Below, piece after piece: positions 1-64,000 of a stretch of DNA of 64,000 nt (position 1 is the first letter of the stretch; every line of letters begins with the position of its first letter). The DNA comes from Caenispirillum bisanense. GTDB lineage: Bacteria > Pseudomonadota > Alphaproteobacteria > Rhodospirillales > UBA2165. Below the pieces are notes generated by a model that was not told where the DNA came from, searched no databases, and worked only from the letters and a program-made list of their open reading frames with translations. Made by a program: the position numbers and the translations under genes. The stretch is from the NCBI GenBank assembly GCA_945877815.1, contig CAMDWJ010000022.1, positions 1 through 64,000 on the forward strand, in the 5' to 3' direction.

Positions 1-600
1 TCGGGCCTCAGCTCGACCACGATCGCGGCCCTGACCACGACACAGCTGCGCGGGGTGACGGCCACCCAGATCGGCGGGCTGAACACGACGGATACGGTTG
101 AGTTCACCTCGACCCAGATCGGCACGCTGACAACGACCCAGCTGAGCGCGCTGACGGCGACGAACTTCTCGGGCCTCAGCTCGACCACGATCGGGACGCT
201 GAGCACGACGCAGCTGCGTGGCGTGACCACGGCACAACTCGGCGGACTGACCACCACCGACGCGCTTGAGTTCACCTCGACCCAGATCGGCACGCTGACA
301 ACGACCCAGCTGAGCGCACTGTCCTTAACGAACTTCGGCGCACTGACGACAACACAAATCGGCGCGCTGAACCCCGCTCAGATCTCTTCGCTTACGACGA
401 CGAGTATTGCCAATATTACGGCCACGACGCTCGATGGGCTGACCACGACGCAAATTGCCGCACTGACAATTACGCAGATCGACAATTTGACAACCACCAG
501 AATTGCTTCGCTGACAACGACACAGATCGCCGGATTTACGACGACACAGGTCCAAAGCTTCGATGCAGACCAAGCCAACGCCTATGTGAATGCGGGTTGA
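1..600 (+). CDS. Octapeptide-repeat protein, 3' part only
   Basis: The frame is open from the first base, so the start lies left of the window; only the C-terminal ~199 residues are present. Nearly all of it is a tandem octapeptide of the form T-Q-I/L-x-x-L-T-T (for example TQIGTLTT, TQLSALTA, TTIGTLST), ending in a non-repeat tail, QSFDADQANAYVNAG. A higher-order repeat is visible: the DNA at 7-25 recurs at 175, and 101-150 recurs at 269, both 168 bp apart (seven octads). The regular hydrophobic spacing suggests a stacked solenoid, possibly a secreted or surface protein. No function can be assigned. The repeats become less alike toward the C terminus. Confidence 0.75.
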   Translation, partial: SGLSSTTIAALTTTQLRGVTATQIGGLNTTDTVEFTSTQIGTLTTTQLSALTATNFSGLSSTTIGTLSTTQLRGVTTAQLGGLTTTDALEFTSTQIGTLTTTQLSALSLTNFGALTTTQIGALNPAQISSLTTTSIANITATTLDGLTTTQIAALTITQIDNLTTTRIASLTTTQIAGFTTTQVQSFDADQANAYVNAG

Positions 601-805
601 TAAAGCGAATCGGCCGCGTTGAAACTGTGTTCACCCTTAATAAGACAGATGGCCTGAGCGGAAAGCCCTCTTCCCACTCTCGGCGCGTCTCTTTGCGAAC
701 TTAGGCCGTTCCATCCAGCGTGGATTCGTCACTAGGTGCTTCGCCTTGAGAATGTTATGTAAGTGCGTTGGAAGTATCGTGTGTATCGGCCGTCGCGGGG
801 ACATC

Positions 806-1675
806 GTGAATCAACAATCCTTTCCTCATTCATTCAATTCGCTGACCAACGAATCCGTACGGATCAAGGTGGTCGACATCGGCGCCAATATGATCGAGGA
901 GCTTCCGCCTTACGCAGGCATGGTCATGGCCGGCAACGCCGACGTCGTAGGATTCGAACCAAACCTCGAGGCACTAGCGCAACTTAACGCCAAGAAAGGG
1001 CCAAACGAAGTCTATCTCCCCCACACGATCGGCGACGGCGCACGCCATACGTTCAATTGTTGCCAGGCGCCGGGAATGTCGTCGATTCTCAAGCCTAATC
1101 CCAAAGTGTTGAACATGTTTCACGGATTTCCGGACTGGTCGCTCATCTTGGCCACCGAAGAAGTCGACACCGTCAAGCTCGATTCCATTGCCGAAACAGC
1201 CGGCGTCGATCTACTGAAAATGGATATTCAGGGCGCGGAACTGATGGCGCTGCGTCACGCGAAGAAACGCCTGAAGGACGCCCTGGTAATCCAGGTCGAG
1301 GTAGAATTCCTACAGCTGTATGTCGACCAGCCGCTTTTCGCGGACATCGACATGTTTCTCCGCAAATACAATTTCGTATTCCATCGCTTCTTCCCCTTGT
1401 TCAACCGAATGATTCAACCGATGTTGTCCAACAACGATATCTATGCCGCCGGGTTGAGCCAAACGCTCTACGCGGACGCGGTATTCGTGCGTGACTTCAC
1501 GCGCCTCGACAAACTTTCGGAAACTCAAGTTCTGAAAATGGCCGCCATCCTGCACGACTGCTATCAGTCGTACGATCTCGTGCTCAATTTGTTGACGGAA
1601 TACGACAGGCGGACCGGCAAGGCTATTGGCCCGTCATACCTGCCGGCGTTGAAGAAAAGTGCGGGAATTGCGTAA
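806..1675 (+). CDS. FkbM-family SAM-dependent methyltransferase
   Basis: The protein carries the FkbM hallmarks: a SAM-binding motif VVDIGANM near the N terminus, an acidic ribose-binding segment VGFEPN, and the signature LLKMDIQGAEL followed by a hydrophobic strand IQVEVEF. FkbM proteins methylate hydroxyl groups of sugars or small molecules. The chosen GTG start gives VNQQSFPHSF and has a G-rich stretch just upstream; ATG 752 or TTG 746 would add an unconserved, cysteine-rich leader. It lies 19 bp before a glycosyltransferase on the same strand, so glycan O-methylation is the likely job. The substrate is unknown. Confidence 0.8.
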   Translation: MNQQSFPHSFNSLTNESVRIKVVDIGANMIEELPPYAGMVMAGNADVVGFEPNLEALAQLNAKKGPNEVYLPHTIGDGARHTFNCCQAPGMSSILKPNPKVLNMFHGFPDWSLILATEEVDTVKLDSIAETAGVDLLKMDIQGAELMALRHAKKRLKDALVIQVEVEFLQLYVDQPLFADIDMFLRKYNFVFHRFFPLFNRMIQPMLSNNDIYAAGLSQTLYADAVFVRDFTRLDKLSETQVLKMAAILHDCYQSYDLVLNLLTEYDRRTGKAIGPSYLPALKKSAGIA

Positions 1676-1694
1676 CCCGTTGACGCACGGTTAG

Positions 1695-3293
1695 GTGCTC
1701 ATCGTGAACAGCATCCTGGAAACGATTTTTCGGTCCGATTCGGCGGGGCGTTACGGCGAGACGATAAAATATTTATATGAAAACCGCGAAGCGCCCGCTG
1801 TCGCAAGTGAGATCTATCAGCTCTTATTACAGTCCCGATTTCTCGAAGCCTATAGTCTTGCACAGCTTTTCCGTAACATCGGCGCCACCAATCCCATCAT
1901 CGCGTTTGCGGCGGCCATCGGCGGCTTTCTCTTTGCCAATAGGACCGACGAGACGCAAGGGACAGCGACATTCTCCGCCATGGTGGACGTTCTCGCCCCT
2001 GAGCAGAAGGATCTCATAGGTCGCCGAATCGTACACCCCGTCATTACGCAAGTGATCATGATGGACGCTTCGATCGTCCATGACCACGCGCGGGCTCTTC
2101 GCATTCTTGAGATTTACAAAGCCGGCGTGCCGTCTCTGCGCTCGACGTTCGACTGGAACGCGAAGGTATCGCCGCTGACCTTGGACGAGATCCGTCGCGC
2201 GGGACGCGAGCGCGCCCGTTTGATTCAATTCGCCGAACCGCCCGCCGACGTACCGCGCAAGCCTTTGCGGGCTGTCGTGGCGATGCGCAAACTCGTCTTT
2301 CCGACCAAGGCCAATTCTCGGCTTTTCGAAATGGGCCTACGGATTGAAAGCGCCATGAATGCCTATGGCTGGCGCGCCAGCAATTTCGCCATGAATTTCA
2401 ATCATGAGGACTTCGACGCGATCACTCATTATTGCATAAGCGAAGCCGCCGACATTTTGTTTCTCGATGACTACCAAGTGCTCGCTCCGACGACACACGA
2501 GCAACGTGCGGCGTTTATCGCCAATCTCCGCCAGAAGCTGCCCCATCTTAAGGTGGTCGGCATTCACCTCGATCCGTGGGCCATCGATAAATCGGTCCTG
2601 GTCAAAACCGCAGCGCAACTCGATGGCGTGTGGGCGCATTTCCCCGCCGATCCGTCCTGGGGCGATCACCGGTGGCGCGACGAACCGCAGCCTTCCGGGC
2701 TGCACGATCCAGCCGATCCAAGATGGGACGGCGCGGCCCTCGCCGACAAAATCATACCCGTGCCATTTCCTCATGCCGGCAATTTCGGCGTGCCGGCGAC
2801 GCCGCTATCCTCTCAGATAACTTTTGCCGGCGGCGTATTCGGATACAACTGGCACCGCGCCCTGTGGATTGCAGGAATCCTTCACGGCCTTCCTCTCACG
2901 CTGCAAATGTCGACGCATACAGCCGACGGCATTCCCATCCTAGATAGCTATGCGGACTATTTCCGCCGGATCGAGACTTCGGCCTGCTCGGTGAATTTTT
3001 CAATGCGATCGGATCTCAGCCGCACCGTCACGGGCAGGAGTTTCGAAACCTTGCTCGGCGGCGCTTTGCTGGTCCATGAGGAGGCGCCGGACATGGATTA
3101 TTACTTCATCGCCGGCGAGCACTATTTGCGCTTTTCCAACGTCGCCGAATTGAGGGCAATCGCCAACTTCATCGTCGAAAAACCAGACGAAGCGGAAGAA
3201 ATACGGCGCGCCGGCAATGCCTTTGCGCGCGCCCATTACAACGACGAGAAATTGATTGGCTATCTGGACTGGGAATTGTTTTACCGCACGTGA
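1695..3293 (+). CDS. Glycosyltransferase with group-1-like C-terminal domain
   Basis: About 530 residues. The N-terminal ~190 residues look helical and TPR-like. From ~200 onward there is a two-lobed glycosyltransferase pattern: a first lobe with VVAMRKLVFPTKANSR and LKVVGIHLDPW, and a C-terminal lobe ending in the group-1 signature SFETLLGGALLVHEEAPDMDYYF, followed by FSNVAELRAIANFIVEKPDEAEEIRRAG. The latter matches the CgeB/Glyco_trans_1_2 type, in which the conserved E contacts the donor sugar. GTG starts at 1695 and 1704 are both possible. It probably forms an operon with the preceding FkbM methyltransferase. Donor and acceptor are unknown. Confidence 0.7.
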   Translation: MLIVNSILETIFRSDSAGRYGETIKYLYENREAPAVASEIYQLLLQSRFLEAYSLAQLFRNIGATNPIIAFAAAIGGFLFANRTDETQGTATFSAMVDVLAPEQKDLIGRRIVHPVITQVIMMDASIVHDHARALRILEIYKAGVPSLRSTFDWNAKVSPLTLDEIRRAGRERARLIQFAEPPADVPRKPLRAVVAMRKLVFPTKANSRLFEMGLRIESAMNAYGWRASNFAMNFNHEDFDAITHYCISEAADILFLDDYQVLAPTTHEQRAAFIANLRQKLPHLKVVGIHLDPWAIDKSVLVKTAAQLDGVWAHFPADPSWGDHRWRDEPQPSGLHDPADPRWDGAALADKIIPVPFPHAGNFGVPATPLSSQITFAGGVFGYNWHRALWIAGILHGLPLTLQMSTHTADGIPILDSYADYFRRIETSACSVNFSMRSDLSRTVTGRSFETLLGGALLVHEEAPDMDYYFIAGEHYLRFSNVAELRAIANFIVEKPDEAEEIRRAGNAFARAHYNDEKLIGYLDWELFYRT

Positions 3294-3329
3294 CGGCAAG
3301 CCGCTAAAGCGGGACGGAGCAGACGCCCC

Positions 3330-3563
3330 TTAGACGCTGATGTTGAGATAAAAGCCCCGCGGTGCGTCGGTTCGCAGCGGAACACCGGAATCGAGTTCCC
3401 TTTTGAGCTTGTCGAAGGCACGGCGGAACTCGTTGCCCGTCATCGGCTGCCTTATATCCGCTCCGTCATTCGCTGGCCGCAACATTTGGGTAACGGGCGA
3501 GCCCTGGGCAGGCGTCAGCACATAGCCGAGTTGTTCTTTTCTATGCGGGTCGACGGAACTCAT
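3330..3563 (-). CDS. Small hypothetical protein
   Basis: A 77-residue reading frame from ATG 3563 (MSSVDPHRKEQLGYVL); upstream ATGs at 3617 and 3641 would lengthen it. It is hydrophilic, lacks a signal peptide or membrane segment, and has a charged helical part (FRRAFDKLKRELDSG). It lies alone between convergent neighbours and has only a weak ribosome-binding site. I do not recognise a family. The AT-rich 3642-3838 stretch upstream holds no other gene I can support. Confidence 0.4.
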   Translation of the reverse strand: MSSVDPHRKEQLGYVLTPAQGSPVTQMLRPANDGADIRQPMTGNEFRRAFDKLKRELDSGVPLRTDAPRGFYLNISV

Positions 3564-3838
3564 CGCGACTCTACCAAACTTTTTATTAACGGAACTCGTG
3601 CCATTCTGGCTCTCCATTTGTCCATGCTGGACCGGTATCAAGGATAGTTATCGGTTTTCCTCGTGTCGAGACGCGTTTAACCGCATGCCTTTCAGAATTT
3701 TTCTATTCCATTGAAAATAAATGAAAATTCGCAATTAACGCGGATTGGTCGTTTGGATGCGCAACGCACCCGAAAAATCCAATTTTCGTCTGCAATTACA
3801 ATGTAATAAGCGAATTTCAGAGGGGAGCGGATAGTCCG

Positions 3839-4573
3839 CTAAGTCCCGCCCATAAATCGCGCGAGAAAAGCTGCCGCCCGCGAGAGATCGTCTGGCGTGC
3901 CGATATCGAGAAACGGAAAATCGCCGACATACGCGGCGAGCGTGCCCGCCGGCAGCGTTTGAAAAATATCGCGTTCCAGCGACGATCTCGAACTTGCGGT
4001 AATGCGGTCGAGCAATGCCGGCTCCATCAAGTAGACGCCGGCATTGATCGCGCCTGGAACGCCCTCACCCGTCTTTTCGCGAAACGCCGCGATGCGTCCC
4101 TTCGCATCGAGGGCAACCGTCCCGTAACGCGCCGTATCGGGGACCCGAGCGCAGAGCAATGTCCCCTCCGTGGCCCGCGCACGATGGGCCGCGACCAAGG
4201 CACACAGATCGGCATCGACCATGCTATCGCCGTTCAGAACAAGAACCGTCCGGCTTTGGAATTGCGGTCGAACGAAACGGATCGCGCCGGCCGTGCCTAA
4301 GGGTTCCGGCTCGACGAAGGACAGCACGGTCATATCTTCACGTGGATACCGCTCGAGATAGTTCTTCACCTCGCCTGCGAGATGGCCAAGCGCGAGGATC
4401 ACGCGCGACGCTCCGAAGCCCGCCAGCCGATCCAGCAATATATCGAGGAAGGTCCGCGCACCGACCGGCGCCAACACCTTGGGCAAGGACGGCAAGACCG
4501 GCCTCAGTCGCGTGCCGAGGCCACCCGCCAGAATGACAACATCGATATCGGCCAGGCAGGCGGGCTCGTCCAT
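3839..4573 (-). CDS. Sugar-1-phosphate nucleotidyltransferase (HddC-like)
   Basis: A nucleotidyltransferase of ~244 residues with the signature GGLGTRLRPVLPSLPK near the N terminus, a product/metal segment LVLNGDSMVDADL, and INAGVYLM and FPFLDIGTPDDL near the end. It resembles D-glycero-D-manno-heptose 1-phosphate guanylyltransferase (HddC) and related MobA-like enzymes, which make NDP-sugars for surface glycans. The start at 4573 lies 4 bp after the stop of the ColD-like gene, so the two are co-transcribed and probably coupled. The ATG at 4684 would overlap that gene by over 100 bp. The exact nucleotide and sugar are not resolved. Confidence 0.75.
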   Translation of the reverse strand: MDEPACLADIDVVILAGGLGTRLRPVLPSLPKVLAPVGARTFLDILLDRLAGFGASRVILALGHLAGEVKNYLERYPREDMTVLSFVEPEPLGTAGAIRFVRPQFQSRTVLVLNGDSMVDADLCALVAAHRARATEGTLLCARVPDTARYGTVALDAKGRIAAFREKTGEGVPGAINAGVYLMEPALLDRITASSRSSLERDIFQTLPAGTLAAYVGDFPFLDIGTPDDLSRAAAFLARFMGGT

Positions 4574-4577
4574 TGGT

Positions 4578-5747
4578 TCAATTGCAGGCCCGATCGAGCA
4601 CAGCGTGCGCGCGATGGATTTGTTCCGACAGATCGAACGGATGATTGCCGATAAAAAATCCATAGTCGTGGGCGATATCCGCATTGGTCATCTCGCCCAC
4701 AAGCTCGTAATCGAAATGCACGATCGCCTCGTGGCGCGGATAACAGCCGCCGGTGATCATGCGGAACCCGATATCGGCCGCGCGTAACGCAGCAAACACG
4801 CGATCGCGGTCGATATTGCTCTTGGGGTTCAAGATGATGGTGAAGGAGAAGGAGGAGGATTTGCCGTTCTCGCGCTGGATAATAAAGCGTTCGTCACCAG
4901 CGAACAGTTTGTGGAACGTGTCCATATTGCGCCGGCGCGTCGCAGTCATGGCATCGACCTTCTTGAGTTGAACCAACCCGACGGCGGCATTGAGTTCCTG
5001 TGGACGCAAATTATAGCCGGGCAGGATGAAGCGGTAGGCTTCCTTGAACGCGTCGTCCCACGGCTTGTAAACGCCGACGTCGCCAGGAACGTCGCGGGTC
5101 CAGCCATGCGCGCGGATCGCACGCGCCAGCGCGTCGATCTCGGGATCGTCCGTGGTCATAATCCCGCCCTCGCCGGTCGAGATATGATGCGAGAAAAAGG
5201 TCGAAAAGGTGCCGATATCGCCGAAGGTGCCGGCCGGCCGGCCGTTAAGTTCGGCCCCCAGCGATTCACAATTGTCTTCGAAGAACACGAGACCATGCTT
5301 GTTGGCAAAAGCGCGCATGACGTCGAGCGCAGCCGGATTGCCGAGAATGCTGACCCCCATGATCAGGCGTGTACGCGGAGTGAGCGCAGCTTCAAGCTTG
5401 CTCACATCCATATTGAGGGTACCGAGTTCGACATCGACGAAACGCAACTTCATCCCGTATTGCTGCAAGGGCGAATAGGTGGTCGACCAGGAAATGGCCG
5501 GCACGATGGCTTCGTCGCCGCGCTGCAGGGGATTGTGCTTGCGGAAAAACAGGCTTGCCACGCCGACCAGATTGGCCGACGAGCCGGAATTGACCATCAC
5601 GGCATATTTGCGGCCGATGGATTTTGCGAAGACGCGCTCGAATTCCGCGACCTTGGGTCCCATTGTGAACCGACCCGACGCCACCACTTCGGCAATCGCG
5701 GCCTTCTCTTCTTCGTTCCATGTATCGGCCGCCAATTCGTAATACAT
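4578..5747 (-). CDS. DegT-fold PLP enzyme with catalytic His (ColD/E1-like 3-dehydratase)
   Basis: A 389-residue member of the DegT/DnrJ/EryC1/StrS fold. The glycine-rich cofactor loop (NSGSSAN) and the pyridine-contacting Asp (FFEDNCESLGA) are intact. The lysine that normally forms the PLP Schiff base is replaced by His: the loop reads FFSHHISTGEGG, with His at ~187 counted from ATG 5747. This swap is the mark of sugar 3-dehydratases such as ColD (GDP-4-keto-6-deoxymannose 3-dehydratase) and E1 rather than aminotransferases. E1 proteins are longer and carry an Fe-S cysteine cluster not seen here, so ColD is the closer model. A GTG at 5762 is an alternative start. It heads an operon with the nucleotidyltransferase. 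Confidence 0.78.
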   Translation of the reverse strand: MYYELAADTWNEEEKAAIAEVVASGRFTMGPKVAEFERVFAKSIGRKYAVMVNSGSSANLVGVASLFFRKHNPLQRGDEAIVPAISWSTTYSPLQQYGMKLRFVDVELGTLNMDVSKLEAALTPRTRLIMGVSILGNPAALDVMRAFANKHGLVFFEDNCESLGAELNGRPAGTFGDIGTFSTFFSHHISTGEGGIMTTDDPEIDALARAIRAHGWTRDVPGDVGVYKPWDDAFKEAYRFILPGYNLRPQELNAAVGLVQLKKVDAMTATRRRNMDTFHKLFAGDERFIIQRENGKSSSFSFTIILNPKSNIDRDRVFAALRAADIGFRMITGGCYPRHEAIVHFDYELVGEMTNADIAHDYGFFIGNHPFDLSEQIHRAHAVLDRACN

Positions 5748-5863
5748 TCCGTGCACGCCCACCCAATATGCCTGTTCAATGAAGCCTAGCCGTTATACTT
5801 GGAAATTTAGTTAATATCTCCCGGGCGCCCCACGTTGTCCCCATCCTTTTATTGATATAGTAA

Positions 5864-5874
5864 ACGATTATCGT
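5864..5874. promoter_or_regulatory. Palindrome upstream of ligAB
   Basis: ACGAT-T-ATCGT is an 11-bp perfect inverted repeat, 27 bp before the ligA start, in an AT-rich gap between divergent genes. It could be an operator for the dioxygenase genes. No regulator gene is adjacent, so this is only a candidate. Confidence 0.3.
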
Positions 5875-5900
5875 ATGTCGAAACGAATTTGGAGGCCGCG

Positions 5901-6257
5901 ATGGCCCAGCTTGAGCCGAACCGCCCGATCGACGGGACTTATGTTTTCGATTGGCGTTTGAGTCGCAAGGGCTACCGCCTCAACAAACTCGCCTTTTCCC
6001 TGTCGCGCGCCGAAAACCGTGACGCCTTCAAGGAAAACGAAGAAGCCTATTTCGACCGCTTCGATCTGAGCGAGGAAGAGAAGGATTTAGTCCGTAAGCG
6101 CGATTTCCTCGGCCTCATCCGGCACGGCACCAATATCTACATGATGCTGAAGCTCGGCGCCGCCACTGGCAACGGGCTTTATCAGATGGGCGCGCAACAG
6201 CGCGGCGAGACCTATCAGGAGTTCTTGGCCACGCGCAATGTCGGGAGTGCAACCTGA
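5901..6257 (+). CDS. ligA: Protocatechuate 4,5-dioxygenase alpha subunit
   Basis: A 118-residue LigA-type small subunit. The segment YVFDWRLSRKGYRLNKLAFSL and the later GLIRHGTNIYMMLKLGAATG are characteristic of this family, which covers the active site of the catalytic beta subunit. The start is ATG 5901, preceded by a clear GGAGG at 5891-5895. The stop overlaps the ligB start by one base (TGATG), so translation is coupled. With LigB it forms the class III extradiol dioxygenase that opens protocatechuate between C4 and C5. Confidence 0.9.
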   Translation: MAQLEPNRPIDGTYVFDWRLSRKGYRLNKLAFSLSRAENRDAFKENEEAYFDRFDLSEEEKDLVRKRDFLGLIRHGTNIYMMLKLGAATGNGLYQMGAQQRGETYQEFLATRNVGSAT

Positions 6258-7096
6258 TGGCACGCATTGTCGGAGGTATGGGCACCTCACATGTCCCGTC
6301 GGTGGGCGTGGCCTACGACCGAGGCAAGATGCAGACGCCGGAATGGCAGCCGCTCTACGATATGTTTTTGCCGGTCAAGGAATGGTTGGCTAGGATCGAT
6401 CCCACCATCGCTATTATTGTTTATAACGATCACGGCACGGATCTGTTCTTCGACAAATATCCGACCTTTGCCTTGGGTGCGGCGGATTACTATCCGCAAG
6501 GCGATGAAGGTTACGGTCCGCGCCCCCTTCCCCCTGTGCGCGGCGATGCCGAATTTTCTTGGCATCTGTCCGAACAGCTCGTGTGGAATGAATTCGACCT
6601 CACGGTCTGCCAGGAACTCGCCATGGATCACGGCCTATTGGTGCCGATGAATTTGTGCTGGGATCATCGGCCCGACTGGCCGATCAAAGTCGTGCCTTTG
6701 CAGATCAACGTGCTCCAGCATCCGCTTCCGACCGCGCTACGCTGCTGGAAGCTCGGTCAGGCACTGCGCAAGGCGGTCGAAGCGTACCCAAAGGACGAGC
6801 GCGTGCTGGTGATCGGCACCGGCGGCATGTCGCATCAGCTGAACGGCGAACGCTTTGGCTTCATGAACGAAAACTGGGATCAGCAATTCCTGGATTGGAT
6901 CGAAGCGGAGCCAGAACGCGTAGCCCAGATGACCCATCAGGAGTTGATGGAAAAAGGCGGTGCGGAATCGGTCGAACTCATCATGTGGCTCACCATGCGC
7001 GGCGCCCTCTCGCCTCAGGTGAAACGCATCGATCGCGGCTATTACAATCCGATGACCACGGGAATCGCATTGCTGACGCTCGAAGACGCGGGTTAA
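6257..7096 (+). CDS. ligB: Protocatechuate 4,5-dioxygenase beta subunit
   Basis: A 279-residue LigB-type class III extradiol dioxygenase. The iron ligands expected from Sphingobium LigB are in place: His12 (GTSHVP), His59 (YNDHGTD) and Glu240 (GGAESVE). The catalytic His193 is in GTGGMSHQL. The product with LigA is 4-carboxy-2-hydroxymuconate-6-semialdehyde, the substrate of the LigC encoded at 33.46 kb. Gallate or other catechols cannot be excluded as substrates, but the separate small alpha subunit favours protocatechuate. No other pathway genes adjoin it. Confidence 0.9.
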   Translation: MARIVGGMGTSHVPSVGVAYDRGKMQTPEWQPLYDMFLPVKEWLARIDPTIAIIVYNDHGTDLFFDKYPTFALGAADYYPQGDEGYGPRPLPPVRGDAEFSWHLSEQLVWNEFDLTVCQELAMDHGLLVPMNLCWDHRPDWPIKVVPLQINVLQHPLPTALRCWKLGQALRKAVEAYPKDERVLVIGTGGMSHQLNGERFGFMNENWDQQFLDWIEAEPERVAQMTHQELMEKGGAESVELIMWLTMRGALSPQVKRIDRGYYNPMTTGIALLTLEDAG

Positions 7097-7109
7097 TTCC
7101 CCTCGGAGT

Positions 7110-7772
7110 CTACTGCCCGCTCCAAACGCCGCGCTTCTGGGATTGGGCTGTGGCCTCCAGCTGTGTGTAGGCACCACCCGAAACCTCGCGCCATTCCACG
7201 CCGTATCCGCCGACGATGAGCGTTGCCGAAATATCGGTGTCGCCTGCAAAGCACCGCGCGACCAGATTGCCGAACCGTGTCGTCGATCCATCAGATGTGC
7301 ACTTGACCTTGCCGCCACTTGCGTTCAGCAGTCGATCAAGTTCGCCACGCGCGCGCGGACCCCACGGCCACTGCTTGGTTTCCGGCGCCTCGATACCCCA
7401 TTGACGGACCTTGACCATGGACCCGTCGGTTTTAGTGATTTCGAGAACATTCGCATCGTCGGCGCGCGCCGTGCCTTCGACCGTCATGGTTGCCGGGCCG
7501 GTTCCTGCAGGGCGGTCACTGCCCTTCGGAACAAGGGAATTCAGGAACCCCGTGAAACCGCCGCCACTGGACGCGGGCGCAGCACTATTCGGCGTGCTCG
7601 CGTCTTTCATGGTCGGCGTGCTATCGCCTCGGAACCATTTCGTAAACTCTTCGCCGAGATCCTTGGTGCCCGGAGACACGGTCGTCTGCGAGTGTTTTAC
7701 CGTGGGCGTCTGCGCCATTATCGGCATCGCCCAAACCGCGAAAATCGCCACAGCTAAACTTACAGAACGCAT
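7110..7772 (-). CDS. Secreted thermonuclease-like (SNase) protein
   Basis: 220 residues, starting with a signal peptide (MRSVSLAVAIFAVWAMPIMAQ). A low-complexity Ser/Gly/Pro linker follows, then a C-terminal staphylococcal-nuclease-like domain from ~100: VRQWGIEAPETKQ, then WPWGPRARGELDRLL, TRFGNLVARCF and a closing KRGVWSG. The Arg and Glu of VRQWGIEAPE match the catalytic R35/E43 area of SNase, with Glu at the D40 position. Probable role: Ca-dependent nucleic-acid hydrolysis outside the cytoplasm. It is transcribed toward ligB with only 13 bp between the two ends. Confidence 0.75.
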   Translation of the reverse strand: MRSVSLAVAIFAVWAMPIMAQTPTVKHSQTTVSPGTKDLGEEFTKWFRGDSTPTMKDASTPNSAAPASSGGGFTGFLNSLVPKGSDRPAGTGPATMTVEGTARADDANVLEITKTDGSMVKVRQWGIEAPETKQWPWGPRARGELDRLLNASGGKVKCTSDGSTTRFGNLVARCFAGDTDISATLIVGGYGVEWREVSGGAYTQLEATAQSQKRGVWSGQ

Positions 7773-7876
7773 TAAACCCCCTACACGGACACATCGGCGC
7801 CGAGCCTAGCATAGCCCGGGCCCTGTCTCCCGTCTTTCGCGGCGATAAAAATAGATAATGATCTAGTCATTACTTT

Positions 7877-7895
7877 GATATTTCTAAGTAATATC
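7877..7895. promoter_or_regulatory. Candidate operator of the PadR gene
   Basis: GATATT-N7-AATATC is a perfect inverted repeat 25 bp upstream of the PadR-family start codon. PadR and YqjI regulators commonly bind such AT-rich palindromes at their own promoters, so autoregulation is a reasonable inference. Confidence 0.45.
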
Positions 7896-7920
7896 TTAAA
7901 CATATCGAAGATAAGATTAA

Positions 7921-8490
7921 ATGTTCAAGTTCAAACGCGACGGCGAACGCCGCCATGCCCGCGATGCGTTCTGGGACGAAGGGCCACGCGACGGCCGACG
8001 GGGACGCCGGGGCCACGGCCCTCAAGGACGACGCACCCGCCTTTTTGATCAAGGCGATTTGCGCCTCGTGATGCTCGGCTTCATCGCCGAAGCCCCCCGC
8101 CACGGCTACGAGATCATCAAACTGATCGAGGACAAACTGAGCGGCGCCTATAACCCGTCGCCTGGAGTGATCTATCCGACCCTAACCCTGCTCGAAGAAT
8201 TGGGTTACGCGACGGTCAAAACCAGCGACGGCCCCAAGAAGCTTTATGCCATCACACCCGAGGACCGGGCCTATCTTGAGGCCAACCGCGCGACGGTCGA
8301 TGGACTCACCGACCGCATGACCAAGATCGGCGAGCAGCAGGTCACTCCCAAGCCTCAAATCGAACGCGCCGTCGAGAATTTGCGCTCGGCCCTCCGCCTG
8401 CGCGTGAATCAGGGCAACTTGAGCGATGCGGCAACGCAAAAGATCGCCGACGCGCTCGATACCGCCGCCAAAACCATCGAACAAAGCTGA
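7921..8490 (+). CDS. PadR-family regulator, YqjI-like
   Basis: 189 residues. An Arg/His/Gly-rich N-terminal tail (~1-40) precedes a PadR winged helix: DLRLVMLGFIAEAPRHGYEI, then NPSPGVIYPTLTLLEELGY, and a wing TSDGPKKLYAITPEG-like stretch. A C-terminal helical dimerisation part contains SALRLRVNQGNLSD. This whole arrangement recalls E. coli YqjI, a nickel/iron-responsive repressor. The YqjI tail is Cys/His-rich; here cysteines are absent, so metal sensing is doubtful. The gene stops 8 bp before an O-methyltransferase pseudogene it probably once shared a transcript with. Confidence 0.82.
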   Translation: MFKFKRDGERRHARDAFWDEGPRDGRRGRRGHGPQGRRTRLFDQGDLRLVMLGFIAEAPRHGYEIIKLIEDKLSGAYNPSPGVIYPTLTLLEELGYATVKTSDGPKKLYAITPEDRAYLEANRATVDGLTDRMTKIGEQQVTPKPQIERAVENLRSALRLRVNQGNLSDAATQKIADALDTAAKTIEQS

Positions 8491-8498
8491 GATCGCAC

Positions 8499-9152
8499 AT
8501 GGTCCCCATCGATCCCAAGGTTCTCAACTACATGCGCCAAAACTCGGTGCGTTAAACCGCCATCCTCACGCGCCTCAACGAGGCAACCAAACACCGACCG
8601 TACGGCATGATGATAACCGACCCCGAGCAAACGCAGTTCCTGACCTTGCTCATACAACTCATGAACGCCAAACGCGTGCTCGAGGTCGGCACCTTCACCG
8701 GCTATTCGACGCTGGCCATCGCGAATGCCTTGCCCGCCGACGGCCGGATCATTACCTGAGACATCAACGACGACTCGCCTGCCGTGGGCCATCCCTTCTG
8801 GGCTGAAGCGGGCGTGGCGCACAAGATCGCGCTCCGGCTTGGCCCGGCACGCGATACGATGGATGAACTGTTGAAAGAATCTGGCCCTGGCAGTTTCGAT
8901 TTCATCTATATCGATGCCGATAAGGGCAATTACGACGCCTAATACGAACGAGGCCTCGAATTTCTGCACATCGGCGGCTTGATCGGACACGACAATGTGA
9001 TCTGGGGCGGACGCGTCGCCGACGACAGCCAGCGCGATCCCGATACGAACGCGCTCCGCGCGCTCAACAAAAAACTTCACAGCGGCGAACGCGTAACGCT
9101 CTCGATGTTGACTATCGGCGACGGGCTGAGGTTGGCATACAAGCGCGGCTAG
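8499..9152 (+). pseudogene. Class I SAM O-methyltransferase with three in-frame stops
   Basis: Reading one uninterrupted frame from ATG 8499 gives a full-length (217-codon) O-methyltransferase family 3 protein: VLEVGTFTGYSTLAIA (SAM motif I), FDFIYIDADKGNYDA (metal/substrate motif), NVIWGGRVAD, and an ending LTIGDGLRLAYKRG. Three stop codons interrupt it: TAA at 8553 (codon 19), TGA at 8757 (codon 87) and TAA at 8940 (codon 148). Relatives have Glu, Cys and Tyr at about those places, each one or two base changes from the stop. There is no frameshift. It therefore looks like recent decay by point mutation. It ends sharing the CTAG with the convergent dehydrogenase gene. Confidence 0.85.
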
Positions 9153-10087
9153 CGAGGCGCCTTGAAAAAGTGCGCGAGATGTTCGATCGCGCCGCGCCCC
9201 ATCGCGAGGATCGATTCGTCCGCCGAACCGCCGGTATGCGGCGTGCAGTACAAATTCGGCAGAGCAAGCAATTCGGCGTCGCCGCAAGGTTCGCTCTCGA
9301 ATACGTCGATGGCTGCCCCGGCGATCAAACCTTCCTTCAACGCGCGTTTGAGATCGCGCTCGACGACGATCGGGCCGCGCGCGACGTTGAGGAAATAGGC
9401 GGTCGACTTCATGCGCCGAAAAACCTCAATATCGATCATGCCGCGCGTCGTCTCGTCCAACGGCGTATGGACCGTGACGAGATCGGATTCCTCATATATT
9501 TGTTCTTTGGTCGCCAGGGTCAGCCCGTTGGCACGGTAGTAGTCGGCCTGATCGACCACGTCATTGACCAGAATGCGGCAACCGAACGGCTTCAACAGTT
9601 CGATCAGATCCTTGCCGACGAAACCGACGCCGATGATGCCGACCGTGCGGCCCGAAAGCTGGACCCCGCCCCGCTTGGTCCAATCGTTGTGGGTACGCAG
9701 GCCACGTTCGGCGAAAAACAGATTGCGGCATAGCCCGATCATGAATCCGAGCGCCATCTCGGCGACGCCGCGCTTGTTGAGCCCGCCGGTCCATCCCAGG
9801 GCCACGTTATGGCGGCGCATCGCAGCAACATCGAGATTGTCGATGCCAACGCCGTATTTTGCGATGATGCGAAGATCCGGAAGTTGCGCCAGCAGCTCTT
9901 CGGTCACAGGCTCCAGGCTGACAATGGCGCCGTCACTGTCCTTCAAGAAATCAGCGAGTGCGGAATCTTCGTAAGTCGCGCCGGCTTCGTTCAGGATCGC
10001 TGCGGGAAACAGCGTCAGCAATTCGCTCCGCAATATCGGATGCGCGGAAAAACTCCGCGAGACGACCTTGATGCGAGGGACAGACAT
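9149..10087 (-). CDS. D-2-hydroxyacid dehydrogenase (phosphoglycerate dehydrogenase-like)
   Basis: 312 residues, NAD-dependent D-isomer-specific 2-hydroxyacid dehydrogenase. It has the Rossmann motif GIIGVGFVGKDL, and the catalytic Arg, Glu and His in NVARGPIV, DVFESEP and TPHTGG. The start ATG 10087 overlaps the transketolase stop by one base (TGATG). The substrate is unknown; being last in an operon with a split transketolase, it may reduce a 2-keto product of that pathway rather than serve serine synthesis. The longer frame to 10219 lies inside the transketolase gene. Confidence 0.85.
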   Translation of the reverse strand: MSVPRIKVVSRSFSAHPILRSELLTLFPAAILNEAGATYEDSALADFLKDSDGAIVSLEPVTEELLAQLPDLRIIAKYGVGIDNLDVAAMRRHNVALGWTGGLNKRGVAEMALGFMIGLCRNLFFAERGLRTHNDWTKRGGVQLSGRTVGIIGVGFVGKDLIELLKPFGCRILVNDVVDQADYYRANGLTLATKEQIYEESDLVTVHTPLDETTRGMIDIEVFRRMKSTAYFLNVARGPIVVERDLKRALKEGLIAGAAIDVFESEPCGDAELLALPNLYCTPHTGGSADESILAMGRGAIEHLAHFFKAPR

Positions 10088-11046
10088 CAGCCGTTGGCGA
10101 GAGCCTGTGCGGCGCGCACAATATCCGGCGTATCGATGCCATAAAGGGAATGCAGATGATCGCGGTCGCCGTTGACGACTTCGAAGCGGTCGCGCATGCC
10201 GAGGCGTTTCAAACGCCAATCGAGCTTGCCCGTCGCATCGACCAGGGCTTCCATGACGGCCGATCCCATGGCGCCTTCGAGCAATTGCTCCTCGACCGTC
10301 AGGATAGAGCGATAACCCTTTAGCGCGCCGGCAAGCGCCGCGCCGTCGAATGGTTTGACCCGCACAATATCGACGACGCCGGCAGAAACACCTTGTGCGG
10401 CCAAAATCTCAGCCGCCGCCAACGCCTTATGAACGAGCGCACCGCAGGCCAGGATCGCCACGTCCTTGCCGGGACGCACGATCCCAAATCCGATTTCTAG
10501 AACGCGCATCGCATCGTCGCCGTAGAGGCGTGGGAAAACCTGACGGTCGAGGCGCAGATAGCGGAAGGCCGGCGATGAAAGCGCGATATAGACGATCGCG
10601 GCGGCCATGACCTCATCGGACGGCGTCAGAACCTCGATCCCGTTGAGGGCGCGCATACAGGCGATGTCTTCGGGCGTGAAATGGGTCAGCGTGGCGTGAT
10701 CGTAACCGAGACCGACGCCGACCGCGATTAGGGTGACCGGCAGATTCATCGACGAGATCACGCATTTGATCTGCTCGTAGCACCGCGCCGTGATGAAGGG
10801 TGCCATCGCGTAACAAAAAACCTTCTTACCGGACAGCGCCAAGCCGGCCGCGAGATCGATCATGTGTTGCTCGGCGATCCCGGCATGGATGAATTGGTTG
10901 GGCAGATCGCGGCGCAGATCGTCGAGCGCCACTGCGCCGAGATCGGCGCTGATGAACAAAATATCCTTGTCCTTGCGCGCTGCGGCGCAAATGGCCTCGA
11001 TCACCACATCGCGCATCAGGCGCGGTTTCACGGCGGCGTCCATCAA
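10087..11046 (-). CDS. Transketolase-like, C-terminal subunit
   Basis: 319 residues matching the pyrimidine-binding and C-terminal domains of transketolase. The activating Glu lies in IHAGIAEQHMIDLAAGLAL. It works with the preceding gene, which supplies the diphosphate-binding domain; their frames overlap by 4 bp (ATGA). Split transketolases of this kind are often found in dedicated secondary or cell-surface sugar pathways, not the housekeeping pentose phosphate pathway. Sugar specificity cannot be read from the sequence. Confidence 0.85.
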   Translation of the reverse strand: MMDAAVKPRLMRDVVIEAICAAARKDKDILFISADLGAVALDDLRRDLPNQFIHAGIAEQHMIDLAAGLALSGKKVFCYAMAPFITARCYEQIKCVISSMNLPVTLIAVGVGLGYDHATLTHFTPEDIACMRALNGIEVLTPSDEVMAAAIVYIALSSPAFRYLRLDRQVFPRLYGDDAMRVLEIGFGIVRPGKDVAILACGALVHKALAAAEILAAQGVSAGVVDIVRVKPFDGAALAGALKGYRSILTVEEQLLEGAMGSAVMEALVDATGKLDWRLKRLGMRDRFEVVNGDRDHLHSLYGIDTPDIVRAAQALANG

Positions 11047-11870
11047 ACTAGTCCCAATTCGGTGCGAGCCTTCGCCATCTGTTCGGCGTTCGGCATTTTA
11101 TTGTGCCATTCGGATCGCCCTTCCATGAAGGAGATCCCCTTCCCTTTCACCGTGTTCGCGATGATGGCGAGCGGCTTGCCACCGGTCCGCCCGATCAGAT
11201 CGAAGGCTCCAAGGACACCGTCGAAGGAATGTCCGTCGACTTCGACCGAGTGCCAGCCGAAAGCCTGCCACTTCGCTCTCAGATCGCCGAGCGCCACCAG
11301 TTCCTCGGTACGGCCTAGAATGCACAGCGCATTGCGATCGACGACAGCGACCAGATTGTCGAGCTTGTGATGGGCGGCGAACATCGCCGTTTCCCAGATC
11401 GAGCCTTCGTAGCATTCACCATCGCCGAGGACGACGAAGGTGCGATGCGACTCGTCATTGTGCCGCGCGGCCAGCGCGAAGCCGGCACCCATGCCGAGCC
11501 CATGGCCGAGCGAACCCGAAATCCCTTCGATGCCCGGAATGCGCAGATCGGCATACATGCCGAGCAATCCGCCCGGCTTGGTGAAGCGATCAAGCTCGGC
11601 GGCGTCGAAATAGCCGATATCGGCGAGGATCGGATAGAGCACCATCGCCGCATGGCCCTTGCTGATGACCACGCGATCGCGCGTCGGATCGTCGGCTTTG
11701 CCCGGCGTGTAACGCACGACGCCGCCGTAATACAGCGCCGTCGCGATTTCGGTGCAGGAATAACAAGACGGGATATGCCCGTTCTTGGCTGCCATCACCA
11801 TGTCCCACAACTGCCGGCGCAGCCACAGGGCCTTGGCATCGAGGTCGTTGATCCGGTGCGTCGTCGCCAC
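11043..11870 (-). CDS. Transketolase-like, N-terminal subunit
   Basis: 275 residues carrying the thiamine diphosphate module: GHAAMVLYPILADIGYFD, GSLGHGLGMGAGFALAA, and the metal-binding VVLGDGECYEGSIWE...N motif. It binds ThDP-Mg and would assemble with the C-terminal half encoded just downstream. The radical SAM gene ends 12 bp upstream, consistent with a four-gene operon. Confidence 0.87.
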   Translation of the reverse strand: MATTHRINDLDAKALWLRRQLWDMVMAAKNGHIPSCYSCTEIATALYYGGVVRYTPGKADDPTRDRVVISKGHAAMVLYPILADIGYFDAAELDRFTKPGGLLGMYADLRIPGIEGISGSLGHGLGMGAGFALAARHNDESHRTFVVLGDGECYEGSIWETAMFAAHHKLDNLVAVVDRNALCILGRTEELVALGDLRAKWQAFGWHSVEVDGHSFDGVLGAFDLIGRTGGKPLAIIANTVKGKGISFMEGRSEWHNKMPNAEQMAKARTELGLV

Positions 11871-11882
11871 GATCTTGCGTCT

Positions 11883-13376
11883 TTAAGCTGCGTTACGGGT
11901 TTCAAGAAGCTTGCGGCGCAACGGAATGCTCTGCATCCGGCCGATATGATCGACGACGTCCTGGCCGAATTTCCGTTTCACGAGATCGAGATACGGCTTG
12001 TGCGTGAAATAGGCGTCGAAGGCCTTATCGCGGAAACCAAGGATATCGGCCGACGAGCAGAAGTCGTTGGCGAGCGGCGTGCATTCATAGCCGTGCTGCG
12101 AATAATCCTTCCAGGTCGGCGGCATTGCACGTCCCTGTTTCATCGCTTCGGCATAGAGCGGCGAACCCGGATAGGCCATCGCCGAATAGAAGTTCGCGAA
12201 TTCACAATTAAGCTCAAGTGCCAAATCGAATGTCGCCTGCATGCGCTCCATCGTATCGTCGGGCAATCCGAAGATATAGTTGCCGATGATATTGATGCCC
12301 GCCCCTTGGATACGCCGAACCACGTCGATGATGTCGTCGTTGCCGTAAATCTTATGCGCGCCGTCGCGCACATGGGTCGAGGCACTTTCGATTCCCAGGC
12401 ACACCCAATCGACGCCCGCCGCTTTCATGGTGTCGAGAAATTCGTCCTGGACCGAATCGACGCGCGCGTAGGCCCAGATATTGACTTTGTAGTCGCGCGA
12501 TTTGAGCAGATTGCACAGGCCCATCACGTGACGCTTGTTCAAGACGAACATCTCGTCCACGAACTTCACATTCACGACCCCATAAGTCTCGGCGAGGAAA
12601 TCGAGCTCCTTGATGACCGTTTCCGGTTCCCACATGCGGTAAGACGAACGGCCGAACGGCGCATTGATGCAGCAGAAGCTGCATTTGTAAGGACAGCCGA
12701 GCGACGTATGCACCGCCGCATAGGGGCTGCGGTTATGGATATGCTCGAACGAATGCCAATTGTGCGCGCGGTAACGATCCATCGGCAGCAGATCCCAGGC
12801 GATGCCCGGCATCTCATTGTCGATATCCTGAAGCAGGGGCTCGGCGCTCTTCGGCGGCACAATTCGGCTGCCGTCGCGCCACCACAGGCTGGGAATGTCG
12901 CCAAAATCGGATACGCCAGCCTTCAGCGCCTGGAATGTCTTGAAGATCGTCGCCGGACCTTCCTGGTCGCAGGCGAAATCGATGGCTTCTTCTTCCATCG
13001 TGCGCTTCGGCAAGGACGCGATATGGGTACCGGTCATCATCACCGCCGCATCGGTGCCGGCTTCCTTGATGGCAGTGGCGATTGCGCCGGCCGCGGTCAT
13101 GTTCTGGGTCGAGGCCGAGGGCTGGAACCCATAAACGACAATAACGATCAACGTCGGCTTATATTCTTCGGTGGCGATCCGCGCGACTTCCTGGGCACTC
13201 ACGCCAAAAGCGGGGGCATCGTAGATCGCGGAACTTAGGCCCTTGCGGCGCACATAGGTCGCGAATAGGCCCGCGAAAACCGGCGGCTCGATCGCCGAAA
13301 ATTCATCGCCGAGGCCCTGGTAGATCTGTTTCCGGTCGCCGGGATTGATAAAGAGAATATCGACGGATTCAGCCAT
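11883..13376 (-). CDS. B12-binding-domain radical SAM protein
   Basis: 497 residues from ATG 13376. The N-terminal ~170 residues have a cobalamin-binding-like Rossmann pattern (VDILFINPGDRKQIYQG, with an ideal order of beta strands). The central radical SAM core has CxxxCxxC in LGCPYKCSFCC, followed by WAYARVD and CLGIESAS. Such class B enzymes methylate unreactive carbons or rearrange substrates. Co-transcription with the split transketolase and a hydroxyacid dehydrogenase suggests an uncommon carbon-branching or chain-modifying pathway. No assigned homologue comes to mind. The longer start at 13439 adds an unconserved, acidic leader. Confidence 0.8.
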   Translation of the reverse strand: MAESVDILFINPGDRKQIYQGLGDEFSAIEPPVFAGLFATYVRRKGLSSAIYDAPAFGVSAQEVARIATEEYKPTLIVIVVYGFQPSASTQNMTAAGAIATAIKEAGTDAAVMMTGTHIASLPKRTMEEEAIDFACDQEGPATIFKTFQALKAGVSDFGDIPSLWWRDGSRIVPPKSAEPLLQDIDNEMPGIAWDLLPMDRYRAHNWHSFEHIHNRSPYAAVHTSLGCPYKCSFCCINAPFGRSSYRMWEPETVIKELDFLAETYGVVNVKFVDEMFVLNKRHVMGLCNLLKSRDYKVNIWAYARVDSVQDEFLDTMKAAGVDWVCLGIESASTHVRDGAHKIYGNDDIIDVVRRIQGAGINIIGNYIFGLPDDTMERMQATFDLALELNCEFANFYSAMAYPGSPLYAEAMKQGRAMPPTWKDYSQHGYECTPLANDFCSSADILGFRDKAFDAYFTHKPYLDLVKRKFGQDVVDHIGRMQSIPLRRKLLETRNAA

Positions 13377-13642
13377 AACCACCTCGAAAAATTTCTTCTT
13401 GTCGTCGTCCGGCCCCGATGGGCCGTCCATACAGTTCAAATGCGACCGTTTTCAGCCGCCCGCATCATGGCCCAAAAGAGCTAACGATCCGTTTAACCCG
13501 TTAAGGGCCAGGTGCACCTAAGCAGGGTACCAAATTTGCCACGGCCAAGCCATCTTTTGCCGCACAGCGAATTATGGGGAGCCAAGTACCCTTTCCTGCA
13601 TTGAACGATTGCTGAAATTGTCGAAGCGCGGGGAGGTAATTC

Positions 13643-14065
13643 ATGAAATTTCTTAGAAAGTTCGCGAATATTATTTCGCCTATTTTGATGGTGCTGATGA
13701 TTTACACCGTTATTCCGATCGTTCCCGCATTTGCGAGCATCGCGACCACAGATCAGATGATCGATCTGCAAGCCGCCACTTCCGACCGCGCGAAAGTCTC
13801 CGGCTTCCTGGCCCGCGAGGATGTCCGTCGCCAGACAACCGATTTCGGCGTCGATCCGGCGGATGTCGAGCAACGCGTCAATGCCCTCTCCGATGAGGAA
13901 ATCGGCGATTTGGCCCGGAATATCGACGAAATGCCTGCCGGCCAAGGCGTAGTCGGTCTCCTCGTCTTCGTCGCTGTCGTCCTCTTCCTGGTGTTCGCGA
14001 TTACCGATATGGCGGGAGCCACCGACGTATTTCCCTCCATCAACGGACCAAACGAACGACGCTAA
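13643..14065 (+). CDS. PA2779-family membrane protein
   Basis: 140 residues with an N-terminal membrane segment or signal (ISPILMVLMIYTVIPIVPAFA), a conserved middle (DRAKVSGFLAREDVRRQ, GVDPADVEQRVNALSDEEIGDLA), a PAGQGVVG turn and a second hydrophobic helix (LLVFVAVVLFLVFAITDMAG). This is the PA2779 family layout. In many bacteria it sits beside a PA2778-type cysteine peptidase; no such partner is visible here. A good ribosome-binding site (GGGGAGG) precedes the ATG. Function unknown. Confidence 0.75.
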   Translation: MKFLRKFANIISPILMVLMIYTVIPIVPAFASIATTDQMIDLQAATSDRAKVSGFLAREDVRRQTTDFGVDPADVEQRVNALSDEEIGDLARNIDEMPAGQGVVGLLVFVAVVLFLVFAITDMAGATDVFPSINGPNERR

Positions 14066-14299
14066 GGCCGTTTAGGCCAATCGGGTCCAGAGCCGTACTC
14101 TTCATTTCACGCGACTGTCTTCCAGCGGTCGGTGTTCTGTCGGGATGTACGATGACGCAACCGGACAGGCCCCGTCAAAGCGGTCACGACGCTCTCCACG
14201 AACGCGCCGAAATCGAGAAATAGGCGCTCGTCGCCCGCATACATCGTTAACGATTCCGCCTGAGCCCAGCGCTGCACCCTTGTCAAACGAGGGGGACGC

Positions 14300-15004
14300 G
14301 TGCCACAGAGACACATGTCGTCGACAGTTATCGAACAGTGCCTAGATGCGAATTTCCTATGGTCGCAGATCCTCTGCCGCCCTGCTTATTGCCTCGGCCG
14401 CGCCGCACTGTTTCTCGATCGCGACGGCGCCATCGTCCACGAGGTGAATTATCTGCATCGTGCACAAGATGTACGGCTGATCCCAGGCGCGGCTGAAGTC
14501 ATCCGCCGGGCCAATCATGCCTCCATTCCGATCGTCGTGATCACCAACCAAGCCGGCATCGGACGTTCTTATTACGGCTGGGAACATTTCGTCGAGGTCC
14601 AGGAACGGATGCTTGCCGATCTGGCTAAGGACGACGCCCGCATCGATGCGGTCTTCGCATGCGCGCATCATTTGGACGCGCGCACACCCTACGATCATCC
14701 CGACCATCCGGCACGCAAACCGAATCCAGGCATGATGTACATGGCGCGCGACAAACTGGGGATCGATCTCGCCCGCTCCTGGATCGTCGGCGACCGTGCG
14801 ATCGATCTGCGCGCCGGCAGGAATGCCGGTCTCGCCGGCGGCACGCACGTTCGCACCGGACATGGCACACGGGCAAACGAGCGCGAAACTGCGTTGGCGC
14901 TGGCCCGTTCCGATTTTCACGTTCAAACAGCCGAATCGATCCTCGATCTCCTCGCGGGATCGCAACCGTTCGATGGGGCGTTGATCGAGGCTCAGCGCCG
15001 GTAG
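14300..15004 (+). CDS. HAD phosphatase, GmhB-like
   Basis: 234 residues, HAD-IIIA subfamily. Catalytic Asp40 and Asp42 are in FLDRDGAIVHEVNYLHR; motif II is ITNQAGIGRS; motif III/IV are RKPNPGMM and WIVGDRAIDLRAG. It resembles D-glycero-D-manno-heptose 1,7-bisphosphate 7-phosphatase and histidinol phosphatase. The zinc loop is altered: Cys121 and His123 are present, but the usual second pair CxC is His136-x-Ala138. The start is GTG 14300, set by GAGGGGG just upstream; ATG 14315 is possible. Together with the HddC-like enzyme it could serve GDP-heptose synthesis. Confidence 0.72.
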   Translation: MPQRHMSSTVIEQCLDANFLWSQILCRPAYCLGRAALFLDRDGAIVHEVNYLHRAQDVRLIPGAAEVIRRANHASIPIVVITNQAGIGRSYYGWEHFVEVQERMLADLAKDDARIDAVFACAHHLDARTPYDHPDHPARKPNPGMMYMARDKLGIDLARSWIVGDRAIDLRAGRNAGLAGGTHVRTGHGTRANERETALALARSDFHVQTAESILDLLAGSQPFDGALIEAQRR

Positions 15005-15480
15005 CGGACCATATCGCTACAGACGCTTTCGAGACGGCGCAGGTTTTCGGTCAAGCGAACAAGTTCCACAGCATCGATGCCGGCCTTCTCCAATCCGGCA
15101 ACATCAAGAGCCTTCATCGCACGAATTCTGTCGCAAATCGCCTTCGATTTCTCGGTTAGGTGAACCCGCACCGAACGCTTGTCGTGCTGCGAGCGTGCCT
15201 GCTCTATATAGCCGCCTTCGACCAGCTTCTTCATGTTATAGGACACATTCTAGCCTTGGTAGTAGCCGCGCTCGATCAATTCCTTCATGACGATCTGATC
15301 GTCGCCGACATTGGCAAGCAAAACGGCCTGCACTGGTGTCAGGTCCCGACATCCCAATCTATCTAGCTCGATGCGCACGACATCAAGGTAGCGCCGATGA
15401 AGGCGTTCGATAAGTTGCGAAAGGTCGATGTGAGCGTCGTCCACACACAGTACATACGTCCTTACGACAGTGTTCCGCAA
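14992..15480 (-). pseudogene. MarR-family regulator interrupted by a stop
   Basis: One continuous frame encodes a MarR-type winged helix: LTPVQAVLLANVGDDQIVMKEL...ERGYYQG, then TAG at 15252-15250, then NVSYNMKKLVEGGYIEQ and the wing DKRSVRVHLTEKSK. Relatives read GSNVSYN at the break, so one change, TCG to TAG, explains it. The stop removes the end of the recognition helix and the wing. Its 3' end overlaps the end of the GmhB-like gene by 13 bp. A downstream GTG/ATG could yield only a fragment. Confidence 0.8.
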
Positions 15481-15640
15481 TATATTTCAAAGGCTTATCG
15501 TTTCCACGAGCATTCATTTTGCCTCTACAACCATTACCAGAGAAAACGATTGTTTCCTCGCTTAATCGATCCATATAATTTTCAATCGCCTTGTCGAAGA
15601 AAAACCATCCGAAGTACGCCGCTGGGAGCGACAGTTGGCG

Positions 15641-17998
15641 ATGGACGACTTCAACTTAACGACGGCCGTTCTCGCCGCCATGACCAAAGAAGAACTCATG
15701 GCGCTTGTGCAGGCACAGCGACGCGCGGAGGCCAATGTTCCGTCTAGTGAGCTTGCGCGCGATCTGGAAGATGTAATCCAGGCTCTTTTCGACGATTCCA
15801 TGATACCGATGATTATGGTCGACGAAAAAGGCCGATTTCGCCGTATCAATCGCTCTTTCAGGGACCTGACCGGCTACGACGAGGCGGATCTCCTGTCGCA
15901 GCCCCTCGGTCACCATACCCACCCGGCCGATCACCGGGAGGTGGAAGAAGTTCGCCGCAGCCTACAGAACGGCGGCGCAATCACCCAGGCGCTCGATAAA
16001 AAACTCGTCTGCAAGGACGGCAGCGTGCTGAGCTGCAAGATCAAGCGCCTCATTATCCACGATCCAACTGGTGCCGTTAAGTTCATGGTCAGCGAGATCG
16101 TCGATCTCACCGACCAATTGCGTCAAACGCGCGAACTGCAGCGGCACCGAACGCTGTTCGAGGCCTTGTTTTGGGATATGGCCGACGCACTTCTATTCGT
16201 GAATCCAGACCGAACGATACGAATGTACAACTCGGCGTTCGCGCGCCTGTTCGGATACAACGAGCGCGAACTGATCGGCAAGTCGACCTTGATCAACTAC
16301 GCCGATGCGGAGGAATACGCACGGCAAGGCCGCCTCCATTACAATCCCGATGCCAAGGATAGAATCGAGCCGCATACCGAACTTTTCCGCCGAAAAGACG
16401 GAAGCGTATTCGCGGGTGAAACAATCGGAAGTGTCGTGCGCGACGACGAAGGTACGCTCGTAGGGTTCATGGGGCTGGTCCGCGACGTTACCGATCGCGA
16501 AAAGGCCCACCGCACGCTGGTCGAAAGCGAACGGCGTTTTCTGGATTTTGCCCAGGCAGGTGCCTATCGTTTCTGGGAAACGGGCGCCGAGGGCCGCTAT
16601 ACCTATCTTTCGCCTTCTAATAAATATTTCCCGAACTCGGAAGAACTTCTGATCGGGCGATACCAATTCAAATCGCCGAATTTCCACTACGATGATTCCG
16701 AACTGCAAGCCGTGCTCGAGTCGATCGCACGTCGGGAATCCTACCAGGATTTTCACCACTCGATTCTCGACGGACGCGGGCGCCGGTATCGCGCCACGTC
16801 TGGCGTTCCGGTCTTCGACGCCGAGGGAAACTTCAACGGCTATCGCGGCGTTTCGCTCGACGAAACCGGCGAGATGCTGGCGCGCCGCGAGGCCGAAACA
16901 TTGAGCGCACGGTTCAATGCGGCGATCGGAAATTTCAGCGCGGGCTTCGCCTTGTGGAGCTACGATCGCCGGTTCGTCGCTTGCAACGAATTCTACCGTC
17001 GAGTAAGCGGCGTCGCCGATGCCCTGAAGCCTGGCACACATTTCGAGGACTTCATCCGCATCCGAGCAAACCATATCCGGATTCATCGCAACATCGATGT
17101 CGAGGCCTGGGTCGCCGAACGTCTTGCCGATTTCGACACCCCGCTAGCTTCGCATGAATATTCGGATCCCGACGGAAAATGGTACCGCATCACCAAGCAG
17201 AATCTCGCCAACGGCGACTGCCTATTCTTCCTCGCAGACATCACGTTGGCCAAAAGCCGCGAGGACGAATTGATCAATGCCAGACTAGTCGCCGAATCGG
17301 CCAGCCGGGCGAAGAGCGAATTCCTATCAAACGTGAGCCATGAATTGCGCACGCCATTGAATGCGATTCTCGGCTTCGCGCAGATATTCGAACGCGCCTC
17401 GCCCTCGATGACCTCCGAGAAATTCGCTCGTTTTGGCGGCATCATCCGCGAAAACGGTGCGTATCTGCTCGATCTTATCAACGGTATTCTCGATCTATCG
17501 GCGATAGAGGCCGGGCGCCTCAATCTGACGGAGGATCACATCGATCTCGCGATACTGGCGGAGGATTCGATTCAATTAGTCCGGCTTCGGGCGCAAGAAG
17601 ACAACATCGATCTCGTTAACTCGATCGATCACGCCGCGCCTGCAGTCCGTGTCGACCAGGTCAAGCTGAAGCAGGTCCTGGTCAACCTACTGACCAACGC
17701 AATCAAGTTCACGCCGACCGGCGGACGCGTCGAATTGTCGTGGACACCAAATAATGACGGCATCGACATAACCGTTTGCGACAACGGAATTGGGATGACC
17801 GACGAGGAGATTTCGTTGGCGCTCGAGAAATTCGGCCGGATCGGACGGTCGCGGCGGGCCGCGCGCGAAGGCATCGGGCTTGGCTTACCGCTAGCGAAAG
17901 AACTCGTGGAAGCCCATGGCGGCACCCTTGTCCTCGCAAGCACCCCGAACGGCGGAACGCTCGTTACGATCTCGTTGCCGGGCGAGCGCATTTCCTGA
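15641..17998 (+). CDS. Cytoplasmic multi-PAS sensor histidine kinase
   Basis: 785 residues without a transmembrane segment. Four PAS-type sensor modules run from ~45 to ~540 (for example IMVDEKGRFRRINRSFRDLTGY and LFVNPDRTIRMYNSAFARLFGY), each linked by a short helix. Then comes HisKA with the phosphorylated His567 in NVSHELRTPLNAILGF, and an HATPase_c with N box NLLTNAIKFTP, G1 DNGIGM and G2 GIGLGLPLAKEL. There is no receiver domain, and no response-regulator gene adjoins it. The start is ATG 15641 with GGGAGCG upstream. It is followed 9 bp later by the CULT gene. Confidence 0.9.
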   Translation: MDDFNLTTAVLAAMTKEELMALVQAQRRAEANVPSSELARDLEDVIQALFDDSMIPMIMVDEKGRFRRINRSFRDLTGYDEADLLSQPLGHHTHPADHREVEEVRRSLQNGGAITQALDKKLVCKDGSVLSCKIKRLIIHDPTGAVKFMVSEIVDLTDQLRQTRELQRHRTLFEALFWDMADALLFVNPDRTIRMYNSAFARLFGYNERELIGKSTLINYADAEEYARQGRLHYNPDAKDRIEPHTELFRRKDGSVFAGETIGSVVRDDEGTLVGFMGLVRDVTDREKAHRTLVESERRFLDFAQAGAYRFWETGAEGRYTYLSPSNKYFPNSEELLIGRYQFKSPNFHYDDSELQAVLESIARRESYQDFHHSILDGRGRRYRATSGVPVFDAEGNFNGYRGVSLDETGEMLARREAETLSARFNAAIGNFSAGFALWSYDRRFVACNEFYRRVSGVADALKPGTHFEDFIRIRANHIRIHRNIDVEAWVAERLADFDTPLASHEYSDPDGKWYRITKQNLANGDCLFFLADITLAKSREDELINARLVAESASRAKSEFLSNVSHELRTPLNAILGFAQIFERASPSMTSEKFARFGGIIRENGAYLLDLINGILDLSAIEAGRLNLTEDHIDLAILAEDSIQLVRLRAQEDNIDLVNSIDHAAPAVRVDQVKLKQVLVNLLTNAIKFTPTGGRVELSWTPNNDGIDITVCDNGIGMTDEEISLALEKFGRIGRSRRAAREGIGLGLPLAKELVEAHGGTLVLASTPNGGTLVTISLPGERIS

Positions 17999-18007
17999 TC
18001 GTCGGCG

Positions 18008-18370
18008 ATGCTGGACAATACCACAGCACACAGCGATCGCACCGATGATGCGTTCGAAACCGACGATGCAATTTACTGTGCCGCCTGCATATATCTCGTA
18101 ACGCAACGCCGATGGCGCGTTGCCCGCCGCGAAGCGCATGAACATACCGTTTTCAATCCGGCCGGCCGCCTGTTCGACATCCTTTGTTTCAAGGAGGCGC
18201 CGGGCGCTTTGCCGCACGGCGAAGCATGTGGGGATTTCACATGGTTTCCGGGTTACCTCTGGAAGATTTCGACGTGCCATGGTTGCGGCACTCACATCGG
18301 TTGTCGTTTCGAGCGCGCCGACGTTTTTTTCGGTCTCATCAAGACCCGTCTCGTCGATCGTAAGACGTAG
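18008..18370 (+). CDS. Cereblon-like CULT-domain protein
   Basis: 120 residues forming a single CULT domain like MsCI4 of Magnetospirillum. The zinc site is complete: Cys24/Cys27 (YCAACIY) and Cys90/Cys93 (CHGCGTHIG). The segment HTVFNPAGRLFDILCF and FTWFPGYLWKI are diagnostic. In cereblon and MsCI4 three tryptophans form an aromatic cage that holds cyclic imides such as uridine-derived and thalidomide-type ligands. Here Trp79 and Trp85 are kept, but the third position is Cys99 (codon TGT at 18302), in HIGC instead of HIGW. Function of bacterial CULT proteins is not settled. It appears co-transcribed with the kinase. Confidence 0.85.
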   Translation: MLDNTTAHSDRTDDAFETDDAIYCAACIYLVTQRRWRVARREAHEHTVFNPAGRLFDILCFKEAPGALPHGEACGDFTWFPGYLWKISTCHGCGTHIGCRFERADVFFGLIKTRLVDRKT

Positions 18371-18429
18371 CCTTGCGGTCTTCCAGATGCTAGGGTCCGG
18401 GAAAATCTTAAACCCTGCGGGAGGGCCAC

Positions 18430-19629
18430 GTGAAAGTTTTCGTCTTCGACCTTCTTCCCTATAGTCAGAACGTCGAACATCTGAAAGTCGATGGCGAGCT
18501 TCCCCACCCGCTCCCCAAGCGTCATTTCGATCCCAAAGTCGCCGTTCAAACCTATGCCGAGCATCTCGATGCTTGGGAGGAATTGGACAAACTCGGTTTC
18601 GACGGTGTCGGCTTCAACGAGCATCATACGAGCCCGTACGGCCTGATGAATTCCCCGAACCTGATGGCGTCGGCGGCAGCGCAACGCACGAAAAATTTGA
18701 AACTCCTGATTTATGGCAACCTGCTGCCCATCCATCAGCCGTTGAGGCTCGCCGAGGAACTCGCGATGCTCGATTGCCTGTCGAACGGGCGTCTCGTTTC
18801 GGGTTTCGCGCGCGGCATCCCACGCGAATACAACGTGCACAATATCCCGCTTTCGGAATCGCGCCCTCGTTTCGAGGAAGCCTTCGAAATCGTTAAGAAG
18901 GCCTGGACCGAAGAATCCTTTTCCCATCAGGGCAAATTCTGGAGCTACAACAACGTCTCGATTTGGCCGCGCCCCGTGCAACAGCCACACCCGCCCGTCT
19001 GGGTACCAGTGACCGGCAGCCAAGAATCGATCGAATGGGCCGCCCGCAACAATATTCCGATCACGCCCGGTGCCGGATCGCCGGGATTGCGCGAGGACGT
19101 GATCCGCTATTACGGCAAATGCCTGCGCGCGGCGGGACATCGTATCACGCCTGGACATTTGAAGCTCAATCTCAACGCCTATGTCGCCGAGTCGAAAGCG
19201 CATGCCGTAAAGGAGGCCGGCCCATACACGCTTTATTTCAACCGTACCTTGTTCAGCCACGGCAATACGACCGAGACGAATATCAATCGCAAGGACGGCT
19301 ACGTCACCGACCATGCTTCGGACTATGTCCGTCCCGAAAACCGCCGCGCCGCATCGCGGCTGCGCGAGGATTTCCGCAACATGACGATGGAGGATGTCGC
19401 GCGACAGGCCGAAACCCAACCTTGGGGTACACCGGACGAAGTTCGTGAACGCATCATCCAGGCCGCCGATCACGCGGGCGCCGACACTGTTATATTAAGT
19501 CTCAACCGCGGCGCGATGCCGCAGGAGATGTTCCTCGAACAAATTCGCCGCATGGCGCGCGACGTTCTACCCGCCCTGCAGGCCCATCAAGTAACCCGCG
19601 TGCCCACCGACGAAGATGCCGTCGCCTAA
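18430..19629 (+). CDS. Luciferase-like (LLM class) flavin oxidoreductase
   Basis: 399 residues of the bacterial luciferase-like TIM-barrel family: GFDGVGFNEHHTSPYG near residue 60, then LDCLSNGRLVSGFARGI (flavin phosphate region) and PPVWVPVTGSQESIEWAA. These enzymes use reduced FMN from a separate reductase to oxidise substrates with O2; no reductase is adjacent. The start is GTG 18430, with GGGAGGG 6-12 bp upstream. The next gene follows 22 bp later and may be co-transcribed. The substrate is unknown. Confidence 0.85.
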   Translation: MKVFVFDLLPYSQNVEHLKVDGELPHPLPKRHFDPKVAVQTYAEHLDAWEELDKLGFDGVGFNEHHTSPYGLMNSPNLMASAAAQRTKNLKLLIYGNLLPIHQPLRLAEELAMLDCLSNGRLVSGFARGIPREYNVHNIPLSESRPRFEEAFEIVKKAWTEESFSHQGKFWSYNNVSIWPRPVQQPHPPVWVPVTGSQESIEWAARNNIPITPGAGSPGLREDVIRYYGKCLRAAGHRITPGHLKLNLNAYVAESKAHAVKEAGPYTLYFNRTLFSHGNTTETNINRKDGYVTDHASDYVRPENRRAASRLREDFRNMTMEDVARQAETQPWGTPDEVRERIIQAADHAGADTVILSLNRGAMPQEMFLEQIRRMARDVLPALQAHQVTRVPTDEDAVA

Positions 19630-19651
19630 GGCGGCTGCGGGACGAAACGAT

Positions 19652-20422
19652 ATGAGCGTTATCGTCGATCTCGTTGCGTTATATGAGGAAGCGGGTTTTA
19701 CGGTTCAATCGTCGCTGTCACCCGCGCATTTTCCCGGCCACAGCCTGGCGGAAATTCCCTTTACCTACCTGTTCGGACCGGACGGACAGATGTCCAAGGG
19801 CGGCGGCATCGCATTCGGCGAAATCGCATTTTTCGAAGCATTATGCGAACGCGTCCGCCCCCGCACGGTTTTTATCGTCGGCAACGCGTTCGGTTGGAGC
19901 ACTCTGGCCCTGGCTTTGATAAACCCGACCGCGCGGGTCGTCGCCATCGATTTGTGTCCCCGCCCGCAAGAAGAACGTGGCATCGAGGTGACCAATGCCC
20001 TGGCACGGCGCGCGGGCCTCGATGTCCGCGCGATCAAGGGGAAGAGTCCTGACGACGTATCGGCGATCTGCACGCGGGAATTCGACGGCCCGGTCGATCT
20101 GGTTTTTATCGACGGCGGCCATACGCCCGAACAGCAATCGCTGGATTTCGCAGCATGTCGCCGCGTCGCGTCCACCGATTGCGTTTATACCTTCCACGAC
20201 GTCGTCAATTTCGGCCTGACCGGAAGTTTTGTCGAAATCGCGCAAACCCCGGGAATCGCCGCGTCCTTACTAATGCGGACCCCATCGGGAATGGGGCTTT
20301 GTTATCCGGCGAGCCGCGTCACGGCGCTCGAACCCCTCGTGCGAGCATTTACCGAACACCATGAACGTGTCCAGGCGCTTCGGGCCAGCGGCGGCGAAAC
20401 GCCCAGGCGCGAGAAGCTATAG
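19652..20422 (+). CDS. Class I SAM-dependent methyltransferase
   Basis: 256 residues from ATG 19652. A Rossmann methyltransferase pattern of the Methyltransf_24 type: VFIVGNAFGWSTLALALI (motif I region), ARVVAIDLCPRP (acidic end of strand 2) and VDLVFIDGGHTPEQQSLDF. Family members often act on cell-surface sugars or small metabolites. It follows the luciferase-like gene closely. An upstream start at 19616 would overlap that gene by 14 bp. The substrate is unknown. Confidence 0.7.
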   Translation: MSVIVDLVALYEEAGFTVQSSLSPAHFPGHSLAEIPFTYLFGPDGQMSKGGGIAFGEIAFFEALCERVRPRTVFIVGNAFGWSTLALALINPTARVVAIDLCPRPQEERGIEVTNALARRAGLDVRAIKGKSPDDVSAICTREFDGPVDLVFIDGGHTPEQQSLDFAACRRVASTDCVYTFHDVVNFGLTGSFVEIAQTPGIAASLLMRTPSGMGLCYPASRVTALEPLVRAFTEHHERVQALRASGGETPRREKL

Positions 20423-20547
20423 TGCGGGGACACTTTCCCTCTTCACAACGACATGCCTTCGGCGGGATAATGCCGACGACGAGCCGAATTTCGGCGTCAT
20501 AAGAAACAGAACGGCTAAACGAGCGTAAAAGCACTAGGGGAGACATT

Positions 20548-20982
20548 ATGTATTCAAGGAATAAACTCATTGTTGCCGGGATCGTCGTCGTGTTTGTCGG
20601 CGTCGGCGCGATGTACACCTTTGAGGTCGGTCCATTCAAAGTCGCGCAGGACGCGGCGTCAGACGCGTTACGCAAGGCATTCGCAGGCAATACCATCAGT
20701 TACTCCGGCAAGGGACGCGGCGGAAATACGACAATTTATTACGGGCCCGACGGTCGGATGAAGGCGGTTACCGCCACGGTCTCCTCGCCCCTCGAAGGGA
20801 CTTGGCGTACCAAGGCGCCCGGCCAGTTCTGCCAGCGCTACGACGGCCGCGACGAATCCTGCAACAAGGTTTCGCTCGATAAAGAGGTCGCCAAATTTCA
20901 CAACGACGACGGTAAACTGCAATTCGAGGCCAAGATCCTCCAGGGCGATCAGGTCAAAATGCCCGAACCCAGGAAAAAATAG
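20548..20982 (+). CDS. Membrane-anchored hypothetical protein (DUF995-like)
   Basis: 144 residues. A single N-terminal hydrophobic segment (LIVAGIVVVFVGVGAMYTF) anchors or exports a small soluble domain. That domain has the pattern FAGNTISYSGKG...IYYGPDGRMKA, GTWRT...CQRY, ESC, NDDGKLQF, which recalls the DUF995-type periplasmic proteins, with two cysteines that could form a disulfide. GGGGAG precedes the ATG. A strong terminator lies 30 bp downstream. Confidence 0.65.
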   Translation: MYSRNKLIVAGIVVVFVGVGAMYTFEVGPFKVAQDAASDALRKAFAGNTISYSGKGRGGNTTIYYGPDGRMKAVTATVSSPLEGTWRTKAPGQFCQRYDGRDESCNKVSLDKEVAKFHNDDGKLQFEAKILQGDQVKMPEPRKK

Positions 20983-21011
20983 CCGCTTCTCGATTGCGTC
21001 GATCGAACCCG

Positions 21012-21043
21012 AAAGGCCCGCACCCAGCGCGGGCCTTTTTTTT
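21012..21043 (+). terminator. Rho-independent terminator
   Basis: A perfect 10-bp stem AAAGGCCCGC/GCGGGCCTTT with a 7-base loop, followed by a run of T (21036-21043). It ends the transcript of the membrane-anchored protein. Confidence 0.9.
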
Positions 21044-21071
21044 GGCCGATATCCGGACCGCCTTGGCGGGC

Positions 21072-21128
21072 AAAAAAAGCGGCGTCGCGATGGATATCGA
21101 GACGCCGCAAGGTCACTGGGGTGTACGC
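21072..21128 (-). ncRNA. Putative small RNA, copy 1
   Basis: Predicted ~57-nt transcript on the minus strand. It starts 7 nt after a -10 box and begins GCGUACACCCCAGUGACCUU, unpaired and C-rich. It then folds into an 8-bp stem GCGGCGUC/GACGCCGC (21101-21108 with 21079-21086) with an inner CGAT/ATCG helix and a GGAT-derived loop, followed directly by U7 (21078-21072). This is a complete sRNA unit: promoter, short body and intrinsic terminator. A second copy lies 275 bp away with a compensatory base-pair change in the stem. The unpaired C-rich stretch could pair with purine-rich ribosome-binding sites. No known family is recognised. Confidence 0.6.
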
Positions 21129-21134
21129 ACGCGA

Positions 21135-21162
21135 ATACTAAGATAGATTCGTAATTGGTCAA
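21135..21162 (-). promoter_or_regulatory. Sigma70-like promoter of sRNA copy 1
   Basis: On the minus strand TTGACC (21162-21157), a 16-bp spacer and TAGTAT (21140-21135). The ~75 bp upstream (to ~21237) is very AT-rich, like an UP element. The same hexamers and spacing recur at copy 2. Confidence 0.6.
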
Positions 21163-21345
21163 TATAGATTCATCAATCTGGGATTTTTTATTCGTTTTTA
21201 TTTTATTTTTATTTAAATAAAGTTTGGGAAAATATTGGATAAAAATTGAAATAAAAGCCGCGTACGATAGGTTCTGAAGCCCCGGCCTTATGAGGCATTC
21301 GTTGCCGTACCGAGGATCCGTTTGATCTGCGAGGAGCGCACGCAC

Positions 21346-21403
21346 AAAAAAAGGCGGCGCCACGATGGATATCGGGGCGCCGCAAGGCCACTGGGGTGTA
21401 CGC
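21346..21403 (-). ncRNA. Putative small RNA, copy 2
   Basis: Same architecture as copy 1: predicted 58-nt minus-strand RNA with the identical 5' end GCGUACACCCCAGUG, stem GCGGCGCC/GGCGCCGC (21376-21383 with 21354-21361), the same inner CGAT/ATCG helix, and U7 (21352-21346). Compared with copy 1, a T-A pair in the stem is C-G here, so base pairing is preserved while sequence changes, which is evidence that the RNA hairpin is under selection. The wider duplicated blocks are about 21072-21237 and 21346-21512. Confidence 0.6.
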
Positions 21404-21409
21404 GATCGA

Positions 21410-21437
21410 ATACTACGATGTATTCGTACAGCGTCAA
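21410..21437 (-). promoter_or_regulatory. Sigma70-like promoter of sRNA copy 2
   Basis: On the minus strand TTGACG (21437-21432), 16-bp spacer, TAGTAT (21415-21410), with an AT-rich upstream tract to ~21512. The spacer sequence differs from copy 1 while both hexamers are kept. Confidence 0.6.
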
Positions 21438-21581
21438 TATAGATTCTTAATTCCGCAACTTTTTATTTGTTTTTATTTTACATTTATTTGAATAAACATT
21501 CGATAAAATTTTAAGTAACCCGACGCCGAAAGGCGCCCCCAGCAAAGCCGGAGCCTCGTCTGTCGGTCGCGGACGTGATGC

Positions 21582-22439
21582 TCAGTGAAGCGCGTCGATG
21601 TGGGATTTAGCCGCCAGCGCGCTGATCGCTTCCATGCTGAAGCGGCGCAATTTTAGATCCTTCAACAGATCGATCTCAATGACCTGTTCGGGTTCGAGAT
21701 GCTGGGCGAGCAAGGTTTCAGCGAAGCGAATCAGATCGCGCGTCTGACCCGGATAGGCGAGCACGTTGCTCAGCAGCTCGCGGCGGATCAGCGTTGGGAA
21801 TTTGAGGATTTCGAGGGTCAACAGCTTTTTGACCGAGATCGGGATTCGCATCGAACGATACATGGTATCGAGCGCAAACGAATAAATCCCGAAATCGAGC
21901 TGGCCTGCGACGTCACGAGTGAAGGAACGGAACTCGTCGATGAAGGAGCTGGCAGGTATCTGGCCGTCCAACAGGCGCCGCACCACCGCCAGGAACTGGC
22001 GATAGCGCCGCCGCGCCGGGGTAACCCGGCTGCCGAGTTCGGCTTCAAGGGCGCGGATTTCGGCCGCGCGGAAGCGTTTTTCGATCAGCGAGGCGGCCGA
22101 CTGCTTCACGTCGGGCGACAGGGTCTGCTCGGCGATCAAATGGAACAGGCGCTCGAACTTGTCACGCTGCTTGGTCGTCATTCCCTCGACTGACCCACCG
22201 AGCGGCACCAGCGCCGCCATGCCGACGAGCGGGTCGTGCGAATAGATGGCGGCGACGGCCGAGGCCTCGTTGATGATGTCGCCCTTGCGGAAATCGTCGG
22301 TGATGACGAAGCGATCGTTCGAGGCAACGGTCAAATAACGACCGAGCTTGGCGCAGGCGATGAAATGGTCGGCGAGATCATAATCCCGGCCCTCGCGGTC
22401 GGAGGCGAGTTCGATGCCCTGCGTCTCCGCCAACTCCAT
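21582..22439 (-). CDS. Hypothetical protein, mostly helical
   Basis: 285 residues, no signal peptide. The N-terminal part (VASNDRFVITDDFRKGDIINEASAVAAIYSHDPLVGMAALVPLGG) looks like an alpha/beta domain. The rest is helical and charged, with KFERLFHLIAEQTLSPDVKQSAASLIEKRF and ISVKKLLTLEILKFPTLIRREL. I do not recognise the family. It is monocistronic: the sRNA pair lies downstream and a ~160-bp AT-rich gap upstream, where GTTAA-N5-TTAAC (22548-22562) is a possible operator. Confidence 0.65.
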   Translation of the reverse strand: MELAETQGIELASDREGRDYDLADHFIACAKLGRYLTVASNDRFVITDDFRKGDIINEASAVAAIYSHDPLVGMAALVPLGGSVEGMTTKQRDKFERLFHLIAEQTLSPDVKQSAASLIEKRFRAAEIRALEAELGSRVTPARRRYRQFLAVVRRLLDGQIPASSFIDEFRSFTRDVAGQLDFGIYSFALDTMYRSMRIPISVKKLLTLEILKFPTLIRRELLSNVLAYPGQTRDLIRFAETLLAQHLEPEQVIEIDLLKDLKLRRFSMEAISALAAKSHIDALH

Positions 22440-22599
22440 ACCCGTACTCCCGTAAATCCGTCACATCGCAACGCAGGTGCCCACACTACTGCCCTGTGCA
22501 AGACGGCGCCATATGAGGGCTTCCACATAAGGCAACACATCACCTCAGTTAATTATTTTAACCATCTGAAATAAAACAATTTTTTGACATTTAAATTTC

Positions 22600-23577
22600 T
22601 CAGAAAATGGATTCAAAGCGGCGCCGGATTTCGGCCGCAACGTCGCGTGCGGAGTTCAGCGCGGGGTGAGTCCATGTATCGATTCGCCCCTCGAAGCGGC
22701 GCACGTAGCCGTCCGCGATAAGATCGCCATGCAAACGCTCGTGTTTGACGGTCACGAATCCGGACGGGGCAAAGAGATAGACCGGCTGGGTGCCCGAACA
22801 GGCCTCGCTCAGCATCGACACCGAATCTCCGGTGACGATCAGGGCGTCGGCTAGAGTGAGGAACGCGAGATAGGGATTGTCCCCGCCCGCCCCCCAGCGA
22901 TGGACGAGCGCCGGGGCGAGCCCAACCTCGGCGATGCCGGCGATGACACCCTCGAACGCCGCTCCTGTCCGCGGGCTCGAGGTGACGGCGAGACTCCCGC
23001 CGATGCTCCGCGCCGCGCGGGCGGCATCGGCGCCGAGTCGGTGTGCTTCGGCGATGCGGAACGGGCGGCGCCGTGTCGCCCCGCCCAGAACGAGTCCGAT
23101 CACCGGTCGCGCGAAGGCGGCGAAGCGATCCTCCCAGTCGGCGCGGGCGGTGATGCGCGCGGCCTCGGTGACGCCGTGCGGCGCCCCCATCATCTGCAGC
23201 AGGTTGGGCCCAGTCTTGCCGTCGTGACGCGGGATCGCGATCAGGTCGAAATCGCCCGCCCCGGCCCTGCCGGGATACATGATTTGCACGAGCTTCGTGA
23301 GCCCACGGCTTTGGCGTTTGATCCAGCGCGCGGGCGCCCCGGCGCGGCGTCCAGCCGCAATCACCAGGTCCGGCCAGGGCGGCGTGAGCCGGGCCGCCGT
23401 TTGCGCCGTCATGCCGAGCCGACTCGCCCCCAGCAGCGCGTTCGGCAGGCGCGACAAGGGACTATGGCCGATATCCTTGATCTCGTAGGGCAGGCCGAGC
23501 GCCTCGGCGACGCCAAGCGCCTGATTGGCGGTTCCCCGGCGTTCGTCGGCCAGAACCCAGATCAGCGGAGCGGTCAT
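22600..23577 (-). CDS. ELM1/GtrOC1 family protein (DUF1022)
   Basis: 325 residues of the mitochondrial-fission-ELM1-like family: WVLADERRGTANQALGVAEALGLPYEI at the start, VIAAGRRAGAPARWIK, and near the end ADALIVTGDSVSMLSEACSGTQPVYLF, a glycosyltransferase-B-like nucleotide-sugar binding pattern. It is common in alphaproteobacteria beside cell-envelope genes; the biochemical role is not established, though a glycosyltransferase fold is likely. It follows the sulfotransferase stop by 32 bp, so the two are probably co-transcribed. Confidence 0.85.
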   Translation of the reverse strand: MTAPLIWVLADERRGTANQALGVAEALGLPYEIKDIGHSPLSRLPNALLGASRLGMTAQTAARLTPPWPDLVIAAGRRAGAPARWIKRQSRGLTKLVQIMYPGRAGAGDFDLIAIPRHDGKTGPNLLQMMGAPHGVTEAARITARADWEDRFAAFARPVIGLVLGGATRRRPFRIAEAHRLGADAARAARSIGGSLAVTSSPRTGAAFEGVIAGIAEVGLAPALVHRWGAGGDNPYLAFLTLADALIVTGDSVSMLSEACSGTQPVYLFAPSGFVTVKHERLHGDLIADGYVRRFEGRIDTWTHPALNSARDVAAEIRRRFESIF

Positions 23578-23609
23578 GGAAGGTGCGTCTCGATCATGCG
23601 ATCCGGACG

Positions 23610-25250
23610 CTAGCGTAAATGGTCGAGCAGCGGTCCAAGAAATTGGCGATAGGCGCGCCAGCGGCCCACCGAGGACGCATAGATCGGCTTACGCACCTGC
23701 CATTTGGAGGCCGAGCGCACGACCCCCCTGGCTTTGTGGAAGTCGAGGCAGGCCGCGTCCCAACCCAAGCCGACGAAATCGGTCAGCCGCCGGGCCTGGG
23801 CCTCCGGGTCGGCCACCAGAGCCTCGTAATCGACCTCGATCATCGTGCCCGTGGGCAAGGTAGCGCGCCAATGGGCCATGAGACGGAGGTAATCGGCGAT
23901 ATAGCCGCCGATATGGTCGAGATCGCACGACCAGGCGTGCGGCAGCACGAAATTCTGGGTGAAACAGGACAGCCCGACATCGTACAGGTCGCGCCGGCAA
24001 TGGATGATCCTGGCACCCGGTAGCAACCGCGCGATGGTGCCAAGATGCAGGAAGTTGAAAGGCGTCTTGTCGATCACCATGTGCGCACCGTTTGAACGCG
24101 CCAGCGCTTGTTCGAGATAGGTGCGCGCCAGCGCGGGGCCGTCGCCGCCATTCGCGGCCTCGGCTAGGAGCGCGATATCGTCGCGCTCGCCGATACCCCG
24201 CGCGTCAGGATGCGCGCCCAGAATCTGTTCGATCAGGGTCGTACCCGAGCGCGGCAGGCCGACCACAAAGATAGGGCCGCGATCGGCAGGTGCCGCGGCA
24301 TCGACCGTGAAACCGACCGGAAAGTCGCGGATCAGCCCGTCGATTAGGGCCGCATGGCGGGCCGGGTCGAACCCTTTGCCGACGCGTTCGAGCGATGCCT
24401 TGCGCAGACTGTTACCCTGCTGGAAATCGCTGAAGGCGCGCGCCATCTTGCCGTGCCGCTCGGCTGCCAGGGCGAGCACGAAATAGAGCTTGATGCGCTG
24501 GTCGTCGCTGAGCCGGCCGCTGTCTGCCAGGCGCACCAGGCGTTCGGCATCGGCACGGCCGAGTTCGAGGGCCCCCGCCGCCGATAGAGCGTACCAGGCC
24601 TCGACATTGTTGGGGTCGATCTCGACCGCCTTGCGCAACGCGAAGATCGCGCCGGCGGTCTGGCCGACATCGGAGCGCAGGATACCGAGATTGACGTGCG
24701 CCTCGGCCGAGTGCGGCGCTACCGAGATCGCGCGCTCGAGCAGAGCCTCGGCTTCGTCGAACCGGTCGGACATCGAACAGAGCGCGGCGAGGTTGATCAT
24801 CGATTGGATATGGCGCGGATCGAGGGTCAGTACCCTCACGAAAGCCGCCTCGGCCTCGGCCGCGCGGCGCTGAACGCTGAGGATCGTGCCCAGCGAATGC
24901 AGCGCCGGGATATAGTCGGTATCGATGGCGAGTGCGGCGCGGCAGACCCGTTCGGCATCGTCGAGCCGTCCGAGCGAGCGCAGCACAACGGCATGATTGG
25001 CGTGCGCCACCGCATTGTTGGGATCGTGCTCGGCGGCCGAGCGCATCGCGCGTTCGGCCTCGTCGAGCCGGCCTTGCCCGGCCAGTGCGTGGCCCATCGC
25101 GACGATAACTTGCGTCTGGTCGAGATTGGGTTCCTTGGATTCGGACCGGCGAAGCGCGCGGCGGTAGAACTTCACCGCCTCGGCGAGTTCGCCCGAACGA
25201 TGCAGGGTGACCGCGCGCCGGACGAGGTCGGCGGCTTCATCGGCGCGCAC
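23610..25250 (-). CDS. TPR-sulfotransferase
   Basis: About 546 residues. Seven or so TPR units occupy the N-terminal half (ALAGQGRLDEAERAMRSAAE, NHAVVLRSLGRLDDAERVCR and so on). The C-terminal half is a PAPS-dependent sulfotransferase with the 5'-phosphosulfate loop VVGLPRSGTTLIEQILGAHPD at ~325 and the 3'-phosphate motif IIHCRRDLYDVGLSCF. It likely sulfates a surface glycan or protein tyrosine. Start is uncertain: GTG 25250 leaves a 141-bp divergent gap to pyrE; ATG 25376 would add an unconserved leader and leave only 15 bp. The frame open to 26141 is antisense to pyrE. Confidence 0.8.
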   Translation of the reverse strand: MRADEAADLVRRAVTLHRSGELAEAVKFYRRALRRSESKEPNLDQTQVIVAMGHALAGQGRLDEAERAMRSAAEHDPNNAVAHANHAVVLRSLGRLDDAERVCRAALAIDTDYIPALHSLGTILSVQRRAAEAEAAFVRVLTLDPRHIQSMINLAALCSMSDRFDEAEALLERAISVAPHSAEAHVNLGILRSDVGQTAGAIFALRKAVEIDPNNVEAWYALSAAGALELGRADAERLVRLADSGRLSDDQRIKLYFVLALAAERHGKMARAFSDFQQGNSLRKASLERVGKGFDPARHAALIDGLIRDFPVGFTVDAAAPADRGPIFVVGLPRSGTTLIEQILGAHPDARGIGERDDIALLAEAANGGDGPALARTYLEQALARSNGAHMVIDKTPFNFLHLGTIARLLPGARIIHCRRDLYDVGLSCFTQNFVLPHAWSCDLDHIGGYIADYLRLMAHWRATLPTGTMIEVDYEALVADPEAQARRLTDFVGLGWDAACLDFHKARGVVRSASKWQVRKPIYASSVGRWRAYRQFLGPLLDHLR

Positions 25251-25391
25251 TTCGGCGAGCGGGCGCGACAGGCTGAGTTCGGTTGAAATGGACCACCACC
25301 TTCGGCGCGAAATGCACCCCTCCCCCGGTTTGCCAGGGGAAACGAATTTGCCTAAACAAGAGCCGGACTTTGGCATGGGGCGAGATAAAGA

Positions 25392-26072
25392 ATGGTAAAT
25401 GCGCAAACCTCTTCCGCGGGCGAGGAAACCGCGCGCATTCTCATCGAAATCAAGGCCGTCAATTTCCGCCCGAACGAGCCCTACAAGCTGACCGCCGGCT
25501 GGATGAGCCCCGTTTATATCGATTGCCGCAAGCTGATCTCGTTCCTGCCGCAGCGCCGCCGCGTCGTCGAATTGGGCGCCGAATTGCTCCGCAAGAACGT
25601 CGATATGAACAAGGTCGATCTGGTGGCGGGCGGCGAGACCGCCGGCATTCCCTACGGCGCCTGGTTCTCCGAGGCGCTCGACAAACCCATGCTCTATATC
25701 CGCAAGCAGCCCAAAGGCTTCGGCCGCGGCGCCCAGATCGAGGGCGACATGCCGGAGGGCAGCCACATTTTGCTGGTCGAGGATCTCGCCACCGACGGCG
25801 GCAGCAAGGTCAATTTCGTCAATGCGATCCGCGCCGGCGGCGCCACCGTCAGCGACATCTTTGTCGTCTTCTTCTACGGCGCCTTCCCGGGTGCGGACGA
25901 AGCGATGGCCAAGATGGGCACCAAGCTTCATTACTTGGCGACCTGGACCGACGTTCTCGCGGCTGCTGAAAAGGGCGGCTATTTCACGCCGGACGCCATC
26001 GCCGGCGTGCGCGAGTTCCTCAAAGATCCTGTCGGCTGGTCCGCCCAACGCGGCGGCCGCGACAAACTCTAG
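25392..26072 (+). CDS. pyrE: Orotate phosphoribosyltransferase
   Basis: 226 residues. The PRPP-binding loop HILLVEDLATDGGSK is intact, as are LTAGWMSPVYIDCRKLISF near the N terminus and the catalytic-loop region RKQPKGFGRGAQIEG. It makes orotidine 5'-monophosphate from orotate and PRPP in pyrimidine synthesis. It is the long alphaproteobacterial form. A small membrane-protein gene follows immediately. Confidence 0.95.
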   Translation: MVNAQTSSAGEETARILIEIKAVNFRPNEPYKLTAGWMSPVYIDCRKLISFLPQRRRVVELGAELLRKNVDMNKVDLVAGGETAGIPYGAWFSEALDKPMLYIRKQPKGFGRGAQIEGDMPEGSHILLVEDLATDGGSKVNFVNAIRAGGATVSDIFVVFFYGAFPGADEAMAKMGTKLHYLATWTDVLAAAEKGGYFTPDAIAGVREFLKDPVGWSAQRGGRDKL

Positions 26073-26082
26073 GGGAACCCCC

Positions 26083-26391
26083 ACGACCCGCATTGCCCAC
26101 CTGATCCGCGCGCTGTGGGCGGGCGAGATTCCGCTCTCCATCGCATTTTGGGAATATGCGATGGTGTATGCCGTGCTGATAAATTCGGCGGCGACACTTG
26201 GTGCGCTTGCCCTGTTCAGCTCGGGCGAGGTGGCACTCGGCCTCGCGGTGCACCTGATTCCGGTTCCCTACAATATCCTGGCACTCGTCGCGGTCTGGCG
26301 CTCGGCCGCGCGTTATGACGGCAACCCCAACTGGGCCACCGCCGCGCGCGCCACCACCGTGATCGTCCTGCCGCTCGCGATCGTTCTCTAG
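26083..26391 (+). CDS. Small membrane protein downstream of pyrE
   Basis: The frame encodes IAHLIRALWAGEIPLSIAFWEYAMVYAVLI..., then LGLAVHLIPVPYNILALVAVWRSAARYDG and a last hydrophobic helix, giving about three membrane segments. No ATG, GTG or TTG precedes the conserved part after the pyrE stop; ACG 26083 (6 nt after AGGGGAA) or ATT 26092 are the only sensibly placed candidates. ATG 26159 would remove the first helix. Either a rare start codon is used or the frame is entered by coupling from pyrE. Function unknown. Confidence 0.6.
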   Translation, partial: TTRIAHLIRALWAGEIPLSIAFWEYAMVYAVLINSAATLGALALFSSGEVALGLAVHLIPVPYNILALVAVWRSAARYDGNPNWATAARATTVIVLPLAIVL

Positions 26392-26418
26392 CCGTCCAAG
26401 ATTAATAGACGAAGTGTG

Positions 26419-26898
26419 TCAGGTGGCGCCGCCGCTTGCTTTGCTGTCGGCGATGGCGCGATCGAGCTCCGACAATTCCGCGCAGCCCGACGGGCACAAC
26501 ACGACAAGGCGCGCGCGATTCTTCATCGCATCGTCCATCTTGCCGAGCTTGAGGAACAGTTCGCCCTGATATTCCAAGGCGCCCTTGTGGTTGGCGTCGA
26601 GCTTCAGCGCGGTCTCGTAGGACGCGGCGGCCGGTTTCACGTCGCCCTTCTTGCGATAGGCGAAGCCGAGATAGTTGTAGGCGTCGGCGTTCTTGGGCTC
26701 GACCGCGACGACCTTTTTCATCAGCTCGATCGCCTTGTCATACTGGCCCGCCTGGACCGCTTGCTTGCCGGCGTCGAAATCCGTCTTGGTATTGGCGGGA
26801 GGTGCCGGCGTCGGGTCCGCTCCCATCGCGCTGGCGGCATGCGGCGCGGCCACGGCCAGTCCGGCCAACAATGCGGCGGCGGCGAAAAATGTCTTCAT
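26419..26898 (-). CDS. Periplasmic TPR protein
   Basis: 159 residues from ATG 26898, fixed by GAGGAGG just upstream. A Sec signal peptide (MKTFFAAAALLAGLAVAAPHAASA) precedes two to three TPR units (AGKQAVQAGQYDKAIELMKKVVAVEPKNADAYNYLGFAYRKKG and following). It ends with a Cys pair (VVLCPSGCAEL) that could form a disulfide or bind a ligand. Likely a protein-interaction scaffold in the periplasm; partners unknown. Confidence 0.75.
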   Translation of the reverse strand: MKTFFAAAALLAGLAVAAPHAASAMGADPTPAPPANTKTDFDAGKQAVQAGQYDKAIELMKKVVAVEPKNADAYNYLGFAYRKKGDVKPAAASYETALKLDANHKGALEYQGELFLKLGKMDDAMKNRARLVVLCPSGCAELSELDRAIADSKASGGAT

Positions 26899-27022
26899 GG
26901 CGAATCCTCCTCGGGATGTCTCGTGTGTTCGAGTGTACCACCTGGGGAATGAACACGCCCGGGTGTTTTTAATTCCATGACGGGCAAAAAGGGTGAACAA
27001 GCGCCGATTCTCAAAATAAAAT

Positions 27023-27405
27023 CGTCATACGCGGGCCCTCTTTGGTTTTCCTGGCCGCGTATCCATCTTCAGGCGCATACACCGATGGCAAGCGGGTGGG
27101 TTTACATCATGACCAACAAACCGCGTGGAACACTCTACGTCGGCGTCACCTCCGATATCGGTCGGCGAATTGGCGAACATCGCGAGGAACACGTCGATGG
27201 CTTCACCAAACGAAATGGTTTGAAAATTCTCGTTCATGCCGAACATCACGACGAAATCGAGCAAGCGATCCAAAGAGAGAAGCTGATCAAACATTGGCCG
27301 CGCGCTTGGAAAGTCGAACTGATCCAAGCATCGAATCCCGATTGGCAGGACCTTGGCGCAACGATGCCGTGAAGATGGATACGCGGGTCAAGCCCGCGTA
27401 TGACG
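27023..27405. mobile_element. REPIN-like unit carrying a GIY-YIG gene
   Basis: The unit begins CGTCATACGCGGGC (27023-27036) and ends with its exact reverse complement, GCCCGCGTATGACG (27392-27405). Inside, GCGTATCCATCTTC (27057-27070) mirrors GAAGATGGATACGC (27371-27384). The right arm is a typical REP palindrome of this genome; the left arm is the same palindrome with an enlarged loop. The whole interior is the GIY-YIG gene, whose stop codon touches the right arm. ORF-less copies of the same paired structure occur at 44834 and 53076. Confidence 0.7.
27085..27372 (+). CDS. GIY-YIG nuclease-family protein
   Basis: 95 residues, a stand-alone GIY-YIG domain. The signature strands are WVYIM (Tyr7) and LYVGV (Tyr18), followed by the catalytic-Arg region GRRIGEHR and the metal-binding Glu65 in QREKLIKHW. 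The start is ATG 27085; the longer frame from 26977 runs through the left REP arm. Such small proteins occur in many copies in alphaproteobacteria, and their task is unknown. Its exact bracketing by REP arms suggests it acts on or moves with these elements. Confidence 0.85.
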   Translation: MASGWVYIMTNKPRGTLYVGVTSDIGRRIGEHREEHVDGFTKRNGLKILVHAEHHDEIEQAIQREKLIKHWPRAWKVELIQASNPDWQDLGATMP

Positions 27406-27452
27406 GTCTGAATATTTATGACGGGCTGGTTGATTCGATTTACAATCGCCCG

Positions 27453-29126
27453 ATGACATACCTCCTCCGTCCCCTGCTCCTGGCCCTCGCCGTCCTGCTC
27501 ACAGCCGCCGCCCCGGCGCAGGCCGGCCGCGACAACCTCGTCATCGGCATCACCCAGTTCCCGGCGACCTTCCATCCCAATATCGAGAACATGGCGGCCA
27601 AGAGCTACATCCTCGCCGCCACGCGTCGCCCCTTCACCGCCTACGGTGCGGATTGGAAATTGAGCTGCCTGCTGTGCGCCGAATTGCCGACCCTGGAGAA
27701 CGGCGGCGCCAAGCTGGAGACGACGCCGGATGGCAAACCCGGCATGGCGGTGACTTATAAAATCCAGCCCAAGGCCACCTGGGGCGATGGCGTTCCGCTG
27801 ACCACCGAGGACGTGTTGTTCACCTGGCGCGCCGGGCGTCATCCGCAAAGCGGGTTCAGCGGCGAGGAATTCTACCGCCGCGTCTATAAGATCGACGCGC
27901 CGGACGCCAAGACCTTCACCCTGCATTACGACAAGGTCTTCTTCGAATACAACGCGCTCGGCGGTGGTTTCGATATCCTGCCTGCCCATATCGAAGCGAA
28001 GATTTTCGACGCCGCCCCCGCCGACTATCGCACGCGCTCGGCTTACGTGAGCGACACCACCAACAAGGGTTTGTATTTCGGTCCCTACCGCATCGCCGCC
28101 GTGACCACCGGCTCGCACGTCACACTCGAACGCAACGAGACCTGGTGGGGCCAAGCGCCCGCCTTCAACCGCGTCACCGTGCGTTCGGTCGAGAACACCT
28201 CGGCGCTGGAAGCCAATCTGCTGTCCAGCGCCATCGACAAGATCGCCGGCGATCTCGGCCTCGCCATCGACGAGGCCATCGCGTTCGAGAAACGCCATGG
28301 CGCCAAGTTCAACATCGTCACCAAGCCCGGCCTCGTCTACGAACATATCGATCTCAATCTCGCCAACCCGATCCTCGCCGATGCGCGCGTTCGCCGCGCA
28401 CTTCTGCTCGCCGTCGACCGCGCCTCGATGACCAAGCAATTGTTCGCCGGACGCCAGCCGGTCGCCGACAGCAACGTCACCGCGCTCGACTGGATCCATA
28501 CCGAAGACACGGCGAAATATCCGTTCGATCCGAAACGCGCCGCCCAACTACTCGACGAAGCGGGCTGGATGCAAAAGCAAAAGGGCGCCATCCGCACCAA
28601 CGCGAAGGGCGAGAAGCTCAACCTCGAATTCATGAGCACAGCGGGCAACCGCTCGCGCGAGCTGGTACAGCAGGTCTTGCAAAGCCAATGGAAAGAGGCC
28701 GGCATCGAGGTGCGCATCCGCAACCAGCCGGCGCGCGTTTTCTTCGGCGAGACGGTGAGCCAGCGCAAGTTCGAAGCGATGGCGATGTTCGCCTGGATCG
28801 CCTCGCCGGAAAGCGTGCCGCGCTCGCAGCTTCATTCCGCGCACATCCCGCGCGCCGACAATAACTGGGCGGGGCAGAACTATACCGGCTATGCGAACCC
28901 CAAGATGGACGCGCTGATCGAAGCGATCGAGGTCGAACTGGATCGCCCCAAGCGCGAGAAGCTGTGGCACGATCTGCAAAAACTCTACGCCGAAGATCTG
29001 CCCGTGCTGCCGCTCTATTTCCGCTCCAACACGCATATCCTGCCGAAATGGCTGAAGGGAGTGACGCCGACCGGCAATCTCGACATGACGACCCTGTGGA
29101 TCGAGACCTGGCGCGTCGAGGAGTAA
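27453..29126 (+). CDS. Peptide-type ABC transporter substrate-binding protein (family 5)
   Basis: 557 residues with a signal peptide (LLRPLLLALAVLLTAAAPAQA). SBP_bac_5 features: VTYKIQPKATWGDGVPLTTEDVLFTW, ARVRRALLLAVDRASM and LWHDLQKLYAEDLPVLPLYF. It binds an oligopeptide, opine or similar solute in the periplasm. No permease or ATPase is next to it; the DppBC/DppDF-like genes at 45-49 kb are candidates. It starts 47 bp after the REP unit. Confidence 0.88.
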   Translation: MTYLLRPLLLALAVLLTAAAPAQAGRDNLVIGITQFPATFHPNIENMAAKSYILAATRRPFTAYGADWKLSCLLCAELPTLENGGAKLETTPDGKPGMAVTYKIQPKATWGDGVPLTTEDVLFTWRAGRHPQSGFSGEEFYRRVYKIDAPDAKTFTLHYDKVFFEYNALGGGFDILPAHIEAKIFDAAPADYRTRSAYVSDTTNKGLYFGPYRIAAVTTGSHVTLERNETWWGQAPAFNRVTVRSVENTSALEANLLSSAIDKIAGDLGLAIDEAIAFEKRHGAKFNIVTKPGLVYEHIDLNLANPILADARVRRALLLAVDRASMTKQLFAGRQPVADSNVTALDWIHTEDTAKYPFDPKRAAQLLDEAGWMQKQKGAIRTNAKGEKLNLEFMSTAGNRSRELVQQVLQSQWKEAGIEVRIRNQPARVFFGETVSQRKFEAMAMFAWIASPESVPRSQLHSAHIPRADNNWAGQNYTGYANPKMDALIEAIEVELDRPKREKLWHDLQKLYAEDLPVLPLYFRSNTHILPKWLKGVTPTGNLDMTTLWIETWRVEE

Positions 29127-29174
29127 TTCAAGGACGGACGCTGAGCGGTCCACCGATGCACAGATCGGCGCGGG

Positions 29175-29204
29175 GTATGGGCATTTCTAGGCATTTATAG
29201 GCAT
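29175..29204. repeat. Short 10-bp direct repeats (three units)
   Basis: GTATGGGCAT, TTCTAGGCAT and TTATAGGCAT follow each other without gaps. They share the core of the 11-bp array that starts 56 bp further on. Confidence 0.6.
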
Positions 29205-29260
29205 CGCCCATGCGAGGTGACGGAAATCCGCCATCGCGGGACTCGTGAAATGCACACTCA

Positions 29261-29348
29261 TCTAGGCACGATCTAGGCATGATCTTCGCATCGTCTAGGC
29301 ATTTACTGTGCATTTTGTGTGCATCGAGTGTGTATCGAACATGCATGG
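29261..29348. repeat. Phased 11-bp iteron array (eight units)
   Basis: Eight contiguous 11-bp units start at 29261, 29272, 29283, 29294, 29305, 29316, 29327 and 29338. The best are TCTAGGCATGA and TCTAGGCATTT; GCAT at offset 6-9 is kept in six units, with GCAC in the first and GTAT in the seventh. The period is about one helical turn and not a multiple of three, so this is not coding. It ends 7 bp from the stop codon of the terminase-like gene. It resembles a multi-site protein-binding region. Confidence 0.7.
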
Positions 29349-29355
29349 TCGGGCC

Positions 29356-29922
29356 TCACCGCGCGGACGCGCGCTGCCTTTTGCGCGCCCGCGAGCGCGC
29401 GACGGCGGCGAGTGCGGCGCGCATCGCTTCGGTCGAGGCCGGCGGCGCCGGCAAGAGGGATGGCGAAGGGGACGGGACGGCGGCAACAGCCCCCTCGTCC
29501 GCATCGTCGTCGCCCACATTCTCGCCGTCGGTTCCGTCGCTGTCTGGCTCTTCGGCCTGCGCTTCCTCCGTCACAGCGGCTTGTGCAACGCCGTCCAACG
29601 GAGACTTGCCAATCAGGCCGATGAGCCGCGCCTGCAGTTCGATCACTCGGACCGCGGCCAACGCATTGTTGGATTCGATCGCGCGCCCGAAGGCGGTTTC
29701 GAGCTTGGCCAACAGCGTCTCGACGGACAGACATTCGCGCTCGACGATGGCGGCGCGCAATTCCTGGATGCGCGCGATGATCTCGGGGCGCTGCAGCAGG
29801 CGCGCGCCGGTCTGATAGCGGTTTTCGTAGGAATAGCCCGCCGAATGCGCCGCCGACCCGGCATTGGCGAATTGGAGGTAGAGGAGACAGAATGCCTCGT
29901 ATTGCTCCTTGAGTTCGGCCAT
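29356..29922 (-). CDS. Orphan terminase small-subunit-like protein
   Basis: 188 residues. The N-terminal ~110 match the phage terminase small subunit pattern: EAFCLLYLQFANAGSAAHSAGY (helix-turn-helix type), YQTGARLLQRPEIIARIQEL, then ETLLAKLETAFGRAIESNNALAAVRVIELQARLIGL. The C-terminal third is acidic and then Pro/Ala/Arg-rich and looks disordered. No large terminase, portal or capsid gene is in the window, so it is a phage relic or a domesticated DNA-binding protein. AGGAGC precedes the ATG. A LexA-type box lies 20 bp upstream of the start and an iteron array directly follows the gene. Confidence 0.75.
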   Translation of the reverse strand: MAELKEQYEAFCLLYLQFANAGSAAHSAGYSYENRYQTGARLLQRPEIIARIQELRAAIVERECLSVETLLAKLETAFGRAIESNNALAAVRVIELQARLIGLIGKSPLDGVAQAAVTEEAQAEEPDSDGTDGENVGDDDADEGAVAAVPSPSPSLLPAPPASTEAMRAALAAVARSRARKRQRASAR

Positions 29923-29942
29923 TTGGATGCTCCTGGTGATTA

Positions 29943-29957
29943 GAACATATTAGGAAC
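29943..29957 (-). promoter_or_regulatory. Putative LexA (SOS) box
   Basis: On the minus strand GTTC-CTAATAT-GTTC, an exact match to the alphaproteobacterial LexA operator GTTC-N7-GTTC, 20 bp before the terminase-like start codon. DNA damage may therefore induce that gene. Confidence 0.6.
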
Positions 29958-30078
29958 AATTTAGCGGAAAGCTCGGCCGGAAGTCAAGAATTTAATTCCA
30001 ATAAAAAGAGGGCGACGCCGTCGAGGTTGCGACCACGCTCGCTAAGACGAGCGGCGGCTCGCATAAATATGAGAGGGT

Positions 30079-30282
30079 TTAAAAGTTCGCGGAAAAACGT
30101 GAAATGCAGCCTTCGGACTTCAAAATGGTGAAGATCCCCATCAACAAATTGCGTTTTCCGGGCGTGCGCATTTCTCTGGAATTCGGGAGCACGTAATTTC
30201 GACTGGTATATCCCAAAGCTGCCTTCCGCCGTTCCAGGCCAAGTTCAAAATCTTCCAACTTGATCGCGTTCACTGCTTTCAA
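30079..30282 (-). CDS. Possible small protein, 67 residues
   Basis: The frame reads KLEDFELGLERRKAALGYTSRN, NSREMRTPGKRNLLMGI and ends RFSANF. The spacing of charged and aromatic residues looks protein-like and it is close to the terminase-like gene on the same strand, but there is no clear ribosome-binding site and no family I recognise. The remainder of the 414-bp gap 29923-30336 holds the LexA-type box and otherwise nothing I can support. Confidence 0.35.
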   Translation of the reverse strand: MKAVNAIKLEDFELGLERRKAALGYTSRNYVLPNSREMRTPGKRNLLMGIFTILKSEGCISRFSANF

Positions 30283-30336
30283 AGTGCTCTTGTCGCCACC
30301 CTGGACATCTTCACCCGCCCCGGCCTAAGAAGGCCG

Positions 30337-30732
30337 ATGTCCGATAACGCCACACCCATGCGCGACGAGATGGTCGGCTTCCTGGCCGATCAAAAGGCCA
30401 AGGCGACGACGTCTTACATGAATCGCGGGCGCGGCTTCGAACACGCCGATACCGAAGTGCTCAAGGTGCGCTGGATCGAAATTCTCGGCGAGATGGCCCA
30501 GCTCGATTACAGCCATGCCGTCGAGCGCGACGATATCGAAGCCGAACTGACGGTACGCGGCATCGAGCCGCCGGCCGAGGCGCTCGACATGGACCGCATG
30601 ATGGCCAACATCGTCGCCGATTTGATCCGCATGCGCGTCGAGGAGCCGGACAAATTCGCGAAAATGCAGGCGATGGTGGGCGCGACAGCTCTCGATGCCC
30701 TGTTGGGGCGATACGGCGCACCATCGCATTAA
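30337..30732 (+). CDS. Hypothetical acidic helical protein
   Basis: 131 residues, no signal or membrane segment, rich in Asp/Glu/Met. Mostly predicted helix (MRDEMVGFLADQKAKATTSYMNRG, EVLKVRWIEILGEMAQLDYS, MDRMMANIVADLIRMRVEEPDKFAKMQAM). It is longer and better balanced in codon use than nearby chance frames. Family and role are not recognised. Confidence 0.6.
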   Translation: MSDNATPMRDEMVGFLADQKAKATTSYMNRGRGFEHADTEVLKVRWIEILGEMAQLDYSHAVERDDIEAELTVRGIEPPAEALDMDRMMANIVADLIRMRVEEPDKFAKMQAMVGATALDALLGRYGAPSH

Positions 30733-30750
30733 AGTTATACTGAGAATTCT

Positions 30751-30778
30751 CCCTCTCCGCCCTTTAGGGGGGAGAGGG
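30751..30778. repeat. GC-rich inverted repeat (short)
   Basis: CCCTCTCC and GGAGAGGG flank a 12-base interior that can itself pair (GCCC/GGGG). It lies 19 bp after the preceding gene without a T-run. It is a reduced relative of the GC-rich elements at 38002 and 58129. The rest of 30733-31184 contains one small reading frame (next entry). Confidence 0.5.
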
Positions 30779-30848
30779 TTGAGTTATATGCTCACAAAAA
30801 TCAACGCGCGGGATTCAGAGGGGGCGAATAGTTAATGCACGAAGGCCC

Positions 30849-31046
30849 TTAGCCCACAAAGGCCCAGGCGCAGAGCGACAAGGTCACGGCGCAGGCCACC
30901 GAAATCTGGAAGACCATCCGCCAGCGTGCCGCGCGGTGCAATTCATCCATCCGCAGGCGAAGCATTTGGCTGGCCTCGTCGACCAGACGAAGTCCGGCCT
31001 TATCGGCGCGCGAGCGTTCCGGCGGGCTGGGTCGAAGGATGCACAT
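30849..31046 (-). CDS. Possible small single-span membrane protein
   Basis: A 65-residue frame: a basic N terminus (RPSPPERSRADKAGLRLVDEA), an amphipathic helix and a C-terminal hydrophobic segment (FQISVACAVTLSLCAWAFVG). The tail-anchored layout is plausible, but nothing else supports it. It is transcribed divergently from the carbonic anhydrase gene. Confidence 0.4.
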   Translation of the reverse strand: MCILRPSPPERSRADKAGLRLVDEASQMLRLRMDELHRAARWRMVFQISVACAVTLSLCAWAFVG

Positions 31047-31184
31047 GAGCGTTTCCGCGATGTTCTCACTTTATGTAGGCACGCCCGCAGCACGACACAG
31101 CGGGACGCTACGTGTCAACTTCGTGTCACGACGCGGCTCCACACCCCCTTGCCGCCGGCCCCGCTTGGCTTTAAAGGCTGCGCC

Positions 31185-31781
31185 ATGCTCGACCATCTGA
31201 AAGAAAACAACCGCGCCTGGGCCGCGCGCAGGATCGCCGGCGACGCCGATTTTTTCAGCCGGCTCGCGCGCCAGCAGGCCCCCGAATATCTGTGGATCGG
31301 CTGTTCGGACAGCCGTGTGCCCGCCAACGAGATCGTCGATCTCAATCCCGGCGAATTGTTCGTGCACCGAAACGTCGCCAACCTCGCCCCGCCGCAGGAC
31401 GCCAATTACCTGTCGGTGCTGCAATTCGCGGTCGACGTGATCCGGGTGAAGCACATCATGGTGGTCGGCCATTACGGCTGCGGCGGCGTCGCAGCCGCAG
31501 TGGACGGGCAACGGCGCGGCCTCGTCGATCACTGGCTGCACCCGATCCGCGAGATCTGGCACGACAACCGCGACGAGTTGATGGCCATCGCCGACGAACG
31601 CGCGCGGCTCGAGCGCTTGTGCGAACTCAACGTGCTGCGCCAGGTCAGAAACGTCGCTTCCGACGTTTTCGTGCACGAGGCCTGGGCGCGCGGCCAGCAG
31701 CTTCATGTGCACGGCTGGGTCTATTCGCTGGCCAACGGCCTGATCAAAGACCTCAATGCCACGGTCGGTCCGGCCGACTAG
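31185..31781 (+). CDS. Beta-class carbonic anhydrase
   Basis: 198 residues. Zinc ligands Cys40, His96 and Cys99 (GCSDSR, GHYGCGG), with the Asp42-Arg44 dyad, are all present, and PPQDANYLSVLQFAVDVIRVKHIMVVGHYGCGG is typical of plant-type beta carbonic anhydrases. It interconverts CO2 and bicarbonate in the cytoplasm. The start ATG 31185 matches the family's usual N terminus (MLDHLKENNRAWA); the frame open from 30936 extends into noncoding DNA. Confidence 0.93.
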   Translation: MLDHLKENNRAWAARRIAGDADFFSRLARQQAPEYLWIGCSDSRVPANEIVDLNPGELFVHRNVANLAPPQDANYLSVLQFAVDVIRVKHIMVVGHYGCGGVAAAVDGQRRGLVDHWLHPIREIWHDNRDELMAIADERARLERLCELNVLRQVRNVASDVFVHEAWARGQQLHVHGWVYSLANGLIKDLNATVGPAD

Positions 31782-31916
31782 ATTTAGAGTTCGGTCCCCC
31801 TATGCGACGCCATTGCCACTTAATACACACACACCCTCCTCGCGATAGGGTCTAAGTAAGACTTCCCCTCCGCAAGCGATGCGCCGGGCAACCCGACCAT
31901 CGGCGGAGAAGACCAT

Positions 31917-32960
31917 ATGAAAGCGCTCGTCTATCTGGGGCCGGGAGAGAAATCTCTGGACGACCGTCCGATGCCGGAAATCGGCGCGGCAACCGACGCC
32001 ATCGTCAAGATCACGCGCACGACAATCTGCGGCACCGATCTGCATATCCTGAAAGGCGACGTGCCCACCTGCACGCCCGGCCGCATCCTCGGCCACGAAG
32101 GTGTGGGGATCGTCGAACAGGTCGGGGCGGGCGTGACACAATTTCATGCGGGCGACCGCGTGCTGATTTCGTGCATCTCGTCGTGCGGCAAGTGTGAGTA
32201 TTGCCGCCGCAGCATGTATTCACATTGCATCACCGGCGGCTGGGTGCTCGGCAACAGCATCGACGGCACTCAGGCCGACTATGTCCGCATCCCGCATGCC
32301 GATACCAGCCTCTATCATTTGCCCGACGGCGCCGATGAGGAAGCGCTGGTCATGCTGAGCGATATCCTGCCGACCGGATTCGAATGCGGGGTGCTCAATG
32401 GCAAGATCCACCCGGGCGCTACTGTCGCCATCGTCGGAGCAGGCCCGATCGGCCTAGCGGCCCTGCTGACCGCGCAGCTCTATTCGCCGGCCGAGATCAT
32501 CATGATCGACCCCGACCAGAACCGCCTCGACGTGGCCACCCGCTTCGGCGCGACGGCGACCATCCGGGGCAGCGGCGACGAGGCCGTGTGGCAGGTGATG
32601 TCAATGACGGCCGGGCGCGGCGTCGATACGGTAATAGAGGCGGTCGGCATCCCGGCCAGCTTCGAGGTGTGCCAGTCGATTGTGGCGCCGGGCGGAACCA
32701 TCGCCAATGTCGGCGTGCATGGCGTGAAGGTCGATCTCCATCTCGAACGACTATGGTCACAAAACATCGCCATCACGACGCGGCTGGTCGATACGGTTTC
32801 GACGCCGACGCTGCTGAAGATGGTGCTGTCCGGCAAGATCGACGCGAAACAGATGATCACTCATCGCTTCACGCTCGACACGATCCTCGAAGCCTACGAG
32901 ACCTTCGCAAACGCGGGCCAGACCAAGGCGCTGAAGGTCATCATCGAAGCCACCGCCTGA
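31917..32960 (+). CDS. Zinc-dependent alcohol dehydrogenase family protein
   Basis: 347 residues, medium-chain dehydrogenase. Catalytic zinc site: Cys in TICGTD and His-Glu in GHEGVG. Structural zinc: four Cys in CISSCGKCEYCRRSMYSHC. The NAD(P) fold has IVGAGPIGLAALL and an acidic strand end (IMIDPDQNR), favouring NAD. It is first in a same-strand run that contains ligC and a Pht5-like gene, so it probably oxidises an alcohol in an aromatic-acid route. GGAGAAG precedes the ATG. Confidence 0.87.
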   Translation: MKALVYLGPGEKSLDDRPMPEIGAATDAIVKITRTTICGTDLHILKGDVPTCTPGRILGHEGVGIVEQVGAGVTQFHAGDRVLISCISSCGKCEYCRRSMYSHCITGGWVLGNSIDGTQADYVRIPHADTSLYHLPDGADEEALVMLSDILPTGFECGVLNGKIHPGATVAIVGAGPIGLAALLTAQLYSPAEIIMIDPDQNRLDVATRFGATATIRGSGDEAVWQVMSMTAGRGVDTVIEAVGIPASFEVCQSIVAPGGTIANVGVHGVKVDLHLERLWSQNIAITTRLVDTVSTPTLLKMVLSGKIDAKQMITHRFTLDTILEAYETFANAGQTKALKVIIEATA

Positions 32961-33059
32961 GCGCGCGCACCGCGGCAGTGCAAAACCGAGCGTCTCGCGC
33001 AGAGCCCAATTTCATGCCAAGCTTGCCCTGTCCGATATTTAGATACGGAGGGACTTTCC

Positions 33060-33452
33060 ATGGTGAAGCGCTACGATATACCCGGCGTCAATCCGACCGG
33101 CGGACGCTATTCGCAGGTCGGCGAGGTGGCGCCGGGCGCACGCCTTTATTTTCTCGCGGGCCAGACGGCGGGCCGTCCCGACGGCACCTGTGCCACGGAT
33201 TTCAAAAGCCAAGCCGAGCAGGTCTATCGCAACATTATCGATGTGCTGCAGGGCTGCGGCCTGACGCTCGACAATATCGTCAAGACCACGACCTACCTGA
33301 CCGATCCCGACGATCTGCCGATCTGGCGCGAAGTGCAGAAACAGGCGATCGGCACCCTGGTTCCCCCGCCCTCCTCGACCTTGCTCGTCATCAGCCGCCT
33401 CGCCAACCCGGTCTATAAGATCGAGGTCGATGTGATCGCGGCGAAGGACTAA
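33060..33452 (+). CDS. RidA/YjgF-family protein
   Basis: 130 residues with the RidA ends: YSQVGEVAPGARLYFLAGQTA near the front, and SSTLLVISRLANPVYKIEVDVIA at the close, plus LTLDNIVKTTTYLTD. RidA proteins hydrolyse reactive enamine/imine intermediates; homologues in catabolic operons may act as specific deaminases or tautomerase-like helpers. The usual substrate-binding Arg near the C terminus is present in VISRLANP. It is 7 bp upstream of ligC. Confidence 0.85.
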   Translation: MVKRYDIPGVNPTGGRYSQVGEVAPGARLYFLAGQTAGRPDGTCATDFKSQAEQVYRNIIDVLQGCGLTLDNIVKTTTYLTDPDDLPIWREVQKQAIGTLVPPPSSTLLVISRLANPVYKIEVDVIAAKD

Positions 33453-33459
33453 GCACACT

Positions 33460-34404
33460 ATGAAAATCTGTTTGGCAGGACCGGGTGCCTTCGGCACCAA
33501 CCATCTCAAGGCCATCGCCAATATCCCGGGCGTGGAAGTCGCGTCCCTGGTCGGCGTCGGCGCCGATACCGAAGCCATCGCCAAACAATGGCGCATCCCG
33601 CATTGGACGAAGGATCTCGCCGAAGGTCTCAAGCAGCCCGGCGTCGAGGCGGTCATCCTCGCCACGCCGACGCAGATTCACGCCCGCCAAGCCGAGCAAT
33701 GCATGCGCGCGGGCAAGCATGTGCTGGTCGAAATCCCGATGGCCGATAGTCTCGCCGATGCCGAACGATTGATCGAGGTGCAGAAACAGACCGGCGTGAT
33801 CGCCATGGCCGGCCATGTGCGCCGTTTCAATCCGAGCCATCAATGGGTCGGCAAACGCATCCGGGCGGGCGAGCTTTCCATCCAGCAGATGGACGTGCAG
33901 ACCTATTTCTTCAGGCGCACCAACATGAATGCGGCTGGCAATCCGCGCGACTGGACCGATCATCTGTTGTGGCACCATGCCTGCCATACGGTCGATCTGT
34001 TCCAGTACCAGACCGGCGAGGTCGCGAGCGTGGCGCAAGCCGTGCAGGGACCGATGCACAAGGATCTCGGCATCGCCATGGATATGGGTATTCTGTTGAA
34101 GGTGCCGTCGGGCGCGATCCTCACCCTGTCGTTGTCGTTCAATAACAACGGACCTTTCGGCTCGTTCTTTCGCTATATCTGCGACAACGGCACCTATAAG
34201 GCGCTCTACGACGATCTGGTTGACGGCACCGACAAGCCCATCGACGTCTCCAATGTCGATGTCTCGATGAACGGCATCGAGCTGGAGGACCGCGAATTCT
34301 TCGCCGCTATCAAGGAAGGCCGCGAGCCGAACGCCAGCCTCGCGCAGTGTTTGCCCGCGATGCAAACCCTCGACCGGCTGGAGCGGAGCCTCACCGACGG
34401 CTGA
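33460..34404 (+). CDS. ligC: 4-carboxy-2-hydroxymuconate-6-semialdehyde dehydrogenase (LigC type)
   Basis: 314 residues, Gfo/Idh/MocA oxidoreductase fold: N-terminal GPGAFGTNHLKAI nucleotide-binding motif and VLVEIPMADS. The middle contains IQQMDVQTYFFRRTNMNA and WTDHLLWHHACHTVDLF, and later SLSFNNNGPFGSFFRYICDN; as I recall it, this is nearly the LigC/PmdC sequence, and the length is the same. It oxidises the hemiacetal of the LigAB product to 2-pyrone-4,6-dicarboxylate with NADP. ligAB lies 26 kb away. LigI, LigJ and LigK are not in the window. Confidence 0.82.
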   Translation: MKICLAGPGAFGTNHLKAIANIPGVEVASLVGVGADTEAIAKQWRIPHWTKDLAEGLKQPGVEAVILATPTQIHARQAEQCMRAGKHVLVEIPMADSLADAERLIEVQKQTGVIAMAGHVRRFNPSHQWVGKRIRAGELSIQQMDVQTYFFRRTNMNAAGNPRDWTDHLLWHHACHTVDLFQYQTGEVASVAQAVQGPMHKDLGIAMDMGILLKVPSGAILTLSLSFNNNGPFGSFFRYICDNGTYKALYDDLVDGTDKPIDVSNVDVSMNGIELEDREFFAAIKEGREPNASLAQCLPAMQTLDRLERSLTDG

Positions 34405-34480
34405 CGCGCTTGCGCGCTTGATCGCCCGCACGTCATGATCCAAGTTAACGTAACAAAATCGTGACGGGGGGACGCAAACA

Positions 34481-35494
34481 ATGAGCAAACTGAAGCTGGG
34501 ATTCATCACCGGCAAGAACGAGCGCGTGGAGCCGATCCTGGACGGCCGCGTCGAGGTCGAGGGTGTCGAGCTGATCGGCACACATTCCGATCCCTCGGAA
34601 ACCTTCTGGCGCCAGCTCAATTTCGAGGAATTCGAAGTCGCCGAGATGTCGCTGTCGTCCTACCTGATCGCCAAGGCACACGGTATGGATATGGTCGCGA
34701 TCCCGGTCTTCCCGTCGCGGCGCTTCATGCATATGGAGCTGTTCTATCACGTCGATTCGGGGATCAAGGATGCGCGCGACGTGGTCGGCAAGCGCCTCGG
34801 CGTCGGCGAATACCAGCAGACCGCGGCGCTGTGGATGCGCGGCATCCTGGAACACGAATTCGGCGTGTCGCAGTACAAGGTGCATTGGTACATGGAGCGC
34901 AGCGAGGCCTTCAGCCACGGCGGCGCCACCGGCTTCACCCCGCCCGAAGGCATCTCGTTCCAGCGCATCCCGGAAGACAAAAGTCTCGCCTCGATGCTGG
35001 TCAATAACGAGTTGGACGTGGCCCCGACGCTGCGCGCCTTTTCACGTGAATCGAACATCATCGACCGTTCGACGCAGATCCGCGCCCGCGGCGGCGATTG
35101 GAGCAAGGTGAAACCCCTGTTCCCCGACCGCATCGCCGAAGGAACGCGGTTCTTCAAGAAATTCGGCTATATCCCCGCCAATCATGCCTATGTGATCCGC
35201 GGCGACATCTACCGCAAATATCCGTGGCTCGCCTTCAATCTCTACAAGGCCTTCGTGGCGGCAAAGGAAGTCGCCCAGGACGAGCTCGCGTCGAGCATCC
35301 CATCGGGCCTGATTTTCGGCCGCGAATACCTCGCCCAGACCCTAGGTATCTTCGGCGCCGACCCCTTCCCCTATGGCGTGAAGGCGAACTTGCCCATGTT
35401 GAACACGATCATAGATTTCTCGCACGAACAGGGCTTGACCAAGGAGAAGCAAAAACTGGAGGATTTGTTCGCCCCGAGTACGCTAGAGTTATAA
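34481..35494 (+). CDS. 4,5-dihydroxyphthalate decarboxylase-like protein
   Basis: 337 residues without a signal peptide. It has a periplasmic-binding-protein-like fold as seen in Pht5-type 4,5-dihydroxyphthalate decarboxylases: KLGFITGKNERVEPILDGRVEVEGVEL, FEVAEMSLSSYLIAKAHG, GKRLGVGEYQQTAALWMRGIL. Such an enzyme would give protocatechuate, the LigAB substrate. The family also contains cytoplasmic proteins of unknown activity, so the substrate is an inference from context. GGGGGG precedes the ATG. Confidence 0.72.
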   Translation: MSKLKLGFITGKNERVEPILDGRVEVEGVELIGTHSDPSETFWRQLNFEEFEVAEMSLSSYLIAKAHGMDMVAIPVFPSRRFMHMELFYHVDSGIKDARDVVGKRLGVGEYQQTAALWMRGILEHEFGVSQYKVHWYMERSEAFSHGGATGFTPPEGISFQRIPEDKSLASMLVNNELDVAPTLRAFSRESNIIDRSTQIRARGGDWSKVKPLFPDRIAEGTRFFKKFGYIPANHAYVIRGDIYRKYPWLAFNLYKAFVAAKEVAQDELASSIPSGLIFGREYLAQTLGIFGADPFPYGVKANLPMLNTIIDFSHEQGLTKEKQKLEDLFAPSTLEL

Positions 35495-35551
35495 AGAGAG
35501 GCGCGATCGCCGACCGGCAGAAAAGGCCTCGTTGTAAAGGAAATCGTACCC

Positions 35552-36601
35552 ATGACGTCTTTCGTCCACCGTGCCGTCTTCGGCGCCGCTGTCGTTCTAG
35601 CGGCGTCCGCTCCGTTCTCCCAGTCCGCCTCGGCCGCCGACGCGGTCGCCGATTTCTACAAGGATAAGACGGTCACCATCACGGTCGGCTACGGCACCGG
35701 CGGCGGCTACGACACCATGACGCGGTTTTTCGCGCGCCATGTCGGCAAGCATATCCCGGGCAATCCCAACATTATCGTGCAAAACATGCCGGGCGCTCCG
35801 CGTTCGACCAATCATCTTTACAACGTGGCACCCAAAGACGGCACTGCGCTCGGCGTCTTCGCCGCGGCCACCGCGCTCGAGCCTTTGTTCGGCAGCGACC
35901 AGGCGCAGTTCGAGACCGAGAAGTTCGAATGGATCGGCAGCCTGGATCGCGACGTGAATTCCTGCGCGGTGTGGAAGGGTGCGGGCCAGAACATCAAGAC
36001 CCTGCCGGATCTGATCGCCGCGAAAAAAGAAGTCATCTTTGGCGCCTCGACCGCGGCCGCGACGAGCAGCCAGCACGCGGTGTTCCTGAAAAAGATGCTG
36101 AAGGCCAACCTCAAGGTCATCACCGGCTACGAAGGCACCAATGCGGTGAAGCTCGCCATGCAGCGCGGCGAGATGGATGCTGCCTGCGGTCTCCAAGCCA
36201 ATTCGGTGAGAAGCGCCTATATGCAGGAAGTGCAGAACGGCGAGCTGAATTTCTTCGTGCAGTTCGGCGACAAGCCAGTACCGCTGTTCGGCGACGCAAC
36301 CGTCTTGAACGTGATGCTGCTGAACCCCGACGATCGGCAGATCGCCGATCTGATCTTCAAGCAGACCGAACTCGCGCGTCCGCTCGCCGCCCCGCCCGGC
36401 ACCCCGAAGGAGCGCGTCGCGACACTCCGCAAGGCAATGCTCGATACCTTCAAGGACCCGGCGATGATCGCCGAAGCGCAGAAGATGGGACTCGATTTCA
36501 ATCCGATCTCCGGCGAGGACGTCGCCGAGATGTTCGCGAACTTCATGAAGACGCCGAAGGAACTGGCCAAGAAGGCGGCTGACTATACGCAGCCCAATTG
36601 A
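35552..36601 (+). CDS. TctC/Bug-family solute-binding protein
   Basis: 349 residues: signal peptide ending SASAAD, then the TctC pattern VTITVGYGTGGGYDTMTRFFARHVGKHIPGNPNIIVQNMPG and APPGTPKERVATLRKAM. The family captures carboxylates, including terephthalate and phthalate (TphC). No TctA/TctB membrane genes are adjacent. Position between the Pht5-like and MmgE/PrpD genes suggests the ligand is the pathway's aromatic acid. Confidence 0.85.
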   Translation: MTSFVHRAVFGAAVVLAASAPFSQSASAADAVADFYKDKTVTITVGYGTGGGYDTMTRFFARHVGKHIPGNPNIIVQNMPGAPRSTNHLYNVAPKDGTALGVFAAATALEPLFGSDQAQFETEKFEWIGSLDRDVNSCAVWKGAGQNIKTLPDLIAAKKEVIFGASTAAATSSQHAVFLKKMLKANLKVITGYEGTNAVKLAMQRGEMDAACGLQANSVRSAYMQEVQNGELNFFVQFGDKPVPLFGDATVLNVMLLNPDDRQIADLIFKQTELARPLAAPPGTPKERVATLRKAMLDTFKDPAMIAEAQKMGLDFNPISGEDVAEMFANFMKTPKELAKKAADYTQPN

Positions 36602-36608
36602 ACCGGCG

Positions 36609-37988
36609 GTGAGCGAGACCGATCCGACCCGCGCGCTTGCGTCTTTCGCCGCGTCGCTGCGTTACGAGGACTTGCCCCCCGCGCTCGTCGCGTCGATCAA
36701 GGATATGGTGCTCGACGCGCTCGGCGTGGGCCTCGCCGCGACCACGCTCGGGCCCGCCTGCCCCGAGGTAATGGACGTCATGCAGCGTCTCGGCGGACCG
36801 GCCGACAGCACTATTTTGGGACGCCGTCAAAAGGTCGCCGCTCCCAACGCGGCCTTCGCCAATGGCGCGCTCGTGCATGCGCTCAATTACGATCCCATCG
36901 GCGATGAGGCGACCGGGCATTTGGGGGTCGCGTGCCTCGCGGCCCCCTTGGCGACGGCCGAAGCGGTCGGCGGGGTATCGGGAAAGCGCTTCATCGCCGC
37001 CATCGCGGTAGCTTGCGAGATTACCGCACGCGTCACCACCGCATTGGTGCGGGGCGGACGTAAGCCCAGCGAAAAATTCCTGTCCGGCCAAGTGCTCAAT
37101 TATTTCGGTGCGGCGGCGGGGGCGGGCAACCTGCTCGGCCTCGACGAAACGCGCATGGCGAGCGCGCTTGGCCTCGCGCTGATGCAGAGCGCGGGTTCGC
37201 GCCAGGTCGTGCTCAGCGGCGATCCGCCCGCCAAGGCGATCTACGGCGCCTTCCCCAATCAGGCCGGGGTGCAAGCCGCCCTCCTCGCCCAGGCCGGTGT
37301 CGGCGCCGAGGTCGATATCTTCAACGACCCCGCCGGGCTTTACGCCATGATCTATGGCGGCGGCGGCGACCGCGCGACGCTCACCGACGGATTGGGGAAA
37401 ACCTTCCTGATGAGCGCCGTCCAGTTCAAGGCCTGGCCGACCAGCGGCCACGTCACCCCGTTCATCGAAGCGGCAGGCGAGATCGCCGCGCGCGGGGCGG
37501 CGGCGAGCGATATCGCCGCGATCGAGGTCGCGGTGCATAGCCATACGCGCCCCTGGGTGGAGCCGCTCGCCGGACGCCGTCGCCCGGAGAACGCGGCGGC
37601 TGCCGGCAACAGCATCCCCTACTGCACCGCCAAGGTGCTCGCGCACGGATCGCTCGGCCTTGCCGATTTCACCGCTGCCGGGTTGAACGACGCCGTCGCA
37701 CATACGCTCGCCGAGCGCCTCACCTATCGCCTCGACGATACCATCGAAGGCGGCCGGGTCGAGGTCACCTTGAAGGACGGACGCACGCTGGCCGCGCAGG
37801 TCGATGTCCCGCTCGGCCATCCGACGCGCCCGGTCGGCCACGCGCGGCTGGTGGAAAAATTCCGCGATTGCTGCACCCACGCGGCGCATCCGTTGTCGCA
37901 GAGCGCCGTGGACCAATTGATCGCGACGATCGAAGAGCTGGAGTGGCAGGACGATGTTGGTCGGATAACGGCGCTGACCTACGCCTAA
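36609..37988 (+). CDS. MmgE/PrpD-family protein
   Basis: 459 residues with the family's helical N-terminal domain (LPPALVASIKDMVLDALGVGLAATTLGP, then GALVHALNYDPIGDEATGHLG) and the alpha/beta lid (FKAWPTSGHVTPFIEAA). Relatives include 2-methylcitrate dehydratase and cis-aconitate decarboxylase. Starting at GTG 36609, 7 bp after the previous stop, it closes the aromatic-acid operon and may dehydrate or decarboxylate a tricarboxylate-like ring-cleavage product; that is inference. Confidence 0.82.
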   Translation: MSETDPTRALASFAASLRYEDLPPALVASIKDMVLDALGVGLAATTLGPACPEVMDVMQRLGGPADSTILGRRQKVAAPNAAFANGALVHALNYDPIGDEATGHLGVACLAAPLATAEAVGGVSGKRFIAAIAVACEITARVTTALVRGGRKPSEKFLSGQVLNYFGAAAGAGNLLGLDETRMASALGLALMQSAGSRQVVLSGDPPAKAIYGAFPNQAGVQAALLAQAGVGAEVDIFNDPAGLYAMIYGGGGDRATLTDGLGKTFLMSAVQFKAWPTSGHVTPFIEAAGEIAARGAAASDIAAIEVAVHSHTRPWVEPLAGRRRPENAAAAGNSIPYCTAKVLAHGSLGLADFTAAGLNDAVAHTLAERLTYRLDDTIEGGRVEVTLKDGRTLAAQVDVPLGHPTRPVGHARLVEKFRDCCTHAAHPLSQSAVDQLIATIEELEWQDDVGRITALTYA

Positions 37989-38001
37989 ACTCTAGGCCTA
38001 G

Positions 38002-38095
38002 CCCCCCCACCCTGTCCCTCCCCCGCAAGTGGGGAGGGGACGCTCCTCTCAAAAAAACTCCCTCCCCCTTGAGGGGGGAGGGTTGGGGTGGGGGT
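38002..38095. repeat. GC-rich inverted repeat between convergent genes
   Basis: Two nested palindromes: CCCTCCCC...GGGGAGGGG and CTCCCTCCCCCTT...GAGGGGGGAGGG, with outer arms CCCCCCCACCCTG and GGGTTGGGGTGGGGG that can also pair. A similar element lies at 58129-58254. It separates the MmgE/PrpD gene from a convergent binding-protein gene and may stop transcription from both sides. Confidence 0.6.
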
Positions 38096-38122
38096 TTCTC
38101 TCAGACGCGAAAGTCGAGCTTC

Positions 38123-39655
38123 CTACTTCCAGCCGAAATCGCCGAGGAAACGTTCGGACGCGCTCAACTGGTTGGGCATGATCTTCACATCTTTGGAATG
38201 CGCGTAGACCGACGGCAGCGACGAGATCGGCAGCACGTAGTGCATGTCTGCATTTTGGTCGAGCGCCACCTGATAGATCGCGTCGCGCTTGACCGGATCG
38301 GTTTCCCGCAGCCCCGCCGCCATCGCATCGAGGATGATCTTGTCATTGTTGAAATAGGCCGCGCGCTCGCCCGAGAACCAGATATCGAGCGCCGATGAAA
38401 TATCGGGATGGTTGCCGAGCGGGAAGAAGATGCTCCACGCTTCCAATACGCCGTCGCCCTGTTTCTTGCGATAGACCTGCAAGGGATCGGGGCTGACGGT
38501 CGCACGCACGCCGATCTTCAACAGATCGCCCGAGATCGCCACCGCCACATCCTTGATCGGCGCGTGGACGACGTAAGACATATCGAACCCGTTGGGATAG
38601 CCGGCTTCGACCAGCAGCTTCTTCGCCTTCTCGCGGTCGAAAGCGGGCGGCGTTTTGTTGACCTTGCAGCCGATGGTCGTCGGGAAACACGGCGCCTGCA
38701 GTTTCTCGGCCACGGCACCGCCGGGCACGATGTATTTGATGATCGAGTCGCGGTCGATCGCCATGTGCAGGGCTTCGCGGACCTTCGGATCGGCGAGCGC
38801 CTTGTTCACCTTGCCGTTGGAGGCGAGCACGAAATAGATGAACGAGCCCGATGGCACGGCGGAGACTTCGATGCCGGGCTTGGTCTTCAGATCGTCGGCC
38901 TGATCCTGGATGACGTTGGCGATGATATCGACGCCGCCGGTGATGAGCTGCGCGATCTGGGTCTGCCGATCAGGCATGTTCATGCCGTAGAAGCGCTTCA
39001 CGGGTGCCCGGGCATAATTCTTGTCGCCCTTGAACGCGTCGAATCGTTCGACCAGCACGCCCTTGGTCGGGTCCATCTGCACGACCTTGTAATAGCCGGT
39101 GCCGTAGGGCGTCTTGCGGCCGTAATCCTCGACGTCGGTGAGCGTCTTGCGCGATTCCGTATCCTCCATCGAATAGCGGTAGGCGATCAGGCCCATATCG
39201 ATTGCGTTGGGCTGCTTGGTCGTGATCCGCATCTTGTAGGGACCGAGCTTCTCGGCCTTCTCAACCCAGTCGTAGCGGCTCTTGTAGCGCAGCGGAGTCT
39301 TTTCGTCGGTGTACAGATTGAAGGTATCGACCGCGTCGTCGGCGTCGAACTTGTTGCCGTTGTGGAAAACGACGTCGTCGCGCAATTCGAACTCGATGGT
39401 GGTCGGATTCACCCGCACCCATGATTTCGCGAGGAGCGGCACGAATTTTCCGTTGTACTCGTCGTAGCCGATGAGCGATTCATAGACGCGGCGCGTGAAG
39501 ATACTGGATTCGTCGGTCGCCTCGAAATACTGCGACAGCGACGAAAAGGAATTGTTGATGGCATATCGCAAGGTATCTTGCGATTTCTGGGCCGACGCCG
39601 GCGCGGACAGCGCAACCGCCACGCTTGCCGCCGCAATGGCTCTTAAAACCGTCAT
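38123..39655 (-). CDS. Peptide-type ABC transporter substrate-binding protein (family 5)
   Basis: 510 residues with a signal peptide (VLRAIAAASVAVALSAPASAQ). SBP_bac_5 features: FELRDDVVFHNGNKFDADDAVDTFNLY, PKVREALHMAIDRDSII and REKAKKLLVEAGYPNGF. It is the second such protein in the window, and again no transporter subunits are adjacent. It is transcribed divergently from a decayed MarR gene, which might once have controlled it. Confidence 0.88.
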   Translation of the reverse strand: MTVLRAIAAASVAVALSAPASAQKSQDTLRYAINNSFSSLSQYFEATDESSIFTRRVYESLIGYDEYNGKFVPLLAKSWVRVNPTTIEFELRDDVVFHNGNKFDADDAVDTFNLYTDEKTPLRYKSRYDWVEKAEKLGPYKMRITTKQPNAIDMGLIAYRYSMEDTESRKTLTDVEDYGRKTPYGTGYYKVVQMDPTKGVLVERFDAFKGDKNYARAPVKRFYGMNMPDRQTQIAQLITGGVDIIANVIQDQADDLKTKPGIEVSAVPSGSFIYFVLASNGKVNKALADPKVREALHMAIDRDSIIKYIVPGGAVAEKLQAPCFPTTIGCKVNKTPPAFDREKAKKLLVEAGYPNGFDMSYVVHAPIKDVAVAISGDLLKIGVRATVSPDPLQVYRKKQGDGVLEAWSIFFPLGNHPDISSALDIWFSGERAAYFNNDKIILDAMAAGLRETDPVKRDAIYQVALDQNADMHYVLPISSLPSVYAHSKDVKIMPNQLSASERFLGDFGWK

Positions 39656-39729
39656 TTATGCCTCCTCTGTATATTTTTGATGGCAACCTCCGCAAAGGCG
39701 CCGATAGACTTAAAGAAACGCAGCGCATT

Positions 39730-40159
39730 ATGCCATAAAAGCCACGTACCTTTTACCTGATTAATGAAATAAATCTAGCTGTTCGTACCCGGCTGGAAGG
39801 GTTGTTGCGCGCCTTCGATCTGACGGTCGCGCAATATACCGTGATGAGCCTGCTCACCGGGCGCGACAAGATTTTCTCGGCCAAGATCGCGCGCACGCCG
39901 TGTCTCGCCGCAGACCATCAACGAATTAATCACAGGTCTCGAGGGGCGCGGCATGCTCGAACGCGCCGGCGATCCCAACAATCGGCGCGAACTGCTGGTC
40001 TCGCTGACCGAGGCCGGGCGCGAACGGCTTCGGGCCTGCAACGCCCTGGTCGACGGTATCGAGACCGAGATGTTTTCCGATCTCGACAAGAAAACGCATG
40101 CGCAATTTCGCACGATCCTGGAAACCGTGATCGGCACGATCCGGCGGACGGATAAGTAG
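39730..40159 (+). pseudogene. MarR-family regulator, stop and frameshift
   Basis: Conserved MarR text can be read across two frames. ATG 39730 is followed at codon 3 by TAA (39736); then FYLINEINLAVRTRLEGLLRAFDLTVAQYTVMSLL continues to about 39900. There the frame shifts by one base, after which SPQTINELITGLEGRGMLERAGDPNNRRELLVSLTEAGRERL runs to the stop at 40159. Both lesions fall in regions that normally form the first and recognition helices. The gene lies divergent to the binding-protein gene. Confidence 0.8.
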
Positions 40160-40173
40160 TTTAAAGAATTAGT

Positions 40174-40543
40174 CGTCATGGCCCGATTTATTCGGGCCAT
40201 CCACGGACGAATGCGCGATAGCGCGAAAAGACTCGTGGATGCCCGGAACAAGTCCACTGCTGTCCGGTTTAAAATGTTTCGAACCGGAACCAAGCCTTCT
40301 TCTGCTTATATTTTTGCCTGATAGAACCGGCTGAGACTCGAACTCCGAAAATAGGTTCGTCATGGCCGTACTTGTTACGGCCATCCACGAATCGGCCATC
40401 GGATCATGCAGGGCAAAACTGGGTATCCGCGCTCCAACGGTGTTTTAGCGCTATTGCGCTTTCGTCCGTGGATGCCCGTAACAAGTACGGGCATGACGGC
40501 TTAATTTAAACCGGACAGCAGTGGAACAAGTCCGGGCATGACG
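40174..40543. repeat. Paired REP element (REPIN-like) split by a MITE
   Basis: Left arm CGTCATGGCCCG...CGGGCCATCCACG (40174-40205); right arm CGTGGATGCCCGG...CCGGGCATGACG, whose two halves are 40234-40246 and 40532-40543. The right hairpin is opened by the MITE at 40254-40524. With the MITE, this fills the 403-bp gap between the MarR pseudogene and the hydrolase. Confidence 0.7.
40254..40524. mobile_element. MITE, copy A (271 bp)
   Basis: Terminal inverted repeats of 20 bp: CCACTGCTGTCCGGTTTAAA at the left and its reverse complement at the right. AACAAGT occurs directly on both sides (40247-40253 and 40525-40531), a 7-bp target duplication that equals the loop of the host REP hairpin. No ORF. 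The interior contains another REP pair (CGTCATGGCCGTACTTG...CAAGTACGGGCATGACGG). A near-identical copy is at 62845. Confidence 0.75.
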
Positions 40544-40562
40544 ATTTCTAAATGGATCTAGT

Positions 40563-41363
40563 CTAACCCAAAAACTCCGCGATCTTCGCGTAGGCTGCCG
40601 GGTCCTGGTTCAAAAATCCGTGCCCGCCCTCGAAGAAGGCGAGTTGGGCGCCGGGAATGCGCTGGGCCAGCGCCTCGACCACCGCAGGTTCAGCCTGGCC
40701 GTCGTACTTGCCGCCGCACACCAGCACCGGCCCCTTCACCCTGGCGATGCGATCCCAGGTATCGTGTTCGGCGCGGGCAAGCAGCTGCCAGCGCGCACCC
40801 TCGGCGCGGCCGGGCTCGTCGGCGAACAAAGCTGCATCGCCGATCGCCTTATCGAACATCGCGCGGTAGTCGTTGGGATGGCCTGCGATCCAGTCTTCGT
40901 CGATGCGTTTGTCGGTGCGCGACAGGCGCGCATTGATCTTCTCCTCAAGGCTCAGATGTTCAAGCTCGTGCAGGGGATAGGACGAACCGCCCGGCCCGCC
41001 GGTCGAACAGCAGCACAACACAATCTTCTTCACCTTGGCTGGATAACGCAGCGCCAATTCCTGGGCGACCATGCCGCCGAACGACACCCCGATCACATGG
41101 CACGAGTCCCAACCGACCGCATCCAGCAGCAGCGCCGCATCCTCGGCATATTGCGCCATTGTATAAGGGCCGGCCGGCTTATCGGTCCGGCCCAACCCGC
41201 GCTGATCGAAGGTCAGAAGCTCGAATGACGTGGTGAGAGGGCATAGAAGCGGATTGGGCGTGCGGCGCAGATCGGCGCCGGTGCCGGTGATATAAAGCAG
41301 GCGCGGACCGCGGCCGGCCCATTCGTGCCAGATCCGCAGATAGCCTGCCTGGGCGTAAGCCAT
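40563..41363 (-). CDS. Alpha/beta hydrolase
   Basis: 266 residues, canonical alpha/beta hydrolase: LLTFDQRGLGRTDKP, nucleophile elbow GVSFGGM, acid in GGKYDGQA and catalytic His in EGGHGFLNQDP. The overall look is that of 3-oxoadipate enol-lactonase or MhpC-type ring-cleavage hydrolases, but the substrate cannot be set. It starts 3 bp after the upstream secreted-protein gene stops, so the two share a transcript. Confidence 0.85.
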   Translation of the reverse strand: MAYAQAGYLRIWHEWAGRGPRLLYITGTGADLRRTPNPLLCPLTTSFELLTFDQRGLGRTDKPAGPYTMAQYAEDAALLLDAVGWDSCHVIGVSFGGMVAQELALRYPAKVKKIVLCCCSTGGPGGSSYPLHELEHLSLEEKINARLSRTDKRIDEDWIAGHPNDYRAMFDKAIGDAALFADEPGRAEGARWQLLARAEHDTWDRIARVKGPVLVCGGKYDGQAEPAVVEALAQRIPGAQLAFFEGGHGFLNQDPAAYAKIAEFLG

Positions 41364-41366
41364 GTC

Positions 41367-41873
41367 CTAATGCGCCGCGGCCTTGGGCGCCCCCTTTGCT
41401 GCTTTCGGCTCCTCCACGGCATCGGCAACGCCGATACAACCGCTTTTCTGGAACATCGACGCGGCCGAAGATTTCACCTGAGGGGAGCCTTGCTTAATCT
41501 CGATGCCGGATACGTTCTCCTTTTTGGCCGCGTTCTCGACCACCGGGCGCGCGGCGGCACTCATCGCGGGCAAGTCCTGCAAATTGCCCTTGGCGTCGAG
41601 CTTGTATGTTTCCTTGCGCAGGTGGGTATTGAGCGCGTCGCGCACGCGCGGCGCCATGGCGCAGACGTCGGTCGATGCCTTGCGGTTCGGCACATCGATA
41701 TAGACGGCCACCGGCATCTGGCCTTGGCGGCCCTGCGTGTCGATGACCTTGACCTGAAAGACCTGAAGCTGGACCCTGTTCTGCGGATCGGCCGCATGCA
41801 ACGGACCGGATACGGCGAGGTAGGCCGAAACCGCAACGAGTGCCGCAAACATCCTGCAACGTGATAGTTTCAT
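41367..41873 (-). CDS. Secreted hypothetical protein, FliL-like C-terminal domain
   Basis: 168 residues from ATG 41873: signal peptide (MFAALVAVSAYLAVSGPLHAAD), then a compact domain (VQLQVFQVKVIDTQGRQGQMPVAVYIDVPN, MAPRVRDALNTHL). The pattern of a beta strand followed by an R-x-x-L helix recalls the periplasmic domain of FliL, but similarity is weak. It ends in an Ala/Lys-rich tail. Divergent from the FAAL gene by 60 bp. Confidence 0.6.
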   Translation of the reverse strand: MKLSRCRMFAALVAVSAYLAVSGPLHAADPQNRVQLQVFQVKVIDTQGRQGQMPVAVYIDVPNRKASTDVCAMAPRVRDALNTHLRKETYKLDAKGNLQDLPAMSAAARPVVENAAKKENVSGIEIKQGSPQVKSSAASMFQKSGCIGVADAVEEPKAAKGAPKAAAH

Positions 41874-41933
41874 CACCGCCACGCTCCCTATTCGATAATT
41901 CGCATTTGGCCAAGTTTTAACGATCATGAGAGC

Positions 41934-44792
41934 ATGAACGCATCCGAGCAAGACCGTGAAAACCGTCTCCTCGCCCTGGCGGGCGAGATGGCGGCCCAAT
42001 TGCGCGGCGGCCGGGCCGACGGGGTTCCGCACAATCTCGATGCCTCATTCGAGCGGGATTACGGTTTCGACAGCCTGAGCCGCATGGAACTCATGCATCG
42101 CGTCGAACGCGCCTTCGGCGTGACGCTGTCCGAACGCGCCCTTAGCGAAACCGAAAGCCCCCGCGATTTGCTGCGTGAAATCGCCGAAGCATCTGGCGCC
42201 CCCCTGCCCACGCAGCCGCATCGCGCCCGCGAACGCGTCGCTACCAGCGCTGGTTCGGCGGCACGCGACGCAGTGACCTTGACCGAAGCGCTCGCCTGGC
42301 ACGCCCACCAGCATCCCGACCAACTTCACGTCCGCTTCTATGCCGACGCCAATGAGTCCGGGGGCGAGGGCGAAACTCTGACTTACGGCGAATTGTGGAC
42401 CGATGCAGGCCGCGTCGCCGCCGGCCTGATCGAGCGCAACGTGGCTCCTGGCGAAGCGGTCGTCATCATGTTGCCGAGCGGACGCGAATATTTCGCCTCC
42501 TTCTTCGGCGTGTTGCGTGCGGGTGGCGTTCCCGTGCCGGTCTATCCGCCGGGGCGGCCGCGCGAGATCGAAGACCATGTCCGCCGCCACGCCAAGATCG
42601 CAGCCAACGCGCAGGCCCGCGTGATGATCACCGTGCAGGAAGCCGTTCAATTCTCGCGCGTGCTGGCCGCCCAGGTGGACAATATCGCCGGCATCGTCAC
42701 GGTCGCGCAATTGATGGAGGCGCCGCTGCCGAACGTCTGGCCCGAACCGCGCGCACACGATACCGCCTTCATACAATATACCTCGGGCAGCACCGGCGAT
42801 CCCAAGGGCGTGGTGCTCAGTCATGCCAATCTGCTCGCCAACATCAACGCCATGGCGGGGATGCTGGAGATCAAACCGAATGATGTCTTCGTGAGCTGGC
42901 TGCCGCTCTATCACGATATGGGCTTGATCGGCGCGTGGCTCGGCTCGCTCGTGCACGGCATACCGCTGGTGCTGATGTCGCCGCTCGCCTTCCTGGCGCG
43001 GCCGCAACGCTGGCTCGCCGCCATCACGCGCTATCGCGGCACGATCTCGGGCGCGCCCAACTTCGCTTACGAGGCCTGCGTCGGCCGCATCGCGGAGGAG
43101 GACCGGGCGGGATTCGATCTCGCATCGTGGCGCGTCGCCTTCAATGGTGCCGAGCCGGTCAGCCCCGCCACCATCGCCGCCTTTTCGGAAAAATTCGCCT
43201 CTGTCGGATTCAATCCAAACGCGATGATGCCCGTCTATGGTCTGGCCGAGAATTCAGTCGGCCTCGCCTTTCCCCCGATCGGACGCGGGCCGCGCATCGA
43301 CTGGATCGATCGCGACACTTTCTTGAAGACCGGCCGAGCCGAACCGGCCCAGCCGAATACGCCCGGCGCCAAGGCGGTCCCCTCGTGCGGCATGCCCATC
43401 GCGGGACATGAAATCCGCGTGCTCGACGATCAAGGCGCCGAACTGCCCGACCGGCGCGAAGGCATTATCCAATTCAAGGGGCCCTCGGCAACGGCGGGCT
43501 ATCTGCGCAACCCCGAAGCCAACGCGAGTCTGCTCGCCGGCGAATGGCGCAACGCGGGCGATCTCGGCTACACGGTGGCGGGCGAAATCCACGTCACCGG
43601 GCGGCGCAAGGACATGATCATCCGCGCCGGACGAAACATTTTTCCAGCCGAACTCGAAACCGCTGTCGGCGCGCTCGACGGCATTTCGGCGGGCGCGGTC
43701 GCGGTGTTCGGCAGCCCGGATCCCGACAACGGGACCGAGCGGCTGGTGGTGATGGCCGAGTCGCGGCGCGCCGGAACCGATGGCGAAACCAAACTCGCGC
43801 GCGCGATCACCGACCTTTCGATCGAGTTGATCGGCATGCCACCCGATGTGGTCCGCCTCGTGCCCCCGCGCACGGTGCCGAAAACATCGAGCGGCAAGAT
43901 CCGCCGCCAGGCCGCGCGTGCGGCTTTCGAGGCGGGCGCCAGCGGACCGCTGACCGTGCGCCTACAGGTCGTGCGTCTGGCGCTCGCAGCATTCGGACCG
44001 CTCCTGCGGCGCGGGCTGCGGCGCGGCGCGCGCGCGGTCTATTCCGGCTACATCACGCTCGTCGGGCTCACGATTTGCGTGGTTGGATGGATCGCAGCCG
44101 TTGCGTTGCCGGTCGAGAGCTGGCGCTGGCCGGTACTGCGCGGCCTGGTGAAACTCTATCTTGTGTTGGCCGGCATCCGAATGGAGGTCACCGGTGCGGA
44201 TAAACTGCCGCACGGACGCCCCTTCCTCGTCGCCGCCAATCATTCGAGCTATTTCGACGGGCCGGCGATGCTGGCCGCTCTGCCCGGCCGTTTCAGCTTC
44301 GTCGCCAAGGGTGAACTGCTGGACCACTGGGTGCCCCGCATTTTCCTCAAGCGCCTCGGCGCTTTGTTCGTGACGCGCTTCGATACGCGCCAAGGTATCG
44401 CCGACGCCGACCGTATCGCCGAAACGGTACGCGCCAACCGCCCTGTGATCACATTCCCCGAAGGAACCCTGTCGCGCATGGCCGGCCTGCTGCCATTCCA
44501 ATTGGGAACCTTCAGCGCAGCGGTGCGCACCGGCGCCACAATCATGCCCGTCGCGATCCGCGGTACGCGGCAGGTGTTGCGCGACGGAACCTGGGTGCCG
44601 CGCCCGGGCACCATCCGGGTTGAGCTGCTCGACGCGATCGCTGCGCCGACCGACCGCGAGGAATGGGCCGCCTCGGTGAAGTTGCGCGACCAGGTGCGCG
44701 CCGTCCTCCTCGCCGCCTGCGGCGAGCCCGACCTGGTTCATGAACGCCCGCTCGAAAAACTTGCAGCAGACGCGCGGGCGCAGGTCGGATAG
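41934..44792 (+). CDS. ACP - fatty acyl-AMP ligase - acyltransferase fusion
   Basis: 952 residues with three enzymes in one chain. An acyl-carrier domain (~10-85) has the phosphopantetheine Ser47 in YGFDSLSRMEL. A fatty acyl-AMP ligase follows (~110-680): YTSGSTGDPKGVVLSHANL, WLPLYHDMGLIG, GLAENSVGLAF and the C-terminal TSSGKIRR lysine loop. Then come a hydrophobic span (YITLVGLTICVVGWIAAVALP) and a PlsC-type acyltransferase with HX4D in NHSSYFDGPAML and FPEGTLSR. It likely activates a fatty acid, loads it on its own ACP and transfers it to a lipid acceptor at the inner membrane. Confidence 0.88.
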   Translation: MNASEQDRENRLLALAGEMAAQLRGGRADGVPHNLDASFERDYGFDSLSRMELMHRVERAFGVTLSERALSETESPRDLLREIAEASGAPLPTQPHRARERVATSAGSAARDAVTLTEALAWHAHQHPDQLHVRFYADANESGGEGETLTYGELWTDAGRVAAGLIERNVAPGEAVVIMLPSGREYFASFFGVLRAGGVPVPVYPPGRPREIEDHVRRHAKIAANAQARVMITVQEAVQFSRVLAAQVDNIAGIVTVAQLMEAPLPNVWPEPRAHDTAFIQYTSGSTGDPKGVVLSHANLLANINAMAGMLEIKPNDVFVSWLPLYHDMGLIGAWLGSLVHGIPLVLMSPLAFLARPQRWLAAITRYRGTISGAPNFAYEACVGRIAEEDRAGFDLASWRVAFNGAEPVSPATIAAFSEKFASVGFNPNAMMPVYGLAENSVGLAFPPIGRGPRIDWIDRDTFLKTGRAEPAQPNTPGAKAVPSCGMPIAGHEIRVLDDQGAELPDRREGIIQFKGPSATAGYLRNPEANASLLAGEWRNAGDLGYTVAGEIHVTGRRKDMIIRAGRNIFPAELETAVGALDGISAGAVAVFGSPDPDNGTERLVVMAESRRAGTDGETKLARAITDLSIELIGMPPDVVRLVPPRTVPKTSSGKIRRQAARAAFEAGASGPLTVRLQVVRLALAAFGPLLRRGLRRGARAVYSGYITLVGLTICVVGWIAAVALPVESWRWPVLRGLVKLYLVLAGIRMEVTGADKLPHGRPFLVAANHSSYFDGPAMLAALPGRFSFVAKGELLDHWVPRIFLKRLGALFVTRFDTRQGIADADRIAETVRANRPVITFPEGTLSRMAGLLPFQLGTFSAAVRTGATIMPVAIRGTRQVLRDGTWVPRPGTIRVELLDAIAAPTDREEWAASVKLRDQVRAVLLAACGEPDLVHERPLEKLAADARAQVG

Positions 44793-44833
44793 CGTGGTAG
44801 CCGCAATGCGAGAGCCTAAAAGTCCAATGAAGC

Positions 44834-44916
44834 CGTCATCGCCGGGCTTGACCCGGCGATCCATCTTTATACATCGGACGAAAAGATGGATGCGCGGATC
44901 AAGTCCGCGCATGACG
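44834..44916. repeat. Paired REP element (REPIN-like)
   Basis: CGTCATCGCCGGGCTTGACC...GGCGATCCATCTTT is followed 14 bp on by AAAAGATGGATGCGCGGATC...CCGCGCATGACG, its mirror image. Same family as the arms around the GIY-YIG gene, but with nothing inside. It occupies most of the gap before the ABC ATPase gene. Confidence 0.7.
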
Positions 44917-44955
44917 GGCTACTTCTTATTTATTCTGCCTGTTTCGGCCGTTTGA

Positions 44956-46734
44956 ATGTTCACCGTCTCCGATCTCACCATCGCGTTTCCGACCGAACGG
45001 GGCGAGCGCATCGTTGTCGAGGGGGTGTCCTTCGCGCTTGAACGCGGCAAGACGTTGGGCCTCGTCGGCGAGTCGGGTTCGGGGAAATCCATGACCGCGC
45101 TAGCGTTGATGGCGCTGGTGCCGCCGCCTGGCCGCACTATACGCGGACACATAGCCTTCGACGGCGTCGATATCGGCGCGCAAAGCGAATCCGAGATGCA
45201 ACGCCTGCGCGGCCTGCGCATGGCCATGATCTTCCAGGACCCTTCGAGCGCGCTCAATCCTGTCTTCACGGTGGGCGAGCAAATCGCCGAAGCCTACCGC
45301 ATCCACCACAAGACCAACCGAGCCGAGGCACGCCGGCGCGCGATTGCGGCGCTCGCCGAGGTCGGCATCGCCGATGCGCGTTTACGCGCCGATTCCTATC
45401 CCCATCAATTGTCGGGCGGCATGCGCCAGCGCTGCATGATCGCGATGGCGCTGATCAATGAGCCCGACTTGCTGATCGCCGACGAACCGACGACCGCGCT
45501 CGACGTCACCGTGCAGGCGCAGATTTTGGATCTGATCCGCGACGTGCAGGCGCGGCGCAATATCGGCATCCTGTTCATCAGCCATAACCTTGCGGTCGTT
45601 TCCGACATGGCCGACGATATCGCGGTGATGCAGGCGGGACGCATTGTCGAGCAGGCCCCGGCGGGCGAACTGTTCGCCGCACCCCGGCACGACTATACGC
45701 GGCGTCTGATCGACGCCGCCACGCTGACGCGCCCGGACGCGCGCGCCGCGATCCACGGCGCGCCGCTGTTGGAGGCGACCGACCTCGCCAAACATTTCAC
45801 CATCCGCTCACCCGGCCTGTTCGGCCGGCGCCTCGGCACGGTGCAAGCGCTCAACGGCGTCGGCTTCGCTGTGCGGCGCGGCGAAACCTTCGCCATCGTC
45901 GGCGAGTCGGGGTGCGGTAAATCGACCCTGGCCAAAACATTACTTGGGCTTTATGCGGCCGACGAAGGCGCACTTCGGCTCGACGAGGCGGCCGTATCGG
46001 CGAAGGCCGCCGACCGTCCGAAAGGTCTGCGCCGCCGCATCCAGATGGTGTTCCAAGATCCCTATGCCTCGCTCAATCCGCGCCGGACGGCGCGCGATTC
46101 GATCGCCGAGCCGCTTGTCATTCACCGGATCGGCACGCCGGCCGAGCGCGCGCGCAAATGCGACGAGGCCGCGCGCGCCGTCGGCATCGATCCCGCCGAT
46201 CTCGCGAAATATCCGCACGAATTTTCCGGCGGCGAGCGCCAGCGCATCGCCATCGCGCGCGCCATCGTCGCCGAACCCGCGATCATCGTGGCCGACGAGC
46301 CGCTGTCGTCGCTCGACGTTTCGATCCAGGTGCAGATCATCGAACTCCTGGGCGATCTCAAACGCAGGCGCGAACTGACCTATATCCTGATCAGTCACGA
46401 TCTCGCCGTCGTCGCCCATATGGCGGACACGGTGGCCGTCATGTATCAGGGGAGAATCGTCGAGCAGGGCCCCGCCGATTCGCTCTTCTCCACACCGCGT
46501 CACCCCTATACCGCTCTGCTGATCGAGGCCGCACCGAAGCTCGGGAAAAAACGGGAACGGGTTGTCGCAATAGGGGAAACGCCGAGCACGATCACCCCGC
46601 CCGGCGGTTGCCCGTTCCATCCACGATGCCCGAAAAGCCAAGAAATCTGCGAGAATACTCGGCCTCTTCTCAGTCAAGACCAAGTGGATAGGCCCGGCCA
46701 TATTGCCGCGTGTCATTTCCCCGCTTCCTGGTAA
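44956..46734 (+). CDS. Dipeptide-type ABC transporter ATPase, two fused nucleotide-binding domains
   Basis: 592 residues: DppD-like and DppF-like ATPases in one chain. Walker A motifs are GESGSGKS (~41) and GESGCGKS (~316); ABC signatures LSGGMRQR and FSGGERQR; Walker [12 protein letters not shown] and [11 protein letters not shown]. It ends with the oligopeptide-transporter tail [19 protein letters not shown], which in DppD-type subunits binds an Fe-S cluster. It powers the permeases at 47.4-49.2 kb, from which it is separated by flaF. Confidence 0.92.
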
Positions 46735-46875
46735 TCTTGGCCGGTCAGGTCCTTTTAAGGGCATTAGTGCCAGCGCCCGGTTGCAAGGGCCTTTTAAAAT
46801 GACTTAATATTTTCAGCGCTATAACAAAGGCTTGTTCGATAATGTACTATCGGATGGGCTCGAAAGGTGACCCGA

Positions 46876-47223
46876 ATGGCTGATAAACCCACGGTTCAAT
46901 TTAAGAACAAACGTGAAATGGACGCTGCGGCGTTTTCGCAAGCGGCCTATGTGCTAGACCAAGCAAAGCAGAGTCTTTCCGACAAGGAATTGTGTGAACG
47001 GGCGCTCAAGTACAACCAGCTTCTCTGGTCGATCATCCAGTCCGATGTTTCGGCCAAGACCAATGCTCTGCCCGACGAAATCAAGGCCAACCTGATGAGC
47101 CTCAGCATCTTCGTCGACAAGCAGACGAGCAAGGGTATCGCGAAGCCGACGGTTGAATTGTTCGATAGCCTGATCAACATCAACCTGAATATTTCCGAAG
47201 GTCTGTTGGAAAGCCAAAAATAA
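46876..47223 (+). CDS. flaF: Flagellar biosynthesis regulator FlaF
   Basis: 115 residues of the FlaF family: AAYVLDQAKQSLSDKELCERALKYNQLLWSIIQSDVSAKTNALPDEIKANLMSLSIFVDKQ, with the typical aromatic NxLW motif and Asn-x-Leu-Pro. In alphaproteobacteria FlaF promotes flagellin synthesis or secretion, opposing FlbT. Here it stands without flagellin or flbT genes, between the ATPase and permease genes of a peptide transporter. It has its own spacing upstream (141 bp) and its own terminator. Confidence 0.85.
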   Translation: MADKPTVQFKNKREMDAAAFSQAAYVLDQAKQSLSDKELCERALKYNQLLWSIIQSDVSAKTNALPDEIKANLMSLSIFVDKQTSKGIAKPTVELFDSLININLNISEGLLESQK

Positions 47224-47284
47224 TCGACGTGGGGTATTCGACGGCATCGCACGACTAACGCGTGAGTCGTTGAAGCGCTAAAAG

Positions 47285-47309
47285 ACCTGCCGCTTGAGGC
47301 AGGTTTTTT
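47285..47309 (+). terminator. Rho-independent terminator after flaF
   Basis: Stem ACCTGCC/GGCAGGT (47285-47291 with 47298-47304), 6-base loop, then TTTTTT. It isolates flaF from the downstream permease genes, which must therefore have their own promoter. Confidence 0.85.
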
Positions 47310-47378
47310 ATTGCCCGCAGGCAAGCCGATTGCGGACATAATACCGGGACGGGACCGGGACACTGGCGGGGCGGCATT

Positions 47379-48332
47379 TTGACACGCTTCTTTTTCGATC
47401 GATTGTTGCAGTCGCTGATCGTTCTCGCAGCCATGTCCTTCGTCATTTATTGGCTGATCGGATTGATGCCCGGCGATCCGATCGATCTGATGATCAGTTC
47501 CGATCCGCGCCTTACCAGCGAGGATGCGGCGCGCCTGCGTGCGCTCTACGGGCTCGACCGGCCGATCGTCGATCGCTACCTCACCTGGATCGGCACCGCG
47601 TTGTCGGGCGATCTGGGCTTTTCGCGGCTTTACGCCAAGCCCGTGTTCCAGGTGCTCGGCCCCGCACTCGCCAATACCGCCCTTCTGATGGGTACGAGCT
47701 TCGCACTCGCACTTGCCATCGCCCTGCCGGCCGGCATCCTCGCCGCAGTCAGGCAATCGACGCGCCTCGATTATATGATCAACTTCGCCGCCTTCGCCGG
47801 AATCTCGCTGCCGTCCTTCTGGCTGGCGCTTGTCCTGATCGCCGTCTTTTCCGTCACACTCGGCATCTTGCCGGCCGGCGGCGTACCCGAAATCGCGGGC
47901 GGCGGGTTCTGGCAAGGGGCGCGCTATCTCATCTTGCCGGTCGCCACGGTCACCCTCGTCACCATCGGCGACTACATCCGCTATATGCGCGCCGAGATGA
48001 TCCAGACACTGCGACACGATTACATCCGCACGGCGCGCGCCAAGGGTGCGTCGAAATCACGCGTCGTCTTTGTCCATGCGCTGCGCAACGCGGCGATCCC
48101 GGTCGTCACTATCGTCGCGCTGGATTTCGGATTCCTGTTCTCCGGGGCGCTGACGGTGGAGATCATCTTTTCCTATCCCGGCATGGGACGGCTGATTTTC
48201 GATGCCATCATGGGCAACGACTTCAATCTCGCCCTGGTGGCACTTCTGTTTGCCACTGCGCTGACCTTGACCGGCAATCTGCTGGCCGATCTCGCCTATG
48301 GCTGGCTCGATCCGCGGATCGACTATCGATGA
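47379..48332 (+). CDS. Dipeptide-type ABC permease (DppB-like)
   Basis: 317 residues, about six membrane helices. The N-terminal FFFDRLLQSLIVLAAMSFVIYWLIGLMPGDP is the DppB/OppB hallmark, and the cytoplasmic EAA loop is RTARAKGASKSRVVFVHALRNAAIPVV. Start is TTG 47379, after GGCGGGGCGG; there is no better-placed ATG. It overlaps the next permease by 4 bp (ATGA). Confidence 0.9.
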   Translation: MTRFFFDRLLQSLIVLAAMSFVIYWLIGLMPGDPIDLMISSDPRLTSEDAARLRALYGLDRPIVDRYLTWIGTALSGDLGFSRLYAKPVFQVLGPALANTALLMGTSFALALAIALPAGILAAVRQSTRLDYMINFAAFAGISLPSFWLALVLIAVFSVTLGILPAGGVPEIAGGGFWQGARYLILPVATVTLVTIGDYIRYMRAEMIQTLRHDYIRTARAKGASKSRVVFVHALRNAAIPVVTIVALDFGFLFSGALTVEIIFSYPGMGRLIFDAIMGNDFNLALVALLFATALTLTGNLLADLAYGWLDPRIDYR

Positions 48333-49216
48333 GCGCCGCCCGATCGCTCGCCTGGCGCCGCTTCCGCCGCCATCCCTTCGCGCTTCCGAGCTTCGTCTTG
48401 CTCGTTGTCCTAGCACTGGCGGCGCTCGGCGCACCTCTGGTTGAAGCTGCCTTTGGCATCGACGCCAACAAGGTCGATCTGCTGGCGCGCTTCACAACCC
48501 CGTCGGCCGAGGCCTGGCTCGGGCGCGACGAACTGGGACGCGATATTTTTGTGCGGCTGCTCTACGGCGGACAGGTCTCGCTGCTGGTCGGCATCGTCAC
48601 TGCTCTGGTCGCCTGCGTGATCGGCACCTGCATCGGATTGCTCGCCGGATATCGCGGCGGATGGATCGATGCGGCACTGATGCGCTTCACCGATTCGATC
48701 ATCGCGCTGCCGCTGCTGCCTTTACTGATCGTGATGGCGGCGCTCGATCTCACCAAACTCGGCGTGCCCGAGGCTATCGCGCAGTCCGATCGCATCAGCC
48801 TCTATCACATCATCTTCATCGTGGCACTGGCCGGATGGACGACGTCGGCGCGCCTTGTGCGTGGCACCACCCTCAGTCTGCGCGAACGCGACTTCGTCGC
48901 CGCCGCGCGCGCACAAGGAGCCTCGTCGGCGCGCATCATGTTCGTTCATATCCTGCCGAACCTGATCTCGCCGATTCTCGTGGCGACAACCTTGTCGGCC
49001 GGCAAGATCATCTTGATGGAAAGCGTGTTGAGCTTCCTCGGCCTCGGCATACAGCCGCCGACCTCGAGCTGGGGCAATATGCTGACCAACGCGCAGCAAT
49101 TGATCCACTCGGCGCCGGAGCTCGCCGTCTATCCTGGTTTGCTGATTTTTGTGACCGTGATCGCCTTCAACTTCGTGGGCGACGGGTTGCAGGAAGCGCT
49201 CGACCCGAAGGCTTAG
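48329..49216 (+). CDS. Dipeptide-type ABC permease (DppC-like)
   Basis: 295 residues, DppC/OppC type: N-terminal WRRFRRHPFALPSFVLLVVLALAALGAP, the WLGRDELGRDIFVRLLYGGQVSLLVG segment and the EAA loop AAARAQGASSARIMFVHILPNLISPILV. With the DppB-like protein it forms the membrane channel. Its start codon lies inside the DppB stop region. The matching binding protein is not adjacent; those at 27.5 and 38.1 kb are candidates. Confidence 0.9.
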   Translation: MSAARSLAWRRFRRHPFALPSFVLLVVLALAALGAPLVEAAFGIDANKVDLLARFTTPSAEAWLGRDELGRDIFVRLLYGGQVSLLVGIVTALVACVIGTCIGLLAGYRGGWIDAALMRFTDSIIALPLLPLLIVMAALDLTKLGVPEAIAQSDRISLYHIIFIVALAGWTTSARLVRGTTLSLRERDFVAAARAQGASSARIMFVHILPNLISPILVATTLSAGKIILMESVLSFLGLGIQPPTSSWGNMLTNAQQLIHSAPELAVYPGLLIFVTVIAFNFVGDGLQEALDPKA

Positions 49217-49231
49217 CTATGAAGAGAGTGT

Positions 49232-49322
49232 CGTCATGGCCGCACTTGTTGCGGCCATCCACGGGCGAAAGCGCGTCGCGCGAAAAGACTCGTGGATGCC
49301 TGGGCCAAGCCCGGGCATGACG
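49232..49322. repeat. Paired REP element (REPIN-like)
   Basis: CGTCATGGCCGCACTTG...GCGGCCATCCACG and, mirrored, CGTGGATGCCTGGGCCAAGCCCGGGCATGACG, with 28 bp between. It is of the same CCACG-type family as the hosts at 40174 and 62826. Confidence 0.7.
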
Positions 49323-49355
49323 GTCTAATATAGATTGGATGCGACTGCCTTAACC

Positions 49356-49769
49356 CTAACCGCCTGCGCGGACCTTGCCCGAGCCAATTGGAATCAATTC
49401 CGCAATGGTTCCGTCGGGCGCGCGGTATTTGACCGGCGTCGAGGTCGGCTCCGACAACAGTGTGCAGCCGGCCGCCACCAGCTTCGCCGCCGTGCCTTCG
49501 AGATCGTCGGATTCGATGCCGATATGGTGGATGGTTGCACCGGTGCCGGCATACAGCGCCTCGGGCGATTCCTCGCTGTCGTACTTCAGAAGCGTGAGAT
49601 TGATTCCCGCACCCTTCAGATGACACGAGACATGGCCGTTGTGCCACAGGTTGTTGATCACTTCGTAGCCGAAGACGTCGCGGTAATAGGCGACCGATTT
49701 GTCGAGATCCATCACCTTGATCGCAAGATGGGTCACATGATGACGCGTATCGTTTTTCAAGTCGGTCAT
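49356..49769 (-). CDS. VOC-family metalloprotein (glyoxalase/dioxygenase fold)
   Basis: 137 residues from ATG 49769. VOC repeats: VTHLAIKVMDLDKSVAYYRDVFGYEV with metal ligand His, then TIHHIGIESDDLEGTAAKLVAAG with a second His, and AELIPI near the end with a Glu ligand. It is similar to lactoylglutathione lyase and methylmalonyl-CoA epimerase-type proteins. Its start overlaps the upstream hydrolase stop by 4 bp (ATGA). Confidence 0.8.
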   Translation of the reverse strand: MTDLKNDTRHHVTHLAIKVMDLDKSVAYYRDVFGYEVINNLWHNGHVSCHLKGAGINLTLLKYDSEESPEALYAGTGATIHHIGIESDDLEGTAAKLVAAGCTLLSEPTSTPVKYRAPDGTIAELIPIGSGKVRAGG

Positions 49770-50665
49770 GCTGCCTCCTGCCGAACGGATGTCATCGCGC
49801 CGATGATGATAGCCGCATTGGCCAAACCCCAGAAATGCCCCGCGCCCGGAATGATGCTGATTTCGCAACCCTGCATGCTTTCGGCCAGATGATGCGTCAT
49901 CGCGGCGGGAACGATAGTATCGGCATTGCCGTGCCACAAGAAGGTGCGCACGCGGCCGTTGTCGGGCACGAAACCCCACGGGGTCGCCAGGAGATGCACG
50001 TCATGCCCGGGACCCGACGAACCGCTGCGGAAGGCTTCGACCGAGGCGATCTTGAGCGCGTGCCAAGCCTCGGTGGTCTTGATTCCCTTGCGCTCGGCGC
50101 TCGGCTCCTTGCCGCTCGCGCTGGCCAGGATACTGGCCGGCCAACGGCGCACCGAAGCGGCGACCGCGCGGCAGAACATCGAATAGGGAATTCCGCCCAG
50201 CCGCGCGAGGCCGAAAATCGCGCGATAGCTGTGGGTCAGAGTCTTGAACAGCACCGGATGGTCGAGCGGCCCCATGCCACTCACCGCGCCCATCGACGAA
50301 AGCCGCTCGGGGATGAAGGTGGCGCAGGCCATGGCGTAAGGACCGCCACCGGAAATCCCGACCACGGCGAAATGCGAGAGGCCGAGCGCGTCGGCCAGGG
50401 ACACCACATCTGCCGGCCAATCGGCGATGCGCCGTCCGGGCTTATGGGTCGATAGGCCGATTCCCGGACGATCCGGCGCGATCAATCGCACACCGGCGCT
50501 GCGCGCCGCCTCGTCGCCGACGCGGAACATGAGCCGCGAACTCGGCGTGCCGTGAAAGAACACGATGGGCGTGCCCGTCGGATCGCCATATTCGGCGTAG
50601 CCGAGCAGCCGGCCGTCGCTCAGCCGATGCGTCAAGGATTCCCTTGGAAACCGATCGTCACTCAC
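49766..50665 (-). CDS. Alpha/beta hydrolase
   Basis: 299 residues: IVFFHGTPSSRLMF (oxyanion region), LIAPDRPGIGLS, nucleophile elbow VGISGGGPYAMA, acid in HGNADTIVP and His in PGAGHFWGL. It resembles proline iminopeptidase-like/haloalkane-type hydrolases, but the substrate is unknown. Co-transcribed with the VOC gene and divergent from manC with 58 bp between starts. Confidence 0.83.
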   Translation of the reverse strand: MSDDRFPRESLTHRLSDGRLLGYAEYGDPTGTPIVFFHGTPSSRLMFRVGDEAARSAGVRLIAPDRPGIGLSTHKPGRRIADWPADVVSLADALGLSHFAVVGISGGGPYAMACATFIPERLSSMGAVSGMGPLDHPVLFKTLTHSYRAIFGLARLGGIPYSMFCRAVAASVRRWPASILASASGKEPSAERKGIKTTEAWHALKIASVEAFRSGSSGPGHDVHLLATPWGFVPDNGRVRTFLWHGNADTIVPAAMTHHLAESMQGCEISIIPGAGHFWGLANAAIIIGAMTSVRQEAA

Positions 50666-50723
50666 GGCTTCGATCCCTCAATTGCGTTGGCGTTCCAGGC
50701 AAAATCTTGTAGCACAGGGCGGC

Positions 50724-52157
50724 ATGAGCGCCTACGACCAAACACGCATTATCCCGGTTATTCTGTCTGGCGGGGACGGAACGCGGCTTTGGCCTTTGTC
50801 GCGCTCCTTGTTTCCCAAGCAGTTGCAACCGATCGCGACCGATCGCAGCCTCATGCAGGACGCCATCGCGCGCCTCAGCGGCCCTGAATTCGGCGCACCG
50901 ATCATCGTGTGCAACGAGGATCATCGCTTCATCGTCGCCCAGCAGACGCGCGCGAGCGGCAGCGAAGGCGCCGTCATCGTGCTGGAACCGGCGGGCCGCA
51001 ACACCGCGCCCGCCGTCGCACTGGCCGCCCTGATCGCCGCGGAGACCGATCCCGACGCATTGCTGCTCGTGGCCCCGTCCGATCACCTGATCGCCGATAT
51101 ACCGGCGCTGCACGACGCGGTTGCCAAGGCGCGCGTCGCGGCATCGCAGGGGCATCTCGTCACCTTCGGGATCACTCCGAGCAGCCCTGAAACGGGATAC
51201 GGCTATATCCGCCGTGGCGATCTCCTGGCTGCAGCCCCCGGCTGCTATGTCGCCGCCAAGTTCGTGGAAAAGCCCGATCTCGCGACCGCACAATCCTATA
51301 TCGCCGACGGAGGTTATTCTTGGAATAGTGGCATGTTCCTGTTTTCGGCGCGGTCCTTTCTGGGCGAATTGCAACGCCATCGACCCGAGATCGACCGGTT
51401 GTGTCGCGCCGCCATAGCCGCGCGCCAGCAAGATATCGATTTCGTGCGCCCCGATGCCGAGACCTTCCGCGCGATCGAAGGCGATTCCATCGATTACGCC
51501 GTGATGGAACTGACGACACGCGCCGCGATCGTTCCCGTCGAGATGGGATGGAGCGACGTCGGCTCATGGACCGCCTTGTGGGATATCGGCCCGCGCGACG
51601 CATCCGGCAATGTCGCGGTGGGCGATGTGCTGTTGCAGGATGTCACGCGATCCTATGTGCGCACTGACGGACCGTTGGTCGCGGCCGTCGGCATCGAGGA
51701 CGCGATCATCGTCGCAACGGCCGACGCCGTGTTGGTGACCCGACGCGACATGGCGCAAAAGGTGAAGGATATCGTGGCCACCTTGCGCCAGAGCAGTCGC
51801 GAGGAATCGGTCAGCCACGTGAAAATCTCGCGGCCCTGGGGCTGGTATCAAAGCATCAGCAAAGGCGACGGATTCCAGGTGAAGCTGATCTGCGTCGATC
51901 CGGGCGCCAAGATCAGCCTGCAACGCCATAGCCGCCGCGCCGAACATTGGGTGATCGTGTCCGGCTTCGCCAAGGTGACGCGCGGGGAGGCGATTCTCGA
52001 TCTCGGACCCAACGAAAGCACCTATATCCCCATCGGCACGATCCATCGTTTGGAAAACGAGGGAACCGAGCCGTTGCTGATCGTCGAGACCCAGACCGGC
52101 GGCTATCTCGGCGAGGACGATATCGAGCGATTCGACGACCAGTACGGGCGGGGGTAG
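50724..52157 (+). CDS. manC: Mannose-1-phosphate guanylyltransferase / mannose-6-phosphate isomerase
   Basis: 477 residues, bifunctional type II enzyme. The N-terminal GMP domain has ILSGGDGTRLWPLSR...PKQ and FVEKP; the C-terminal cupin isomerase has SRPWGWYQSI, QRHSRRAEHWVIVSG and IPIGTIHRLENEG. It makes GDP-mannose, the precursor of colitose-, rhamnose- and heptose-like GDP sugars. This fits the ColD-like gene at 4.6 kb. ATG 50724 is chosen; the frame upstream is not conserved. Confidence 0.92.
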   Translation: MSAYDQTRIIPVILSGGDGTRLWPLSRSLFPKQLQPIATDRSLMQDAIARLSGPEFGAPIIVCNEDHRFIVAQQTRASGSEGAVIVLEPAGRNTAPAVALAALIAAETDPDALLLVAPSDHLIADIPALHDAVAKARVAASQGHLVTFGITPSSPETGYGYIRRGDLLAAAPGCYVAAKFVEKPDLATAQSYIADGGYSWNSGMFLFSARSFLGELQRHRPEIDRLCRAAIAARQQDIDFVRPDAETFRAIEGDSIDYAVMELTTRAAIVPVEMGWSDVGSWTALWDIGPRDASGNVAVGDVLLQDVTRSYVRTDGPLVAAVGIEDAIIVATADAVLVTRRDMAQKVKDIVATLRQSSREESVSHVKISRPWGWYQSISKGDGFQVKLICVDPGAKISLQRHSRRAEHWVIVSGFAKVTRGEAILDLGPNESTYIPIGTIHRLENEGTEPLLIVETQTGGYLGEDDIERFDDQYGRG

Positions 52158-52186
52158 AGTTCGCCCAGGCGACGAGGGTAACGGTT

Positions 52187-53017
52187 ATGACCGCAAGATG
52201 GGTCTTCGGGTTTGCTCTGGCGTTTCTCTGTGCATGTACGACCACACAGTCGAGCCGCCTGTCATACGACAACGCGCCGCTCAACCAGCAGCCGAGCCGC
52301 AAGATCTGGGGAGACTTGAAACTGCCCGGCGGCACCGGCCCCTTTCCGGCAGTCGTCGTGCTGCAACCCTGCGGCGGGATGTCCGACAACGTCACCATCG
52401 ACTGGCCCAATTATCTGAACGAACTGGGCCACGCCGCGTTCATCATCGATATCCTGGCTTCGCGGAGCGTCAGATCCGAATGCGGAACGCAGACCATCCC
52501 GCTCGATGAGCGCATGCGCGATGTCTACGGCGCGCTGCTGTTTCTCAAGCAGCATGCCGCCATCGATCCGCAGCGCATCCACATGATCGGCTTTTCGTGG
52601 GGCGGTGAGCATGTGCTGGAGGCGCTGCGCGAGCGCCAGTTGGCGCAGTTCGGACTCCGGCCTTCGGCCGCGTTCAAAGGCGGTGTCGCGGTCTACCCCG
52701 AATGCAAGGGCATAGCTGGCGGCATCACCCGGGGCAACATCACGCCGGTGTTCTACGCCCCCGGGCTGATCCTCGGCGCCGAACTCGACGACTGGACGCC
52801 GATCGAGCATTGCCGAACCATCCTATCGGGGCAACGCCAGCCCCCCGCGGTCAGCATGGAGATCATGCCCGGGGCACATCACGGCTTCGACCAATTCACC
52901 AACCGCGGGAACTTCCTGTCGGCGCGCAAGGAACTCGGCCACACCCTGGCGCCAAACCGGGCGGCGACGAACACCGCGCGCGCACTCGTGAAGGAATTCC
53001 TGTCGAAACAGGAATAG
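52187..53017 (+). CDS. Dienelactone-hydrolase-family lipoprotein
   Basis: 276 residues. N-terminal lipoprotein signal (FGFALAFLCAC, lipobox LCAC). The alpha/beta hydrolase part has VVVLQPCGGMSDN, nucleophile elbow IGFSWGGEH and His in MPGAHHGFDQF. In the classical enzyme the nucleophile is Cys; here the elbow carries Ser, so esterase-type chemistry is more likely. A similar protein is encoded at 55878-56783. It follows manC by 29 bp. Confidence 0.78.
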   Translation: MTARWVFGFALAFLCACTTTQSSRLSYDNAPLNQQPSRKIWGDLKLPGGTGPFPAVVVLQPCGGMSDNVTIDWPNYLNELGHAAFIIDILASRSVRSECGTQTIPLDERMRDVYGALLFLKQHAAIDPQRIHMIGFSWGGEHVLEALRERQLAQFGLRPSAAFKGGVAVYPECKGIAGGITRGNITPVFYAPGLILGAELDDWTPIEHCRTILSGQRQPPAVSMEIMPGAHHGFDQFTNRGNFLSARKELGHTLAPNRAATNTARALVKEFLSKQE

Positions 53018-53075
53018 CGCGCGGGCCTCGAAGTCGGCCCGTCATGGCCATTTAATCGGCCAAGGAAAATTAAGC

Positions 53076-53192
53076 CGTCATGCGCGGGCTTGACCCGCGC
53101 ATCCATCTTTGACGGCATCGGTACCGAGCCACAGTTGCCTTGTAATATGATGCGCTGAAAGATGGATACGCGGGTCAAGCCCGCGTATGACG
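53076..53192. repeat. Paired REP element (REPIN-like)
   Basis: CGTCATGCGCGGGCTTGACC...GCATCCATCTTT (53076-53110) and its mirror AAAGATGGATACGCGGGTCA...GCGTATGACG (53158-53192), 47 bp apart. Same family as the GIY-YIG unit; a partial REP (CGTCATGGCC...GGCC) lies just before it at ~53040-53061. Confidence 0.75.
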
Positions 53193-53229
53193 ACTTTTTA
53201 CTAGCCAGCGGCTCCGCTAGAATGGCGAC

Positions 53230-54612
53230 ATGACCGCACATCCAAACTCTCTCGCCGCCCGCGACATCGCGAGCGTGCTGCATCCCTACACCAATCTGAA
53301 AACCCATCCCGAGACCGGGCCGCTCGTCATCACGCGCGGGCACGGCGTCTATGTCGAGGACGAGGACGGCAAACGCTATATCGAGGCGATGTCGGGATTG
53401 TGGTGCGCCGCCCTCGGCTTCGACGAGCCGCGCCTGGCCGACGCCGCGTTTGAGGCGATGCGCAAGCTGCCCTTTTATCACAGCTTCACCGGCAAATCGC
53501 ATCCGCCCGCCATCGAATTGGCCGAACGCCTGCTCGCGATGGCGCCCGCCCCCATGTCGAAGGTGTTCTTCGCCAATTCGGGATCGGAGGCCAACGACAC
53601 CGCCATCAAGCTGATCTGGTACGCCAACAACGCGCTCGGCCGGCCGGAGAAGAAAAAAATCATCTCGCGCCAGCGCGCCTATCACGGCGTGACCATCGCC
53701 AGCGCCAGCCTGACGGGTCTGCCCAACAACCAGCGCGATTTCGATCTGCCGATCGATCGCTTCCTGTTCACCGATTGCCCGCACCACTATCGCAATTCCC
53801 TACCCGGCGAGAACGAGGAAGCGTTCGCCACGCGTCTCGCGCAGAACCTCGAGAACCTGATCCTCGCCGAAGGGCCGGACACCGTGGCCGCCTTTTTCGC
53901 CGAGCCCGTGATGGGCGCCGGTGGTGTCGTCGTGCCGCCCACGACCTATTTCGAGAAGATCCAGAAGGTCCTGCGCAAATACGACGTGCTGCTGGTCGCC
54001 GACGAGGTGATCTGCGGTTTCGGCCGTACCGGCAATATGTTCGGCTGCGAAACCTACAATATCCGTCCCGACATGATCACGGTGGCCAAGGCGCTATCCT
54101 CGGCCTACGTGCCGATTTCCGCACTTATGATCTCCGAATCGATCTTCAAGGCGCTGGTGATCGAGAGTGAGAAGATCGGTGTGTTCGGCCACGGCTTCAC
54201 CTATAGCGGGCATCCAGTCGCCTGCGCGGTGGCACTCAAGGCGCTCGACATCTATGCAGACGACAGAGTGCTGGATCGCGTGCGCAACATGGCTCCAATC
54301 CTCCAGAATGGATTGAACCGGCTGGCTGCCCACCCGTTGGTGGGCGAGGCGCGCGGGGTCGGGCTGATCGGCGCGCTCGAACTGGTGCGCGACAAAGCGA
54401 GCAAGGAGGCCTTTCCAGCCGCGGCAAGCCTCGGCGCCAAGGCGGCGGCGGCCTGCCAGAACAACGGCGTCATTCTGCGCGCCATGGGCGATACAATGGC
54501 ATTCTGCCCACCGCTGATCATTGATGCAGGTCAAATCCAAGACCTCTTGGGCCGGGTAGAAGGGGCACTCGACGAGACGCTATCGCTGGCAAAACGCGAC
54601 GGACTTGTTTAA
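53230..54612 (+). CDS. Class III (omega) aminotransferase
   Basis: 460 residues: FFANSGSEANDTAIKL (phosphate-binding region), YHGVTIASASLTG, the pyridine Asp in LLVADEVICGFGRTG, and the Schiff-base Lys in TVAKALSSAYVP. The family moves amino groups from omega-amino acids or amines to pyruvate or 2-oxoglutarate. Beta-alanine:pyruvate and putrescine-type enzymes look alike, so the substrate is open. It is 45 bp upstream of hemA. Confidence 0.9.
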   Translation: MTAHPNSLAARDIASVLHPYTNLKTHPETGPLVITRGHGVYVEDEDGKRYIEAMSGLWCAALGFDEPRLADAAFEAMRKLPFYHSFTGKSHPPAIELAERLLAMAPAPMSKVFFANSGSEANDTAIKLIWYANNALGRPEKKKIISRQRAYHGVTIASASLTGLPNNQRDFDLPIDRFLFTDCPHHYRNSLPGENEEAFATRLAQNLENLILAEGPDTVAAFFAEPVMGAGGVVVPPTTYFEKIQKVLRKYDVLLVADEVICGFGRTGNMFGCETYNIRPDMITVAKALSSAYVPISALMISESIFKALVIESEKIGVFGHGFTYSGHPVACAVALKALDIYADDRVLDRVRNMAPILQNGLNRLAAHPLVGEARGVGLIGALELVRDKASKEAFPAAASLGAKAAAACQNNGVILRAMGDTMAFCPPLIIDAGQIQDLLGRVEGALDETLSLAKRDGLV

Positions 54613-54657
54613 AAAGGGCGCACTTCTGCGGCGCGGAATATGAGTACGGGCTAAGTT

Positions 54658-55869
54658 ATGAATTACGAAAAGTTCTTTGCCGACCGGATTGCCGATTTGA
54701 AAGCCGAGGGGCGCTATCGCACCTTCGCAGACCTCGAACGCCAGGCCGGTTCCTACCCGCTCGCCAAGAACCATCATCCGGACGGCACCCTCGACGTCAC
54801 CGTCTGGTGCGCCAACGATTATCTCGGCATGGCGCAGAACCCGGTCGTGCTTGAAGCGATGAAAGCCGCCATCGACCAGCATGGCGCGGGCTCGGGCGGC
54901 ACGCGCAATATTTCCGGCACCAATCATTATCACGTGCTGCTCGAAGAGGAATTGGCGAGCCTGCACGGCAAACAAGCCGCCCTCACCTTCACGTCCGGCT
55001 ATGTCGCCAATATGACGACGCTGTCGACCATCGGTCAGATGATCAAGGGCATCGTGATGGTGTCCGACGAACAGAACCACAATTCGATGATCGCCGGCAT
55101 GCGCCACAGCCGCGCCGACAAGAAGATCTTCAAGCACAACGATCTCAAGGATCTCGAAGCCAAACTGCGCGAGATCGAGCCCGGCCGCCCGAAGCTGGTC
55201 GCCTTCGAATCGGTCTATTCGATGGACGGCGACATTGCCCCCATCGCCGATATTCTCGACATTGCCGAGAAATATGGCGCGCTCACCTTCATCGACGAGG
55301 TGCACGCGGTCGGCCTGTATGGCAAGACCGGCGCCGGCGTCGCCGAGCGCGACGGCTTGATGGATCGCATCGACATCATCCAGGGCACGCTCGCCAAGGG
55401 ATTCGGCATCGTCGGCGGCTATATCGCGGGCACGGCCGCCATGTGCGACTTCATCCGCTCCTACGGCGACGGCTTCATTTTCTCGACCTCGATCCCGCCG
55501 GCCATCGCGGCCGGTGCGCTCGCCTCGGTGCGCTATGTGCGCGCGCATGACGAATTGCGCCAGCTTCACCAGGAGCGCGCGGCAACCCTCAAGCGCCGTT
55601 TCTGCGAAGCCGGCATCCCGGTGATGCCATCGGTCAGCCATATCGTTCCAGTGATGGTGGGCGATGCCGTGTTGTGCAAGCAGGCCTCCGACGAATTGCT
55701 CACGCACGACCGCATCTATGTGCAGCCGATCAATTACCCGACCGTGCCGCGTGGCACCGAACGGCTGCGCTTCACGCCGACGCCGCTGCACGACGATGCC
55801 GCCATGGACCATCTGATCGATGCCATGACCCGGCTGTGGGCGCGCCTCGGTCTCAAGGCGGCGGCTTAG
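54658..55869 (+). CDS. hemA: 5-aminolevulinate synthase
   Basis: 403 residues, PLP enzyme condensing glycine and succinyl-CoA (Shemin pathway). Visible motifs: [26 protein letters not shown], the pyridine Asp in [12 protein letters not shown], and the Schiff-base Lys in [14 protein letters not shown]. Length and sequence are typical of alphaproteobacteria, and it supports the taxonomic reading of the window. It may be co-transcribed with the aminotransferase upstream. Confidence 0.95.
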
Positions 55870-55877
55870 CCACTTTT

Positions 55878-56783
55878 CTACTTCACGCCCTTCAATTCGC
55901 GGTCGAACAGTGCCTTCGTCTCGCGCCACGTATCCTTGGTCGCCTCCGGATTATAACGATAGGTGAACGGTCCGCGCGCGCCGTGATAGATTGTGCGACC
56001 CTGAATGCCATTGAACGGATCGTCGAACGAATGCGTGGTTTTCGGATACAGCCTATAATCAATCGGCCGGCCGCTGGCCTTAACCGCCTTGGCACGCGCC
56101 ACGCAAAATGACGCGGGCGTTTCGTTATCCTCGTCGCCGAGAAACAGCATGGTGGGAGTGACAACATCGCTTGGAACATTGTCGCTAGTACGTCTCGCCG
56201 TCGCGTCGGGTGAGTCCACGCCGCACGAGCCATAGAAGAAGGCGATCGCACGCAATCCGTCCACGCCCTCGATCGCACGTTTCTGATAGGATGCGCTCGC
56301 CAATCGCACCGCCGCCATCGAGCCAAACGAAAACCCGATAACAGCCAGCGCATCGTTCCGCACAAGCGGATGCGACAGAAGATGCGCGAGGGCGGCCGTG
56401 GCATCCCCGCCAACCGATTCAAGGCTGATCAATGAATAAGCGCCCTGACAATTATCGGCGACATTGCGAGCACCGTTGCTTGCCACCACGAGTGCCACAT
56501 AACCATCGCTCGTCAGCCGACGCGCCCAATCAATGATATGAGCACCGACGCCACCGCAGGTATGCAGCATCACGACGGCGGGAAACGGTCCGCTTCCTTG
56601 CGATGGGCGGTACAAGACGGTTCGTTGCAATTGAGGACGCGGTGGTGTGTTGGTCGGCACAGGCACCGCCTCAGTCGGAAAAACGATCGGACTTTTGGGT
56701 AGTGGTGGGCCGGAAAAATCAGTGGTCACGCATCCGGAAAGGATGAGACTTGCGGCGGCAGCCGCGAGACGTATCGATCCCAT
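55878..56783 (-). CDS. Dienelactone-hydrolase-family lipoprotein
   Basis: 301 residues from ATG 56783 (GGGAGGAAA upstream). Lipoprotein signal AASLILSGC. Hydrolase features: VVMLHTCGGVGAH, elbow IGFSFGSMA with Ser, acid in FLGDEDNETP, and His in KTTHSFDDPF. Same architecture as the protein at 52187, suggesting paralogues. It is convergent with hemA, with 8 bp between the stops. Confidence 0.78.
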   Translation of the reverse strand: MGSIRLAAAAASLILSGCVTTDFSGPPLPKSPIVFPTEAVPVPTNTPPRPQLQRTVLYRPSQGSGPFPAVVMLHTCGGVGAHIIDWARRLTSDGYVALVVASNGARNVADNCQGAYSLISLESVGGDATAALAHLLSHPLVRNDALAVIGFSFGSMAAVRLASASYQKRAIEGVDGLRAIAFFYGSCGVDSPDATARRTSDNVPSDVVTPTMLFLGDEDNETPASFCVARAKAVKASGRPIDYRLYPKTTHSFDDPFNGIQGRTIYHGARGPFTYRYNPEATKDTWRETKALFDRELKGVK

Positions 56784-56888
56784 CCTAATTTCCTCCCAAC
56801 GGCAAATCCACGACACTTTCGATCCAAGCAACTATAACGAGAATTTCTTCGACGGACCAAATCATTTGGCCTGTGTTATGGTCCGCCG

Positions 56889-57431
56889 ATGTATGCCGAC
56901 AATACCCTGACCCCGCGCGAGGCCATCCGACTGTGCGCGCTTGGCCTGCTCGCCGGCGGGCCGCAGCCTTATGACGAGATCGTCTTTGCGGTGCGACATT
57001 TCGTCAGCCGCATGACCGGGCCGTCGCTCGACCTCATGGGGGAATCGATCGAGCTCTTGCGCTATGAGGGCTTGGTCGCAGGCGAGGACGGCAAACCGCT
57101 CGTCATCACCGGCGCGGGACATGCGGTGTTGAAGGAATTGCTGCGCGCCAATGTACGCGCGGGATCAGGCGCCATGAACGATCTGGTGATCGCGCTCAAG
57201 ATCCGGTTCCTGCATTTTCTCTCGGCCGAGGAAAGGCACGCGCAGGCCGAACTCATGATCGAAGCCTGCGAAAGCGAACTCGCGCGCATCGAAGATGTCA
57301 CGGTCGATGAAAGCGGCTATCTCGACGCCTGGTTGGCGATCGAGGCCGATCGGCTGAACGCGCGGATCGCCTACCTAAAACATATGCTGGCCGCCGGTCA
57401 CCCAAATCTCGCTGCCCGTGACGTAGGCTGA
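56889..57431 (+). CDS. Winged-helix (PadR-like) hypothetical protein
   Basis: 180 residues. The N-terminal half looks like a PadR-type winged helix (TPREAIRLCALGLLAGGPQPYDEI, ESIELLRYEGLVAG...LVITGAGHAVLKELL); the C-terminal half is helical (FLSAEERHAQAELMIEACESELARIE). Probably a transcription regulator. Its last 57 bp overlap the 3' end of the convergent SDR gene. Confidence 0.65.
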   Translation: MYADNTLTPREAIRLCALGLLAGGPQPYDEIVFAVRHFVSRMTGPSLDLMGESIELLRYEGLVAGEDGKPLVITGAGHAVLKELLRANVRAGSGAMNDLVIALKIRFLHFLSAEERHAQAELMIEACESELARIEDVTVDESGYLDAWLAIEADRLNARIAYLKHMLAAGHPNLAARDVG

Positions 57432-58109
57432 ATCGTCCGAACACAAATAATGGATCGTGCGCGCGACGTCGTCGGGCGTGCCCATGCGATTGAGCGGGAT
57501 GCGCGGGATCAGCATTTCATATTCGGGCTGGATCAAGGTGGTCGCGATCTCGCCGGGTGCCACCGCATTCACGCGAACATTGATCGCTGCGAATTCGTTA
57601 GCCATCTCCCGCGTCAGCGCCGACAGCGCCGCCTTGGAACAGGAATAAGCCGATCCCGCAAAGGGATGGATCATATGCCCGGCGATCGACGTCACATTCA
57701 CGATGGCGCCGTGCCCCTTGGCGAGCGGCCGCGCCAACCCTCGGCCTAATTTGAGCGGCGCATAGAAGTTAAGCTCGAAGACTGCCCGCCAGGCGTCGAT
57801 ATCCCCATTGAGCGCGCCCAGCCGCTCGCGGTTCGGCTGCTTCGGCGACATACCCGCGTTGTTGACAAGCGCGTGCAGTGGCGAATCGCCCAACTCGACC
57901 GTCAGTTCCGCAATCAGATGTTCGGTGCTGGCGGCGTCGGCGAGATCGGCCTGAAGATGACGCGTCCAGGTTCCTTTACCCGCTTCGGTAGGCGCCGGAC
58001 CGCGCGAACAGGTGATCACGCGCCAGCCGCGCGCCACGAACAACTGCGCCGTGGCGAAGCCGATGCCGCGCGAGGCGCCTGTGATGACTGCTGTATTTTG
58101 CTGCGCCAT
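57375..58109 (-). CDS. Short-chain dehydrogenase/reductase
   Basis: 244 residues, classical SDR: TGASRGIG cofactor motif, NNAG, catalytic Ser in NVTSIAG and Tyr-x3-Lys in YSCSKAAL, and the ending YVTGSEIWVTGGQ. NAD(P)-dependent oxidation or reduction of an unknown alcohol/ketone. Its tail overlaps the winged-helix gene on the other strand. Confidence 0.9.
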   Translation of the reverse strand: MAQQNTAVITGASRGIGFATAQLFVARGWRVITCSRGPAPTEAGKGTWTRHLQADLADAASTEHLIAELTVELGDSPLHALVNNAGMSPKQPNRERLGALNGDIDAWRAVFELNFYAPLKLGRGLARPLAKGHGAIVNVTSIAGHMIHPFAGSAYSCSKAALSALTREMANEFAAINVRVNAVAPGEIATTLIQPEYEMLIPRIPLNRMGTPDDVARTIHYLCSDDSAYVTGSEIWVTGGQHMF

Positions 58110-58128
58110 CCGTATCTAGCCGCTGACG

Positions 58129-58254
58129 CCCCCCCTCCCTGTTCCTCCCCCGTGCCTGGGGGTTTCGGGGGACACCCCCGGTCCCGAGGGGTGGGAGGGG
58201 AAGTTACCTTTAGTCCTCGCTCCCCCCTTGAGGGGGAGGGTTGGGGTGGGGGGT
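58129..58254. repeat. GC-rich inverted repeat
   Basis: C-rich left arm (CCCCCCCTCCCTGTTCC) and G-rich right arm (GGGGGAGGGTTGGGGTGGGGGG) with inner palindromes around CTGGGGGTTT and CCCCCGGTCCCGAGGGG. Related to the element at 38002. It occupies most of the gap between the SDR and universal stress genes. Confidence 0.6.
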
Positions 58255-58282
58255 AGCCTTCCGAGAATTCGATACAAGAAGA

Positions 58283-59152
58283 TCAATGATCCATCAGCAC
58301 CGGCAAGTGCGCGGAGGCGATCAGGTGGCGCGTCACACCGCCCAGAATGATTTGGATCAGGCGCGAGTGGGTGAAGGCACCGGTGACCAGGAGATCGGCG
58401 TTCACGCTTTTGCAATATTCGAGGATCGTCTCGCCGACCGGTCTCTCCGTCCGCTTGACGCTTGCACGTTCAGTCTTGATGCCGTGCGCGCCGAGATAAT
58501 GCGCAAGCTCGTCGCCGCCGATGCGGTTGACGCTTTTTTCGGTCTCGACGGTGAGCGCGATCACCCGGTCCGCCGATTCGAGAAAGGGCATGGCGCCGGC
58601 AACGGCACGCGCGGCCTCCGACGTGCCATTCCAAGCGACGACCACGGTCGAGCCGATCTTGGCCGGCACTTGGTCAGGCAGCATCAGGACAGGACGCGCG
58701 GTCTCAAAGATCGCGGCATGAAGCGCCATCATCGACGGGCGGCCAACTTCGCCGGCCGGCTGCGACATGACGATCAGGTCCGAGACGCGGCCATGATTGG
58801 CGACTTTTTCGTCCTCGCGGCCGACTTCCTGATGCCACGATGCGGTCGGGGTCGCCCCGCCGATGGCGATACCGTCAGTCACCGTGACCTTGGTTTCGGC
58901 GACGAAGGTGTCGAAAATGGCGCGCGCCGCACGCGAGCGGTCGTCGCCGTCCTTGTCGGCAAGATCGATCATCTCCTCGATCATGCTGCCCGACATTCCC
59001 TCGCCCAGCAACGGAACGGCTTCCTTGGAATCGGCCCGAACATGGAAGGCCTCGATATGGCCGCCCGAGCCTTTGAGAATGGAGAGGGCGGCGCGAAGCG
59101 CGCGGCGGCCCGCATTGCTGTCGACGGGAACGAGAATAACTTTATATGACAT
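58283..59152 (-). CDS. Universal stress protein, two tandem Usp domains
   Basis: 289 residues: first domain YKVILVPVDSNAGRRALRAALSI..., second from ~155 with TVVVAWNGTSEAARAVAGAMPFL and a well-kept nucleotide-binding ending ADLLVTGAFTHSRLIQIILGGVTRHL. The second domain retains the G-2x-G-9x-G type ATP loop; the first is degenerate. Likely a cytoplasmic stress-response protein. Confidence 0.85.
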   Translation of the reverse strand: MSYKVILVPVDSNAGRRALRAALSILKGSGGHIEAFHVRADSKEAVPLLGEGMSGSMIEEMIDLADKDGDDRSRAARAIFDTFVAETKVTVTDGIAIGGATPTASWHQEVGREDEKVANHGRVSDLIVMSQPAGEVGRPSMMALHAAIFETARPVLMLPDQVPAKIGSTVVVAWNGTSEAARAVAGAMPFLESADRVIALTVETEKSVNRIGGDELAHYLGAHGIKTERASVKRTERPVGETILEYCKSVNADLLVTGAFTHSRLIQIILGGVTRHLIASAHLPVLMDH

Positions 59153-59200
59153 GTCTGCCCTCACCTCAGTGGTCGTTTTTTTATGCCTCGCCTGATCGTC

Positions 59201-60142
59201 TCACGTGGCCGGCCCAACCGCCATATCCCGTCGTTCCTCGACCCCTTCAGGATCCTGATGGATCAGAACCTCGCTGTTAGGAAAGGCCGCTTCCACATTA
59301 TACATCACTCGATCGGAAATTTCATGTGCCTCGATGAGAGACAGGTTGCGATCCATTTCCACGTGGATTTGGATGAACCTGTTGGGGCCGGACGAGCGCG
59401 TGCGCAGATCGTGAACACTTTTGATCTGGGTTTCGGACAGAGCGATATCCTTGATCTTCTGGCGATCGGCATCCGGCAGTTCTCGGTCCATCAATTCGTC
59501 CAGTGACTGGGCGACGATCCCGAATGAGCCATAGGCCATGTAGACGACGATCGCCACGGCGACCAGCGGGTCGGCGTAGGACAGGCCGAACCCGCTCGCC
59601 AGGATCAGCGAGCCGATCACGGCGAGATTGGTCGCGATGTCGATACGGTAGTGAAAGGCATCCGCGCCGACGGCCAAGGACCCCGTACGCCGTACGACGT
59701 GCGTCTGAAACATCACCAAGACGGAGGTAAGGATGATCGAACCGATCATGACGCCGATGCCCCAGGCGCCGTTTCCGACTGGGTGCGGCGTGAAGAAACG
59801 GCTGATCGACTCGACCAGCAAGAACAGGCCCGAGCCGGCGATGAAGGCGGCCTGGGCGAGCCCCGCCAGGGCTTCGGCCTTACCGTGCCCGAAACGATGC
59901 TCGTAATCGGCAGGCTGCAAGGCGTGGCGCACCGCCAGCAGGGTGACAATCGAGGCCACGGCATCGAGCATCGAATCCAGCAGCGTCGACAGCATGCTGA
60001 CCGAATCGGTAGCGAACCAGGCAACACCTTTGGCCAGGATCAACATGCAGGCGACGCCGACCGACGCATAGGTCGCAAGCCGCATGAGCGAGCCGGCTTG
60101 TTCTCTGGAAATTTGATCGGAATCTGAATTGGAATCGGGCAT
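59201..60142 (-). CDS. Cation diffusion facilitator (FieF/CzcD type)
   Basis: 313 residues, six membrane helices and a C-terminal cytoplasmic domain. The transport-site Asp pairs are present: LLDSMLDA in helix 2 and DAFHYRID in helix 5 (one Asp replaced by His, as in FieF). HRFGHGKAEALAGLAQA is diagnostic. Exports Zn or Fe in exchange for protons. The start is 8 bp downstream of the pdxH stop, so they are co-transcribed. Confidence 0.9.
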   Translation of the reverse strand: MPDSNSDSDQISREQAGSLMRLATYASVGVACMLILAKGVAWFATDSVSMLSTLLDSMLDAVASIVTLLAVRHALQPADYEHRFGHGKAEALAGLAQAAFIAGSGLFLLVESISRFFTPHPVGNGAWGIGVMIGSIILTSVLVMFQTHVVRRTGSLAVGADAFHYRIDIATNLAVIGSLILASGFGLSYADPLVAVAIVVYMAYGSFGIVAQSLDELMDRELPDADRQKIKDIALSETQIKSVHDLRTRSSGPNRFIQIHVEMDRNLSLIEAHEISDRVMYNVEAAFPNSEVLIHQDPEGVEERRDMAVGPAT

Positions 60143-60150
60143 CAGGAGTC

Positions 60151-60750
60151 CTAGGGATAAAGCCGCTCGACCGTCCAACCCTCGCCGGCGCGGCGATAAA
60201 GGTTGCGCTCGTGCAGGCGGAAGCTGCGGTCCTGCCAAAATTCAATGCTGTCGGGCGCGATCCGGTAGCCGGTCCAGAACGGCGGTCGTGGCACCGCGCC
60301 GATCGCGTGCTTGGCGGTGAACTGCGCGATGCGCTTTTCGAACTCGAAGCGGCCGGCCATCGGGCGCGATTGCTGCGACGCCCAGGCCCCGATCTGGCTC
60401 GCGCGCGCGCGCGTTGCGAAATAGGCATCCGCCTCAGCATCGCTGACGCGGACAACGGCGCCTTCGACGCGAACCTGACGCAGCAGGGATTTCCAGTGGA
60501 AGCACAGGGACGCCCACGGGCGCGCGCCCAATTCCAGCCCCTTGCGGCTTTCGGTATTGGTATAAAAAACGAAGCCCCGCGCATCCGCGCCCTTCAGGAG
60601 CACCATGCGCACCGAGGGGCGCCCGGCGGCATCGGCAGTCGCCAGCGCCACCGCATCGGGAAGGCTGGGTTCGCTGACCTGCGCCTCGGCATACCAATCG
60701 TTGAAGTGGGCAATGGGATCGAAGATCCCGATTTCCGTGCTTTCGTCCAT
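60151..60750 (-). CDS. pdxH: Pyridoxamine 5'-phosphate oxidase
   Basis: 199 residues from ATG 60750. FMN-binding signatures: [55 protein letters not shown] and the C-terminal ERLYP. It makes pyridoxal 5'-phosphate, the cofactor used by several enzymes encoded in this window. First gene of a two-gene unit with the cation pump; divergent from fabI. Confidence 0.93.
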
Positions 60751-60878
60751 CTCAATCCTAACCCGACAGACCGCGATCATATCTTTTTGGTCGATCCTCC
60801 CGCAAACTTCCCATATGCTCCGACCCGGCCCGGAAACCTGGGCCGTCAAAGGTATTCGGGGTCAGTGGAGAGGCTGGA

Positions 60879-61709
60879 ATGAGCGGCGGCGCGGGGTTAA
60901 TGGCCGGCAAACGGGGCTTGATCATGGGCGTGGCCAATGATCGGTCGATCGCGTGGGCTATTTCCAAGGCTGTCCATGCCCAAGGCGGCGAGCTTGCCTT
61001 CACCTATCAGGGCGAGGCGCTGCAAAAGCGCGTCACCCCTCTGGCCCAGTCCATCGGCTCCGACATCATCGTGCCCTGCGACGTCACCGACGACGCCTCG
61101 GTCGATGCCACCTTCGAGGCCGTGCGCGCCAAATGGGGCACGCTCGATTTCGTCGTCCATTGCATCGCCTATTCCGACAAGGACGAACTCAAGGGCGGCT
61201 ATGTCGACACCACGCCCGACAACTTCACCCGCACTATGCTGATCTCATGTTACTCTTTTACGGCAATCGCGCGCCGGGCGATGGATTTGATGCCCAATGG
61301 CGGCAGCCTGCTGACCCTGACCTATGCGGGCTCCGAGCGCGTCATGCCGCATTACAACGTGATGGGCGTCGCCAAGGCCGCCCTTGAAGCGAGCGTGCGC
61401 TACCTCGCCGAAGATCTCGGCCGCCAGAAAATCCGCGTCAATGCGCTGTCGGCCGGTCCGATGAAGACGCTGGCGGCATCGGGCATCGGCGATTTCCGCT
61501 ATATCCTGAAATGGAACGAATATAATTCGCCGCTCCGCCGCAACGTAACAAACGAAGATGTCGGCGGCTCGGGCCTCTATCTGCTCAGCGATCTGTCGTC
61601 GGGTGTCACGGGCGAAACCCATCATGTCGATTGCGGCTACAACATCGTCGGCATGAAGGCGGTCGACGCCCCCGACATCGCCGTCGCCAAAAGCGACGAA
61701 GCGGCCTGA
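60879..61709 (+). CDS. fabI: Enoyl-[ACP] reductase (NADH), FabI
   Basis: 276 residues: GVANDRSIAWAISKAVHAQGGEL cofactor region, catalytic Tyr149 and Tyr159 with Lys166 (TYAGSERVMPHYNVMGVAKAALE), and SAGPMKTLAASGI. It completes each cycle of fatty-acid elongation. The spacing of the two Tyr and Lys matches E. coli FabI. It is followed by aroC after 30 bp. Confidence 0.94.
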   Translation: MSGGAGLMAGKRGLIMGVANDRSIAWAISKAVHAQGGELAFTYQGEALQKRVTPLAQSIGSDIIVPCDVTDDASVDATFEAVRAKWGTLDFVVHCIAYSDKDELKGGYVDTTPDNFTRTMLISCYSFTAIARRAMDLMPNGGSLLTLTYAGSERVMPHYNVMGVAKAALEASVRYLAEDLGRQKIRVNALSAGPMKTLAASGIGDFRYILKWNEYNSPLRRNVTNEDVGGSGLYLLSDLSSGVTGETHHVDCGYNIVGMKAVDAPDIAVAKSDEAA

Positions 61710-61739
61710 GAGCCGCGCCGCCCCGCATAGGATTCAGCC

Positions 61740-62810
61740 ATGTCGGGCAATAGCTTCGGCCACCTATTCCGCTTCACCACCTTTGGCGAAAGTCACGGCC
61801 TGGCCATCGGCTGCATCGTCGATGGTGTGCCGTCCAATATCCCGATCTGCGAAGCCGACCTCCAGGTCTGGCTCGACAAGCGCCGCCCCGGCCAATCACG
61901 CTTCACGACGCAGCGTAAAGAGCTGGATGAAGTCAAAATCCTTTCCGGCGTCTTCGAAGGTGTCACCACCGGCACACCCATCGGTCTCCTGATCGAGAAT
62001 ACAGACGCGCGCTCCAAGGATTACGACGACATCAAGAACCTGTTCCGCCCGGGGCACGCGGACTGGACCTATCATCATAAATACGGCGTGCGCGATCATC
62101 GCGGCAGCGGGCGCGCGAGTGCGCGCGAAACCGCCTGCCGGGTCGCCGCCGGCGGTGTCGCACGCGCCGTGCTCGGTACCGGAATCACCATCCGCGGCGC
62201 ACTCGTGCAGATCGGACCGCACAAGATCAACCGCGCCAACTGGAACTGGGACATCGTAGACGACAATCCCTTCTGGTGCCCGGACGCGGACATGGTCGAG
62301 GTCTGGACCAAATATCTGGATGAACGGCGCAAGGCGGGCTCAAGCGCCGGCGCCGTGATCGAGATCGTGGCGTCCGGCGTGCCCGTCGGCTGGGGCGAGC
62401 CGGTGTTCGACAAGCTCGATGCCGATCTCGCCAAGGGCCTGATGAGCATAAATGCGGTCAAATCGGTGGAAATCGGGGCCGGGCTGGAAGCCGCCGCACT
62501 CACCGGCGAAGAAAACGCCGACGAGATGCGCATGGGCAACGACGGTCCGGTGTTCCTGTCGAACAATGCCGGCGGCATCCTCGGCGGCATCTCGACCGGC
62601 CAGGACGTCGTCGCGCGTTTCGCGGTCAAACCGACGAGTTCGATCCTCACGCCGCGCCGAACTGTCACGGTCGACGGCAAGGAATCCGAAGTCTCCACCA
62701 AAGGGCGCCACGATCCATGTGTGGGCATCCGCGCGGTGCCGGTCGGCGAAGCAATGGTCGCCTGCGTCCTCGCCGATGCCATGCTGCGCCAAAGGGCGAT
62801 GCGGGGCTGA
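61740..62810 (+). CDS. aroC: Chorismate synthase
   Basis: 356 residues, FMN-dependent: [22 protein letters not shown] at the start, [20 protein letters not shown] (His and Arg of the active site) and [17 protein letters not shown]. It converts EPSP to chorismate, the last common step of aromatic amino acid synthesis. It probably shares a transcript with fabI. Confidence 0.95.
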
Positions 62811-62825
62811 ATTTAAGGAAAGGGT

Positions 62826-63195
62826 CGTCATGCTAGGACTTGGCCCACTGCTGTCCGGATTAAAATGCTTCGAACCGGAACAAAGCCTTTCTCTGCTTAT
62901 ATTTTTGCATGATAGAACCGGCTGAGACTCGAACTCCGAAAATAAGTTCGTCATGGCCGTACTTGTTACGGCCATCCACGATTCGGCCATTGGATCATGC
63001 AGGGCAAAACTGGGTATCTGCGCTCCAACGGTCTTTTCGCGCTATTACGCTTTCGACCGTGGATCCCGTAACAAGTACGGGTATGACGGCTTAATTTAAA
63101 CCGGACAGCAGTGGACTTGGTCCGAGCAACCACGAATCTTTGTCGGCGCAGACGCGCCTTTTCCGTGGATGGCCGTAACAAGTACGGCCATGACG
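62826..63195. repeat. REP pair split by a MITE
   Basis: Left hairpin CGTCATGCTAGG...CCGAGCAACCACG is opened by the MITE (halves 62826-62837 and 63122-63134). Right hairpin CGTGGATGGCCGTAAC...ACGGCCATGACG at 63164-63195 is intact. These elements fill the 389-bp gap between aroC and tlyA. Confidence 0.7.
62845..63114. mobile_element. MITE, copy B (270 bp)
   Basis: Same element as copy A at 40254: left end CCACTGCTGTCCGGATTAAA (one mismatch to the right end TTTAAACCGGACAGCAGTGG reversed). Flanks ACTTGGC (62838-62844) and ACTTGGT (63115-63121) are a 7-bp duplication with one mismatch and again equal the loop of the host REP hairpin. No ORF. Confidence 0.75.
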
Positions 63196-63199
63196 GCGC

Positions 63200-63931
63200 T
63201 CAAAGCGATTGAGCAAACCGTGCCGCAATCAGGAATTCCTTGTTGCCTTCGGGCCCGGTGATCGGGCTTTGGGTGACGCCCAGCACCGACCAGCCGGGCA
63301 GCGCCGACATCCAAGCGGAAATGCGTTCGCACACTTCGGCATGCAGGGCCGGATCGCTGACCACGCCCTTCTTGCCGACGCGCTCGCGGCCCACTTCGAA
63401 TTGCGGCTTGATGAGCGCCACTAGATGCGCGCCAGATTTTGCCAGCGCCATGGCGGCGGGCAGCACGACCGTGAGACCGATGAAGCTCGCATCACAAACG
63501 ATGACATCTACGGGTTCGGGGATTTGGGTTGCATCGAGCGTACGCGCGTTAGTCTTTTCCAGCACGACGACGCGGGCATCGGTGCGCAGTTTCCAGGCGA
63601 GCTGGCCGTGCCCGACATCGACGGCATAGACCTTGGCGGCGCCGCGCGTCAGCAGCACGTCGGTGAAGCCGCCGGTCGAGGCGCCCACATCCAGACAGAC
63701 AGCACCCGCGACCGGAATGCCGAATTCGTTCAATGCATGATCGAGCTTGAGCCCGCCGCGCGAGACCCAGGGATGATCCTGGCCGCGCACCTCCAACGCA
63801 ATATCGACGGCGACCTTGTTGCCCGCCTTATCAAGCCGCTGTTCGTTGGAGAAGACCAGCCCGGCCATGATGAGGGCTTGCGCGCGCGCGCGGCTGTCGG
63901 CCAGCCCGCGATCGACGAGCAATTGATCCAA
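63200..63931 (-). CDS. tlyA: TlyA-family rRNA 2'-O-methyltransferase
   Basis: About 243 residues: N-terminal S4-type RNA-binding segment (DQLLVDRGLADSRARAQALIMAGLVFSN) and an FtsJ/RrmJ-like domain with DVGASTGGFTDVLLTRGA, CDASFIGL and ALIKPQFEVGRE. Family members methylate 16S and/or 23S rRNA at cytidine 2'-O. The start is uncertain: TTG 63931 is the first standard codon, but conservation usually begins a few residues earlier and an in-frame TAA lies 12 codons upstream, so a rare start such as CTG is possible. Confidence 0.87.
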   Translation of the reverse strand: MDQLLVDRGLADSRARAQALIMAGLVFSNEQRLDKAGNKVAVDIALEVRGQDHPWVSRGGLKLDHALNEFGIPVAGAVCLDVGASTGGFTDVLLTRGAAKVYAVDVGHGQLAWKLRTDARVVVLEKTNARTLDATQIPEPVDVIVCDASFIGLTVVLPAAMALAKSGAHLVALIKPQFEVGRERVGKKGVVSDPALHAEVCERISAWMSALPGWSVLGVTQSPITGPEGNKEFLIAARFAQSL

Positions 63932-64000
63932 CCGGAGCTTGGGTTGAGAGGCCAGCAGCGTCCCTTAGGCCGTGAGCGAGCGCGACCGCCGCACGGTCGC

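Follow-up and report, generated by a model that had tools for sequence, protein, structure and literature searches.

A tandem pair of predicted small RNA genes in Caenispirillum bisanense with an upstream region resembling Tad/Flp pilus promoters

Two similar blocks lie on the minus strand of the 64-kb window (the whole stretch of DNA that was analysed), and they raise the question of what such a repeat encodes and where its parts came from. The blocks form a gapless direct repeat (21072-21232 and 21347-21507; 161 nt, 80% identity, spacing 275 nt) and carry, in the same order, an AT-rich tract, TTGAC[C/G]-N16-TAGTAT, the 15-mer GCGTACACCCCAGTG, five bases, a hairpin and seven Ts. The first-pass annotation had described two minus-strand blocks with a full sRNA layout, an identical 5′ end and predicted RNAs of 57-58 nt, and our analysis confirms this description. 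The 15-mer, hereafter the leader, forms the 5′ end and is the same in both copies, and the predicted RNAs measure 57 nt in copy A (21072..21128, minus strand) and 58 nt in copy B (21346..21403, minus strand), both folding strongly. These copies match the model at 98.2 and 99.7 bits, respectively. In copy A the leader spans 21114-21128, the terminator stem-loop 21079-21108 and the T7 run 21072-21078; the corresponding parts of copy B are 21389-21403, 21354-21383 and 21346-21352. A whole-genome search at E <= 0.001 returned just these two copies.

The pair sits between a 285-aa gene on the minus strand (21582..22439), which serves as a positional anchor, and a convergent 144-aa gene on the plus strand (20548..20982), which adjoins the sRNA in the other genome of the genus as well; neither has a Pfam or NCBIfam match. 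The 285-aa protein belongs to a widespread uncharacterised family: among 297 genomes of the order, 179 have a match at E <= 0.001, in some cases a weak one. A peptide reading of the blocks was rejected, since the sole GTG frame is alike in A and B and shifted in the sister genome. Each copy has its own predicted promoter, a Rho-independent terminator and no conserved reading frame, the make-up of a tandem sRNA gene with intrinsic terminator. On these features the tandem genes, predicted to be transcribed, are best regarded as a new and small family of sRNA-type genes that is ordinary in kind.

The core promoters are sigma70-like, TTGACC-N16-TAGTAT in copy A (21135..21162, minus strand) and TTGACG-N16-TAGTAT in copy B (21410..21437, minus strand), and both patterns from the promoter scan are kept in the sister genome. 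The pattern alone is weak evidence because the scan yields three sites in 1 kb against a mean of 1.1 (sd 1.1) in shuffled DNA. The three copies agree in three stretches, namely GAATCT-N-TATTGAC surrounding the -35 element, CGAA within the spacer and TAGTATTCG at -10 (9/9). The earlier statement that the hexamers are kept while the spacer drifts is thus incomplete. Read off the alignment, an inverted repeat CGAA-N12-TTCG overlies the core promoter as a candidate operator (21132..21151 in copy A and 21407..21426 in copy B, both minus strand); it is present in all three sRNA copies, and none was seen in the Tad promoters described below. Just 5′ of the -35 element, all three copies also have GAATC (21167-21171 and 21442-21446 in the window). 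GANTC is the methylation site of alphaproteobacteria, and we take GAATC at this position to fit it.

The promoter of each copy bears on another reading of copy B, in which its RNA would be the 3′ end of the mRNA of the 285-aa gene, processed or terminated there. Copy B does lie on the same strand, 3′ of that gene, and by eye no T-run terminator is visible between the two in the window. Yet each copy has a promoter of its own, copy A lies behind the terminator of copy B, and the gene and the sRNA of the sister genome are separated, by eye, by a hairpin that is rich in GC and has T-runs. We regard a processed mRNA end as very improbable and continue with independently transcribed sRNA genes as the preferred reading.

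The hairpins of both copies consist of 8+4 bp with one mismatch and a four-base loop, followed by seven Ts. Their folding energies stand well apart from those of dinucleotide shuffles (z -4.9 for copy A and -3.8 for copy B; 0/200 shuffles as good for each), and the sister copy folds with z -2.8 (1/200 shuffles as good). A simple terminator scan listed neither hairpin among its sites, an omission probably due to a mismatch inside the stem; the fold shows both. One stem pair varies over the three copies, as C-G, U-A and, in the sister genome, U.G. The compensatory T-A to C-G change noted at first reading is thus real, with T.G in the sister genome, but it fails as covariation support: 11 of the 12 pairs are invariant, and the observed score, from three sequences in two genomes, was reached by 342 of 500 shuffles. 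We have accordingly rejected covariation as evidence, and the word covarying here describes one pair and carries no statistical support. The modelled structure is credible through its energy and U-run, not through covariation.

Conservation was first sought at the DNA level in 60 genomes, four of which gave matches: the genome itself (G000), the one other genome of the genus compared (G001) and two further genomes (G022 and G008) that are taken up below. The sister genome holds a single sRNA copy between the same two flanking genes, with TTGACG-N16-TAGTAT, a leader identical at 15/15 positions, the same CCTT and a stem that is kept with a shorter loop. This syntenic copy strengthens the claim of tandem sRNA-type genes. 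Identity among the three copies is 58-68% on the 5′ side of the leader and 63-67% on its 3′ side, and the adjacent gene shows 60.4% identity between the two genomes at third codon positions. At the latter rate a 15/15 leader match has, by our own arithmetic, a chance of about 5 in 10,000; copies A and B had supplied the definition of the leader before the sister genome was compared. Sites common to two of the three copies number 24 for A and B, 12 for A and the sister copy and 9 for B and the sister copy, which suggests that the tandem duplication postdates the split of the two genomes, a pattern that gene conversion could mimic.

A covariance model built from the three copies was used to search 317 genomes of the order, and outside the two copies here and the one in the sister genome nothing exceeded 30.1 bits. 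At E <= 0.1, 48 of the 317 genomes had a match; among the 26 matches viewed, those outside the genus resemble the hairpins of terminators or else other GC-rich stems, in some cases within coding sequence. Similarly, the 13-mer GTACACCCCAGTG, allowed up to two mismatches in 148 loci, gave six isolated matches beyond the sRNA loci (L023, L059, L125, L133, L142 and L147), none of them with a comparable hairpin behind it by eye. The leader pattern had no occurrence in viral contigs, no match in plasmids and one record in a genome collection, that of the sister genome (the records of the genome itself are possibly absent from that collection). In another family of the order, a C-rich leader, CTCACCCCAGCCACCTC, stands ahead of a GCGGCG terminator hairpin (L041, minus strand, about 1480-1560; 30.1 bits), its relation to the present genes being uncertain. 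Conserved homologues with pairing changes, expected in relatives by the first-pass annotation, are barely there (one relative, one variable pair), and the search of the order with a covariance model, here one made from all three copies, gave nothing comparable elsewhere in the 317 genomes. As far as these searches reach, the sRNA appears to be known so far in one genus alone, from two genomes and three copies.

The absence of a known family, also claimed at first reading, holds: Rfam 15 at its gathering cut-offs gave 0 matches in the 64-kb window, and a permissive search of 701 bases gave 14, every one below its cut-off. Among the latter, suhB/mmgR (alphaR8, SisA-D; RF00519), whose cut-off is 41 bits, reached 15.4 bits (21065-21139; E 2). 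AbcR1 and AbcR2 are sibling sRNAs in tandem arrangement. They and SisA-D resemble the present pair in that two or more related sRNA copies occur in one alphaproteobacterial genome, as the accessible text on SisA-D/alphaR8 describes (PMC12559287), but no Rfam model reaches its cut-off for the present sRNAs. Our literature search, over texts that were in part abstracts or excerpts, returned no name for this sRNA and no link of such a tract to Tad promoters.

Another point of comparison is GsrN of Caulobacter. The 5′ half of this alphaproteobacterial sRNA contains a C-rich loop, which the accessible part of the report presents as the most conserved portion of the RNA and proposes to meet G-rich mRNA sites (PMC5869019). 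Here too a C-rich loop lies in the 5′ part: in copy A the predicted fold places ACCCCAG in a weak 5′ hairpin, and in copy B and the sister copy its pairing is weaker or takes another form. The same text describes GsrN as a 106-nt RNA with a sigma-T (general stress) promoter (PMC5869019), whereas the present RNAs have 57-58 nt and a TTGAC/TAGTAT promoter, and no GSR-type Pfam domain occurs among the six neighbouring proteins scanned. The two are set apart by description.

What distinguishes the locus lies upstream of the promoter. An AT-rich array precedes copy A (21183..21256, minus strand, with the motif TTTATTTAAATAAANNNNAAATAAAAA at 21195-21221) and copy B (21459..21516, minus strand, with the motif at 21470-21496). 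The tract had been a minor element of the layout at first reading, and it proves to be a regulatory region in common with Tad pilus loci. The DNA matches in G022 and G008 are confined to it (82% over query positions 1-48 in G022; 21/21 in G008), and that of copy B to the Tad promoter of G022 has an E-value of 9.4e-6. In G022 the tract lies 3′ of the orthologue of the 285-aa gene and directly 5′ of a TadE gene; in G010 it is likewise 3′ of that orthologue and 5′ of a Tad-domain gene, so that the orthologues of the neighbour gene stand ahead of Tad genes in both. In G008 the tract is directly 5′ of a Tad-domain/VWA gene. Within the family, the motif also precedes Tad-domain genes in G002 (two mismatches) and G012 (three mismatches), and an acidic protein in G004 (three mismatches).

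A search of the 317 genomes for the motif TTTATTYAAATAAANNNNAAATAAAAA with zero mismatches gave the two sRNA copies, G010 and G022, and no other place. When up to two mismatches are allowed, genomes outside the family add 11 places, compared with 3 there for the reversed control; four of these adjoin Tad-domain or Flp genes (L102, L103, L104 and L105, with L104 counted by its likeness to L102), one lies ahead of a TPR protein that is perhaps, as a guess, TadD-like (L098), and six are without a Tad or Flp neighbour (L096, L097, L099, L100, L101 and L106). We further note that at L102, L104 and L105, in two other families of the order, the array lies near locus position 1500, and that at L104 and L105 it stands between an Flp pilin and a divergent Tad-domain gene. 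Its recurrence at Tad/Flp loci of two other families suggests that the Tad pili of the whole order have a regulatory element in common. Elsewhere in the genome itself, the one-mismatch palindromes L071 and L072 show no comparable layout by eye.

The position of the tract relative to the promoter is also shared. From tract core to TTGAC there are 59 nt in copies A and B, the sister genome, G002 and G008 (where the core position was set by alignment) and 61 nt in G010 and G012; G022 deviates, with TTGATA 50 nt from the core. The sRNA copies thus have the array at about 59 nt before TTGAC that marks the Tad-pilus promoter region, a spacing of 59-61 nt found in four of the five Tad promoters, two genera having the region behind the same neighbour gene. 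They differ from these promoters in leading into a 57-58-nt RNA gene and not into Tad genes. When the five Tad promoters were each aligned locally with A and with B, nine of the ten pairs beat 300/300 shuffles and one beat 299. The tract of the sister genome is the fairer test because A and B helped to find some of the Tad promoters, and it gives weaker values (z 4.7, 4.1, 2.7, 3.8 and 0.0).

Such similarity could arise by convergence of AT-rich DNA, for example in generic UP elements or in targets of H-NS-like silencers. The DNA is of low complexity, and at three mismatches the reversed control is about as frequent as the motif (15 against 22 rows; the three-mismatch places examined exclude 11 in G005, G013, G016, G018 and G023). 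The confinement of the zero-mismatch motif to four places among 317 genomes, the equal distance to TTGAC, the alignments that beat dinucleotide shuffles and the same neighbour gene all speak against convergence, which we hold to be quite improbable. As judged from these alignments and positions, the sRNA upstream region appears to be homologous to the Tad/Flp promoter region of related genera.

The pilus genes themselves are absent from the genus as sampled. PF13400 (Tad) occurs in 8 and PF04964 (Flp) in 9 of the 24 family genomes, and neither domain occurs in G000 or G001 (completeness 100% and 90%); PF07811 (TadE) was not found in G000. In neither genome of the genus, then, does a gene of the two Pfam families PF13400 and PF04964 stand behind the region. 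The simplest history would be that the operon was lost in the genus and that its promoter region was retained and now drives the sRNA. Alternatively, an ancestor may have had both an sRNA and a Tad operon under similar regions, the lineages then losing one or the other with no take-over. The data leave the order of events unfixed, and in G002 and G012 the Tad promoter lies on a contig without the 285-aa neighbour gene in the stretch read, as an older sRNA would allow. Against such an older sRNA, sRNA-like matches do not exceed 30.1 bits among the 315 other genomes searched in the order, and the Tad operon occupies the same position in G010 and G022. We consider an older sRNA improbable, and loss of the operon with retention of its promoter region remains our preferred history.

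A function for the RNA would most readily reside in its leader. By analogy with GsrN, as presented in the accessible text (PMC5869019), ACCCCAG is the likely seed. Both genomes were scanned for RYTGGGGTGT, the complement of ten leader nucleotides with G-U allowed, which gave 9 sites in G000 and 12 in G001 against 15 and 5 for the reversed control. These counts show no enrichment. Two of the G000 sites and one of the G001 sites are the opposite strand of the sRNA genes themselves; the other 7 + 11 include no pair of loci related by blastn. At L141 in G001, near locus position 1500, a site ends four bases before the ATG of a 212-aa ORF that is NYN-like by eye, and at L128 in G000 the opening codons of an ORF, lipoprotein-like by eye, contain a site; this gene differs from that at L141. 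The earlier proposal that the C-rich leader targets ribosome-binding sites is plausible by the GsrN analogy, but the scan offers no convincing or common site. Base pairing through C-rich sequence is the probable mode of action of the RNA; the scan of the two genomes gave no convincing target, and targets, if any, may be met via shorter or imperfect pairing.

This lack of a target site common to the two genomes is what would be expected of a relic, in which a retained pilus promoter fires into a nearby terminator and yields a short RNA without function, the conservation being that of promoter and terminator. The absence of the Tad operon beside its retained promoter region agrees with such a relic. 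It does not account for the leader, a part belonging to neither promoter nor terminator that is identical at 15/15 positions in three copies whose flanks are 58-68% identical, nor for the keeping of the gene in two copies. A functionless relic thus seems to us unlikely, though deserving of real weight, and we return to a trans-acting sRNA pair.

The array also resembles published targets of MucR, and the genome encodes two MucR/Ros proteins. In the available text on Sinorhizobium fredii, the motifs of MucR1 have Ts periodic at 10-11 bp, and the pilus assembly (cpa) genes are among those that MucR1 represses (PMC8857273). That on Brucella MucR describes a preference for AT-rich DNA with T-A steps and a disfavour of A-tracts (PMC5881533), and a further source, in its accessible portion, places MucR near the Brucella sRNA gene mavR (PMC12772402). 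Compared with the MucR-silenced promoters described in these texts, the present array is similarly AT-rich, with T-A steps and what may be repeats at roughly half-turn or turn spacing (PMC8857273, PMC5881533), but it contains A-tracts, which MucR disfavours (PMC5881533). At a fixed 11-bp period, the shuffles out of 500 that equalled or exceeded the observed value numbered 465 for A, 29 for B, 22 for G001, 109 for G010, 120 for G022, 64 for G012, 343 for G002 and 92 for G008; in copy A this period is not significant. For a spacing of AAAT at about 5.5 bp (half-turn), a period picked after the 11-bp results had been seen, the counts out of 1000 were 0 for G010 and G022, 2 for G002, 9 for A, 18 for B, 40 for G008, 90 for G012 and 328 for G001. 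The resemblance to published targets leads us to infer a MucR-type silencer in the timing of the RNA; the pair is possibly under MucR (H-NS-like) control, a fit that is at most suggestive.

We therefore favour, with a probability of roughly 0.55, a trans-acting sRNA pair with its own promoters and terminators, a taken-over promoter of a lost pilus operon, MucR-type silencing and pairing through ACCCCAG. Most likely the promoter region of the lost Tad/Flp operon was taken over and would now drive the sRNA pair; a MucR-type silencer on the AT-rich array would set the time of RNA production, and the invariant ACCCCAG, displayed in the small 5′ hairpin, would pair with G-rich sites of mRNAs. More tentatively, the locus may record the birth of an sRNA that can be traced, in which a silencer-controlled pilus promoter outlived its operon and gained a terminator together with a C-rich seed; selection as a regulatory RNA would have followed, and after it the tandem duplication in one species. 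We hold this fuller history to be possible.

A step-by-step view of the origin of a new bacterial sRNA gene is rare. In the present case both a one-copy and a two-copy state can be identified, as can the anchoring neighbour gene, the donor promoter and what that promoter drives in relatives. The pilus promoter region held in common is what would raise the finding above an ordinary sRNA family, and the AT-rich array, which recurs at Tad loci in other families, provides a testable regulatory motif for the Tad pili of the order.
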